Positions 1 to 64,000 of a stretch of 64,000 nt of DNA are shown piece by piece. Position 1 is the stretch's first letter. Each line of letters starts with the position of its first letter. The stretch is from Nemania diffusa. Taxonomy: Eukaryota > Ascomycota > Sordariomycetes > Xylariales > Xylariaceae. The position numbers were made by a program, and so were the translations under genes. The stretch is taken from assembly GCA_038501195.1 (NCBI GenBank), contig JBBPUQ010000004.1, positions 1,116,001 through 1,180,000 of the forward strand, written 5' to 3'. The notes under the pieces are model-generated. The model saw only the letters and a list, made by a program, of their open reading frames with translations. It was not told the DNA's origin and did not search any database.

Positions 1-483
1 ATACGATGTGTTGTATCCTAATTTTTAGCAAGTAATTGAATCGAATAGAAAAGCTTATCGATAGGCGGAATACCTACTCAGTAAGTGTTGAATGTGTGCA
101 CTCCTCAGTTGAGATGATAGATGACAGCGGAGGGCCCGGATACTCGGCAAGCAGCTATCCGCAATGACGGTCCATGCAAACGTCGTGAAACAATAGGACT
201 GCCTATGAAAATGAAAGTGAAACTGTTTATTGTTTATTTATCCATAGCAATGACCCCGGCCACGTGAACTAGATATTTATAATCTTTGCGAATACCCTTT
301 ATGTTCGGTGCTATCACTGATTGATGTCTACTTCTCCTGCCGCCTCACCTAACAACTTCACCAACTAGCAACAGCGATAAATCGCCCCCGCTATCTTCTA
401 GCAGGCGCCTCCGAAGTAAACCATTTCCACACACAATACAACATCTACATATCAAGCGTAGAGGGAACAACTAAGTAAATAAA
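1..483. other. Intergenic, no gene seen
   Basis: AT-rich leader with no convincing reading frame. A TATA-like stretch near 270-280 and a CA-rich, pyrimidine-rich run just before 484 would suit a promoter and 5' leader for the small ORF that follows, but nothing is decisive. Confidence 0.4.
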
Positions 484-726
484 ATGGCTTCCCCTAATAA
501 GCAACACCATACGAGCCAAGAAACCGTCACAATAGCGGCCTCGGCACAGCGCGACGAATCTTCAACCCCCTTAAGCTCGATTATTATTAGTCTTCAAAAG
601 AAGCTAGGGCCCGGCAGGATCACCGTGCACCGTGTTCCACCCCCCGGTTGCTCAGGAGAAGAGCCGGACGCGCCTCGAGAGACGAGGGTGCTGAAGTGGC
701 CTAGGATGAGCGGTGGTGGCCATTGA
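484..726 (+). CDS. Small hypothetical ORF (80 aa), doubtful
   Basis: An 80-codon ATG-started ORF preceded by an A-rich, C-rich leader resembling a fungal 5' UTR. The product is hydrophilic, Ser/Thr/Pro-rich, with no signal peptide, membrane segment or known motif. A second overlapping frame from about 776 to 995 encodes a charged, helix-prone stretch rich in Lys, Arg and Glu; it could be a second exon, but no clean splice pair joins the two. I do not recognise it. It may be a small lineage-specific gene or the decayed end of one. Confidence 0.25.
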   Translation: MASPNKQHHTSQETVTIAASAQRDESSTPLSSIIISLQKKLGPGRITVHRVPPPGCSGEEPDAPRETRVLKWPRMSGGGH

Positions 727-1144
727 GAGAAGGTCTACTTAATAGGAACGAGGGAAGGGGAGACTCTAACTATATGATGGCTGTACTGTCGGATGGCATA
801 CGTTTTTATGGTAACGCGATTGAACAACTTACAGAGAAGCGGTTGAAGAATAGAGAAGCGAGATGGGAGACGTATCTGGGGGCTAGAAAGGAGCTGAATG
901 CAGATAAAAAAGTGTATATGCGTCTATATTTGATAGAAACTTCAGTATATACACGAAAGATCAATTTTCGTTGTCCAAAAAATCATCCAAAATGAGTAGT
1001 ACCAAATGAAGCGAAGAGCTGGTAACGCGCGCCGGTGATAGTGGGAAGTGTGGGGGCTAGTGGCGGCGATGACATAAAGTTCAACACCGCTACTAGTCCC
1101 CTACCTACCAGCCTTTCAAAGGCAGGCCAAGCATCACCGAATAC

Positions 1145-2557
1145 CTAATTCCACTGAATATGAATAAGGGGCGTAGAATATAAGCTAGTGCCTTCGAACG
1201 CATCGTTTTTCGTGTACGAAATATATATTTCGTTAGTTGCGGTACCATCCGGGTTGAGTCCCGGATGAGCTTGGAGCGAGTACGCCCCGAGATAATAACT
1301 ACCGGTCTGGCCTGAGTAAAAGTTGACGGGGCTCTCCCATGGCCCCGTGATGGAATCAGCCGTAGTGATGAAAAAATCAGCAGAGACACTGATGCCGGCC
1401 TTTGATAAGGATCAAGAGTTAGCAATGCTCACGGTCTTTGTAGTAAAAGGCGGGGGCGAATAGATGTACATAACATACGGGAAATCAAAGAAAATATACT
1501 TCACTTACTTGACCAATCCACACCCACTTATTCCAATAAGTTGAAAAGTAATAGGTGCCTTGTCCACCCGCGCTCACGTTAGGAATGCTAATATTTGCTG
1601 CATTTATAAGCGGCATACTCGATGTCCAGGCGTTATTAACCCAGTACTGATATTGAGACGAGTCCTCGATAGATCCTACGGGAACCTTGGCTAAAGAAAC
1701 AATGCCATTGGATGGTTTGCCAAACAGATATGCGATGCCATCCTGAATCACATTTCCGTAGGCACCGTAAGGAATGGGGGCATCGGGCCAAAAGTTCTCA
1801 TTTACGAGAGCAACCGTGGGCAAGACATTCAGATCTGTCGTGCTCAAATCATATGTTAACTTATAAAGCGAAGTCGCTGGATTCGGGTCGTTCGTGCTGA
1901 AGCTAAAGTAATGTAGATGTTACTACGCCGTTTATAGCCGAAGTGTTTTGCATGCTAGAACAATCTAGGGCGGGCCTCGACTTCAAACAAAGGATGTACC
2001 TTACTCACTGCGATATGGTAAGCATATAACGCAATTAAGGCTCAGACATAAGCCATTTTGGTACACACCTCTGAGTTAATATGTTGTTTGAGAATCCACG
2101 TGTATGCAGTGACGATATTATTGACAGTTGACGTGACTAAAGGAGGAGTGTCCGGCCAGATAGCGTAGCGGGAACCGTCCGCACATGTGCCCGCAGTGTT
2201 GCTATTACATTCACTCGCCGTGTAAGGGAAGTAGGGGTTCCGGCTGCCGCCGCCGCCGTACTGCTGGAGCCCCGGAGTGCCATCAGTGTTGAAATTTGAC
2301 CAACTCGCAGACGAGGCCCATATAGGCAGAACCGGGACGCCGTTACTGTCATAGGGCTGACTATCACGGCAAGTCCAAAAAGCACGGTTGCTAATCCGGG
2401 TTGACCCGCAAGAATCGCGATTGATCGCCGGATCGGCAACGTTTCCTATCAAAGTGGCATTTTTTACTGTTGGGGTAAACGCTCTCTTGTGGACGATGGC
2501 AGAGGACACCTCAGGCAGAAACAACGAACGGAGAAGAAGGCAAGCTAGCAACATCAT
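1145..2557 (-). CDS. Secreted DUF4185-family protein
   Basis: Three-exon model: 2557-2067, 1902-1509 and 1399-1145, giving 379 aa. The start is the double Met at 2557, followed by a hydrophobic signal peptide (about 20 residues, MMLLACLLL...). The second intron has a clean GTAAGT donor after a W-I-G-Q peptide and a CAAAG acceptor; the first intron (donor GTGTAC, acceptor TTTAG) is less certain. Repeated Trp/Tyr/Phe-rich strands, a G-P-W-E-S-P segment and an I-Y-I-S-Y-T strand near the C-terminus match the five-bladed propeller-like DUF4185 family, whose molecular function is not established. Expected to be secreted. A glycoside-binding or hydrolase role is only a guess from fold resemblance. 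Confidence 0.75.
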
Positions 2558-5063
2558 ATTAGCGATGAATATTGTCGAGAGCACAAGCAAAACTTGCGAA
2601 GAGAACTAACCACCGATTTTATGCTGCGCTTGTCGAATTAAGGCTTGAGACAGTTGGGATCTGGGATTAGATCCTACTAAGCCACCTACCTCTTTAGGGA
2701 TGGAGGAGCCATCATCTTACGCAGTGGGAACCTGGAGACGGTAGCATTGTGGTGGATTATTATCCAACTTTAGCATAACTTCATATAGGTCACTAGAATT
2801 GTCGATTGCTATATTCAACATCGTGGTAGTTCCTGGAGGAGGATCTGTTGTCGTCCGTTGGTCAGTTAAGCCCTCAGGTCAAGATCACCATCAAGTTCCA
2901 AGGGCGCGCCTAAGCTAGGTGACATGCGCGAAATGAGTGGCGCCATTATTAGCGCTAGCATCGATGTCAAGACGAGTGAATGAACGCCAGGTACTCTGTA
3001 GGATCCAATGATAGGGTGAGGCTAGAAGAAAATCGAAATCTTCGCGGTTAGATCGTCACGCGCCGATGCAGTGGATAGGAGAGCGTGCATAGGTGAGTGA
3101 TTCTTAATGCTAGCAAGCGCGATAGCGATCGCATATTGATACGAATTAGTATTGTGGATAGTTCTTGAAGCGAGCTCTTGGTGAAAGCTTCGACAGTTCG
3201 CAAATAGTTTAGAATGAGCAGGCATTTAAGGACGACGATAGGCCGATTGGTATAGGTTGATCGGTAGATGCATCTACCTAGTATTCTAGTAGGATGAAAC
3301 ACTAGATAGAAACCAAAATAATTTACATAGCGACTAGCGTCGGGAATAAGGATATCGCCGAAAATATACCCGCCTCCATCTCATGCATTGCAAATACCTT
3401 ATAAAATGTAAGCCTGAGAACTGCAGCTACCTAATACTCTTTTCATTCATATTTAGAGGAATTCACTCTAAAAAGACATGACATAGGTATTGTTGATCGA
3501 ATTATACTTAAGCCCGCTAGCAAATCTGCCATAGTTTATGTTTGATTCATAAAATGGGTTCAAATTTTCAAACACTCCCCTAATCTATCGAAGGTATGAG
3601 AAACTAGTAAGATAAGCAGCGCATTATTATGAGAAACCGTTATATAAGTCACAGACTTGGGGACAAACATACGTTTAACGAAGATTATTTGAAATGATCC
3701 ATATTGCTGCCTGTTACTGGATGAAAAAGAACGATTTAGGGACTATATAATTTTAAGCTTGTATGTGTGTTATTAAACGCCTATCGCTTATGGAATAAGT
3801 TACGCTGGAGGGGAAAACCAGATAAACATAACTAAGAATTAGGTACCTATAAACATACTTGTAGGTAGTCCCTATAAGCGCTTTTCACAGCGTGTAGTGA
3901 GTCGCATTGAATTGCGGGGAAGCGTTAATTCAGGGGTTCGTACCGTGTTCTCCGTACCACAGTTCGCTTAGGTACGGTATACCTATAGTAAGTACCACTA
4001 TATCATGTGAACAAGCAATTCTTATGGAGAAAACAAAGCTGTTCTCGTCACTTACTCGGTCGGGAGGTGCCAATAGACCTGTACCTACCTACTGGCCTTA
4101 CGAGAGGCTCTAAAGCTGAAGGCCCATTTATTTCTTTCCCGAAGACCGTAGCCGTGATGAGGCCATGCATCCACACAATCAGAGGTACCCCAGTCGCTAG
4201 CCCTTCAGCCCCACCATTCACTACCGCGATGACATCCCGTCTCCTTCTTGCCCGCTCTTATCCTCTGTCAGTCGTGACGGCCTGGCGATACAAGGCTCTT
4301 TGTCTCCTCACTGGGGCCTCTCGAAGGGATAGAACTGCCTGCTTAGTTAACCGAATAGCAAACCCAGTCCCACTCGCGCACGCCGTGTTACTCTATCTAC
4401 CTATCCTTTGTAGGCTTTCCGCCTTTCCGCCATCATTATGGATTCCGACGGGCCACCGCCAGCATCATCCCCCGGCTACCTAGCTGCGTAGTTTAACTAA
4501 ATAACACCCTTTACCTACCTACCTACCTACCTGCTTACATATCTTACATTGTCTATCTACCTATTGCTGTCGCCCCCTTGTCACGCACACCATCTTCCTA
4601 GTGGAGATGGAGCATTTCCCGACTGCTGGTGCCGTATTATCTCATCACATATAGGTAGCCGAGAGTTGACTGCCGCCTATATAATCGACGCAGTTAGCCG
4701 ACGCCCCGGGTTCGGGTATCTGTGACTATCTCACATGCCTGCTCATATTTAATAACCTCCTGCCGCGGCATCCCTGCGCTCCATTTACATTTCATTTGAA
4801 GGTTGAAGTTTCTTAATTCAACTTAATCAGCCCTGCATGAATTGGTCAATCGACTCTCACGTGCTGAGCAGATATACTTATGTTGCATTGAACACTTTGG
4901 ATACTATCGATCGAAGCCTCATCTAGCGGTCGATCATTTTTGCCTGTTTTATTTCTCTAAAACTAGCATTCAGCTACACTACTATTACGACCTTACTCGC
5001 GCATAGCTGCCGATCCCGTGTTCACCTCTTCATTATTGTGTTATACCGTGTACCGAGGTCACA
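2558..5063. other. Gene-poor intergenic region
   Basis: About 2.5 kb with no supported gene. Short frames between 3000 and 3300 (minus) and 3900-4483 (plus) lack recognisable domains, and the latter encodes a low-complexity Arg/Pro/Leu-rich peptide. A (CTAC)n tract lies at about 4512-4532. The last 200 bases before 5064 are pyrimidine-rich, consistent with a promoter and leader for the monooxygenase. Confidence 0.5.
4512..4532. repeat. (ACCT)n tetranucleotide tract
   Basis: About five consecutive CTAC/ACCT units. The same motif recurs in other intergenic parts of the window (about 46.8 kb, 61.75-61.82 kb, 61.92 kb), so it is a genome-wide intergenic signature rather than a gene-specific site. 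Confidence 0.7.
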
Positions 5064-7153
<2,090 letters not shown>

Positions 7154-7240
7154 AAGGCTGCCTAGCATAATATCAAACAGCAAGGCATAAAAACCTACAT
7201 TAAACCCATTTAATGAGTCATGCCATACTCACCTCATTCG

Positions 7241-7476
7241 AGTATTGAAGTCGGTAGGGTATGGACTAGCTGCCCCTTTTAGGAGGCGCAGCCTTCTATC
7301 TAAAAGCAATAGTAGTAAGAAGTAGCAAATATTACTAAAGGACATGTGTGTATTGTGTGTCTTTAGAAGTGAACAGTGTTCTCAACAACTTGTTAGAATT
7401 TGTAGCCCTTCTCATAGACCTACACAAGCCGCACTTCGGTACGGCTTGTATGGCTTAACAGTCTGCCCTACTTACA
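7241..7476. repeat. Dispersed LTR-like repeat, copy A
   Basis: This ~235-bp stretch shares an ordered series of matching blocks with 54821-55006: a TATTGAAGT..GGTAG start, CCCCTT(C/T)TAGGAGGC, CTAAAAGC, GTGTGTATTGTGTG, CCCTTCT, and an end of TGGCTTAA.AG.CT.CCCTA. Copy A carries an extra insertion of roughly 30-45 bp before the last block. It lies 3' of the monooxygenase gene. The size, lack of coding sequence and dispersal suggest a solo LTR or another non-autonomous element relic; the exact class is not shown. Confidence 0.65.
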
Positions 7477-7741
7477 CGTTCCAAACCTGCACTTTAAAGG
7501 AGCCGTGTTTATTGAGCCTTGATGAAAGTCTATAGAATTCGCGTGATCATAGATCAATGATATAATTATTGAAGTTCATTATAAAGCTACCGCAGGCCGC
7601 CAGCATTAATTCCGTGTAATTTTAAGACTTTGAATAGATAGGAATCTAGCTAACGAGATAGTAATACATAGTCTTCAGCTGAAGATCTCTGGTAAGAATA
7701 GAAATCACCTTCCCGATGCCTTCGAAGTGCTAGGAAGCTGC

Positions 7742-9625
7742 TTAGGAATCATTGAATGGCTGCAAATACACATCGCCATCAACCGTTGTCGTTAACGTCC
7801 CATTCGCCTCAAATATATTCACAAACGTATCCACCGAAAGATGGAACCCATCCTCGCTCGTCTTTTTCGTGCTGTTAGTCTCGCCCGTTTGCACGAGGTC
7901 AGAGTACCAATCACCAAGTTCGAGCGTGGGCGACGGGTTCGTCCGCGTATAGTTTTCGAATCCGTTTATGAAGTTGACACCGTCATCCGAGTAGTCACTA
8001 TATTCAACCGCTACGCTCTTGGTCGATGCGACGTTGGTGTTGTCCGTGATCGTCACCTTGGCAGATCCCGAAGCTTGCCCAACGAGCGTGTAAGTTCCTG
8101 GTGCAATATGAGGAAGAGAAGGCGCTGTCGCACCAGGGACATAGGGCGTTCCCCAGGGTACATAGTCGGACACCGGCTCCACGATCGGCAGAATATAAGG
8201 CTCACGGCTCGTGAGGGTCGCGAGCATGAAACGCACGAACCGAGCCCCGGGTTCGGTGGAGTCAGGGCACGGGAGGGGGTTCACCCCGCCACAGGCAGGC
8301 GACGCCGTCAGATCCTGCCAATACCCGATCTGCGTGCCATCCGGCGACCATTTAGGGTCAGCCCTGCCGTTCCACTCGGGGTCGTTGATCGCGCCGCTCC
8401 CGGCCACGCCGCTGCCCGCCTCGTTGATCTTCTGCCCGAAGTACTCGCCGCGGTCTCCGTAGCGGTCGATCAGGTACGGCTGGAAAAAGCGCCGCTGGTG
8501 GTTGTTCCGGATCGAGGAGGCGACGGTCGTGACGACTAGATCGATGAGGGGTGGGATGCCGCGCATGCCGGCCATGAAGAGCTGACGGCCGGATCCTCGC
8601 GTGTCCATGACTGCGGTCCATTGGTCGTCGGGCGAGATATCCACGGGGTCTACATATTCGGGGTGAGCTGTGAGTCGACGGACGGCGCCAGTGGCGAGCT
8701 CGGCGGCGTAGACGTCGATATTGCACGACTCAACTGAATAGCCGATATACGAAACCTCTCCTCCACGACCGCTGAAGCCTCGTAGCTCACCGACGGCGTT
8801 TGTAAGAGGATGAAACACTATCTCGTCGCCGTTGACGGTCCAGGGCGGAGTGTTGTTGGGGCTGTAGAGGATTGTGACGTTTACTAGGTCATATCTAGGG
8901 ACGAGGGGTTCGCCAGTAGTTGGAGATGGGTTGAATTGCAAACGCGAGAAGTAGCCAAACTGCGATATCACCCCATCGGAAGTTTCGAAAGAGCTAAAGC
9001 CAAGATGAACGTTGTCGGGATGTATTCTCAGCTCACGCATAGCACCACCAGCCCCTGAGCCATCTGGTGTAACATTCCATCGTATAGGATAGATGAAGGT
9101 ACGTTCTGGGGTGCAGTCTGAGCTCGTGAGAGAGAAGTCGCCACAGTCAACAATGTTCGTGCCGACTAAGAGACGCTTGCCGTCGTAAAATGAGTTCGGG
9201 TAGTCCCATGTGTCGCTTTTGCCAAGAGCGTTTTCGGTGGGAACACCGCATGTAACACATTTCCATGGATCTCCGTTGGGGAACGATGTATTATCAGTCT
9301 TGATCAAAATGATTTGAGAACCATTATAAATGCTAGCGGGATCAGGCGCCTCTGGCGCGCCAGTAAACGTGACGTAGGCCACGATATGGCGGCCGTCAGG
9401 CATAAAGCTGCCAGCCTGAAACCCTGCACCGTACACTCCTTGGGTAATGCATCCTGTTCCTCTAGGGTTGATATCTGGTGTACAGGAACCCGTAGCGACC
9501 GGCGGTAGTGGCAGCTCAACGATGGTAATTGGTTCCGGAGCTGGGGGATCTGGTGCTGCGGCGGTTGCAAGTCGTGCATGGAATGTACCAAGTACCGAGG
9601 TGGCTATGAGCCTGGATAAACGCAT
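7742..9625 (-). CDS. Secreted TolB/WD40-like beta-propeller protein
   Basis: A single 627-codon exon. The first ~23 residues (MRLSRLIATSVLGTFHARLA) form a signal peptide. Repeated blade-like strands follow, such as S-P-D-D-Q-W and K-W-S-P-D-G-T-Q-I-G-Y, the typical PDG/SPDG turns of six-bladed TolB-like propellers, over residues ~60-480. Two C-x2-C and C-P type cysteine pairs suggest disulfides. The last ~130 residues look like an Ig-like or carbohydrate-binding beta sandwich. Fungal homologues are generally annotated only as hypothetical propeller proteins; an enzyme function is not visible, and there is no GxSxG peptidase motif. A TATATAAAA box lies 190 bp upstream. The central part (8150-8720) is much more GC-rich than its surroundings. 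Confidence 0.85.
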   Translation of the reverse strand: MRLSRLIATSVLGTFHARLATAAAPDPPAPEPITIVELPLPPVATGSCTPDINPRGTGCITQGVYGAGFQAGSFMPDGRHIVAYVTFTGAPEAPDPASIYNGSQIILIKTDNTSFPNGDPWKCVTCGVPTENALGKSDTWDYPNSFYDGKRLLVGTNIVDCGDFSLTSSDCTPERTFIYPIRWNVTPDGSGAGGAMRELRIHPDNVHLGFSSFETSDGVISQFGYFSRLQFNPSPTTGEPLVPRYDLVNVTILYSPNNTPPWTVNGDEIVFHPLTNAVGELRGFSGRGGEVSYIGYSVESCNIDVYAAELATGAVRRLTAHPEYVDPVDISPDDQWTAVMDTRGSGRQLFMAGMRGIPPLIDLVVTTVASSIRNNHQRRFFQPYLIDRYGDRGEYFGQKINEAGSGVAGSGAINDPEWNGRADPKWSPDGTQIGYWQDLTASPACGGVNPLPCPDSTEPGARFVRFMLATLTSREPYILPIVEPVSDYVPWGTPYVPGATAPSLPHIAPGTYTLVGQASGSAKVTITDNTNVASTKSVAVEYSDYSDDGVNFINGFENYTRTNPSPTLELGDWYSDLVQTGETNSTKKTSEDGFHLSVDTFVNIFEANGTLTTTVDGDVYLQPFNDS

Positions 9626-10463
9626 CTTGAGAATGGGAAAGAGTCGTAATATGAAAACGCTCTTCGATATCGCTCGGTCAGAGACACGAAGCAGGTAGGT
9701 TCATCCACCGCAATGAACAGATGAGCACTAGACGTCAGACTTAACTAACAAGTAGGCTTTCCGACCATGAGGATGAGCGTGTCAAGTATGGATATTAGGA
9801 AAGTTATGTATGTCTTTTATATAAGTCCTCATTGGCGCCTCAAGGGCCGGGCCGTCTAAATGCGGCGCCATCAATGTTAGGAGAATAGGCAACTATCTAG
9901 GATTCTGTAGATCGTCGACTATTCGACCTATCAGCTTCACTTCTTTCCGCGTAGCTATATTTGCATCCTTCCCGCGTATTGAGTGGGTACATGTCAAAGT
10001 TTAACCCCTGCCTAGGGGCACATCCGCAATACGCCCCCGGTTCGGGAGGGATCCCCGCATTGAATAATCGGCCGTGACGAGGATAAGCTCTTGTCCGCCG
10101 GTGTTAGCGTTATTGATGGTAGGTCATCCCTGTCGAGCCGAGGGGCCCGCGTACGGGTGAAGTAGAAATAATTCATAGAGATTTGCAAGCGTGGCTTTAC
10201 GCGATGCAATAATCACCCTCTACGCGTAGGTATGGAGACTTATGCTGGGTGTTAGGTCACATCTACGATGCCCCTAGAAGAATACGCGGATGTAGGTAGA
10301 TGGCAAAGAATGCCTCGCTTCACACGCGGACATATACAGCATCCTCCTAAGCATAAAAGATGTCAGGTTCCCTGGGATTCGATATGTGACTAGGTCTGTC
10401 TTGTATTAAACCTGACTGAGCTTCTTTTCCTAGCTAGACTGAAGATACGACCATTTCGCCATC
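9626..10463. other. Intergenic, divergent promoter region
   Basis: 838 bp between two divergent secreted-protein genes, the propeller protein (minus) and the GH3 glucosidase (plus). It contains a TATA box facing the minus gene and no supported ORF. Confidence 0.5.
9815..9823 (-). promoter_or_regulatory. TATA box for the beta-propeller gene
   Basis: TATATAAAA on the minus strand, 190 nt upstream of the ATG at 9625. The position and perfect match make it a plausible core promoter element. Confidence 0.45.
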
Positions 10464-12923
10464 ATGCGTTTAACTATCATTGCAGTATCAGCTGTGGCGG
10501 CCCAGGCGGCTTCCATGGGGTGTGCATCCCAATGTGAACCACTTTGTAGGTTATCTAGCAGGCTAGATATCTATTACCGCTTATGCTGACAAGTCTGGGT
10601 AGCGTGGTCGGACTCTTTAGCAAAGGCCCGCGACTTTGTGTCTCAACTCACCCTCAACGAGAAGATTGGGATAGTGTCTGGTGGTTATCTTAGCGAGCAG
10701 CTGGCCTGTGTTGGTTCGATAGGAGCGATCTCCCGACTCGACTTTGAGGGCATTTGTTTTTCAGATGGACCAAGCGGTGTCGCGCGCTCCGATAGTGTCA
10801 GCGTATTTCCAGCTGGGGTCACTATTTCAGCCACGTGGGATCGCGATCTCATGTATCGTCGAGCAGTGGCCATAGGAGAGGAATTCAGGGGTAAGGGCTC
10901 TCATGTCGCACTCGGGTAAGTTGTAACTATTGCCCCTATTTTACATTGAGGCCCAGCTGATCGTTTGGACAGCCCCGCCATAGGCGCGATGGGCCGACAC
11001 GCACGCGGGGGGCGCAACTGGGAAGGCTTCGGTATCGATCCTTTTCTGTCCGGCGTAGCCGTCAATGCTTCGGTTATGGGTATCCAGTCCGCTGGCGTTC
11101 AGGCGTGTACGAAGCACATAGCGGCCAACGAGCAAGAGACTCAACGGACCTCGACGGTCTCTGACGACGGGACGACTATCGAGGCTATCTCATCGAATGT
11201 CGATGATAGAACACTTCACGAACTATATCTATGGCCGTTCGCGAATGCAGTGAAGGCGGGAACGTCAACAGTCATGTGTTCTTACAACCGGGTTAACGGA
11301 CACTACTCATGCGCAAACTCGGATATTCTCACTACATTCCTTAAAGACGAATTAGCATTCCCCGGTTATGTTCTGTCCGACTGGTACGCCACGCACGGAA
11401 CAGAGGATTTCGCCAATGCAGGCCTTGACATAGAAATGCCTGGAAATGTTAGTGCACTCGCAGGCCCTAATTATTTCGGCGCACCGCTTCTAGAAGCAGT
11501 TAACGGGGGTCTCGTGTCAGAGGACCGTCTCACTGATATGGCCGAAAGGGTCATGACTCCCTACTTTCGCCTTAGCCAAGACCAAGACTTTCCTACTGTT
11601 GATCCCGCCAGCGGCCCTGTCTTTGCGGTTGTGCAATATGGCCATCAAACCCCGCTACTCGCACAATTCCCAGAGGTTGCAGCTCGCGATGTACGCGGAG
11701 ACCATGCTGAAATCATCCGTGAAATCGGCTCAGCGGGAACTGTATTACTCAAGAACGTAAACGGGTCCTTACCCCTGAAGAACATAACAAATATTGGCAT
11801 TTTTGGGAATGATGCCGATTACCCAACTGTCGGATCGGTGTTTCTAGACATCAGTAGCCACCCGGAAGGCTTTGAATACGGCACATTCGACATAGGCGGA
11901 GGGTCTGGCAATGTACGGCATACCGATCTGATAACGCCACTTGAGGCAATCCGAAATCATGTCCAAAGCTATGGCGGCAGGGTGCAAATCGTGCTTGATA
12001 ACGACCAGCTAGCGCAAGGTAGCTTTAAAACGGTCTATCCAACGCCAAATGCATGCCTCCTTTTCCTCAAGGCTTACTCTGCCGAAGGGACAGACAGATC
12101 ATCTATCGATTTACCATTTAATGCTACTAAAGCAGTAGAGGGCACGGCCGCTGTGTGTCCCAATACTATCGTGGTAGTTCATGGACCTGGTGTAGTCCTT
12201 ATGCCATGGGCTGATAACGAAAACGTCACGGCTATTTTGGCGGCACACTATCCAGGAGAACAAACAGGAAACTCCATCGTCGATGTTCTCTGGGGAGCTG
12301 TTGAACCCTCGGGAAGGCTTCCTTACACGATTCCTAAGTCACTCTCGGACTACGGGCCAGATATCGTAGAGTCGCCAGAAACTGAAGCGCCAGATGGATG
12401 GCAGTCAAATTTTAGTGAAGGCCAAGCAACCGATTATCGTCATTTTGATGCTGCGGGCATCGTGCCGCAATATGAGTTCGGTTTCGGGCTGTCGTACACA
12501 ACATTCGACATGAGTGCTTCTCTGGAAATTCGCGTGATTGGAAATGTTTCTTCAGTCGCCGATAAGTCAAAGGGCATTGAACCAGGTGGACTACTCGATC
12601 TATGGAGTCCAGTAGCGAATGTTGCAGTCGAGGTCACGAACACAGGCAACATTGCCGGCCTTGTGGTCCCGCAGCTCTACGTGTCGTTCCCTCAAGACAC
12701 CACTCCCGCAGGGACTCCAGTCAAAGTTTTAAGGGGCTTCAGCAAAGAGGCACTGGACGCCGGCGAAACAAGACTAGTGAATTTTGAGCTTATGAGGAGG
12801 GATCTGAGCTTCTGGAACTCTGGTAGCACAGAATGGGTCATTCCTAAGGGCAACTTCACATTTCTAGCGGGCTTTAGTTCCAGAGATCTCAGAAGCCGTG
12901 TTCAAACAGCGATATTGTCATAA
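10464..12923 (+). CDS. GH3 beta-glucosidase, secreted
   Basis: Three exons: 10464-10545, 10603-10915 and 10973-12923, total 781 aa. Exon 1 encodes a signal peptide (M-R-L-T-I-I-A-V-S-A-V-A-A-Q-A). The first intron uses a GTAGGT donor and a branch CTGAC; the second has a GTAAGT donor and restores V-A-L-G-P-A-I-G. Order: GH3 N-terminal barrel with K-H-I-A-A-N-E-Q-E and the nucleophile motif L-S-D-W (D at ~266), GH3 C-terminal domain (~residues 330-590), and a fibronectin-III-like C-terminal domain from ~650. It should release glucose from cellobiose and other beta-glucosides outside the cell. A Zn2Cys6 regulator gene lies just downstream in convergent orientation and might regulate it, but this is only proximity. 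The 5' splice boundary is the least certain part. Confidence 0.9.
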
Positions 12924-13209
12924 TCATTCGACGAATTGGGATGAAGCAATCCATGATGCTCATATTGATATAGTGGAGATGACCAAGCAGTCGGGCTTGT
13001 ACTGAATCGGTCTAGGATAGTGGTTTTTCAAACCGGAAAGGGGGGGCATATTAAGATAGATTAGGCAGACACGACGACACATCATACCCCTGTGCGATTA
13101 ATATATACATATTTATGTAAAGAAAATCCAAAACTAGTCTATGGTATTAAGACGCCACAAATCATGCCAGCTTCTCTTCACTGAGCCATTCCTCATATTT
13201 CACCACCTG

Positions 13210-14448
13210 TTAGATAGGATTTATCTTTATAATCTCTCTGGGTAACGCCATCCATTGGTCCCAATAATCTCCGAGATAGTTGGATATAGCTTCAATCAAG
13301 TACCGACCCCCATGCCCAAAGACCCAAAAGTCTCGTTCATAATGCAGCAGAACGGCCCAATATGCCATAATCACCAATGCTTCTGGCTGCCGTTCCCTCA
13401 GGAGTTGCAAATAATTGGTTGAGATATGCACTGGCCAGGCAAGCACAATGTCTCGACTGATCGGGGCTGGCAAAATGTTTTGTCGATTAAAGACCCACCG
13501 CAAAGATTGCACAGCATCATGGCATGCCTCGAACGATGACAGACCTAGCCGGTCCACAGCTGTATTTAGAAGACTAGTGAGAGCATCGCAAATGTTTTCG
13601 GACGCATGTTCGGCGTTATCAGCAGCTTCTATCTGGGTGATAATGCCACTCAGCTCAGAGTCTCGAATGATGTGCCAGGCACGATTTGTAACAGTGGCCA
13701 CGCCGTGATAAAGGCCAGCGAACTGTACAAATCTGTCCAATAGTTCCATTAAGTCGGTCCGGGCGGCAACCGTGTCATGGAGCATATGCAGGCCAATAAA
13801 AGATGAGTATAAAAACAAAGCAATGCAATTCTGCTCCGTGATTTCGGGACAGGATGCGTTGTAAAGGGCCAAGGCACGAGTCTGGAGGTGCACGGCTTGT
13901 TGACGGTAGTGATGTTGCATAGTGAGATCTGAAGCAAGTACGCTAAGATGGAGAGCAGAGAAAGCCAGCAATGCATCCATTAGAAAGGGCGTAGAGAGCG
14001 CAGTTGTAATGATCATTCGCAGCAGGTTCTGAGCATCCTCCTTGTCGGCGACCAGATGTGAATAAGGGGGCTTCAACAGGTCGGCTTGGACATGATAAAG
14101 TAATGCCAAATGGTTGAGATCGAAGACTTGTTGAAGAGGGACTTCTTGTATTACAGGATCCAGCGGACTGACGCTAATACAATGGATCTCTGACTGCGCA
14201 TCTAAACATGACGTTGGTGTTAATGGCTGGGTTGGTGACTGGTCGGCGAATGTGATCGGGGACAATGTGCACTCTGACACTTGGTTGTCGTTACTCTCCG
14301 CGTAGACGTATACACATGAACGCGCCGTTATTGAGCATTGGATACAATTGGGCCATTGCTCGTCGCATTTAACATGCCTTTGCTTACACTGTTGGCAACC
14401 CTTCCGTGATTTGTAATGTGTCCGTCTCTTCTTGCTTGGAGGCGCCAT
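13210..14448 (-). CDS. Zn2Cys6 fungal transcription factor
   Basis: 412 aa in a single exon. The N-terminus holds a complete binuclear zinc cluster: C-Q-Q-C, then C after six residues, then C-I-Q-C and a last C in A-R-S-C (residues ~18-46), preceded by a basic stretch K-K-R-R-T. The remaining ~330 residues are helix-rich with the fungal regulator middle homology, ending in R-D-F-W-V-F-G. The protein is paralogous to the regulator at 51063-52361: the same order of features and a shared C-terminal block (H-Y-x-x-D-F-W-V-F-G-x-G-G-R). The reading frame continues for 15 sense codons after the TAA, so the stop may be a recent truncation or the native end. It should be nuclear and bind paired CGG-type sites. 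The target is unknown; the neighbouring GH3 gene is a guess. Confidence 0.92.
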   Translation of the reverse strand: MAPPSKKRRTHYKSRKGCQQCKQRHVKCDEQWPNCIQCSITARSCVYVYAESNDNQVSECTLSPITFADQSPTQPLTPTSCLDAQSEIHCISVSPLDPVIQEVPLQQVFDLNHLALLYHVQADLLKPPYSHLVADKEDAQNLLRMIITTALSTPFLMDALLAFSALHLSVLASDLTMQHHYRQQAVHLQTRALALYNASCPEITEQNCIALFLYSSFIGLHMLHDTVAARTDLMELLDRFVQFAGLYHGVATVTNRAWHIIRDSELSGIITQIEAADNAEHASENICDALTSLLNTAVDRLGLSSFEACHDAVQSLRWVFNRQNILPAPISRDIVLAWPVHISTNYLQLLRERQPEALVIMAYWAVLLHYERDFWVFGHGGRYLIEAISNYLGDYWDQWMALPREIIKINPI

Positions 14449-15279
14449 TTGGTTGACAATTGATAAGGAGTAGATAAAGACGAGTGAGTGCCTGTAGATA
14501 AACTCTTGCGTTTTAACATGATGATTGATAGCTGCCTATGGTATGGCGCCTGGATAGGTTTCAGTGTTTGTGGCTGAGCCAACTGGGCATTGCACGATAC
14601 CAAACCCTTTATTCCTTGTCGCATTCCGCGACGGACCCGTATTTTGAGGCTATGACACCGATAACCTTCAAGCAGGGCCTAGACATACGCTTACTCCTTT
14701 TAATTAGATAGTGGGTGCTAGGTTTAGTGTCATTAATGCCATAATTATTATTTCCCATCTATCTTGTTAACACTATCATTAATTGTAGCCATCGTCATAA
14801 TCACCTTCAAGCCTGAAATAGCAAGATTGGCGGTCGATTAACAACACGCAGTCAGACTCAAGTGACTTCACAAACACCCGGCGTACCAGAATTAATCAAG
14901 TCATTCTATGAAGGTATAAGTATTTTATTAAATTGTTTGCTGTTGTGTGAGCCTGAGTTGCCATCCCTAGACCCTAATATCTCTCCAGGGTAACTTCTCA
15001 ACCCCTAATACATTCACCCAGGACTAACATATCTAAATTAGTGCAATATTTCTACATCCATTTGGAAAAATAAGAGAGAGCAAATTGAGAGTGATGAGCA
15101 TGTATATCCTATTGATGCACACCTGTTAAAGTAAGCATTTTTGTTTGTATTAAATTGAGCAATGTGGAGTCATGTATCTACTGTCGATTGACTTTCCCCA
15201 ATTTAGGAGGACTTGCTCTAGACATATTCCTGTCTAATAGTGAATTATGATTATGATGGTAAGGTGGCCTAGTCAGGAA

Positions 15280-15316
15280 AGATCAGATGTGCTAGATCAG
15301 ATGTGCTAGATCAGAT
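15280..15316. repeat. 14-bp tandem repeat, ~2.6 units
   Basis: The unit AGATCAGATGTGCT is repeated perfectly twice and followed by a partial third copy. It lies in AT-rich intergenic DNA. Confidence 0.8.
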
Positions 15317-18038
15317 AAACTGTATTGGACTAATTTATGGTCGACCTACTTAGAGAATATTAACTTTTTCTAGAACCAGGTTCAACGTTGTGTGGGTCTA
15401 GATGAGGCGACCTACCTAGCACACCAGACGGATCATATATTAGAACTTAAAACTTAAACCAATCATAAACTTGATTGGATCTCGTAAGGTGTGAAGGATA
15501 GGTTGATCTTCTTTGTAGGGTTGACTATATTACTATGAGAGAATAACATAGTATTTAGATTCATGATAGTACTTATAAGCCTGAATCTAAGGTTAAGGCT
15601 TTAGTACCCATGATTGATAACCTAGTCTAGATTTCATGAGTCAAAGGTCATTTCAAAGACTCGGCCCTACAATAGGCTGCAGGTGGTGCGTAGAACCCCC
15701 ATTTTGGTATCTCAAAACCTCCAGTCCCGGAGACATCCGCACGGAACTCTTCAACGTTTGTGTGCACACTATCACACTATCTCTTCGTACTCGGCCAAAC
15801 CTCCCTCGCCACAAACACTACAACAGGGAGAAGCATCCATCACCAGACCATCACGCTAATACCACCTACCAGAAATGTTCTTTCAACCTACCAATCGAAC
15901 AAACAGTCTCTCTCCCTATCAGCCCTCCCACGGCCCGGTGAGCCCGCAATCCCAACCCTCTAATCCCCAAGCCCTACATCGGGTACAACCGGGAGTACAC
16001 GCGTAGTATGAAAAGGTCTAGACTGCGAATCATGGACTTGATTGAGCAATCTTGAAATATTCGTCAGCGATCTAATTATAATACACCAAGAAACGAAGGG
16101 GGGGTATTGATAAGATGTCTTGCAGAAGCCATGGAAGAGGCAATACCAAGCCGCACCTTAAGCCGCACGTGGAATGTCCCAACGGGCGTTGAAAATTAAA
16201 ATTACTAGTTTTCATGAACTTATAGTGATTATTGATGAAGAATTGGCCATTTTTGCTCAATCCAAACTGCGTATAATGTCGAATTCTGTAGCACTTACTG
16301 TTTATCAGCATTACTTGTATACTGAGATTACTAATTATTTAGATTAAAAGAACCTACCCCATGCGTGACGAATTCTGTATTCACCCTCTCTATTGTGCTC
16401 ACAGTGACCCTATAGGATCGAGTCAACCAACGTGTGATTACTCACCCCAACCCATTATTCTATAACCCATGCCGTTACCTGCGCCGTGACCTATGAAGCT
16501 GCCGCCCGTGTCCATGCGGAAGCTCGACATGATTGTCGTGACGGCGACGATCTCTAGCTTGCCCTGCTCAACGCAATGCGATATCTATTTTCAGCCCCGT
16601 GCAGAGCAGCGAGCAGGTTGCTTTGTCGTGGAGAACGGATGTGACCTACATTCTGCACGCCAAGCATTTTCCCAGGCAAGGCAGCAATACTAGAATGCAA
16701 GCCTCAGCGTCCTCGGTAGTTGGCTCGGGAATAAATGAATTGCCGGCTCGATGTTCGCACATTTTCTCTGCAACGTCAGTCCATCCGCACATTATCTTCT
16801 AGAAACCTTGGTATTGGCAGGACCAAAGGCGTCTTGATGTCAGCCATCAGGCCTCCTGCAGTTCTTTGTAGGTTTTCCATTTGATTCTAATCGGCCCATC
16901 GGATTCCATATCGTGCTTGGTGGACTCGCTACCGGATTCTGACCTTGTAGTTCTCCGCTGGATAGCTTTATGGTTCGCCTCTCGGCACTTTATTTCGACC
17001 AGTAGTTGGTAAGAGTCGCAGGTAGCAGCGCCTGTCGAGCGGGTTGGCTAAAGTGCCGGGTAAATTCGAAATTGGAGTCTAGTCCGCAAAGTTAATATCG
17101 AGTTCATTTAGGTGCCCCTTTTTGATGAACACACCAGTCATTACCTCGATGGATAGTAGGCTAAAAATAATCTGCACTTTAGACTGTCTCGCTCAAATTG
17201 CTGCTCGATATGAATTCATATTGTCTATACGCTACTAAGGCATAAGCTGAGTAGCAAGGCGAATTTCACGATATTGCGCAATATAAAGGTTTCCGACAGT
17301 CTGGGTAAGGCTGTGATTCATATAAATATACCCGTAGAAAGTTCAGCCTCCTTTTCCTAGAGTTAGGCTCTATTAAAGATCGACGGCGGCTCTGAAAAAT
17401 GGCGACGTACATATCTAGTCTGTGATGAACCGTCTATAGACTAAGCAGCTAACAGTCAACCCGGCTCACCTACCGTTGACTAAGGCTTCCTATCCACTAC
17501 CACGTTACAGTGTATGCAACATTCCAGATAAGTGCCAGCCCAATTCAGCAGTTAGGAAAGGCGTCTCATGATCTCGCATGCCCGAGCCCGAATCCTTGTA
17601 CCGTCTTCGGAACCAGGAGGGTAGCCAGCCTAGCTTCTAGCTCTCTGAGTTTCCACACCCTTTCGAGTGGGCACATCGTACGGGGGCGCGATGGCTTTTC
17701 GGTTGCAGCCACTTCCTTAGAATGTGCTGAGAAATCTTGCATCCATTGGGTCCCGCTGGTTTTGGGCATCGGATCGTGGCACAGCCCCGAGATACATGAG
17801 AGTTTGGGGAAGACGGGGAACATGGGTATCATCGGTTTTCAGCGAGCTGCCGTGTCCCTGGGCGTAAGCTGTCCATGGGTATCAGAGCCATCGAGAGTCC
17901 AGGGCCGAACCAAGGAAAATTCGTATCTCCCCATCTGACATGTTCTAGATCAAAAATAGCTGAGAACCTAGCAGGCCTCGTGTGCATCTGGGCTGGGTTT
18001 CCATGGGAAATCCCGGCGGCGACACGAGAGAATGTGTG

Positions 18039-18045
18039 TATAAAA
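18039..18045 (+). promoter_or_regulatory. TATA box for the small secreted protein gene
   Basis: TATAAAA 119 bp upstream of the ATG at 18164, followed by a pyrimidine- and CA-rich leader typical of highly expressed fungal genes. A strong core promoter candidate. Confidence 0.55.
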
Positions 18046-18163
18046 GCTCGCTCTGTTCGCTCGTCACATCATCAATGAAACAGAAAAACCAGAGCCTCGG
18101 AAATACTCACCAGTTCAATATCTACTATTTTTAGCATCTTCTTCAGCCGATATTCTATCAACA

Positions 18164-18873
18164 ATGAAGGTCTGGTCAACTCTAGCTCTGTTCGTGAGCC
18201 TCTCCGCCGCGGCCGCGGTGGATATGGTTGTTGAACGCCGTGAAATGCACCAGCCGTACGCATTCGGCGCAACTTTGAAATCTGCCCCTGCTGTCCCGGC
18301 GGATGCCCCAGCAGACTACCAAACTGCATTGATCACGTTGCCCGATGCTCTAGCTAGCCGAGATGCGTCATTTCAGCGCCGCGATTCGCGGAAGCCAAGG
18401 GGCACGATCGCTGCTCGAGACTTCTATGAGTGCGCAACTTCGGTATGGAGCCCCTTTCTTACACAAACAAATTTCTATATCTCCCCCCCCCCTCACGTGC
18501 CTTATTTCATGGACATTTGGAGCCCATGGTGCAATAGTAGCAGCCACTAACCAACTCATAGGGCGTCGCTCCCAAGGCCACCGACTGCAACGTCGTCGTC
18601 AGCAATGTTTTCGCCACGAACCAGGCGCTAGTGGTTGCTCCCGGCGCATGCCTTCTCTTCCAGTTCGGTACCTGCTGGGGCTTCTTCTGCTCGCTGTGTC
18701 AGCAGCTCGGTACCGACACCGACTTCATCGGCAGCCAGCTGTCGACGGCGCAGACGCTCTGCGTCAGCAAGGGGTCCGCAGGTACCCTCGTCGGCGAGGC
18801 TGCGCCGCAATGGGAGGCCGGCTTCATCCGCTCTAATGGAGCGCTGCCTAACTATGCGGGCGATGTCTGCTAG
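18164..18873 (+). CDS. Small secreted cysteine-containing protein
   Basis: Two exons, 18164-18442 and 18562-18873, joined by a 119-nt intron (donor GTATGG, acceptor CTCATAG), total 196 aa. A signal peptide of ~19 residues (MKVWSTLALFVSLSAAAA) is followed by a pro-like region of ~70 residues with dibasic sites (E-R-R, Q-R-R, R-K-P-R), then a compact domain with eight cysteines, including C-W-G-F-F-C-S-L-C and a C-terminal D-V-C. This prepro layout fits Kex2 maturation of a disulfide-rich secreted protein. I do not recognise the family; an effector-like or antimicrobial role is possible but unproven. The clear TATA box and dense GC-rich second exon suggest strong expression. Confidence 0.8.
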
Positions 18874-19372
18874 ACGACATGTTAGAGTCCTACGGTTTGC
18901 TGGAGTCGGCGGGATGGATGGAATAGAGCGGGCGGGGCTGGGTTGTAGTACTGGGATGAACAGCTAGTGAAGAAGATGTAACGTCGCCGACTACTGTATT
19001 TCATAATTTAATTGAGAAGAAGACGGAGTTTACCCCGTAATTATATACCCGCATAATCTCATATGTGAGTGTTAGTTAACGAAGAATCTTTAATACATGG
19101 GATTATGTAAAGAACTAGGGGAATATAAATACAAATGGGGACAATACCTGTACGTGTCATCTAATAGTCTTGTGTCGTTGGTTTTGCGCTGCACTATTCC
19201 GAGCCTAGACGATAAACATTCCCGGTTCCTTTCTTAGCACAGGCAACTCCTGGGGTTTCCACAGGCAAAAACTTAAAAATTTTCCGTCAATTTCTTCTTA
19301 TTTTTTATAAGTTCAAGAATAATGGTTAACTTATATTGACTATGACTTACTCACTACTTCCCTCGCAACAGC
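18874..19372. other. Intergenic, convergent 3' regions
   Basis: About 500 AT-rich bases between two convergent genes; presumably both 3' UTRs. No gene seen. Confidence 0.5.
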
Positions 19373-21627
19373 CTAAGCGAAGACAGTCCCATTCACAACC
19401 TCGCTATAGAGCCTCCATTCAACAAGCCTCGACGGCAAGCCTACAGGCGGCGTGAACACCAATCGGATCTGACTAGTAGTGACCGTCTTCCACGAGGTCC
19501 ACGTTATACCATTCTCTATAATAGCCGGTGTCTGGGGATTAGCCACCGCCTGCCACCCACTAGTTGTATTAACTTCGATGCGGTACGACTTGGGCACGCC
19601 CACTACATCATTGGCAAAGAATGCCAGCAGACCGCTGGATACGGTAGTGCTCGCTCCGAAATTGACCATGTACCAGACCTCGGAGCCGTCTCCTGTCGGC
19701 GTCTGCCATCCGTGGGAGATGGTGTATGTGTCGGTTGGTTGTTGGAAGAACCAGATGCGTCCATCAATTGCATCCTGCACCTTGTTCGAGTCAGCGCCTG
19801 CGACGGAGACGCTGCCGACGGGGTAAGCTGGGCCTGGATTGACTGCAAGATTCTGTAGCTGGATCGACTTGGCAATGGGTGCGAGGGGTTTGGGAGGTGC
19901 CCGGCGCGTAACAGGAACTGAAAGGCGCTTTAGGCTAGAAGACGTCGCAATAATGGTATTGCCGACCTCGACGATCAGTCCCTGCTTTCCGTACTGCGAA
20001 CCGTCGACGTCCCACTGGACGGCAATCTCGTTCCCGTGGTAGATAACACCTTCGAGTCGGAAGTAGTCTAGGTTGACTCCTAATGGATTGACAACAAGAA
20101 CGTCATCAGCGCTAGGTCTGATACCTACGAGGCCAGAAATAACCAGATCTATAAAGCTAGAGTGGAAATAGTGAGACGAGCGGTCTAGCCCGACGATAGG
20201 CGCGCCAATGCGTCCATCGTAGTCTTCCTCGATATTAAGACCACCGCCGCGGTTCTTGTTGTAATGTGAACTGGCGTACTGGCTCAATATATCCATGTAA
20301 TCGTTTGGTGTAATGACGCCTTCGGCTACTGTCGTTGGGTATTCATCGAACACATTTGCGAGTGCAGCGAGAACTTGCGACGTTTGATAAGGCCACGTTG
20401 GACCGTTCCACTGGCATTCACGTAAGCCTGTAGGGGCGTCATATCTGTATTGGACCATATAATACTCATAGTCGGGTTCGTTTGTTCGTAGGCCGTAGTC
20501 ACCCGCAAGCTTATTAGGATCGATGAGATGCTTCCAGGCCTGCGCAAATTCGGCCGAGTCGTCCGGGAGGTTATGTAGCCAGGGTACGTACCCAACAAGT
20601 TCGCGGCCACGAATGAAATTCCAATAACTTGAGCAGCTGGTGCTAGCGTAGTATCTATCGATGAAATGCTCAAATGTTGAGTTCCATAACGAATTTTGTA
20701 CCTGGGTTTTTAGCGATGCCGCTCTGGCGGTATAGTCGCGTTGTACATCTGAGCGACCAGCTAGACCAGCGACGTTGGCGATTGCTAGCGCATTGCCATA
20801 CTGATACGTATTAATGCTGGGTCGAAAGCCAGTGCCACCGCCGAAGCCGTCCACTCCGCAGGAAGCATCAATACTAGCAATAGTATATTCCGTGGCATCA
20901 AGGAGCGGCTCAATGAAGTATAGCTGCTTGGAGGTGTCAAAATGATCATTTTGCCACGCGTTGTAGACTTTAATCATGCCGTCGAGGAGGGCAATGATGT
21001 CAGATTGAACCCCATCAACGAGGTATGCGTTCCAGACCGAGGCAGCGACATTTTCACTGAAGTGCCTTACGTCAAAAGTTGCGGAATAAATGAAATTAGC
21101 ATGATCTACGCGGAAACGGCGATCTCGAGACCATCTTCGTGATTGTAAGTTGAGTTATCACTATACAAAAGGTCAAGAATCTAGCCACTTACCGGGCCTC
21201 ATTGAAGTGGAATTGCGTCGCGTCGTCCAGGAAAGCGGACGGGAAGAACTGCCACGAAACATCGTCGATGCTAATGAAGAATTAAAATCGACCCCGTTTC
21301 AAGGTAAAAAAAGGGGGCGGGGTGCATGCTGGGACAACCCCCTGCGGAAAACACGAGATACATGAACCACAACACATACAACTCGGTAGTAATGTATCCC
21401 TGGGCCCCAAGATCGCGCTGGTGAGCTCGAAAAATGTTCCAGCGATAATAGTACACCTCAGTAAGGTTGGCGTCGCTAGATTCGAAGAAGGGGATCCTGT
21501 CCAGGTACCACGGCGCGTCGTTACCGAAGTATTGCTCGGCCAGAGCGCCCCTGTCCAGCGCCGCTATAACCGGCAACCCGAAAGACAGGACGAAAGCAAG
21601 GAGGGCAGTTGGTCGGGGAACAACCAT
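19373..21627 (-). CDS. Secreted six-hairpin glycosidase with F5/8C-like C-terminus
   Basis: Three exons: 21627-21380, 21270-21193 and 21134-19373, total 695 aa. Splicing joins GAG-TT to C-ATC and CG to A-TGG in perfect phase with GTATGT and GTAAGT donors. A signal peptide (M-V-V-P-R-P-T-A-L-L-A-F-V-L) is followed by an (alpha/alpha)6-barrel-like domain with W-S-R-D-R-R-F-R and a Q-W-N-G-P-T-W-P-Y-Q-T motif. That motif is typical of GH63/mannosylglycerate-hydrolase-like and glycogen-debranching-type glycosidases. Residues ~545-690 are strand-rich with a W-Y-M-V-N-F-G core like a discoidin/F5-8C module, probably sugar binding. The exact substrate is not predictable; an alpha-glycoside of the cell wall or plant matrix is plausible. 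Confidence 0.85.
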
Positions 21628-22863
21628 GATGTCAGCTTCAAGCGGAGGCTAGATAACCACGACGGTTTCGCCATCCGACCTCATCTTCTGTCAACATGGC
21701 GATTATATAGCCAGTTCCTCGATCGAGGACCCTCGCTCGCCATTGGGACGCTTAACCCCCGCACTACCCCAGCTATTGTCGATTCCAACGTCATTGGTCG
21801 GGGTATACGACGGTCGACGGTTGACACTTTTCCGCCAATCCGCCAGCCATCAAGCAATTCGAGATTTGCAGCAGGCTTTTGGCAGTTGCTTGTTCTATAA
21901 TACAAATTGAGCGAGCGTGGGTAGATAGTGCGAGGCGTAAGAAGGATTGCTGTTGTGGCTGTACTGAAGGCCAGGGGGCGTCTCTCTTAGTTTGAGGCGC
22001 TATTAGCCAGGCCCATCATTAGTCGTCCACACGAGCTAGGAAAATTACACTAACACAAGATCCGGGGAATGCATGAATGTCTTAAGTACCTGATAGTTGG
22101 AGGACTTACGGGCTTATTCCATGTATGATCCCGAAGGTAGCACACACAAGTTCATGCGATTAAAAATGCCGGAGGTAGATAGATAATCACAATATGGAAG
22201 TCCCGTCTCTCATCCGCTTTCCATCGGCCTCATCGGTTACAACTTCCCGAAATGTGTCGTAAACGGTAAGACGCAGGTACCTATGGTAGCGTCACACAAG
22301 TTCGATAATTACCCCACTACACTAGGTTCGAGGAAAGGTAGGTAGGTATAATTCGATATACAAACATGTCTAAGGGCATGACGACCCTTATTAAACTTGT
22401 CACATAAACAAGCTCGCTGTTCACTGAAGATCAGCTCAAAGTGACTATAGCTATTTGTCAACAGTAATAACAGGTTTCGCTTCGTCATATCATCGAATCA
22501 AGCAGTGTACATTTAACTGAATCATCAAGTACGCTGAATTATGTGTATTGATACAAGCCTCCCGCTGAACTGAAAATACGAAACGCCTAGTTAACTGCGG
22601 CCACATGGTTGTTGCCTTCACACAATGACTAAATGCGCCAATCCCAATGACACAACCAATGAATTCCTCTCAAAGCTTTTTCCTGGCCGGCCAACGTGTG
22701 GCGGGTATTCCCGAACAGGGAGTCGTAACCTTACTAAAGAATCATATTAGTTGCGACGAGAGACACGTGCACTACTCGCCGCTTCATATGATTCTCGGAA
22801 ATAGGCGGCGATGTCGCTCGTCGTGTCTGACCCTCGGGTATAGAGATCTCCAAAAATACCCGA
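21628..22863. other. Intergenic; no gene seen
   Basis: The upstream region of the glycosidase gene (minus) plus the 3' flank of the PFK-2 gene (minus). A TATA box sits at 21703. No supported ORF. Confidence 0.5.
21703..21709 (-). promoter_or_regulatory. TATA box for the six-hairpin glycosidase
   Basis: TATATAA on the minus strand about 80 nt upstream of the ATG at 21627, a standard position. Confidence 0.5.
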
Positions 22864-24392
22864 CTACCGACACATGCTAGCCTCGGGTACGGGGTCCTCG
22901 TGCTTGGCAGTGCTCCCTTTGCCGCGCCACGTGCTGACAGCGGGGATGTCAGCTTGGTAGCGTTCCTCGTCCGTTCCATAGGCGCGGGGGGTCAGTTTGA
23001 TGAGGCAGTGGAGGGGTACGTTCATCCAAGGAGACCGAGACTGGTCTTTCTTCATGAAGTACGCATAGATGCAGCGCAGTATGGCCTGGTGTGTGACGAT
23101 GAGGATATCCTCGGACCGTTCCAGCTCCATGATGATGGGTTCTAACCGAATCACCACATCGCGATATGATTCGCCGCCTCGATACCGGTAGTTGTACTTG
23201 TCCTCGTCGCGCGCAACGAAGTCTTCCGGATATACATCTTTTATCTCCTGGTACGTCATGCCGTCGCAGACACCTGCATCTAATTCATCCAAGGCTTTCC
23301 ATTGCAGCTGGTTATAGTTTGGGGGCAAGTAATGCGCTGTTGCTATGGTTCTCTTAAGTGTCGAGGTCCATACGGTGAGGGGCCGATCACCCTGCCATTG
23401 TGTTAGTCTATGTAGTATTTGTAGTGCTGCCCAACACAACGGGATGGCACATGATTGGTAGATTCTGCAACTTACACCGACAGATTTCCGTACGAGGTCT
23501 GGTAGCTTCTCGGCATATTGCTTTCCCCTTGCAGATAGGTCTGCGTCACCACCAATCCTACCCGATAGATTGTACATGGATTCGCCGTGTCTTGACAACC
23601 AAACAGACCGCGGGCGAATATGTAGGTTCATGAGATAGTATACGACCCGACTCTGCAGATAATCTTGAATGCGATTGATAATCACTTGGCTACCCACATC
23701 CATCATCTTGAGGTAGGTGTAGTGGCTCTCATCCCCGTCTTCATCGATGGTCTTGTACACCTTTTCGTAGTGTTTGATGCGATTGCGGAAGTCGAGCGCG
23801 GCCTCCTCGGGGTCCTGGCCCTGGTAGTCGGGGCTTGTGGTCTTGACATCGCGGATATTGGCCATGATCAGCTCCTCGTTGTCGCACTTGGACTCGACGA
23901 ACAGCACCTCGATTCCTTCGTTCGTGCACACATCCATGACCCATTTGCGCCTGTCTTTCGTCGAATTGGTAGCATCTAATATCCCAATGACGCCTCCCTG
24001 CCGGAACCAGCCCAACATGTCGGCAATGGCTGCCTCGGCGGCGGCGCGACGCCTGCGCTCGCCCTCGGTATTGGCATTGTCGAAGAAGTCGGCCGACGGC
24101 TGGGGGGCGTCATTTCGGCGATAGTTGCCGACGTTGAAGGTCTTGGACGGTATCGAGAGCCAGGTCAAGTAGCGTTGGGCTGCAGCGACGAATTGCAAGT
24201 CAGTAAACACGTAAATTTTTTTTTTGGTTTGGGTGTAGTAAGCTGTTGGTGTGAAACGTGTCGTTGAATTGGGCAGGGATGCAAACCTCTCTGTGCAATA
24301 TAACTCTTCCCGCGAGCGGGCAATCCAACCATGACCACACATATCTTGGTGTCCTCTACCTGGACCCCACGGCCGTTAGTTTTCGGTGCCAT
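22864..24392 (-). CDS. 6-phosphofructo-2-kinase / fructose-2,6-bisphosphatase
   Basis: Three exons: 24392-24287, 24179-23476 and 23391-22864, total 445 aa. The first intron interrupts S-Y-I-A-Q-R just after the Walker A loop G-L-P-A-R-G-K-S (residues ~23-30). The kinase half contains F-N-V-G-N-Y-R-R and D-A-T-N-S-T. The bisphosphatase half begins at S-R-H-G-E-S (H at ~235, the phospho-accepting His) and has the second catalytic His in I-V-T-H-Q-A (~370). Both active sites look intact, so the enzyme should be bifunctional, making and breaking fructose-2,6-bisphosphate, the cytosolic switch of glycolysis versus gluconeogenesis. Yeast PFK26 lacks the RHG histidine; this protein keeps it. Codon 1 follows a clear A/C-rich leader. 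Confidence 0.96.
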
Positions 24393-27300
24393 GCTTGCCA
24401 GTGATGTCGAGGGACCAATTTCCCAGACAGTACAATCATGGACGCAGGCGTCAAGCTGGAGTTGTGGAGCAGAGAAGCGGGAGAAGTCGGAGGTATATTA
24501 GATAAGAGACTGGGAATGACGATCACGAAACTAGCAGACACAGTATGTACGTATTATGGATCGGGCAAGTAGGAATGTTGGAGCTGGGAGCCAAAGGAGG
24601 AAGAAGAAAGAAGGTAGGTGGACCCGACGATGCAGGTTGAAAAATATATATAGCAGCAGAGGAGCAGAGCAAACAAGTGTAAATGAATCGATCGTGGTGA
24701 TTCACAATGCAAAAAGGTGGCCAAAAGAGAAGGAGAGCAGCACAATTAGGCAGTTTCGTCCAGAGATACCCAGACCAGATAATACCTTACAGCAGTACCT
24801 GAATGGTAAGGTGGGATGGGATACACGGGCGACAAGGCGGCATCGGTCAGTCCCGGGGAAGGAGTACCGTTCGGGAAGATGGAAAAGTTAATGCATGGCG
24901 ATTCCGTCACCACCCGGGGGACGCTGTCAATCCTACTTGGCAGACAGCGAGGCGCTAAGGCGCATTGGGTTACGCCAGCGATGAAAACCCGGGCAGCTGG
25001 AATCGCGGGAACGGAGCCCTCAGTAAGTGCCCTGTATCCCGCCTGTATCCTGTAGGTACGCCCTAAGAAACGCCGAGATACCGCCCCCCCCGCAGTTGTG
25101 TCAGGGGATTACAGTGCTGTTCACTGCTACTGCTACTGCTACTGCATGCACAACCCGAAGCCAGCTGGGTGTGGTCTGGCCAACTAGCCGCAGGCAACAC
25201 AGGCAATTCTTTCGGGACAAGCGCCATAACTTTCCCCAAGAGCACCACAAAGGGGGAGGCAGTCGTTCTCCAATTTTGACGTAGCAAAGTCTCGGTTGGT
25301 TGTGAGACCGAACTCTAGATATTACCTAGTCCGGACGAAGGGGTTCGAACTTGACCCCCTTTATCGTCGTTGACGGTCCACATGTTGCCCAAGAAAGCCA
25401 CATTTAGGTATCCCAAGGCGATGGCAATGTAGAGCTAACTGGCTCAACTGGGACAATGGATAGCTATCCTGTCACCCGATGCACAACGACTCATAGCGCA
25501 AGACGGGAAGGCAAGCCGCTTCAAAATGAAAGTTGACTGGGGATAGTGAGCTGCGAGCTGAAGCCCTGGCCTGGACATCGAGTGACAAGAAATTGAAGCT
25601 GGTCCGTTTCGGGCATATAGCCAGGCACAGCACACTCTATGATTGTCTAGACTCTAGAGACGCTGGCGGGCCCGACTCAATGGCCCACTCCACGGCTGGG
25701 GTAAGGGAAGAGGTAGCAAGGCTTACCTACCAGTATGCGGAGTATTGGATCAGTTGGTGGGTCAGTACGGGTTCGTCCTATTTTGAAGTTGCTTTCCTAC
25801 ACTTGAACACTCGTTGTAAGGAGGCGTTACGCCTCACCGCCAGACTGGCATCACAGAGTTAGTCTGATCACTTGACCGTCAACTAAAGCGCACAAGACCA
25901 CTACTCGATGCCACGATCGCACAGATCCAAGAGCTCCACTGCATTAGGGGATATTTCGGGTGGGGGAAGTTGAAATACGGGGTGAAGAAGAACACAGCAA
26001 CGAAGCACGAGCTAGAGAAACGTCAAAATCTCTGCATACCCTTGAGAAGCTCCAAGCTTGACCGCGCTGACGCCGACGACCACCTGCAAAGACACCCTGC
26101 ATTATGGACTGGCTCGAGTTGGTATAGATGGGTTGTTGGCTCTTTGATTCGACAAGGCGGTGTGTCCGAATACGCTTGTCGTTAGACTCTCCGATGCGAT
26201 CCGGAGACGTGCGCGATATTCTGGATTGTAGCTGTAGTATCTTGTTTGTCGGAGAAAGAGGGTGCGGCTTTCACAGCTTCGTCTTCGGTGATGAAAAGCA
26301 ACAATGATCGCGAGTGTCGTCCGGTTCGGTCTCTACTTGTTTCACGATATACAGCTCAGGAGTGGGGTGGTGAAGGTGAGGCGTTCGTGGGGCACACTTC
26401 GTTTGTAGAGCCCAGAGGGATGTGGAGCAGCATTCTCCTAGGGATGGATACCTAGGTACACGGTCTAATCGAAACGGGCGTGGTATTGGTCCTTAGCGGG
26501 AGAGTGAGAATAAAGGGGGTAAAGTTACGGTATCGGCTGGGTAGGTCAAGGCTATGCTGAACTATATTGGTGTTTTGTTGATGGTGTGAATGTGATTATA
26601 ACGCGGTACACCGAACTAGCTTAGAATCAGATGGATAGGTGGTGGTCTGGTGATCCTTGTAAATTGTACAGATGTCGGTATTAGTGTTTAGATCAGATCT
26701 ATCACTACCCGTTTCGTCTCCCGCTATCATCAATTGATCACGTCTACCTACGCAGGCATTCCGATTCACTCAAGGAGATAAGGATACTCTCCGTGTCCAT
26801 GCAGAGTGTTAGGATTGGCTGAATCATTGACCAATCGTGGATGGCGAGTGTCGCCATCAGTCAGACAGGTGAGTAAGTACATGATACCATAGATCATTGT
26901 CTTACAAGATTGACTAGGTAGGAGGTAATTATAGAAAAGACTGAACCGTGATGCGGTGAACAAGTTTATTGCCTATGAAACGAGAACTACCTAGGTAGTT
27001 TTCTTGTTAGTCAATATCGAAGATAGACGATACCTACCTTATTAATACCAAATTAAGCCTGCGAGGGCGGGAATGTAAATAGTAGAATGCTCTGTACGTT
27101 GTGTAGTTCTAGCAGAGAAAGCTAAGCGATAGGTAGGTACCCGATGAAAACGCCTACAGGGGATACAGTAGACAAGGTTAGTCGACCAAACCACTACATA
27201 AGTATATACGGTAGTAAGCAGAACCTCGTCAAAGCGAAGAAAATCTTACAGTATATTATAGTTGGTTACATGTATGTACGTACAGAAGCCGAAAGTCGAT

Positions 27301-27679
27301 ACATCAGTATGAGGACCAACTAATAAGTATTGCTATTAACATAGGTATACCGTATACGATACAGAGTAATTAAGGTCCAAGAGCGTCAATATTGATTAGG
27401 TAACATTGGTGGCGGTAGGTCATATATACCAGTACCGACGAAGCCACTTTCTTGGTTGTTCTAGGTACCCGTGTGCAAATGAGGCCAGCCCACAGGCCTT
27501 CTTAGTTGCATTTACCATTGTATTTCCTCGTTCAATCGTCCTCGGCTTAATACACCGGACCACACAAGTCAGCATTCAATACCGGCAAGCTTACTAGCAC
27601 TGAGCTAGGCTAGGTATTTCGAATCGTTTTATTCTCTCTCTTTAAGTTCAAACCCCTAAACAGGGGCCAATACATCAAG
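24393..27679. other. Gene-poor region (3.3 kb)
   Basis: The promoter and probably long 5' UTR of the PFK-2 gene occupy the left end, with several short frames at 24356-24745 (minus) that could be upstream ORFs. A hexanucleotide (CTGCTA)n run lies at 25123-25146. No domain-bearing ORF was found on either strand; 26700-27660 is AT-rich with many AGGTAGGT motifs. Confidence 0.45.
25123..25146. repeat. (CTGCTA)n microsatellite
   Basis: About four tandem copies of a CTGCTA-type hexamer, in an intergenic position. Confidence 0.75.
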
Positions 27680-28540
27680 ATGGCCTTGAAGTCGCTGGGT
27701 CTGCATGAATTGTCACCCTATGTTTTCGCCTACGAGCCAGGCCGGACTCACTCTACACCGGTTAGGGCATCGGATCCGAAGCTTATCTTATTAGCCGCTT
27801 GGATGGATGCGCAAGACGTGCACATCGCCAAGTACATCGCTCATTATCAATCCATCTATCCAAGCGCCGCTATGCTCCTCGTCAAGTTTGGCATGAAGGA
27901 GGCTGTGCTAGCACCGGTCGCAAACAGCGTGGTGCGGGTAGCCGTATGGTATTTGGGGCTTCTAGTCAAGGCTGACCAGTTGTCCCCAGCCCCCGATCGT
28001 CCCGAGATCCTAGCGCACGTCTTCTCCAACGGCGGTGCCACCTCGATGCAACACATATATGCTAGCTATAGCCGGAGGTACGGTCAGCCGTTCCCGTTGC
28101 ATTGCACCGTGCTCGACTCTTGCCCGGGACTCCACGCCTTCTCCCGTTCATACAACGCCCTCATCGCAGGATTCCCACGAGGCCTCCTTCGCTTCATCGT
28201 CGCTCCTTTCATCGTTTCGGTTATACTCACTACTTGGGTCTTGCATAACCCTTTAAGCTTTATCGCTGGCGAAGACTTCCTCTCAAAAAACTCAAGGATC
28301 CTCAATGACGACAGCCTAGTGAAGCAGACAAATCGAACCTATATCTACGGGCAGGCGGATGCCATGGTAGATTGGCATCATATCGAAAAGCATGCCGAAA
28401 ACGCCGCGGCAAAAGGGTTTCGTGTGCGAAAAGAGATGTTCGAGAATAGCCCACACGTGGCTCATATGCGAACAGATAGTCAACGCTACTGGCTAATCGT
28501 TGAAGAGACCTGGAAGAAGGCCATCGCCGCCACACAATAA
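27680..28540 (+). CDS. DUF829 / TMEM53 (PaxU-like) alpha/beta-hydrolase-fold protein
   Basis: A single exon of 286 aa. An early beta-strand L-I-L-L-A-A-W-M-D-A is followed by a nucleophile-elbow position reading F-S-N-G-G (residues ~117-121), as in the TMEM53/DUF829 family, where the usual GxSxG is altered. A hydrophobic span near residues 173-195 may contact membrane. Y-I-Y-G-Q-A-D and a late H-V-A-H supply the acid and His positions. Fungal members include PaxU of indole-diterpene clusters; most others have no assigned reaction. It is on the same strand as the P450 650 bp downstream, suggesting a small tailoring pair, but no prenyltransferase, terpene cyclase or backbone synthase is present in the window. 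Confidence 0.88.
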   Translation: MALKSLGLHELSPYVFAYEPGRTHSTPVRASDPKLILLAAWMDAQDVHIAKYIAHYQSIYPSAAMLLVKFGMKEAVLAPVANSVVRVAVWYLGLLVKADQLSPAPDRPEILAHVFSNGGATSMQHIYASYSRRYGQPFPLHCTVLDSCPGLHAFSRSYNALIAGFPRGLLRFIVAPFIVSVILTTWVLHNPLSFIAGEDFLSKNSRILNDDSLVKQTNRTYIYGQADAMVDWHHIEKHAENAAAKGFRVRKEMFENSPHVAHMRTDSQRYWLIVEETWKKAIAATQ

Positions 28541-29186
28541 CTAGCATTAACGATCTTGCAATACACTTTTATATAATCGTATTACTATTGTTTTATTACT
28601 ATTGTTTTCCAGGGCATAGTCCACAGACGCATATCTCGATATCTAGCTCGTCGCTCTATACTCTTTACATGCAGCTACATATGCGATGTAACACGCCAAA
28701 TACAAGCTTGTCGGCTCTCCAAGCAAAGTCTCTGTGACCATAGTACGCAGTAGAAAAGATCAAGACAGGGTACAATATACCCCTCCCCTTCTTGTTTCGG
28801 TCCGCCCTCTTCACCTAGGTACATACCATATAATTCACTCGTTTTCAAATCTTGGGTTTTAAGTCATTTTACTTGCTAATATCTACCAAAAGGTACTTCC
28901 GTGTATTCCGTGCCCAAGTTTGACTTCATAATTCAAAACACAGCAGCTGTGATTTGCTACCGTTCTACAGCTTAGATTAATCACGTCTCTATAGGCTGTT
29001 ATTAGCGACCACGATACCTACCTAATACGTGCGTACCGATACGATTGTAGAGAGCGTACAGGCTGCAGGTAAATGTAACAATGCATATATCACCGTCAGG
29101 AGAGGGGTAGTCGATGGGTGTGCCCTCTTTCTCCCCTCTCTTCCCTCTCTTGCCCCTTCCTACAGAGGGATAAAATATCATACATC
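28541..29186. other. Intergenic
   Basis: 646 bp between the DUF829 gene and the P450; no gene seen. It ends in a pyrimidine-rich leader (CTTTCTCCCCTCTCTTCCC) before the P450 start. Confidence 0.5.
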
Positions 29187-30794
29187 ATGGCAGTTTCTTA
29201 CGTCTTAGTGCCGGCTGCTCTACTCGCCCTTGTTAGCGTTCGCTTACTTATTAACTGGAACAAGTTACGGAAGGCACCCGGCCCGATTCTTGCGGGATTC
29301 ACGGACCTGTGGCGGGCCTACTATCAGTGCAACGGAAGACTTCGGGAAAAGGTCTTGGAATTACATGCCCAGCACGGACCTATAGTACGCTACGGCGTTC
29401 GCTGTATTAGTATTAGTGACCCAGGGGTCATTAACGTGGTGTATGGAAGTCGGGCGGGTTTCGTCTCGGTATGATTACTTGTGTGAAACGTGAGAGCTTA
29501 CAAGAGGATAGCAAGCTGACCGAAGAATAGGGGGATTCATACCAAGTGCTACTCGGCTACCAAAATGGGAAAGATGTCGCAAGTCTTGTTAGCATGCGCG
29601 ACGAGAAACAACATGGCGTGCTCCGGCGCTCTGTTGCCAACGCATTCACACCCACGGCAGCACTAGACTACGAGAAGTGGATTGACGTCACCATCGAAGA
29701 GCTCCTGGTTAGCTTGGCTAAGAAGTCCACCTTTGATTTAACCTGCATGACCTTGTGGTATACGATGGACGCTTCCGCCCGTTTCACGCTCGGCAGACCA
29801 CTCGGCTGTCTAGCGGCTGAAGACGACGTTGATGGCATGCTCCAGCTAATCAGAGACCGCCTAGCCCACTGGTCTCGCTGGGCATCATACCCATGGATCG
29901 AGCGCCTTGTGTACCGAAACTCAATCTTCAAACCTGCTTCGCGCTCTCCATTTAGCATGGCGGCTGTTGCAGCCGCATCATTGAAGGCGCGGACTGAAAG
30001 TGAGGCAGCACCAAAGGGAGGGAAAGAGGCCGACGTCGCCCCGGATTTACTAGATCGCTTTCTCAGGGCGAGCAAGGATTTCCCTAATGCGCTTGACGAG
30101 CCGGGAATAGTTGGCATGCTAATGAGCACCATCTCTGGCGCCGGTGATACCACGGCATCTGTGATTACGGCCGTGTTGTTCTACCTATTGCAAAATCCGG
30201 CTACCATGAAGAAGCTGGAAGCCGAATTCGAAAATAACGGCATTCACGGAATCCCGACCTACGCCGAGGTGAGCAAGTTACCATATCTGAACGCCGTTAT
30301 CAGAGAAGGCATGCGCGTATTCACACCCGGGTCCCACCCCATGGAGCGGATCGTCCCAGTCGGCGGTGCTGTCATCGCCGGCATGTATTTCCCAGAGGGG
30401 ACGACTGTCGGGTGTATGCCGTCAGCCGTGCATCTTAGCAAGAGAGTCTTCGGCGAAGACGTACATGTGTTTCGTCCGGAGCGTTGGCTGATAGAAAACC
30501 CGGAACAACTGCGACTGATGGAAGCCTCACACATGGGGTTTAGTCGCGGTCGGAGGAACTGCATAGGCCAGAACATTGCCATGCTCTCGATGAAGAAGGT
30601 CCTCCCTGCGCTTATCATGAAGTTCAAGGTTCGTAGCCCATGTACTTGCGTAGGGTAAACTCAACTAAATAAGGAATCACTAACACCCTACAAAGCTCAG
30701 CCTCGTCGATCCAGACGCCCCACTTGAGGCAAATTACACCGCCGCCGTGGCTATATTAGGTCCGGTACACGTCCATTCCCAAATTAGAGGTTAA
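29187..30794 (+). CDS. Cytochrome P450 monooxygenase
   Basis: Three exons: 29187-29468, 29531-30628 and 30696-30794, total 492 aa. Start chosen at M-A-V-S-Y-V, which begins an N-terminal membrane anchor (~residues 3-22); an in-frame ATG at 29118 would add an unlikely extension. Motifs in order: proline-rich hinge K-A-P-G-P-I, I-helix S-G-A-G-D-T-T (~295), K-helix E-G-M-R (~350), and heme loop F-S-R-G-R-R-N-C-I-G (Cys ~438). Resembles fungal class II P450s of the pisatin-demethylase-like group. It is expected on the ER membrane and to use a CPR partner. The substrate is unknown; the DUF829 neighbour hints at secondary metabolism or detoxification. The gene appears intact. Confidence 0.94.
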
Positions 30795-31491
30795 CACGAT
30801 AATCTCAGGCTTGAGATCTAACAACAAGTGCGCAAGTGAAAGGACCAATTAGTGTGTTGTAATTGTATTTCAGTGTTAGTATGGAATGTTGCATTATACG
30901 GGACAGATAGCACAGCCAAGGATACGAGACCAGAGACAACATGCTCTCCTACTCATGCAGGAATATTAGTAACACGAACATATCGTTAAATTTATAGCCT
31001 CGAAGCTAAGAATGTCTCCTTTCCCGTAGAAGATACGGTAAAATCATAACAACCTATTAACTTACACGTTCTGCACTCACAAAACCCAATGTATTCTTAT
31101 TCTAAATGATGAGAGTAGCTGTCTTCTACTTGTATAGAGTATGACTAGGAGAGTTAGCTCGTTATCCCTAATACAGGCCTAAGGATTCGCGTAATCTCTC
31201 ACCAACATAGCTTATAAAATTTTGATTACGAATACTAGAGACACAAGTGATACCAACAGATGGACACGTAATGAGATCGACTCCGCAGAGTCTATTCAGA
31301 GTGTATATGTCTAATAGCTATGAAAGTTCTAAGTCGCAGACCGGCCAATCTACGCTATAAACCTTATGACTGTTTAAATACTCCCGCTTCACTTAGAAAC
31401 AGTAAGCACCATAATTATTTGGAGACCAGATAATGACAAGCTAATCCTTTCAACCGGCTTGGTCAAGTACTATCTTGCCCTGACTCACACG
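30795..31491. other. Intergenic
   Basis: About 700 AT-rich bases; no gene seen. Confidence 0.5.
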
Positions 31492-31722
31492 ATGTGTCAA
31501 CTTATCACCAACACCTATCGATGCGGCAGTTCATACAAGTTTTACAAGCGCTGTCGGTACTGGGATAGACCGGAAGACGCGAATTCACCACTCCCCTATG
31601 AATATCAAGGAAGCGCGGACTGCTACTACTATAACCCAGAAAAGGATGTAAACCGATCCCATAGCAACTCATGTCCGGTTAACGGCTGTCGCATATGCAA
31701 TCCCCCGGGAAGAAGGCGCTAA
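31492..31722 (+). CDS. Small cysteine-rich protein (76 aa)
   Basis: The start is the ATG of M-C-Q-L-I; the frame is open a little further upstream, but that part is not coding-like. The product has eight cysteines and ten tyrosines, basic ends, no signal peptide and no membrane segment. The M-C-Q-L-x-T-x-x-Y-x-C opening followed by paired cysteines resembles a conserved family of small fungal cytosolic proteins of unknown function, probably metal-binding. It ends in G-R-R-R. Confidence 0.6.
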   Translation: MCQLITNTYRCGSSYKFYKRCRYWDRPEDANSPLPYEYQGSADCYYYNPEKDVNRSHSNSCPVNGCRICNPPGRRR

Positions 31723-32827
31723 AACAGATGATTACATTTACTGGTAATTATAGAGCATCATGGAACTCGCTTGCGAGCTAGATAAGATTCGAAAAGGGCG
31801 GCTGGGGGGTACATTGTCTACATGCTTAGGTTTCATTAGGGAAAAGGGGCAAAATAAATGGGCACAATAACTTGTCCTCTCTATTATTTTGGTTGATGCT
31901 ACAACGATAATAAGCATTATATTAGGACCGTTGTTTCTTACTGCTCTGTTTGACTTGTTAGTAGATCACTCAGTAGCTTTCGCGATGGCAGACACTAGAT
32001 ACCTAAGGTTCTAGCAGCCGTGCGTCGCGCAAGGAGAGGGTTTTGTAACCCGAAAATGAAATGGCCTCCTAAAATTAAGTTCAGATCATTTATTTTTGTG
32101 ACCGTAACTGTACATAATTTAAATAAAACCATTGCCTGAGTATTTAAATACTTGTACTATTGTTCGTTGTAGATTTAGAGGTCTGTATAGCTGAATATGT
32201 TGATCTCCTAAACAGCAAGGGGGGTTAATAGAAAAGGAGACTTTCACTGTCGAATGCTATGCCATTATACCCCATACAATTTGCTTTATGGCCCGATTAT
32301 GCTTTAAAAGCTGAATCTGGATGGCCCGCGACACTAAGCCCCTTGCTCCTGTGGAAAAAGCGAAGGCTAAATCGATGGCAACGGTTGCTATCGCAATTAC
32401 GATCGCAGTGGAAGTTTCTAGCAAGGTTCTGCGTTCCATTCGGCGCCATCTCGACTTTTGCCTGTGTAACTAATTTACCGCCTTTCGTCCTCTTCCCTTA
32501 GTAAGTTGAACTTGAGTTCCGTTCCGGATGTTGGAATAACGAAGCTATGATACATACACCCCACGCGTGTCAGATTAAGCGAGCCAACATATATAATACA
32601 CAGCTAAAAACATTATCGTCACAGTTTTTCTTTTAATACTATCAATCAAATAAAAATTTAACTTTACGTAACATCTCGGTCCGTGCCATTATAACTTCTT
32701 AAACTCTAGCATGAAACTTTGCTAAGTTACGACAACTAACACTGCTACATCTGACGTCAAACTTCTTTCTATATACACAGGGCTGAAATACTTCGTGCGC
32801 AATGGTAATTATCAAGTTTTAAATACT
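31723..32827. other. Intergenic
   Basis: 1.1 kb AT-rich region between the small cysteine-rich gene and the LysM gene's 3' end. Frames at 32257-32501 have no support. Confidence 0.5.
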
Positions 32828-34210
32828 TTAAGCACCAACACACACGTTATATCCCAGCCATAAGGTCCCGCAATTCGCGCCAACCTGCGGGTTCCACGTA
32901 TTGAACTGCGCGGCTGTAATCCCATATAGCTTCTCTATATCAGCACAGTACTGGTTTGCAACGACCTTGTGCCACTTCTTGCATGCACAGATGGCACCCG
33001 GTTGTGTCGGCGACGGTAGGCTTGCAGCCGTGCAACTTGGTACGGTGGTCATAGTTGTGGTAGGCGTGTGGCCGATGATGCTCACGCACACATATACACT
33101 AGCCCAGAGCCCCGTGCACGCCGAACCGCCGACCTGGGGATTCCAAGTCGTAAACTGCGCTAGGGTGATGCCGTTTTTGTCCGCGATCGCCTGGCACCCG
33201 TCGCCGCTCTGCACAAAGTAAAATGCATCGCAGTTAGACACCATACCAGGTTGAGTGGGGGTGGGCGTCGCAATGCCGTTCCCAGCTGAAGTTGTTGTCG
33301 TCGTCGTCGTGGGAGGTTTAGTGGGGGTGGTGGTAGTAGGCGTGTGACCGATAATACTGACGCACACATACACGCTAGCCCACAATCCGCTACACGACGA
33401 GCCACCAACTTGCGGGTTCCAGGTCGTGAACTGCGCCAGCGTGATCCCGTTTTTATCGGCGATAACCTGGCATCCGTCGCCGCTTTGTACGAAGTAAAAA
33501 GCATCGCAGTTAGACACCATGCCTGGTTGGATAGGTGTAGGCGTCGCTATGCCATTGCCCGTTGAAGTGGTTGTAGTCGATGTTGTTGGCATTGCAGTAG
33601 GCGTGCCGGGAATGCCTACACAGTAGTAGACCTTAGCCTGGAGACCAGTGCAGTCAGAGCCTACAGCAGGGTTCCATGCGTAGAAGTCAGAAAGGGTGAA
33701 GGTGCCGTATAGATTCACAATCTTGGTACACGTATCGCCCGAAGCGGCAAGGTAAAACGTTGTACACGAAGCAATGAGTCCATCCTGGGTAGGTGACGGC
33801 TTGGGAGTGCCAGTGATAGTGGGGGAGGAAGTAGTTGATGAAGTTGTCGTCGTAGGCTTCCTCGTTACCTCAACACAGTAAGAATTCCCAATTTTGATAC
33901 CGCTGCAATCTTGTAGAACGGATGGATTCTTTGAAGATTTTGTCAGTCTATTAAGTTATATTCGTTTTTTTCCTCTTTAGGAAAGATCACAAGAACATCG
34001 TCGTACCCACAAAACAAAGTCAGCGTGTGATACACCCCAGAAGCTCTCGAGGTAGGCGCAATTATCACTTGGACTGTAGACTGTATCGTAGTAGCTGCAA
34101 TCTGGGTCGGTGCTGGGATCGACTGGTCCGCTCTGACGCTTAACGCCGCGAGCGGAGCATGAAGTTACGATGCTGGCCACAGCCAGGAACGACAATGTAG
34201 TGTACCTCAT
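32828..34210 (-). CDS. Secreted LysM protein with five LysM modules
   Basis: Two exons, 34210-34007 and 33928-32828, total 434 aa. The intron falls inside the first LysM, between its L-W and N-P-S-V. A signal peptide (M-R-Y-T-T-L-S-F-L-A-V-A) is followed by five LysM modules at roughly residues 38-83, 122-173, 209-258, 300-350 and 385-434. Each has the fungal pattern C-x-x-x-Y...G-D-x-C...W-N-P-x-V...C-x-x-V-C-V. They are separated by Thr/Pro-rich, probably O-glycosylated linkers. No catalytic domain. LysM modules bind chitin or N-acetylglucosamine, so the protein likely sits in or on the cell wall or shields chitin fragments. Modules 3 and 4 with their linkers are almost identical at DNA level, a recent internal duplication. 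It is one of two LysM genes beside the large GH18 gene. Confidence 0.95.
33080..33508 (-). repeat. Tandem duplication of LysM module plus linker
   Basis: Two consecutive ~270-bp units (about 33508-33240 and 33235-33080 onward) encode nearly the same LysM plus Thr-rich linker. Only a few residues differ within the module (V/A, S/A, S/T). The similarity extends into the linkers (G-N-G-I-A-T-P-T-P and I-I-G-H-T-P). Confidence 0.85.
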
Positions 34211-35112
34211 TTCGCAAAGTTGACCGTACTTCGGCGTGAAGGAAAGAGAAAGTACGACAACCACGGTTGCGACTTTAATATCAGAGACACAGCTCAATGG
34301 CAACACTATTCTTGGCAAGCCGAGTCCTTCGCTCTCCAAAGAACATTTAAGCGAGCCTCCCTATCACCACTTGCTGAAAGTTATTTTCAGTTCAAGTTCC
34401 GGTCTTAAGCCATCTTCATAGTCTTGGCCCTCATATTGGGTCTAGCAATTCGAGATACTGAAAGGATGCTGTGTCACATGTGGCTGTTAGCTACACCGCT
34501 CATTGCGTCAGTGTGAGTAGAACCCTGAACATCTAGGCAAGTCTATTAGTGGAAGTCCTTATTTACCTTCGCGATATATCTTCAAGTTCATCCAGAGTGG
34601 CAAGGGCCAGAAGATGCAGGCTACCTTGGGGTATCCCCTGAGGCGTACAGTAAAAAGACGATTCCCCGCACGGTACACAAAGAGCGACTTGCTATCTTGC
34701 TTGCCAAGGCTGGCGCATTGCTTATAGGTAGGCTGCTGTAGGCTAGCTGGCTGGGCGCTTTGTATTTAGAGGCACCATTACGGCGCGGATCGATAATTCA
34801 ACATGTGCACCTGCCCCAACGTTCCATTTTATCAGCGAACACAGTTGAATCCTACTGAAACTAGGCCTCGCAAGCTCTTGCTCTATAGGCTATATGACAG
34901 TGGCCTAATCCAAGTTTAGCACATCTATCCAATAAGATCTGGGGATATACAAGCCGAGGTCATTGAGGAGATTGGTGACAATTGAAACCGGTTGCCGTAT
35001 AATCGTGAGTGCGACCTTAAGGAACATCGTAGAAGCTTTGGTAACCCTGAATAATGAATAGTTCAAAGAAACGCCGGCGCTCCATCCTACGTTCCTTATA
35101 CACCATAGAACC
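34211..35112. other. Divergent promoter region between LysM gene and orphan gene
   Basis: About 900 bp shared upstream region of the five-LysM gene (minus) and the 291-aa gene (plus). No ORF is supported. A divergent arrangement of this sort allows co-regulation, but no specific operator was recognised. Confidence 0.5.
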
Positions 35113-36158
35113 ATGTCAGAAAACCGTCTACCCGAGAGAGCCGCCCACGGCTGCCTCGCCTTCGATTCATTTGTCCTTGTAGATTGCCACTCGCTGCTAT
35201 GCTGCCACTCGGTACTGACTCTGCATAGGCGAAATGGGATCATCTTCTACCCCTCGGCCGAAATCAGGAGCAGTGGAATAAAATCGCCCGGCAGTGGCTC
35301 GACCTGACTCCTATTGATCGACTTGTAAGTGCTTTAGGCGAGGTTTACTCTTCATCTTTAGCGCTTATGATTCACACGCCGTTATCGTTCGCTACTTATT
35401 CCCTAGTTCCATTCTACTGCTGACCGGCCGGATTCACTCCGTAGCCATATCACCGCCAAGCTTTTGAACAGGAACATGCAATTACAGCATCAAGTCCGAG
35501 CCTAGAAGTAAATCGGGTCAAGCATCTCCTCGCCACACACCAGACCCTTCAGGAGAGATCCTTGACTATCACACCAGGTCCAGCCTGGGTGCGGACGTGT
35601 TACTCACTCGAGCTAGCGGATGCATACGCGGCCATTAGCAGAGGAGTCGACGATAGCGCCGTGAACCGCGATAGTGTTCTCGACGATGAAGTCCTGTATG
35701 ACAGTATGGAGTTGTCACAAATCCTGTTGCGCATACCGGCTCTTCCGGATAAGGACATCGGTTATGCCATTGAAAACGATGTTGATGACAGCCCTCGAGT
35801 CACATGGGGCCTCGCGGGCGGAGGCAACATTAATGGGGACGACGAAGAGAGCATATCAGGACTCCTCGCCGGAGACGCTGACGTGCAACTCAAGAGGCCA
35901 GTCTACGAGGCACAGCGTGAAATAGCCACAGTCCTATACTTGGTTGATGAGCGTGCGCTACGGGCCATGCTCATACGCGTCCTATGGCTTGATGTTCACG
36001 GACGGTGCGTGTGGGACAACACTATTCGGACGGAGGATTTAATCCCTTTTAACGGGCATTTGTTCAATGGGTTGACTTTGGTGGAATTTGTGGACGGGTT
36101 CGCGGCGGATTCTGAGGGCTCACGACGATGGGAAAGGGGTGCTACGTTCAAGTTTTAG
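35113..36158 (+). CDS. Unrecognised 291-aa protein, three exons
   Basis: Built from splice signals: 35113-35178, 35229-35324 and 35445-36158. The first intron has donor GTAGAT and acceptor GCATAG, the second has donor GTAAGT, branch GCTGAC and acceptor CGTAG. Joined exons are open from M-S-E-N-R-L to a TAG at 36158. No signal peptide and no membrane segment are seen. The N-terminal part has W-D-H-L-L-P-L-G and Q-W-L-D-L-T, the middle is acidic (D-D-E, D-E-E-S), and the end is W-E-R-G-A-T-F-K-F. I do not know the family. It is predicted to be cytosolic and lies between two secreted LysM genes, 2.7 kb from the chitinase-nuclease gene. A partner or self-protection role is conceivable from position only. 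Confidence 0.65.
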
Positions 36159-36477
36159 CACTCAAGATAGTCAACTCGTAGTAGAGAAGAAAAGGGATGG
36201 AATTATTCTTAGCTACTTTGTAAATAAATCCACGCACCTAGATAGGTCCTATCTAATTCAAGTGACCTTGCCTTTTTAAGCAACGGTCGCGATAGCTAAT
36301 TACACGTACAGGGTACCCATTTATACACTATGCATTTATTTCTTAATACCGTTTAAGAGAGAACTGATTACTAATAACCCGATAAACACATTTAGAAGGT
36401 ATAAATATTATTTAGTTAAGAGAATTCCCCCATTCTTATTTCATTTAGTAAGGTCCCCTCTTTTTGATAACCAAAAA
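36159..36477. other. Intergenic, convergent 3' ends
   Basis: 320 AT-rich bases between the convergent orphan gene and second LysM gene; presumably overlapping or adjacent 3' UTRs. Confidence 0.5.
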
Positions 36478-37907
36478 TCAACGCGTCAAAGCTGGGGTCG
36501 CATCTGGATCTGCCAACAAATAACTAGGCGAACAAGTTATCGGGAAAGATGTGCTACCCAGCGGAGTCCCCGTCGGAATAGGCATGCAGTAGGGCGACAT
36601 CAGCTCCTGGCAATCTTGATTCAGCAGCTCCCAAGCGAAACCCGCGTCGTAGTCCTCGTCCTTAATGGGGCAATTGGCGAAATACTGCGTTGGCGCTGGA
36701 CCGGTTCCGGTGGCGACAGTAGAAGTCGGTATCGACCACTCGTATGAGGCCGTCGTCGCGTTGCCGAGGGGAGTGCCCGCCGTAGGTCCTGCAACCCAGG
36801 ATCCAGCAGGCAAGGTCCAAATGTCGTCAAAGCTCGCGGTCATGGTCACGTCGTATGAATCTGTTCCGGGGGGCCTGTTGAGTAGAGAAATACTGCATTA
36901 GCGGCGTACGGTGACATGGTGAAGTGATTAGACAGAGGGAGGGTATCTGGTTTGTGCCCTTACGATATGCAGATACTTCGACCCACCATGGTGGTCATGT
37001 CATCACAGTTGGTCTCTAACACGGGGTTCCACGCCACCAGTTCATTCATCGTGAAAGAGTGGGCTGCTAATATGCTTTTGCATGTGTCGCCTGGTTGGAC
37101 AGTGTATAGCTTGCAGCTGTCCCTGATGCACACAGTCATCCCTTGAGCTATGGCGGTACAGTTCGGGTCAATGCTGTTCAGCGCCAGAAAATTGTCTATG
37201 GCAAGATTGTTAGCCGCAGCGATGGACTCGCACCCATCGCCGCCTTTGATGGTATAGTACGTGCCGCCAAAGCAGGTCTGATTGGGCATTGGGGTCATAG
37301 TCGGCAAGGCAACCGACGAAGGTGTTGTGTACGGATATTTGGTCGGGGCGACTGCGCATGATGACAGAAGCGAGGAGTACCCTGATGGGGTGATCTTGCG
37401 GGCTCCAAACTCGGACGAGAGCATGCCAGCGAGGTATTTGAGCGTGCAGTCATCGCAGACCTGGGCCGTGTGGTTCACTACGCCCGGGAGGCAGAAGCCC
37501 GTTCCCATCGCCGACAGGCCAGTGAGGCACGCTGTGTCGTGAGCCCACTTGAGGGCCACAGCGATGTCATTACCTGACTGTGTGGTATTATAGCCAAAGT
37601 CGTAATCCACGTTACCGCAGCGCGTGTTAATGTTGGCTGCAAACGTATTCAACGACGTGGTGCATGTAGAGTTGCAGTATTCACTCAGAAATGTCGCGTT
37701 GAAGGGGAAGTCGTTCTCAAGCTCCGAAGCGTGGATGAGGCGAGGACCGCAGGTAATATCTGCAGCTAAACTCGCGCGACACGATGCCGGTATCGTGGCC
37801 GGCAGTGAACCTGGTGTCAAGAAGATATGGATAGCAGCAACGCCACTATTCAACAAGATAAGGGCCAGCCATATCGTCGCCATCTTCATCTCGATGCGAC
37901 AAGTCAT
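36478..37907 (-). CDS. Secreted protein with two LysM modules
   Basis: Two exons, 37907-36964 and 36874-36478, total 446 aa. The intron (donor GTAAGG, acceptor CAACAG) splices TC to G and keeps frame. Signal peptide within the first ~25 residues; starts at 37907, 37889 or 37883 are all possible. Residues ~40-200 form a cysteine-rich N-terminal domain (C-R-A-S-L-A-A-D-I-T-C-G) common in LysM proteins that neighbour subgroup-C chitinases. Two LysM modules follow (~215-262 with G-G-D-G-C, ~265-315 with P-G-D-T-C and W-N-P). The C-terminal ~130 residues are Pro/Thr-rich with four cysteines. It is divergent from the GH18-nuclease gene with a 922-bp shared upstream region, arguing for co-expression. 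Probably binds chitin in the wall. Confidence 0.92.
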
Positions 37908-38829
37908 GACTCGATTGGATAAGACTAAGAAAACTAGCTGAGTTGATGTCAGTTATGCTATCCTAAATGATGTGAGACAAAACACAAACTTGATGAGTGA
38001 ACTTGAGCTAGCTAACGATTATCAGTCTCTTATTAGTTGCTAGAACGAGGTTCGCTAATGCGCATTAGAAGCGATTCAAGCATACATCTGTACATGTAAA
38101 CTTATTTACTCCTTTTACCTCGCCATATGGAGGCGTTAGGTGAAATGCAGAGAGTCGATGATGCCAACCCCTTTGTGGTGTGTGAGGTTTGCCAAGTGGT
38201 GAGTTTGGGGGCTGTCCATATCAGGTATTATAGGTACTATGTCTAATATGTACACTGTGCAAAAGACTGCATGAGTACCTGCAGGAACACTCACGATATT
38301 ATAGCACACCCACACCATGTCAGCATCAGCGCCTTATTAATTATAGATTATTGGCGGTGAGGGGAGCGAAAGGTGCCAAGGCAAGAGATGCTCCAGATGT
38401 TCTCACCCTTGTCCTGTAGAACAGTTCAGGTGGGTTGCATGATCAAGTCTCAGAAGAGGTCGTGCGTTGGAGAAAAGGGGATTCTAGCTTGAAGCTTGTT
38501 AGCAGGCAATTCGGGCGAGAGTCCCTTTTCCGAGGATGCAGCTTGACGTGCTAGACGTTATAGGGTCTCTATTCGTGTTAAAGATATTTTAACTTAAGGA
38601 TGCAGAGTGATGCATCAAGAGAAGGTATGGATCCTGAGCCCCTGAATGATAATTATTCACCATTCTTTAATAGTTATATACTCAACCCGGCTTGTCTTAG
38701 AGTTGCTTGCTATGGCTACTGATCTTTGATCATACCGTTGCCACCCTGGGGAAACTGAGATATCTTTAAGATATGCTTTAGGACCTTTCCTGTTCCTACG
38801 GAAAGCCCACATTCATTACAATTTGCGCC
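37908..38829. other. Bidirectional promoter region, LysM / chitinase
   Basis: 922 bp between divergent LysM and GH18-nuclease genes. A TATATA element at 38675-38680 faces the chitinase gene. No ORF is supported. Confidence 0.5.
38675..38680 (+). promoter_or_regulatory. TATA-like element of the chitinase-nuclease gene
   Basis: TATATA 150 bp upstream of the ATG at 38830, in an otherwise AT-rich stretch, so only moderate support. Confidence 0.35.
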
Positions 38830-41800
38830 ATGTATTCGCCCAGTTCTCGTTTCCTTTCGGGCGTGATACTCTTCATCCTTTTCAAAGCCATCGCTGCACA
38901 ACAAGACTCAACCTGCAGTGTTGCTGTCCCGTGTAAATCCGGTTGCTGTAGCTCATCAGGTTTGTACACCAAATTCAGTTTCTTCATGCCTACTGAGAAG
39001 CCCGTTGAGCTGACTTATATATATCAGGCAAATGCGGCTTCGGCCCCGAGTTCTGTGACAAACCTGGGTAATTCCGCTACTGTCCTCTTCGGCCATATTT
39101 GACAGATCAGCCCGGCTGACAAAACCCATATAGATGCCAGGGAAATTGTGATGCCAAGGCTGAGTGTGGTCAGTATGCCTTGGAAGAAAACTTCAACTGC
39201 CCCCTGAATGTCTGTTGCAGGTAAGCTCGCTAGTCTTATACTAGTACGTTTGCTATGAAAAATAATGGTTAATAAAAGTTCTGTTTAGCAAGTGGGGTTT
39301 CTGCGGATTCGACGAGCTCTTTTGCAACTCAGAGTGCCAGAACAAGGGTGGCTGTTTGCCCGTCGTGTAAGTAATTACCCTACAAGATGCGAAGGCGCCG
39401 TCTATTCCACGGTCTATCTAACCGGAAGTGCTTTACCCGCAGACGACCAGGATGTAGTGAAAGTACGGATGCCATGTCGGCAGAAGTCCGGACCGCTTAC
39501 TACGGTGCCTGGAGTGCTGGGCGAAGCTGCAATGCTTTAGAGCCCGAGAGCATCCCGGCGGGAGTCCTCACCCATATCAATGTTGCGTTCGAGTATGTCT
39601 CAGCGGAGCACGAGATTACCGATATGGTAGGCCCGGTTGTTGGCCGGACATCTCGTCTTAAAAATATTTACTCTGGACTTCGTGTTAACATTGCTATCGG
39701 TAAGTCTTTGAAAAGTCTTAGCTTAAAAGCCGACCTCTATACTAGTATAAGATGAGCGAACTCGGCATAAATACTGTGGGAGTATCCTTATCATGCTAGT
39801 CAATTCCACGGGGTTGTCGCCATTTTCTGCTGCACTATCAACACGTATACTAATGCCAGCTGACTTTGCCTATAGGCGGGTGGACTTTCAACGACCCTCC
39901 TACGGCTACGCGTTTTTCAGACATGGCATCAACGGTCTCCAACCGCCAAACATTTATTAAGTCGCTTATCAAGTACATGAAGAAGTATGCATTAGACGGT
40001 GTTGATATTGGTATGGTGTCCCTAATGAATTGGTTTCCACTGAGAAGCTAATATTGTTCCCTCTCCTCAGACTGGGAATATCCCGTTGCCGATGACCGTG
40101 GTGGCATCGCACAGGATTTTGACAACTTTGTGTTGCTCTGCTCCAACATCCGAGACGCATTTGATTCATACGATGCCGGCTGGCAGTTAACTATTACTTT
40201 GCCGAATAGCTACTGGTATCTGCGGGGCTTTGATATTAAGAGACTTGAGGAGTATGTGGACTGGTTCAACGTCATGACTTATGACATTCATGGAATATGG
40301 GACCAGAAAAATATATGGACAGGCCCATACCTGAAGGGGCACACAAATCTCGTCGAGATCGAGACCGGACTTGACCTGTTATGGCGTAATGGCATCACGG
40401 CCGACAAGGTAGTCATGGGCTATGGCTTCTATGGGCGCGGCTTCACTATGACAGACTCGAATTGCCACGAGCCGCCAGACTGCACTTTTGACGGGCCGGG
40501 CTACGCGGGGGACTGTACAAATGAGCCCGGTATTTTGTCTTATAGTGGTATGTTCTATATTGTTCAAATCCTTGCCTCCCTATTTCCCTCTCTGCAGCTC
40601 TATGCCTCTCCTATGTTATTCTAGTCTCACAAATCTTAACAGAGGTCTCTGGATATAAGAATGAGCTAGGCTCAGTAACCTTCTACGACGAAGAAACCTC
40701 TGTGAAGTACATGGTCTATGGAGGGAATCAGTGGATCTCATGGGATGACGCCGAGTCCTTCAACGCCAAGAAGAAGTTTATGTTTAAGCGCTGCCTTAAG
40801 GGGCTGATGATTTGGGAACTTGGCTTGGACTCGGCTGGTTACGGCGCGCTTAGAGCTCTCTTCGGCGACGATGCGGTTGACAAGGGTCTCTCGGACACGA
40901 CGCTCAACCCGGAGGAGCAGGCACAGCTGGCCTTCGACCTCTCAGCGTACACGGGCCAGAATTGCTACGTAACGCAGTCCTGCACAAAAGGCGGCAGCGA
41001 CAATGCGCCCGACAAGATTTGCGGCTCTCCCGAATACTCTTCCGTTGCCGTCTCGCATAACCCTGTGCAGATGCTGACGTCCCGGTACGCCCTGCCATGT
41101 AAGGAGGGCGAGTATCACCACATCTGCTGCCCTACCAAAGCGAAACCCAAGAACTGCGAGTGGCTCGGGGCACCAGAGAGGAGTGCCTTTGGCTGCAATC
41201 GGGGATGTGGGCCGTCGCAGTTCGAGCTGACCACGGACACGTTCTACGATCAGTTTGGAGAGAAGAACTGCTTTTCCGGGTCACGAAGTGTAAGCCAGCC
41301 AATCATTTTGACTATTTCATTTTACTTTCCAATATTTATGTGTATGAAATATTCAACTGCCTGCTGACAATTCTTTCGCAACCGAATAGCTGTGCTGTGA
41401 CTCAACCGATATTCTCAGAAAGTGCCATTGGACTGACTGTGGCTTCGAAACAAGCGCAAATGGGAATTGCGCTGACAATGAAGTCACAGTAGCTACTCGT
41501 ATGGACTCAGAAACCGGCGGTAAGTTCTATACTCCCCTCGTCGCTTCTTTTGTCTCATCTCAATTAAAACTAGAGCCATCTTCCTAGAGTAGGATAACAT
41601 GGTCTCTCTAGAATAATCTCATGCATTCAAATGCGCTACTAACGTTACGAGCGGCAGAGACTTGCAAGTCACAAACAGGATTAGGAAATGGAGGCTCAAC
41701 AGGCCCCGAAACACATCAATGGTTCAGATCATATTGCTGTCCTAAAGACGATGCCTTAGAGGATTGCGAGTGGTCCAACGACCCATCTCGCTTTCCCGGT

Positions 41801-44800
41801 GCCTCAGTTATTGCTGCCCCTGTATGCGTGACTAAGGAATGCCCAAAAGATACATTGGCCATAACTGATGCTCTGTTGCCCGAGACCTTGTTCAACTTGA
41901 AGAAGGAGAATAATGATCCTTGTTTTTCATTTGTCAACTATCCAGGAACAACACCCGGGTTCCCCCTCTGCTGTGCGCCGCCATCTCGCTTCACTCATGA
42001 CTGGCCCGTAAACCCGGCATATCTCTGGAGCGGCGCTTGGACAGGCGACGATGATGATATTTCTTGGGAGTGGGCGGACAACTTTGGAAGTAACAACGCT
42101 GACACACACCCGGATAACTTGGAGACAGATCCTGGTGATGATCCGTATGGATTCGTCATGCTCGACGGCCCCCCAGGCTCTATTGCTAAGCAGTTCAACA
42201 AGCAATTCACCATCCTCACCCGAGATGCACCCACCGTATTCAAACCCAAAACCTATGTCACCACTAACCAGACCATCCTCGACGCAACATTCGAGCACAC
42301 AGAAGAGACAGTTCATGTTTATTGTAATTATGCGCACGACTCGAGGGAATGCAACGAGATCTTCCACAAAGGTGCCCGCGATACCATTATCAAGCTGCCC
42401 GAGCACGTCGGCGAAGGCCCATGGGCGCGTGTTGTGTCGATGGAGCCCGACTATGACCCGCCTAGCCTGCCGGCCTGGGCGATCCGCAAACGCGAGGACA
42501 CGACAAATAACAATGGCATCTACAGGTTAACATTTGATTACAACTTCCACCTCATTGAGCGTGCCGACACCGAACCCGTATACATGAGAGTCGACTACAC
42601 AAATCTGCAACAATACTGGTCAGAGGTTACGGACGAACCTATTACTAGCAAGGCCAAGCATAAGCGATCAGCCAAGTCCAACATGGATTTTCAGTCTTGG
42701 AAATCCCGCGTTGAGAGGGCCAAGAATGGCCCAATTACCGGCGGCGAAGATCACATGCATGACTTCCATGCCACTGGCGAAACTGACTTCGGCCCAGACG
42801 GCGAAGTGCCCCCTTCTCCGTATAGTTCCATTTCCAAAAACCATCGTCGCTGGGCCGGTACCTTTTTAGACTGGCTCAAGAAGATCACAACTATTACCAA
42901 ACAAGAGGCGGGCAAGCTTCCTATGGGTATCAGCAAGCTCTTTAATATCTACAGCGGTCGTCTGCGTTGTACCAACGATGCTGGAGTTACCATTACTGCA
43001 GGTCTCGACATCACGGCTGACGTGAGGCTAGACATGGGCGCCAAATACGCATACTATTTCTCCGGTACCGTCCTTCCGCCCAAAATAATTGACACATACG
43101 TCTATGTTGGTGCTCAGCCTAATGTCTACGCCGGCGTCACTTTCCGGGGCAACGCTTATTTAGGTTATAAAAGTGAGGTGCGCAAACTAGTCGAAACCAT
43201 CTCATATCCCGGTCTGTCCATCAAGGGAATAGCAACCGTAGGCCCGACGCTCGATGTCTGGGGTCAGATACAAGGTGACATCACCATCTCCGGTCAGCTC
43301 AAGGTCGGCGCTAGGTACACGTTCAACCAAATCGATCTATACCTTCCCAACAACGATGAAACGAAAGACAAGGCAAGCGATCAGCTTAAAGAGCTTGAAA
43401 AAGATCAAACGGGTCTCTCTCCAGTCTTCCAAGCTGACGTACGCGCAGATGTCGGTGTACACCTGCGCGTCACACCCGAGATCAATGTTGGCATCAAGGT
43501 AGGCGGCGGTATCGGCCCGCTAACCTCGCAACCGTTTCTCGACGCACACATCTCGGCCTTTACAAACACGTCATTGCACTTCCAAGCCCACGTCACGGCA
43601 GGAACGACAGGCGCGAAAAGCAACTGGGAGTATGGTTACAGTATCGAGCTGCTGTGGCGGGTTGGAATCGCCGCCGTCGTCCAGATCTATAACTACAAGG
43701 AGTGGCGTACCAATACATATTACCCTGTTGACTGGCAGACTATCCCAATATATGGGCCGATTGTGGTTAAGTCGGCTACCACGGCTGGGGCAAGGCGTGC
43801 TCTTGCGCTAGACGCAGCGGAGTCAGAGTCCTGGATATTGGCAGAAAAGGCATTGCCGAATCCTGTATTTGGATGGGCGTCAATGCGCCCGTACGATGCC
43901 CCCCCAGACACAAACAGTATTTACAACACATCGACTACAGACCTTGGCCTTCCCCTTTTTAAACGTCAGCAGTCCACCATGGAAAGGGAGTTCAAACTTG
44001 GCGACTTTAAGTGCACAACAGGAGGCTCCTCGGCCTGCGACACAGACAGCCTTGACCAACGAAGCCTTAGTAACATGATGCCCGTAACTGGTCGTCGAAA
44101 CGGCCGATCTCGAGTAGTGAAGATATCGAAAAGAGCTGGGTCCGACTGCAGGCTAAAAATCCCACGCATCTACTGTAAGTCAAGCCAAGTCAGTCCCTAA
44201 GTCCTTCTACGCTCCTATTTCATGTAACTGACCGCATATAAATTGTATAGTCAACTGTGGAACCTTCTTCGGCGACGTAGCTCTCACGGGCGCAAACGGC
44301 CAAGTCACTCTCCCCGGTATATGCAGCAGTGCACGCGCGTATCTTTTCAACAACGGCATCATCACAAACCAGATAAAGCTAACATTCGATCCCAATAATC
44401 GCGGCACCCGCAACTCGCAGTCTTGCGGAGGTGCGAGAAACATTTGCTCAGCTGGCGGTGAAAATAATCTCAGGAAGATGCAGCTCGGTGCCCCATATGA
44501 CAGCATCCGGACCCTTGTCAACTGCGATGAGTTTCCTTTCGCATCGACTGAGGAGGGTGGTTATGGGTGGGCTGGTAACGATCGAGGTCTTGCTCCGACT
44601 AACCCTGTTGGCACTACAAGGACGTGTGTGCCTGAGTGGCAGAATAGTCTTCAAGGCAATTGTGTTTGTAAGTCTCCCCCGTGTTTCATTTTATCAGAGT
44701 CAGTCTTTAGGCTTGTTACTTTTTATAAATACTCATACTTACCGTACCTAGCCCTCTTGGGCAATATTGAATCGAACGTCGAGTACTTCAATAACGCTGC

Positions 44801-45420
44801 CATGGCCAATGACGACCCCAACGCGGCCAATTGGCAAAGCTGGGATTCCAATAATGCCGGGTGGAACAGGAAAGAAGCATTCGCAACAGCGGGAAAAGGT
44901 CGACAGCGTCTATCTAGATATCTCACTGACCAGCCTGTCCCACTGAGTGGACAAGACGCAAATGTAAGTGTGCCTTTACCTACCTGTCTCCTCCCGAGTC
45001 AACCGCCCTCACTCTCGATACCTAACTAAGTGTCACACACATCTACTATCAATCAAATACAATCTGACCCCTATTTCCTTTTCTCGTAAACAGGAAAAAG
45101 CCGATAGATCACTCAGTTGGTACCACAAGCGCAACTTCACGATGTACCTCGTCAACAACGATGGCCACATCGCAGCTGCGTTCCCCGGACACACGTCAGC
45201 GACGGGAACTCTAGTCAGCAACACGGGCGCTCAGAACACCAACCTCAACGACGCGACATGGATCATATGTGCTATCAGTCTGCGCGGCCAGCAGCGCTAC
45301 CGGTGGGGGCCCAACAAAGACGGAAGCGTTAAACATAACGGGTACTGCTGGGACGGCGTCACGACGAGGCCCGTCTGGGGCGGGGTCGGCAATTTCGTAG
45401 TCATTTGGTATTTCTCGTAA
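38830..45420 (+). CDS. GH18 subgroup-C (killer-toxin-like) chitinase with C-terminal NucA/NucB-like nuclease domain
   Basis: Thirteen exons: 38830-38959, 39028-39067, 39134-39220, 39289-39366, 39443-39699, 39876-40010, 40071-40547, 40643-41289, 41390-41519, 41658-44174, 44251-44667, 44752-44963 and 45094-45420. The total is 5454 nt, exactly 1818 codons. Signal peptide (~1-23); cysteine-rich chitin-binding type-1-like modules (~28-110, e.g. C-C-S-S-S-G and C-G-F); GH18 barrel (~125-475) with intact catalytic D-G-V-D-I-D-W-E across the sixth intron; a cysteine-rich stretch (~500-750); a long beta-rich middle region (~750-1480); then a domain with C-D-E-F-P-F-A-S-T-E-E-G-G (~1590), the signature of NucA/NucB-type secreted nucleases. 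Lys-Arg sites occur near 42655, 43961 and 44130, the last just before the nuclease. The architecture recalls zymocin, whose chitinase subunit delivers a nuclease subunit. Annotated as a predicted toxin-like secreted protein; activity is unproven. The stop codon overlaps a GTAAGT donor, so a further exon is possible. Confidence 0.88.
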
Positions 45421-45499
45421 GTTTTGACCACTTGAAGTCCTGCAAACACAAATTCTCTCGTGGAAATATTACCTAGCTACCAATGGATAGCATAAACAC

Positions 45500-45859
45500 A
45501 TGGAAGCTAATTATTGGGGTCGGCCCCCTTTTTATAGTTGCGATATTGATTTTGACGGCGCGCCACACCAGAAGCGAGGAGAGACGCCCGAGCCTATTGG
45601 GTTTTATGGAGGGGAGCCGATTTATGGTAAGTTTGCCTTACATTACTGTCTAAGTTGCTCTCCCTATTTGAGCTCCAGGCAAGTGCAGCTACTAGCTTCC
45701 AAAAGCTAGTAATAATCGAACAAGCATTTAGCTAACCTATATGCTTGTAAATTTAGGCATTAAGAGGGTTGAGGATGGGGACTGGAAGCGCGTCTTAATT
45801 AATCCAGAAGACGCGCCTCTACCTGACCTGCGTGAATCATTTCCGCTGAGTACCTAACA
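45500..45859 (+). CDS. Small downstream ORF or extra 3' exons of the chitinase-nuclease gene
   Basis: Two blocks, about 45500-45628 and 45757-45859, with a GTAAGT donor (about 45629) and a TTTAG acceptor. In one frame, starting at ATG 45500, they encode a ~76-residue acidic soluble peptide (E-P-I-G-F-Y-G-G, then G-D-W-K-R-V-L-I-N-P). In another frame, reached by splicing from the GTAAGT that overlaps the upstream stop to an acceptor at about 45494, they would add a hydrophobic, membrane-helix-like segment. The first reading stays open longer and looks more protein-like. It lies 80 bp after the nuclease domain, so it is either a terminal part of that protein or a small separate gene. Sequence alone cannot decide. 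Confidence 0.4.
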
Positions 45860-46769
45860 ATTCACATAAATAACAAGCGGATAATATGTATTGGTGATAC
45901 TGTTCATGTATGTATTATTAATAATAGGGAGATTATTTCCATAAAATTGCCATCTTTAACATAACTGAAAGGTGTCAACACTAACGGATCGTTGAAGGTG
46001 ATACACGTGTATTAGTTAAACAGACAAAGAGTATCTTGACACCCTACAGGTGCTTACATATGTGTAGACTTACCAATGGCTAAATAATGCGGATATTAAG
46101 CAACCGAATTAATTTAAGATTGTATTTGCGTGAGGAAGTGTATGTTTCGTTAAATTGAAAGTTTCTGCTAGGCCATAGAGTCGTAGCAAGGGCACTTCTA
46201 GGCCCCTTCTAAGCCCCTAGGGGGTGCTTGTACCAATTAGTACTATTAAAGGAGAGCATTATTTGGACTGGCAATGAGATTGAGCACTGGTGCTATACTA
46301 CTAACTAGCTGTTACCTAACTTTGTGGATCTACAGGACCTATCTTCACTCTAGATCACATCCCATAACAGTTTCTCTCTATTTGTCAATACAAACGTTGC
46401 TTAACTCATGTTGATTTCTTTAGCAGCCAGATAGTAAAACTGAACGTGTGCATAACACACATCGCACTTTAGAAACTAACAAATACTCACAATAGCACTT
46501 CCCAAGACATTCTAGTTTTTCGAAAATAGTCTTGAAATTAAAGTAATAGGTCAAATTTGGTGTAGAAAACCTACCTAGCTAGCGAAGTCGAGCAGTCTTC
46601 GGGGAGAGAAATATCTAGAACAAATAGAGGAATTCAACATGAACATGAAGGTCTAAGCCTAATCAATACATCCCGCTTAGTTTCAAGTGCAGGTTTACAT
46701 GCACTATCACAATAGAAAATTAACCAATAGTTGAGTCTTTTTCACTTATTTAAATACCTATACATAGTA

Positions 46770-46813
46770 CTTACCTAGCACGTACCTAGCACGTACCTAG
46801 CACTTACCTACAA
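46770..46813. repeat. 11-bp tandem repeat (~4 units)
   Basis: Units of the form C(G/T)TACCTAGCA repeated about four times, continuing into looser CTACCTA tracts to about 46850. Intergenic. Confidence 0.75.
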
Positions 46814-47680
46814 CCTACCTAGAAGGTTGTTGCCTACCTACCTAGTGAAGCAAGAGATAACTTCTAGGTCCCACATTTCCAAAATATTGTTGAAAGATAG
46901 GTTAACATGATTCGCTAGATATCTCGACAGGCGCTAAGGAGGTCTAGGAAGTTAGACGCGAATTAGCAGTTAGTTGGTACCTAAATGAGTACCTAGGTAG
47001 GTAGTATCTATCTACACAGATGCAGTTGTAATCATATGCTGTTGATTGTTATAAGACAATAGGTTAGCATGTACCGAACAGGTAGGTACCTACGGAAAGA
47101 ATACAGACCTATGTACCCAGGTACGTATATATAAGATACAGTAGGTATTATGTTTGCCTAAAGCAAGTAGATAAAGTTGAGCCTTCTATGAGAGTAACTC
47201 TGTACCTAGGTACATACTAATATCCCTTTACCGGTAAACAAGCGGGCGCTACAGTACCAATATTGGAAGTGACGACCCTAGCGTGCCTTCTCTCACACAG
47301 TTGCCGTTTCTATATATATCACACCACCGTCGACAGCTTGGCCTTTTCGCCGTCTTCCTCTCTATTTCTAATCATCCTTTTGCTTCACTTCAATCACTAC
47401 AATCCCTATTTTAAGTTCACATTTAAAGCTGGCAGGTCCCTCAAGATGTCTATAGGGAAGCGTCGCTCTCGACTAGGTAAGCTTATCCTTTCTCCTTCTC
47501 GACATTTCCAACATCGACCTACCCACGGTGTTTTCCGCACTCTCGACCAACCTACACTCACTTCAGTCTATGGCATATTCCTAGATTCTCTTTTAGAGAC
47601 TTCAATTATACACCTTTGCATTATTCTATTCCTCTGTACTCATCCTAATATTTAGAATTGGCGCTATATACACCTCTGAT

Positions 47681-47857
47681 ATGGGAGGACAGCTCCGCCG
47701 ACTGCCACTTGGCTGCTTGCCAATGGCCAAAGACTTCACTATCGACTATATAAAATATTATATAATTAAAAAAGCTTCAAAGCTCCTGTCAAAGCAATGG
47801 CAGCGTGACTTGTCGCCTGCGTGGCTGACAGGCAGGCACCATTGTGAAGAGGGTTAG
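47681..47857 (+). CDS. 58-codon ORF, basic peptide, doubtful
   Basis: Starts at ATG 47681 and ends TAG 47857. The product has a basic, helix-like centre (Y-I-K-Y-Y-I-I-K-K-A-S-K-L-L) and ends L-T-G-R-H-H-C-E-E-G. Base composition is more coding-like than its flanks. It could be a micro-gene, an upstream exon remnant or an element relic. No known family. Confidence 0.2.
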   Translation: MGGQLRRLPLGCLPMAKDFTIDYIKYYIIKKASKLLSKQWQRDLSPAWLTGRHHCEEG

Positions 47858-48351
47858 TGCCTCTGCTCAACTGTTGTAAGAAACCTGTTTTATTCTCTAT
47901 TTTTACAACCACCTCTATTTATCAATTTATATATCCCATCCCTGCCTACCCGTTGTTCTCTACTGATCGCGGCCTCTTGTCTACGATTCAGTGCTTGTTT
48001 CTGTTGGCACTTTTTGGCTTTGGTCAGCAGAATATGTGCTGCGGCCGTTCTCTTACTCATAGTTAAGGAACTTCCGTGGACTGCTCGGTTCATGGTAAGC
48101 CTTAAAGGAACGCATTGGCATACATGTACACCACTCATTTAAACACCTGCGTTTCCCCGGAGATGGACCACGCATTGGTATTTACATATCCTGCGCATCC
48201 GCATAAGTTTCTCACAGAACTTACCCCACTACACACAACCAATTATTTATTTTTCAAGTCACTTACCTTTTCTTCTCTTTCCAGGCTTCTAGCAACTTTC
48301 TACAAAGTTGGAGAAACTTGTACCTAAACCACCATCTCTAGACACCACAGC

Positions 48352-49966
48352 ATGGCAGGGCTTAGCCATATGCCACTCGAGCTCCTAGAGGACATCGTCC
48401 ATTGGGCGTTGTCCTCTGGGATCTCGAGTATGGCGAGACAGATTGTCTCTGTCAACTCCGTTTGGCAGAGCATTGTGGAGAGGACAACTTTCCAGGAGCT
48501 TCGGCTCGGTATAGAGGATATCCCCGCCGCGATGGCAATTCTCTGGAAGCGCCCAGAGCGTTTCAACCTAGTCAGACGTATCATCTTCACGATTGTTCTA
48601 CCGCAATACTCTGCGGCAGATGTGAGTAGCTCGCATCTGATAAACTCATGACGTACCTTGCTAATTTTGATGATAGTGTACAGTTGTCGAGTCAGACTCG
48701 GACAGGTTCCGTAACGATCTTGTCTTCTCACAGTCCATGAAGGCCTTGCTCGCCCAGCTGGGCGAGTGGCCCACAACTAGCAAAACACTTGAACTCCAAC
48801 TATATGCATTCTCACCATCCGATGGAAGATATCTCCGGGGAAGCGAATGGGTCAGATCCATGTTTGGGCCAGTTCCGGGAGACCTTCTTCATGTGAGTAA
48901 TCTCCGTTATGTTAGCACAAATATCTGCTAAAATCTCTTGCCAGAATCGATCATATGGTTCGACCCTGCAGCTGTTCGGCAGGATCGACAAACCAGTCCC
49001 CGTCGTCACTAAGCTCACTTTCCGTGACGACTGCGAGCGCTATATAGCGGCCTCTGCAATTCACCGACTGTTCCACGCCTTAACGGGATTAAGAGACGTA
49101 GATATTAGACTTTGGGACTTTTACAAGCATAGCCCGGATTTCATGCGACGCTCAACCCGCCGACGTAAGTATTACAACTCTTCCACTATAGATCTACCAG
49201 AAATTTTTCGCTTTCATTTCAACACCGTTTTAAGTTTATGGTTATTAACATGTTTGTAGGAATGGCGAAGGCTTTTGAGGAGATACCAAGTGGTGTGGGG
49301 ACTATGAGATTCCATGTTAAATACTACCCTCCCGCAGATCAAACCTTTGACGGCCAAAATCTTTGTGAAGGCAACGACGATTCTGATCCGTTGACCGTTG
49401 CCTACCGAAATGCGACTCAGCAGATGACGATCGTGGACGTACACGGCATGCTGGGGACTCCGGAGTTATTCTGGCCTAAACAAGTCAACGCAGTCACCCC
49501 CGCGCCTTTCTGGTCGAACTTAAGGTGTATGGAGTTATATTATCACATCCTTGACCCTGCTGGCGAATGGTTCTTTGAGCCGGATGCTTACGGAACTCGT
49601 CGTTACCAAGCCGACCTACCACTCCACTACCTACCCGCTCGCTATACCCCAAGAGAAGACGCTCGCCCCATGCAGAATCGATACACGGCGGACCAGAATA
49701 AGATGGATGATTTTTACTTCGCTCTGGCAAAAGCCGTCACTAATATGCCGAAGCTAGAACATTTGCACGCACAGGCACTCACCTACTGGGATGGTCAACT
49801 GGCCCCTTTCCACTTCTTCAGATTCGATGTTGATGGAAGATTCGCTCGTGCTACTTGGGGTGGAGCTCCTCCTTTCTTACCTAGCATGGAGGTTGTAAAG
49901 GCTTGGCGTAAGATGGCATACGAGCGCTGTCTATTCTTGATTTTGGCGTCAGAACCGATACAGTGA
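48352..49966 (+). CDS. F-box-like domain protein
   Basis: Four exons: 48352-48621, 48677-48892, 48945-49164 and 49260-49966, total 470 aa. Donors are GTGAGT, GTGAGT and GTAAGT, and phases agree throughout. The N-terminal M-P-L-E-L-L-E-D-I-V-H-W-A-L (residues ~6-19) is a typical fungal F-box start (LPxEllxxI). The rest is a leucine- and tryptophan-rich helical region with no clear repeats. Such proteins usually recruit substrates to SCF ubiquitin ligases through Skp1; fungi hold many fast-evolving copies with unknown targets. No signal peptide. The C-terminus is uncertain: an open frame runs on the other register from 49963 to 50316 and could be an additional exon. Confidence 0.75.
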
Positions 49967-51062
49967 TTATATCACTAGGAACCAGTCGACACACTTTGCG
50001 GCATCTTGCTTTTCATATTGCGCTCTCTCCCCTTGCTATACAGGATTGGTTTGTTGGTACAATCACGCTTGCATTTGGTGGTTTTCATGTTGGACTCGAC
50101 ACCTTTAAGGATCGGTGGATTTCTAGTCCGAACTTTGGCTTTGCAGGAGTCTCGAAGTTTCACATAAATCATGTGGCTCAGGGCCACCATGTAGTAGCAT
50201 CTGCGGTTATGATCGTGGCATCGACTGAATTCTCGGTGCGACCTCCAATGGTTATACATAGAAAATCGCGTTCAAGGCATCATGTTACGTTTAGGGTCGA
50301 TGTACCTAGTAAGTGACTACGTGAACAATTGATTCATTCAGCTATACTAGCCTTTATTTCTCCGTGATTAAAAATATAGTCTTGTTCTTTTGGATAGCTA
50401 CTATCGCAGGCATTCCTAGGCAACTTCAAGTCATTCGTATATAGAGATGATACGGAGCTACTAACTCGCACAATCTTCTAAGCTTGACATGGTAGGTACT
50501 TGTACTATGGACCTAGGGTGTACTCAACCGATCCAAGACGCGCGTTTTTCTACCTCTAGTACATATTGGTACCTCACAAAACTCAACCTTCTTTTAGAAA
50601 TACATAAACAAACAGAATCATTCCTCGGTACATAGGTACTCTTAGAGAAGTGAGCCGGAGAAGGTCTTCCTTAGGTGATAGTAGTGAGTGAATCAATCAG
50701 AGTAGGCATGGAGAAAGTCTAATAAATGAGCAACATGTTGGGGTGTATTGTCTCTATGTGTCATGAAATAGCGCTAGCGTACAGGGTATTGATTGAGTTA
50801 TGTGTAAAGCCAGTAGCTCGAGCTCCAGGCTCTCCTACTCAGCTAGTCAGGCAGTAAACATTATTACCTCCTGAGGCCATATTTTAGCCGTTGTGTCTAA
50901 GTTTATAGAAAGACAATGCTCAGGCAAGAGTGCGCATCAGTTGGGAAGATTCCGGTATCAATGCCTCAAGCCGCTTATCCTTATCTAAGCTGTATGCAAA
51001 GCTTTCATATAGCAGCAAACTATCAGCATCTGGTTTCTGGGGGTCAGCTTCGCCCCATGCCC
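49967..51062. other. Intergenic between F-box gene and Zn2Cys6 gene
   Basis: 1.1 kb. An open frame at 49963-50316 (plus) encodes a histidine- and serine-rich peptide without recognised motifs; it may be a 3' exon or noise. The rest is AT-rich with no gene. Confidence 0.4.
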
Positions 51063-52361
51063 TCATCCCCAACCCCTGTGAACCATGTTGACCTCATCAT
51101 TGGGCCATGTGAGCCACCGTTCCCAGAACGTCCCGAGGTGGTTTGATATGGAGCAGACGATGAGACGGCCGCCGTCGCCAAAAACCCAGAAATCTCGCGA
51201 CAAGTGCATCAGGACTGCGTAATGCGCGAGTATCACCAATGCTTCCGGCCGCCGCTGCCTTAGCAAATCCAGGAAGGCGGCTGGAATGATGATCGGCCAA
51301 GCCGATGCGCTTTGTGGGCAGCTCTTGGGGTCTCTGCGGTAGACCGCAAATGCCCACCGGAGAGACTCGATGGCCTCGTAGCACGACTCGGCGGAACTGG
51401 CGCGCAAGTCAGAGCTCTTCACCAGATCGGTTAAGGTGTCCAATTCGCGCCCGTCACTGTCGTCGTCGCCTTCAATAGGTTCAAGGATGCCGGCGCCGAT
51501 AAGAGGTAGTATATCGGACTGGACGACGAGCCATACTTCTTTCGTTAAGACGGCGCGCACGCCTCGGTGTATCGACAGGTAGGAGATGAATTTATCAAGG
51601 ACCACCGAGGACTCGTCCGGGTATTGGATGGTGTCAAACAACAGATGCAGGCCGAGCATGGAAGAGTGTAAAAATGTGGCCATCGCTTCGTTGTCTGCAT
51701 CTTGGCGCCTATACCCGCCGTTTAGCAGCGTCAACGAGCGAGTCTGTAGCCTCGATGCTTGTTGTCGGAAATCGTCTCTCCTACTTATGGATAAAGTGCT
51801 GAGGTGCGCGGCCGACAACGCAAGTAGCTGGTCGAGGAGATATGGCGACTTCAGGGCGTGTTCAAACAAGAAGTTCCAGAGCCGCCTCGCCTGGCACTCG
51901 CTCATCTCAATACTCAATGCCAAGTGCGACTGGGCGTGGTGTATAAGCTCGAGGTCCCGCAGGGTAAATACGGGATCCCCAACATCCCTCGGCACCGACG
52001 GCTCGGCATGGCTTATGCTGGGAGTCGATGAGTGCGCCGAGGGTGAAATAGCCAAAAGCTCCCCCGAGCAGGACGAGGGGGCCGGGGAGGGAAAGGAGGC
52101 CGGCGGGCTGGGGAGAAGCCCTAGGAATGAGCAGCGGAGGTTCGCGGACGAGCAATTGAAACATGTAGGATGCACTTCATCGCATTTCCTATGCCGCCTC
52201 TTGCACTCTACGCCGGTGATCCCACGTTAATACTGGTACTAGGTAATGCTGGATATGATACACCAAGCTCATGGCGCGAAGTCATCGAGTTTTCTCATAC
52301 CTTTACATCCGTGCCGTGATTTTTTATGGGCCCGTCGTATTCCGGCCGATGCCATTGGCAT
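51063..52361 (-). CDS. Zn2Cys6 fungal transcription factor, second paralogue
   Basis: Two exons, 52361-52301 and 52207-51063, total 401 aa. The 93-nt intron (donor GTATGA, acceptor GCGTAG) splits the zinc cluster itself: exon 1 ends in H-G-C-K and exon 2 resumes E-C-K-R-R-H-R-K-C-D-E. Only the spliced form has all six cysteines (C-x2-C-x6-C-x6-C-x2-C-x6-C, residues ~20-46). A Ser/Pro-rich linker follows, then a helical fungal-regulator middle domain ending R-D-F-W-V-F-G-D-G-G-R. Paralogous to the regulator at 13210-14448, about 37 kb away, which has no intron at this point. Expected to be nuclear and to bind DNA. Targets are unknown; the nearest neighbours are the F-box and RTA1 genes. Confidence 0.92.
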
Positions 52362-53474
52362 GCTGACGGTTTCTCGCGGACAGCTGGGAACGAGGCAGTA
52401 AGGATCGGGGACTGGGGAGTAGGCGAGTGAGCGGAAGGCAAGATATTAGCGTGCAGCGTGTAATAGCGAGTATTCTAGATGCTAGAGAATGATGGCTGGT
52501 AGTCACTCTTCCCACGAATACGGACATCTGGGCTTAAATGGGGGGCATCAGTATCCGGCTGCCTGGAAAAGGTACAGGATACCTGCTGTACGCATCTACT
52601 TATACGCTGCACCCCTGAGAACACCGTATTCCGTGTAATATGATTGGCTGGATTGTGGGACTCAGGTAGCTTTAGTGGGCTTGGCAATGGTAAGTGACCC
52701 CCTCTCAGGGCGAATTTGCCTCCAATGCGCCGCGATACTATTCATGCATGCAGGTCCGAGCTAGTCCAGGGCGAGTCATTGAGACAAGGTAAATGACAAC
52801 TTCACACTTGAGGTCATGTCAAAACCACCATTAAGCAGGGGATCATCCCAGTATCCACGCGTCAATACGATTCTCAATGGAGAGGCAGAAAGCACGTAGG
52901 CAGTGCGTGGAGACGCTAGATAGATCGTTGGATGCGGTACAGAATAGGTAGTGGGCATGCATGGCGCCGCCTAAACACCGGCTCCAGTCAATATCACAAT
53001 ATTACAGCTAAGCCTTCTCTCCTCCGTTTCAAAGAACAAGAGTTCTATCACTCGTTACGCGGAATGGCAGCGCGAGGCTTAAAATATGCACAAAAATAGG
53101 GGACGTAGGGCTAGCGCGCGGGAATGAGAAACTTATTGATGCTTTTCAGGGGGCAGGCCTATTTATTATAGCAACGAATAAATGAGTAAATAATTAAAAT
53201 ACCTTAACAGGCAGACACGATGAGATATGTATAAGAGAATATATCTTTAAGCTTCCAATACATAAACTGATATCTGCCGTTGATAAAATTGACCAGTTAT
53301 CATCGTCTCTCGACATATCGTACAAACCCCGAACTTACATCTACGTGCCTAGACTCGATTCTCGAAATACAGTATTATACAAAAAAAATCTTTTCAAGAA
53401 CGTTAACACATTCACCTTCGATATACGACAACTAGATCCCCGATCACCACTCCTCGACCAAGCAACAATCACCA
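52362..53474. other. Intergenic, divergent promoters
   Basis: 1.1 kb between the Zn2Cys6 gene (minus) and the RTA1 gene (plus). No supported ORF. Confidence 0.5.
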
Positions 53475-54457
53475 ATGTCGACAAACTGCACCTTAGACAC
53501 GTGCGACATATCCGAGTCGTTGTACGGTTATCGGCCGAACGTTGGCGTCAACGTCTTCTTCGCCTTCGTCTATATCACTATCGACGCCTACTGCATATAT
53601 CTCCTCACAAAGAGGCGGGGATGGGTTGGCTATACCGTTTCTGTTTTCCTCGGGGCCTTGTTGGAACTGATCGGTTATGCATCGCGGGTCTTGGGCTATT
53701 CCAACCCCTTTCTTCGAATGGCATGGATTATCCAGTACAGTAGCTTGACCATAGCTCCTGTCTTTACGACAGCCGCGTGAGTTATGATTATTATTTTCTC
53801 TCTTCCAACCTGCTTCTTGGCCGGGTGGTTGCTAACGCAATAGTGTGCAGCACGTATGTCTGCATTGGACATGTAGCCGAATACCTCGGAAGAGGGGCTT
53901 TCGACATCAACCCCAAACTATACTTACGCCTCTTCATCACCTCCGATGTCTTTGCTTTGGGTATCCAGTCCGGCGGCGGAGGACTCTCGTTCGGCGAAAC
54001 CCCTTCCGCATCCGGTGGGATAACCCTAGGCCAAGGCATTGTCATCGGGGGTCTGATCCTCCAGGTGATATCGCTTTCCACCTTTCTCGTCCTCTTCATG
54101 GGCGTGGTCTGGCCGAGCAACATCATCCGTCCCAAGACATTCGGCCCAGCGAATCAAAAAGAAAAAAAGCTCAGGACTTTTGTGCTTATCCTGTTTACCG
54201 CTATCATTCTCATTATCGGCCGGTCTATCTTCCGAGTAATCGAGTTCTCCGAAGGGTTCTCGGGGTCGATAGTCCACAACCAGAAGCTGTTCATAGTTTT
54301 TGATGGCTTTCCGATTGCGATTGCCTCAACCCTTATGGTTGTCTTTCATCCTATGGATAGGGTTCCTACGACACCACGGTTCCCTATTGTTACTAGCGAG
54401 GAACTGATTATCATGCCTTATGAGGCTCTGAGAGGTGGAGGGCCAACTCGCGTGTAA
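53475..54457 (+). CDS. RTA1-family seven-transmembrane protein
   Basis: Two exons, 53475-53776 and 53851-54457, total 302 aa. The donor is GTGAGT; the acceptor is the TGTGCAG at 53850 rather than the nearer CAATAG, because only that keeps the family sequence A-P-V-F-T-T-A-A in frame with T-Y-V-C-I-G-H. About seven hydrophobic helices; the family motifs E-x-x-G-Y-A-S-R (helix 2) and F-x-x-x-D-V-F (helix 4), and a late R-S-I-F-R-V-I-E-F. RTA1/RSB1 proteins are fungal membrane proteins linked to lipid translocation and resistance to toxic lipids such as 7-aminocholesterol. Length is normal and no damage is seen. Confidence 0.93.
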
Positions 54458-56319
54458 GAAGATATATATTCTTTCTTCTTAATTGTAGTGGACTGTTGTT
54501 ACTAAACAAAGATGGAATTAATAATAGAGCTTGAACTTAAGATTATAGCAATGTGAAACAAGAATTATCGGCTTCAACGGTTTTTCATTTCTTTTTCCTT
54601 CTGTTATGCTAAACGATCCGAGCAGACTTGTGTTTCGTCTTTTTCTTTCAGTATATTTATCAAGCTACGAATTACAACACAACTACATTCGAAAATCAAT
54701 AAGTACGTTTGAGCAATAACAACATAATAATATGCATTAGAGCTCACAATAATATATTGCCTCATATTCTTAACATAAATATAGACAGCCTAGTTCAACG
54801 ATGGAATGGTTTTTGTGTAAATATTGAAGTAGGTAGTGTAGAGTAGTTACCCCTTCTAGGAGGCATAACCTCCTAAAAGCTAGAATAACATGAAGAGGCA
54901 AGTAGTACTCAAGAATGTGTGTGTATTGTGTGTGTCTTTTCTAACACATTTCCAAAATTTACACCCCTTCTTAGGCTTGTGTGGCTTAATAGCCTACCCT
55001 ATTTCAGTATTTGCTAGTTTCGACGGCGCTAAGTTGGCACTACAATCAAAAGCCATCTAAAGACTAAAGCGCCATTACTGCCGTCCACGGGGCTAGCCAT
55101 TTCGGTAACCACCCAGTTACACGTTCGTAACCAAGAACTAGAAAAAATAGTAAGGTGACGTACCAGTTCCAGTTGACTGAGGTAATCTGAGGACTCAGCT
55201 TACTATTTACCGTAACCGGCGTTTTATGGGGCCGAAAACCCTCGGCTGGTGCGTCTAGGGCATTGGGTTAGCTAGGAGTTTGTTTATCCGGACAAAAACG
55301 TCGAGCTCGGCTTTTTGATTTCTGTTAGTTATTGTAGGGGCTATGGCGTAACGAAATATAATTATGTCTTAATATTGTAAAGTAGCTTTAGTAAGCTACA
55401 GAAAATCAGAGGACAGTAGAGTACAAGGGAAGAAGGCATGACTTCCTACTTAAGTAGAACAATAAAAAGTTCCGCTGGATCTCCGCCCCGTGCCAAGTCG
55501 CCGCCTCTGTAATCATGCGGGCATGGGCGGTCGGTCGGAGAATCGATAACAATTCGGCCCCGCAAACGTCCTCTTAATTTCGCAAATTAACTTATAGCTC
55601 CCATCGCGAACCTAGGATACCCGAGCTGACAGTAACGACTGAGAAATGGGAAGACGGCGCAGGTCGGGTGCAACGTGCTACAACAGGTTCGCAAGGGTCA
55701 CGCGAGTTTGACGCTATACCCGTCACATCGATTGAAAATGCAAAGACCCTGAATCGGAAGTTTTCATACTGGAGTCGAAGGCCTTTGTGTAGCCGTGCCT
55801 CAAGTACGTGCGACTGCGCCATGTAGTAGAGTCTAGGTCACTCTCCCGGAGATCAATTGCTTCGGCTTCGGATAGGCGTAGTAGCAATCACCGTCATCAA
55901 CTCCGCCACTGCCGTTGTGTGGGCGGATGGAATTATTACGATTATCCTATTCTACTTGCTAGTTTTACCTAAGCCGCATATCACGGAACCAGCTGTTGTA
56001 CGCACAGACGTTGGGATTAAAATCGCTTGATTTTTGTATCATTAAAAAAACAGCAATCGAACCTCGGGCCATATTAGGAAGTCGACAAATGCCGAGGGTA
56101 GCATCCATCCATGAGAGTCAATGCGGAGCATGGATCGGTATCACCGGCTAAACCGTAAGTGACTCCCCGCATTATTGGCGTCTCGTCTATCCAGGGTATA
56201 TCCAACATTTATGAGTAAAGGCCGAAACGATGACTTTGTGCGAGGGGGCAGCCAAACTCAAGCGGGCTTACATTTAACTACGAGAGTCCCACGGCTAGAG
56301 ATAACCGTATACTTCAAAG
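54458..56319. other. Intergenic with LTR-like repeat
   Basis: 1.9 kb between the RTA1 and carboxylesterase genes. Contains repeat copy B (54821-55006). A frame at 55592-55822 (minus) has no recognisable features. Confidence 0.5.
54821..55006. repeat. Dispersed LTR-like repeat, copy B
   Basis: The partner of 7241-7476 in the same orientation. Within it, TAGGAGGCATAACCTCCTA forms a short imperfect palindrome. From TG at 54837 to CA at 55005-55006 it would be 170 bp, the ends expected of an LTR, but no convincing target-site duplication is visible, and similarity extends ~15 bp further left. Confidence 0.65.
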
Positions 56320-57258
56320 ATGGATCAACTACCCAACTTCGGCCGTATGATCAACGAGGTCCTCCTCCCCACCTTCGGCGCCTACGAAGCCCTGTTAAAA
56401 GCGAAGGAGGCGGACATCCGGTCTGTCCGCCGCGAGACGCACAGCTATGGGCCCAACCCGCGCCACGTCCTCGACATCTACTTCCCCGACGCGCAGCAGC
56501 AGCCCGCGACGGCGAAGACGGTCCTCGTGTTCCTGCACGGCGGCGGCTTCTTCTCCGGCGCGCGCGTCAACGAGGCCTACGCTGGTGGCCTGGTCTTCGG
56601 CAACATCGGGCGGTACTTCACGTCCAAGTTCGGCGTCACGGTCATCGTGCCGGACTACCGGCTGATCTCCCACGGCGCGAAGTACCCCTCTGGCGGCGAG
56701 GACGTCCAGTTCGTGCTCGACTGGGTGAGGCGGTCGCTGGCGCAGCGAGAGGGGTACGAGAGCATCAACCTGGTCTTGCTGGGCAACTCGGCGGGCGGCG
56801 TGCATGTGATGACGTTCCTCCTCGACCCCGCGTTCGAGGCCGCCAGGGCGGAGGTCGTCGCGCCAGGGGCGGGCGTGCGGCTGCGCGGCGCCATTGGTCT
56901 CGGCGCGCCGTTCCACTGGGGCGACTTGCAGGATGAGTTTTTACAAGCGTATCTCGGGAAAGACACGATGTTTGAGAATTCCGCAGTTGGAAAGCTACAG
57001 TCTGTACTCAAGCAAGGCGCTGCCTCGACATTACCGAGGGTGAAGATACTGATAATGGTGAGCGAGCTGGATCCGGAGTTCCTATTAGACACGGCCAAGG
57101 AGTTCAAGGAATTATGGAAGGATGGAGATATTGAGATCCAAATCCTCGAGGGCCATAATCATATCAGTCCTCAACTCGGTCTTGGAACTGGAATTGAGCG
57201 TGAAGAGGCTTGGGGCGTGCAGGTCGCTGAGTTTCTAAGCTCTTGCACTGCTGATTGA
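56320..57258 (+). CDS. Alpha/beta-hydrolase (carboxylesterase/lipase type)
   Basis: A single exon of 312 aa. Oxyanion motif L-H-G-G-G-F (residues ~71-76), nucleophile elbow G-N-S-A-G-G (~154), acid in S-E-L-D-P-E (~250) and catalytic His in G-H-N-H-I-S (~285) give a complete triad of the hormone-sensitive-lipase/carboxylesterase class. No signal peptide, so probably intracellular hydrolysis of small esters or a detoxification role. The first two thirds of the gene (56440-56930) are far richer in G and C, especially at third codon positions, than the last third and the neighbours. That strong bias also opens long false frames on both strands. Confidence 0.9.
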   Translation: MDQLPNFGRMINEVLLPTFGAYEALLKAKEADIRSVRRETHSYGPNPRHVLDIYFPDAQQQPATAKTVLVFLHGGGFFSGARVNEAYAGGLVFGNIGRYFTSKFGVTVIVPDYRLISHGAKYPSGGEDVQFVLDWVRRSLAQREGYESINLVLLGNSAGGVHVMTFLLDPAFEAARAEVVAPGAGVRLRGAIGLGAPFHWGDLQDEFLQAYLGKDTMFENSAVGKLQSVLKQGAASTLPRVKILIMVSELDPEFLLDTAKEFKELWKDGDIEIQILEGHNHISPQLGLGTGIEREEAWGVQVAEFLSSCTAD

Positions 57259-57699
57259 TAGATAGGTAGCGCTAGAGAATCTCATAGCCAGCATCTACAG
57301 AAACCTAGTAGTAACGTTAGCCCTTGGCTGTTCAAACTAAGAAATAGAACAAGTAATATCATCTATGCCGCCGAGGAGAAGTAGAATCTTAAGAAGCTCG
57401 AGCCGTAGATCACTCAAGACAATAATAATACCATGCCAGACGCCAAGACCAAATCTCAAAACCCCCGTCAAAAGTGACCGAGCGACTATCTAGACACTAC
57501 CTACTAATACCTGGAATGACGTTGATCGTGTACACTAATGGTCCCGGTCCTGATAAGAGTTGCCCCTCCCCACATACAATGCCACATTCCATCTTCGGGG
57601 TATTGCTAGATCACCATGGTCACAAACTCAATTATGAAGAGACGGCAGTAACCGGATTAGCTCCTTGACGACTTACATGTAGCTCAATGTGCCGATGAG
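57259..57699. other. Intergenic
   Basis: 441 bp between the esterase and PNGase A genes. No gene seen. Confidence 0.5.
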
Positions 57700-59499
57700 A
57701 TGGCGCTCATTTTCAACATGAAGTTCTCATATCTAATCTCGCTACTGTCGTTCATCAGCCAAGCCCAGTCCGTCCTCGAAGTGATCCAAGCAGCCACCCC
57801 TCCCCGCTCAGACCTTGGCGCCCCGACATGCAAACAACAGGTCTTCACACATGATTTCGGGAATAGTTACGGCTCGCCATATGTTGGATTATACACTCCA
57901 CCGTCGCACTGCGCCTACACCACGACGATATTCAACCTGAGCGTAGTATCCAAGGGGCGGCAGTACGATCGGCTTGCAACCCTTTGGCTAGGCGATGTCG
58001 AGGTGTGGCGGACGTCGACGGCAATGCCGACACAGTCGGGTATCCACTGGTCGTTCCAAAAGGATATGACAATCTGGGACACCTTGCTGCGAAGCCAGGA
58101 TCCCCAGAAGATCATCTTCGAACTGAATAATATTATTGATGGGGACCGCTACACTGGTCTCTTCAACGTCACGCTCGAAGCGCTGTACTTCAACGACGTG
58201 TATGAAGGCAAAGGGGGATTGCATCCTGCGGAACATATCTATGCGATCTCGACTCAATCGTCTTCTAGCAATACTACCTCGCTATTCTCTCTCCCCGGGG
58301 ATAGCGGTGCTGTGAGTCTGACGTTGCCACGGAATGCTAGGACGGCTGTGGTGTCTATCATGGCGTCTGGGAATGGGGCGGAAGAGTTCTGGTTTACGAA
58401 TGTGCCCACCGAATACATCAACACATTCCCAGGGAATGAGGGGTGGCTATACGGCTATAGTCCGTTCCGAGAGGTGCAATTACTTATCGATGGTCAACTG
58501 GCAGGCGTGTCGTGGCCATTTCCCATACTCTTCACCGGCGGTGTCGACCCCGGGGCTTGGCGACCGATCGTGGGCATTGACGCGTACGAGCTGCCTTCGT
58601 TCGAGATTGACGTAACACCATGGCTCGGGCTATTGACGGACGGGAAGCCTCATAACTTTGCGCTCCGTGTCGTCGGCTACGACACTTCGGCCGAAGATGG
58701 CATCGGCCCCGTTGGTGACAATTGGTGGGTGTCTGGGTCTGTTTTTGTTTGGGTCGACAAGGCGGGCAAGCAGACGACAACGGAGGGCTTCAAAAGAGAA
58801 ATATCATCACCCCTGTTCGACTTCCAACCAACCCTCGGAACGTATACCACCGAAAATGGCACTGTAACTAACACATCTTTCTATTACGCTTTGACTGCTA
58901 CTCGAAGTCTGAAAGTATCCTCAACGATCACGAGCGGAGGACAGAATCGCCTAGTATATTGGAGTCAAAATGTCTCATATTCTAATATTCAGAACATGAC
59001 GGACTTCGCGTTCAACCAATCTCTCGCAATGATCTCGTCAGGTAGTCAATCTAGCTCGGCCTCGGATATCGTATCGAGCTACACATATCCAATGAACCTG
59101 TTCAGTGCATACAAGGTCCAGTCCGAGGGCGCAACTAGCAATCCAGGCTCCGTGCTTTGCCTTGTCGACAGAAGCAAGCTCACCGACGGGATTTCACTAC
59201 TGCCGTTTCTCACAGGAACGTTAACTGGACCGGAAACTCTGAAGACGAGACAGAACGCCACTTCCAATTATCATTGGAACTCAACTATAGTTGAAGGCAC
59301 CGCGGGATTAGACACCATGGATGCTGAAGTGTGGTTCTCTTCTTCTAGCTCCCCTGGGTCGAAATGGGGTGTCCAGAGTTACCACCGATATGCGAAAGCG
59401 AAGGACGACACTCTAGTAGAAAACGAGGACGGATGGGGCGTGATTACCGTGCCAAGTACAGAGCCATTGCCTGTCGTTGAAGGAGAACCAGAGGTGTAG
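57700..59499 (+). CDS. Peptide-N4-(N-acetyl-beta-glucosaminyl)asparagine amidase A (PNGase A)
   Basis: A single exon of 599 aa; an alternative start at 57718 (M-K-F-S-Y-L) gives a cleaner signal peptide (L-I-S-L-L-S-F-I-S-Q-A-Q-S). The N-terminal half carries the family hallmarks: A-P-T-C-K near the start, a jelly-roll with Y-x-G-L-Y-T-P-P, W-L-G-D-V-E-V-W-R-T-S-T, and E-E-F-W-F-T-N-V-P in the second domain. The C-terminal half ends with a less conserved beta region. Family members cleave N-glycans from glycoproteins between GlcNAc and Asn, in acidic extracellular or vacuolar conditions. Many N-x-S/T sites suggest the protein itself is glycosylated. It is adjacent to, and convergent with, the DNA repair gene mutY; no functional link is expected. 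Confidence 0.93.
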   Translation: MALIFNMKFSYLISLLSFISQAQSVLEVIQAATPPRSDLGAPTCKQQVFTHDFGNSYGSPYVGLYTPPSHCAYTTTIFNLSVVSKGRQYDRLATLWLGDVEVWRTSTAMPTQSGIHWSFQKDMTIWDTLLRSQDPQKIIFELNNIIDGDRYTGLFNVTLEALYFNDVYEGKGGLHPAEHIYAISTQSSSSNTTSLFSLPGDSGAVSLTLPRNARTAVVSIMASGNGAEEFWFTNVPTEYINTFPGNEGWLYGYSPFREVQLLIDGQLAGVSWPFPILFTGGVDPGAWRPIVGIDAYELPSFEIDVTPWLGLLTDGKPHNFALRVVGYDTSAEDGIGPVGDNWWVSGSVFVWVDKAGKQTTTEGFKREISSPLFDFQPTLGTYTTENGTVTNTSFYYALTATRSLKVSSTITSGGQNRLVYWSQNVSYSNIQNMTDFAFNQSLAMISSGSQSSSASDIVSSYTYPMNLFSAYKVQSEGATSNPGSVLCLVDRSKLTDGISLLPFLTGTLTGPETLKTRQNATSNYHWNSTIVEGTAGLDTMDAEVWFSSSSSPGSKWGVQSYHRYAKAKDDTLVENEDGWGVITVPSTEPLPVVEGEPEV

Positions 59500-59570
59500 A
59501 CTGTGCAAACATAGGTGTTCATTCTATCCTCATTCGTTGCGTTTATTATAGGGTACCTAGTTAGAATATC

Positions 59571-61514
59571 TTAGTCGCCATTCACCTCTCGCACGAGTTC
59601 CCAGCATTTCCGCATTCCTGTGCCCATAGACTCTTCTTCAACAGAGCTGCTCCATCGATCATCAGCATTTGGTAAAGTGCCAAACTCATCATTCGCACAT
59701 ATAACCTCAAACAGGAAAACATGCATGGTTAACTTGAGATGGGAGAAAAGCCAGGGCACACTTCCAAGCTTGCTAGCGTCACTCAAGTTTGGGTGTAATG
59801 AGGATTTCGGTTTGAGGGTGGGATCTAGAACCTTGGAGGCATAAAGTTCTGCGGCTCGCTTGTAAGCTATCGGAGTGCGTTCATGGTCGTCGGGAACAAT
59901 CCAGCTAGGGAACTCCCATAAGCCGGCTAGAAGGCCCTTCTGCGGTCGCCGGTGAATGAGGTATCGCCCATCACTGTGCCGTATAGCGCACACCAATGTT
60001 TCTTGTTCTTTAACGGCCTTTTTGACGACTTTGACAGGAAACTTCCTCGCGTGATCTACGATAGCAGCTAACCCCGCAGGAGTAATCTCCGTAGGTGTAG
60101 AGACAGTCGCTTCTTTGGGTTCGCTGGATTGTGTGAAAAATGCTGACAGAGTGGCTTGTCTCTGGGTACGTGGTCTGGCCTTGCTTTTCGACGCAACTTT
60201 CTTTGAAATTGGAACGGCCTCGGCATCTTTATCGTCGACGCTTTGTGCAACTTCTTCGAATGGCTGACAGAAGTTGCATAAATCCTCAATATCAGGAGGT
60301 GAGCCAGCGCTGGAATCGCTATGAATGCTTTTTGGAGCCAGTCCTCTCGCGGATGCAAGCTCAAGCCCTTCGCCATATGCTCGACAACTAGCAGTGATGG
60401 GGCAGGACTCGCAGTCTGGCTTAGGAGTACAAACTGTGCTACCCAGTTCCATCAGGGCTTGGCCCCATCGGCCTGGCCTATTGCTGATATGATATTTTCC
60501 AGCACTAGATGTCTCCTCTTCGCTGAAGTCTTCTGCCACAGCTTTGACCAAGCCATCGGCCGCCGCCCATAGAAGATCAATCACAGATTTTTCTGTCTTG
60601 ACATTACCTAGGAGGCCCAATTGCCTACTCAGGACGCGAAGTACATTGCCGTCTACCATGGGGGCTGCTTTCCCGAATACGATTGCCGAGACAGCCCCAG
60701 CAGTGTACCGTCCGACCCCAGGAACCTTCGCAACGAGTTCATCTACAGCTGAAGGCAGAAGACCTTTCATCTCTGGATCTTCGCATACCAACTGTGAGGC
60801 ATTATGTATTCTCGTGGCGCGGCTATAGTAGCCCAGCCCGCGCCACGCAGCCAGCACGTCGTCGGGCTCAGCGGCAGCCAGTTCGTGGATCGTAGGCCAT
60901 TTCTCCATCCACCTATTCCAATAGTCAATAACAACCGCCACGCGGGTTTGTTGCAGCATAATTTCGCTAATCCAAACTTCATAAGCGCGACGCTCAAGCT
61001 TTTGGCGGAATAGTATTAAATCATCGGTATTTTCCCGAGGGTCGATCCAAGGCTTTCGCCATGGCATAGACCGTTGCGAACTAACAGCGTCAAACCATTC
61101 GAGTAGCTCGTCTCGCCCCTTTCTGCTATCGAGTAATAGAGGACGATGGTAATCGATATTATGAATACGCCGAGGCAGCTGGCATGGTGGCATATTATTA
61201 GATGCTGATTTGTCGACGCTAAATAGTCCCTGGAAGACTTGTAGGTTCCCATTTTTGGGTCCATTTTTATTTCGTGGGACTATTTTGCGCTTCTTTTTCG
61301 ACAACTCTCGATCTGATGCTTGATAGTCTTCATCATCACTCTCATTATTTGACGCGTCATTTCGCGTCTCTGCGACTAGCGCGGTTCTTTTTCTGGAGGT
61401 TGACCTATGTGAGGACGTCAAGGCTTTGCTCTTATCGGGTTCTAAGAGTCTGTTTGATGATTCATCCAGGAATCCAGGGCTCCGTTGCTGGACTTGTCGT
61501 AAAGAGCGTCTCAT
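59571..61514 (-). CDS. mutY: A/G-specific adenine DNA glycosylase (MutY)
   Basis: A single exon of 647 aa from M-R-R-S-L; an ATG 60 bases upstream (61574) is in frame but adds a non-conserved stretch. A ~130-residue basic, Ser-rich N-terminus probably carries nuclear or mitochondrial targeting. The catalytic domain starts at ~150 with P-W-R-K-P-W; L-Q-Q-T-R-V (~183), helix-hairpin-helix V-P-G-V-G-R-Y-T-A-G (~263) and catalytic Asp in M-V-D-G-N (~286). The [4Fe-4S] cluster is C-x6-C-x2-C-x5-C (~360-377). A C-terminal NUDIX-like domain (~490-640) recognises 8-oxoguanine. The enzyme removes adenine mispaired with 8-oxoG in base excision repair. All catalytic residues are present; the fungal N-terminal and linker regions make it longer than bacterial MutY. 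Confidence 0.95.
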   Translation of the reverse strand: MRRSLRQVQQRSPGFLDESSNRLLEPDKSKALTSSHRSTSRKRTALVAETRNDASNNESDDEDYQASDRELSKKKRKIVPRNKNGPKNGNLQVFQGLFSVDKSASNNMPPCQLPRRIHNIDYHRPLLLDSRKGRDELLEWFDAVSSQRSMPWRKPWIDPRENTDDLILFRQKLERRAYEVWISEIMLQQTRVAVVIDYWNRWMEKWPTIHELAAAEPDDVLAAWRGLGYYSRATRIHNASQLVCEDPEMKGLLPSAVDELVAKVPGVGRYTAGAVSAIVFGKAAPMVDGNVLRVLSRQLGLLGNVKTEKSVIDLLWAAADGLVKAVAEDFSEEETSSAGKYHISNRPGRWGQALMELGSTVCTPKPDCESCPITASCRAYGEGLELASARGLAPKSIHSDSSAGSPPDIEDLCNFCQPFEEVAQSVDDKDAEAVPISKKVASKSKARPRTQRQATLSAFFTQSSEPKEATVSTPTEITPAGLAAIVDHARKFPVKVVKKAVKEQETLVCAIRHSDGRYLIHRRPQKGLLAGLWEFPSWIVPDDHERTPIAYKRAAELYASKVLDPTLKPKSSLHPNLSDASKLGSVPWLFSHLKLTMHVFLFEVICANDEFGTLPNADDRWSSSVEEESMGTGMRKCWELVREVNGD

Positions 61515-62264
61515 GATGGTTACAATATATGAATTACTATATACCTGCAGATAGAATAGCAATGACAAGACCATGAATCCTTAGTTTGACGCGTAGTCAC
61601 GTGATACTCGGACATTTTCTAAGCTAGGATCTACGTAGTAGGTAGCTCCCGTCCTTACATAAGCAAGACAATGAACCCCTCCACAAATGTAGGGTTCAGT
61701 AAGTAAGTACCTTCGGTAACTACATAATACTATCACGATGCTGCCCACCTACCTACCTACATAACCTAATTCGACCTACAGGCTACTTCCTACCTACATA
61801 CCTACCTAATCTACCTACCTAGATAGTCCGAATCTCATAGCCCTTATGATTTAGCACTATTTAACTATTCGTAAGCCACCGTAAGCCGCTCGCACCCATC
61901 GTTGGTTCCAACAGATCTACCTACTTACATAGGTAGGTCGATAGGTACGGTAATCAAGCCAACTACCGTATTCCAGGTCGCTAAGGCAATACTATGACGA
62001 TCATATATCTTATACCTGTCATGATATTGATTCAATGTAACCTGATAGAGTACTCTGATTGGCTATAAAGTCCCGGCAAGTGAGACCCCGCACCTTCTCC
62101 TGTAAACCCCAATTGTACCAATCAAGAGCGTCTATGAACATGGAGTATGTTTACCTCGACTTCCCCTTGCGTTATGCTGTACTTAGTGAATTGTTCAAAA
62201 GCTTCCCAACAATTTCGGAATTAGGCAGGTACCATGTTGTTGAGCAGGATCGATTATTTTCAGG
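61515..62264. other. Intergenic with ACCT tracts
   Basis: 750 bp between divergent mutY and the kinase-like gene, dominated by ACCT/AGGT tracts at 61743-61822 and 61917-61944. No gene is supported. Confidence 0.5.
61743..61822. repeat. Interrupted (CTAC)n tract
   Basis: Multiple runs of CTACCTAC separated by short unique spacers over 80 bp. Confidence 0.75.
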
Positions 62265-63691
62265 ATGGCGGAGTTTACATCGAAGCCACTTGACATCCTA
62301 GACGACGACGAGGCAGCTGACGTCCATATACTTGAGGGTAAACTAAACCAGAATGCGTTCTCAGGACAAAGCTTTAGATATGTACTGACCGGGATCAGGA
62401 TTACCAACTGGTACCAAAACCTTCTTCTTGGCTCCTTCAGGCGAGCGTTTCTGGGTGACAACCGAAAGGATTGAAGATGTACCTGGGGATCAAGGTACAG
62501 GGCCAGTCTTCAAGAAGGTTGCAGCCCGAGTGTGATCATCAAGCATAAGGCAATTTGACTGACACTTATTTAGACCGCTTCTGGCGATGCCGGCTACGAC
62601 AAACTGAGAACAGCCTTCAATGCCGAGGATCAAGTGTTCGAGTTCGTACCCGAATATGTTCCCCGACCAATATGCTTCGCACACTACATGGGTAAGTCCG
62701 CTGGAGTCTTTTATCTCCTTTCGGCCTGTCTCAGAGACACAAATTCCCTTAATGGGCATATTCTGCTCTTTCTACTCCTGCAAGCTCCCGAAACACTGAG
62801 CAATTCTTACTACAAATGGACATTATTAACTCGAGTGTTATATGTAGCTCACCCTAGCCTATACTACTATGCCTGCGAGTTCGTCGATATGCTCGATGAA
62901 ATCCCGAGCCCCGTAGTATGGGCTGAAGCAGCCGCGAAACTACACAAGAGAAGCATGGCTAAGTCACCCACGCGACAGTTTGGCTTTTATTGCACCACCT
63001 ACTCAGCTAACATTCCTGTCGACTGTATTTGGAACGCATCTTGGGAGACCGTCTGGACTTTTCAACTCAAAGCATTGCTAGATCAGGACAAAGATCTTCA
63101 TGGCCTAGATGAGGAGTACTCCAAACTACAGGCTACTTTCTTCGATGATGTGACACCTGCATACTTGGGGCCCTTGCAATCAAACGGTCGGTCTATATCC
63201 CCGTGCCTAATTCACTCAAACCTATGGCGGCACAACATCAAGCCTAGGGTAAACTCAGATGACGTCTGCATGATGAACTCGGTCGCTTGCTGGGGGCATC
63301 ATGAAGGTAAGAAAGTCCCCTCCAACGCTGCTTAGTTGGGCCAGCTGTTATTTGACCATTCTCAGCTCATGACCATCGTAATAGCTGAATTAGCAGTCTG
63401 CCGTAGCCCAAAATATGGCCTTGGAGAGTCATATATTGAGGAGTACTTGAAACACATGCCAAAATCAGAACCAGCAGAGGACTTCGATACCCGTAATGCT
63501 ATATACGCAATGAGGCACCATGTGCTCCTCTCGCTGATCTACCACGAGGATCTATCCTTTCGACAAATGTGAGTTTTCTCGCTCCTATCGCTTTGTCCCC
63601 TACATATAACTCTTAAATCTAACAAGATTAAAGTGCCATGACAGAGATGAAAAAGCTCGTAGAGCAAGCCGCTTCTACTGCATCTAAGTAG
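62265..63691 (+). CDS. Fructosamine-kinase-family protein, likely pseudokinase
   Basis: Six-exon model: 62265-62337, 62399-62517, 62574-62691, 62785-63306, 63385-63568 and 63634-63691, total 357 aa; a later acceptor for exon 4 (62848) also keeps frame and would remove 21 codons. The sequence follows the fungal protein-ribulosamine/fructosamine 3-kinase family closely: P-S-P-V-V-x-A-E-A-x-A-K-L-H-K-R-S-M, G-P-L-Q, C-L-I-H-S, K-P-R-V-N-S-D-D-V, K-S-E-P. In that family the catalytic loop reads H-S-D-L-W and the metal-binding Asp lies in F-D-S; here they read H-S-N-L-W-R-H-N (N codon 63219-63221) and M-N-S (63276-63278). Both key aspartates are thus asparagine, each by a G-to-A change, and the glycine before N-I-K is lost. 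Classical deglycating kinase activity is unlikely. Confidence 0.85.
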
Positions 63692-64000
63692 GTCTTACTT
63701 TTCAGGAGAAGATTAGGAACGCTGGCAGCATATTCTTTACATGTTTTTAGTTACATTAATAATTCTAACACCCAACTCCGCTCTTTATATGCATCTTGAT
63801 ATTGCTCTTGTGACTATATTGGTATATTGTCTAGTAGTCGTGCTATAAATATATCTTATCTCGTCTATGCTTCGTAACTATAGTCTAGTAGCTACTATAG
63901 AGTAGAACATGCAAGCATATAGCTAATATCTACTCTTGACGCCTCAATGACTATGAATCACCGACGAGATTTCTCGGGCTAACCCAGCCGGGCATAAATA
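63692..64000. other. AT-rich end of window
   Basis: About 300 AT-rich bases after the kinase-like gene. No gene seen. Confidence 0.5.

Follow-up and report, generated by a model that had tools for sequence, protein, structure and literature searches.

The 64,000-nt stretch of Nemania diffusa DNA analysed here (hereafter the window; C4:1116001-1180000 of a 55.6-Mb assembly) contained within its contig a gene at nt 38830–45857 of the forward strand, encoding a 1879-residue protein in which a chitin-binding and GH18 chitinase carrier was joined in one chain to a C-terminal NucA/NucB-type nuclease domain. We regard both the gene and its domain composition as secure. The best reading, to which a probability of about 0.5 was given, is that of a killer protein built like zymocin but chromosomally encoded and in a single chain, its DNase payload being set free by Kex2. 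The protein would be secreted via its signal-peptide-like N-terminus, the chitin of a neighbouring fungus would be gripped and cut by the chitin-binding and GH18 parts, Kex2 would cut between carrier and cargo, the beta-rich region may mediate membrane passage, and the C-terminal NucA/NucB domain would likely enter the target cell, cut its DNA and kill it. This reading was preferred because the chitin-binding, GH18 and NucA/NucB domains exceeded Pfam cut-offs with catalytic residues kept, and because the carrier, unlike the cargo, was common to two classes of proteins described below, KR and RR pairs were enriched, and a LysM gene was divergently arranged next door. Delivery into another fungus and a role as a weapon are what we infer from the sequence.

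Hydrophobicity averaged over 19 residues peaked in a stretch beginning at aa 5, in a signal-peptide-like N-terminus delimited by eye (about aa 1–24, nt 38830–38901, forward strand as are all features of this gene), and no other transmembrane-like segment was seen along the chain (highest such mean elsewhere 1.09, around aa 1320). It was followed by a chitin-binding region with 17 Cys and two Chitin_bind_1 (CBM18) stretches (about aa 25–120, nt 38902–39467; 40.2 bits versus a Pfam cut-off of 27.8) and by the GH18 domain (aa 130–464, nt 39495–40830; 208.8 bits versus 29.6); the Pfam scores for these domains and for NucA/NucB were obtained on a 13-exon version of the protein. The catalytic motif DGVDIDWE (aa 238–245, nt 39995–40078) spanned intron 6, and its catalytic Glu was conserved in 113 of the 114 proteins covering that position among 120 aligned. 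The sole protein lacking it was P0017 of Seiridium cardinale, which had the motif NGIDLVWD and kept a nuclease core, CDEFPFAGSMEGG. With CBM18 and a GH18 domain bearing the catalytic motif, the protein belongs to the subgroup C chitinases. LysM modules, a trait of subgroup C-II, gave no Pfam match in it at E ≤ 1, LysM proteins being encoded by separate genes, and it was therefore not placed in C-II. Downstream of GH18 lay a cysteine-rich region (aa 465–779, nt 40831–42013; 24 Cys in aa 465–780), for which no Pfam match was obtained, and a beta-rich region (aa 780–1345, nt 42014–43711), the second half of which was modelled with seven beta strands of 19 to 30 residues each and which had a weak DUF7223 match under the Pfam cut-off. 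Both middle regions were common to relatives from Ascomycota and Basidiomycota.

The cargo (aa 1487–1815, nt 44135–45411) was matched by PF14040 (DNase_NucA_NucB) at aa 1554–1641, with 35.0 bits for the whole protein and 36.3 for the domain versus a cut-off of 23.8, and was followed by a C-terminal tail (aa 1816–1879, nt 45412–45857) mostly absent from the 13-exon reading. Its core, CDEFPFASTEEGG (aa 1591–1603, nt 44523–44561), contained Asp1592 and Glu1593. An earlier note on this DNA had read the protein as a killer-toxin-like chitinase fused to a NucA/NucB-like domain with an intact core and had proposed profile searches for PF14040, GH18 and chitin binding; all three scored above their Pfam cut-offs, and that reading was right. 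The Cys-Asp-Glu core was conserved in all 86 domains covering it (95 aligned, 9 gapped there), a conservation partly built in because 52 of the 95 had been picked as profile seeds by that motif. Asn1631 (nt 44643–44645) was assigned, from its spacing to Glu, to the metal-ligand position of NucB, and the corresponding column in relatives held Asn in 44 of 84 and Gln in the other 40. Likeness to bacterial NucA/NucB thus consisted of the Asp-Glu core and an Asn at the same spacing by count, NucB's distance of 23 between Glu and Asn recurring by count at the aligned column in the short-looped P0076 (with Gln) and in a small NucA/NucB gene of the same genome (with Asn). In Bacillus NucB, a biofilm-degrading endonuclease, mutation of residues equivalent to Asp93, Glu94 and Asn117 is described as abolishing activity (PMC5758888). 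For NucB His53, which holds the Asp, no His was found in the invariant columns of an alignment of 8 sequences. The domain of the window protein differs from bacterial NucB in lying C-terminally within a long chitinase chain and in its length, about 330 aa versus the 110 given for mature NucB (PMC5758888). Its residues suggest DNase activity.

Between carrier and cargo lay a linker (nt 43712–44134) with dibasic sites of the Kex2 type, namely KR at aa 1429 (nt 43961–43966), RR at aa 1473 (nt 44093–44098) and KR at aa 1485 (nt 44129–44134), the last immediately before the nuclease. KR and RR pairs are where Kex2 usually cuts. Linkers could be delimited in 59 of 122 proteins, and in these 105 KR were observed versus 18.5 ± 4.1 expected (maximum 33) in 500 composition-preserving shuffles; KR was present in 55 of the 59 and KR or RR in all of them, with a KR density of 1.37 per 100 residues versus 0.51 in the preceding part. 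In the second class of carriers (EH, see below), 15 delimitable linkers of 17 contained 52 KR and RR versus 8.8 ± 2.9 in shuffles (maximum 19). These counts do not represent independent events because the proteins are kin. In the NucA/NucB and the EH classes alike, the part separating carrier from cargo is thus enriched in dibasic candidate cleavage sites, and the linker is predicted to be cleaved by Kex2.

A protein search with the window protein gave 979 relatives at E ≤ 0.001, far above chance, the closest relatives with a named source among the matches listed being from Astrocystis, Xylaria and Hypoxylon (61% to 63% identity). At least 70 of the 979 carried a NucA/NucB (PF14040) tag, that is, 70 of the 120 matches listed, so that the GH18-NucA/NucB fusion is common in database Ascomycota and not new to databases. 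The depositor names of two relatives, P0057 and P0063, were "killer toxin subunits alpha/beta", and P0044 of Aspergillus nidulans (depositor name AN0517.2) had the nuclease core; provided that one chain comprises both carrier and cargo, the system would be directly testable in this laboratory mould. When regions were compared with the window protein in nine relatives, GH18 had the highest identity in eight, the chitin-binding region being slightly higher in P0044, and the linker was the least conserved in eight, the tail being lower still in P0009. For P0002, the identities were 76% in GH18, 54% in the cysteine-rich region, 68% in the beta-rich region, 41% in the linker and 58% in the nuclease.

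The nuclease profile matched 95 of 121 proteins (the window protein plus the 120 listed of the 979), and the 26 without a match consisted of 1 insect chitinase, 8 short ascomycete models and 17 basidiomycete carriers, the phyla of listed relatives being presumed from depositor names. These 17 carriers aligned to the window protein up to residue 1262–1376, in 7 cases as two segments interrupted by a gap in the middle, and their C-terminal 207 to 538 residues had no match in the window protein (best E 0.27) and mostly matched one another. An invariant E-H ... N..K pattern was found in these C-termini in 14 proteins and also in an alignment of 8, after which the domain was named EH. A profile built from 14 of the carriers matched 16 of the 17, including P0113 and P0116 outside its seed set; P0118 was not matched, nor were the remaining 107 proteins of a 124-protein set. 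The EH and NucA/NucB profiles did not match each other (hhalign probability 0.2), and no match to EH was found in Pfam, NCBIfam or solved structures. Whether homologous carriers end in different domains had been posed as a check in the earlier note, and they do so in the 17 basidiomycete carriers and in one paralogue of the same genome. As in polymorphic toxins, the same carrier therefore bears different C-terminal domains, NucA/NucB and EH, the latter a putative toxin. A two-cargo family with a common carrier and candidate cleavage sites was not described in the openly licensed PMC papers searched.

A FastTree tree was built on the beta-rich region from 121 sequences and 364 columns, including 16 of the 17 basidiomycete proteins. 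Seventeen EH carriers, the paralogue from the same genome included, were split with support 0.968 from the 104 other members, among which were short models lacking the nuclease. Cargo thus follows carrier lineage, since the EH carriers split cleanly from the others, and the history looks, from these sequences, like one or more ancient replacements of the cargo and not frequent shuffling. Frequent exchange of cargo by recombination was disfavoured on the same 17 versus 104 split. The branches were long (3.9 from the paralogue at L013 to its nearest neighbour), and long-branch attraction may lie behind the split; a preceding tree, made from a short segment of GH18, did not discriminate between the two histories.

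The main rival, less probable than the killer reading but with a considerable share of the likelihood, is a digestive or autolytic enzyme, in which chitinase and DNase would together degrade dead hyphae, insect cuticle or extracellular DNA with no delivery into living cells. It fits the life styles of lichen fungi, Aspergilli and Beauveria, all of which are among the matches listed, as well as the presence in the same genome of a small stand-alone secreted-type NucA/NucB gene. It is also consistent with the biofilm-degrading role of NucB (PMC5758888) and with the NucA/NucB domain described in a protein of the GH55 family from Pestalotiopsis kenyana (PMC12590764). However, digestion has no obvious need of a common middle of about 1,000 residues without a known catalytic domain, and it is also argued against by the fact that this carrier can bear a cargo from a different family, with dibasic sites before the cargo in both classes. 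By the Pestalotiopsis example, wall hydrolases of other kinds may also carry the nuclease.

An unlikely variant is a weapon or effector that follows the same domain logic but has some other target, such as bacteria within biofilm, cells of insects or plants, or incompatible conspecific hyphae. Pa_5_1150, an Hce2 and GH18 protein with a fold change of 3.07 in Podospora incompatibility (PMC3689799), would agree with it, as would the finding of LysM and subgroup C chitinase genes across fungi of many life styles (PMC4392113), but the chitin-binding and chitinase parts point to a chitin-walled or chitin-covered target.

As to an adjacent immunity gene, only a LysM gene was recognised beside the chitinase-nuclease gene. 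This divergent neighbour (nt 36960–37907, its LysM-encoding frame also delimited at nt 36963–37952; reverse strand, start codon uncertain), lying about 0.9 kb upstream, encoded a secreted-type protein with two LysM stretches, and a second LysM protein gene was located upstream of the chitinase at nt 32831–33955, also on the reverse strand. LysM genes adjoin subgroup C chitinases in other fungi, as for tal6 and tac6 in Trichoderma (PMC4392113) and for lysm2 beside the killer-toxin-like chitinase gene chiC1 in Clonostachys, where hyphal protection has been proposed (PMC7176902). By analogy with Clonostachys, the divergent LysM gene may shield the producer's own wall; a general shield role for LysM proteins is disfavoured because Tal6 is reported to be without protective activity (PMC4392113).

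The final gene model comprised 15 exons, at nt 38830–38959, 39028–39067, 39134–39220, 39289–39366, 39443–39699, 39876–40010, 40071–40547, 40643–41289, 41390–41519, 41658–44174, 44251–44667, 44752–44963, 45094–45416, 45538–45626 and 45757–45857 (stop included). All 14 introns, 1388 nt in total within a genomic span of 7028 nt, had GT...AG borders, and the 1879 codons were without a frame break. Exons 14 and 15 add 62 residues that are present also in the homologue P0001; with P0001 as genome query both exons were matched, and the ORF of exon 14 was matched by the nuclease profile (E 0.00012). A downstream ORF at nt 45491–45709 was rejected as a separate gene, since it contains exon 14. P0001, with source code "lgn", differed from the 15-exon protein at 18 of 1879 residues (99% identity), and its source contig of 6217 nt, being shorter than the genomic span, must be without most introns and was taken to be cDNA-derived; P0001 thus supports the predicted splicing. 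The earlier note had described one gene of 13 exons ending at nt 45420 with a middle region of about 700 residues. The single gene held, from its one open frame and P0001, but 15 exons were found, the supposed stop at nt 45418–45420 is the start of intron 13 with the true end at nt 45857, and the part between GH18 and nuclease measured about 1,000 residues (aa 465–1486). That chitinase and nuclease are two genes wrongly joined is very improbable: the earlier model, which stopped inside intron 13, demonstrates that models are fallible, but one frame runs through 14 introns, P0001 joins all parts in one chain, so that the nuclease is not a separate unrelated gene, and the listed relatives include such fusions in numerous different genomes.

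In known systems, zymocin and PaT resemble the window protein in combining a chitin-binding and GH18 carrier with a nuclease cargo, and Orf2p of PaT is reported to cut DNA as well as tRNA (PMC3775755). They differ in that the cargo of the window protein is covalently attached in one chain and of the NucA/NucB type, not a separate gamma subunit or Orf2p, and in that they are encoded by cytoplasmic linear plasmids, whereas the window gene has 14 introns on a large contig with no immunity gene recognised. Also close by description are the 1226-aa ORF2p of pDH5A and related ORFs of Debaryomyces hansenii linear plasmids; ORF2p has ChtBD1, a full GH18 and a NucA/NucB fragment in one protein, although it is encoded on a cytoplasmic plasmid and its nuclease domain is a fragment only, and the D. 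hansenii linear plasmids were reported to play no part in the biocontrol that the yeast exerts on two blue-cheese fungi (PMC8472843). Subgroup C chitinases, including class III Hce2, have CBM18 and GH18 with a LysM gene next door, as in the window gene. Group C chitinases have been likened to zymocin alpha/beta, with the hypothesis that they make walls passable to antifungal molecules (PMC8715425); they are discussed as permeabilising the wall for other molecules and not for a nuclease cargo of their own (PMC8715425, PMC8042737), and the words "NucA" and "nuclease" were absent from the main text of a 373-genome chitinase survey (PMC8042737). In the searched text of openly licensed PMC papers, GH18 with NucA/NucB was discussed for the D. 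hansenii linear plasmids only (PMC8472843). The suggestion of the earlier note that a DNase cargo is little described therefore stands for those papers, with the exception of these plasmids, but not for databases, in view of the tagged proteins counted above.

Bacterial polymorphic toxins share with the family a common carrier, a candidate processing site and different C-terminal domains; here, in contrast, no immunity gene was seen and cargo exchange looked old and rare. A survey of such toxins names yeast killer toxins as the nearest eukaryotic parallel, and the word "chitin" was absent from the survey text searched (PMC3482391). A broader proposal, offered tentatively and with more doubt than confidence, is that the family is a chromosomal single-chain counterpart of polymorphic toxins. 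An ancient chitinase and beta-domain injector would carry either a NucA/NucB DNase, in many Ascomycota, or, in Basidiomycota and some Ascomycota, the new EH...N..K family, perhaps another metal-dependent nuclease; Kex2 would release the cargo in the secretory pathway of the producer, a divergent LysM gene would shield its wall, and the yeast linear-plasmid toxins would be an offshoot. If so, polymorphic toxins would have a eukaryotic parallel in the form of a common nuclear system, together with a protein family, EH, for which no Pfam, NCBIfam or solved-structure match was found.

In the same genome, the GH18 profile matched 25 exon-sized places. A paralogous carrier on contig C9 (L013:1606-6668) shared 37% identity in GH18 and 23% in the middle and ended in an EH domain (E 2.3e-7), the sole EH match among 1264 ORFs of L013–L016 and the window; three further loci of the genome gave no EH match. 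By eye, a polyketide-synthase-like reading frame lay beside this carrier on the opposite strand. A second paralogue, on contig C7 (L015:2735-6506), was a GH18 chitinase ending in an Hce2 effector domain (102 bits) and had, by tblastn, only aa 79–465 of the window protein in common. In a third, on contig C3 (L037:5269-8936), aa 16–467 were shared, with 41% to 59% identity in ChtBD and GH18, and two pieces of its different C-terminus, when scanned against Pfam, gave no match; one reading frame at this locus had a C-Q-R-D-E motif reminiscent of the D-R-D-E motif of NucB. NucA/NucB was present at at least two places in the genome, the window gene and the small stand-alone secreted-type gene on contig C8 (L016:4414-4830), which scored 92.8 bits against PF14040 versus 35 for the fused domain. 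A lone fragment of the carrier middle on contig C11 (L014:4530-4997), with no GH18 match in the fetched stretch, is perhaps a gene relic.
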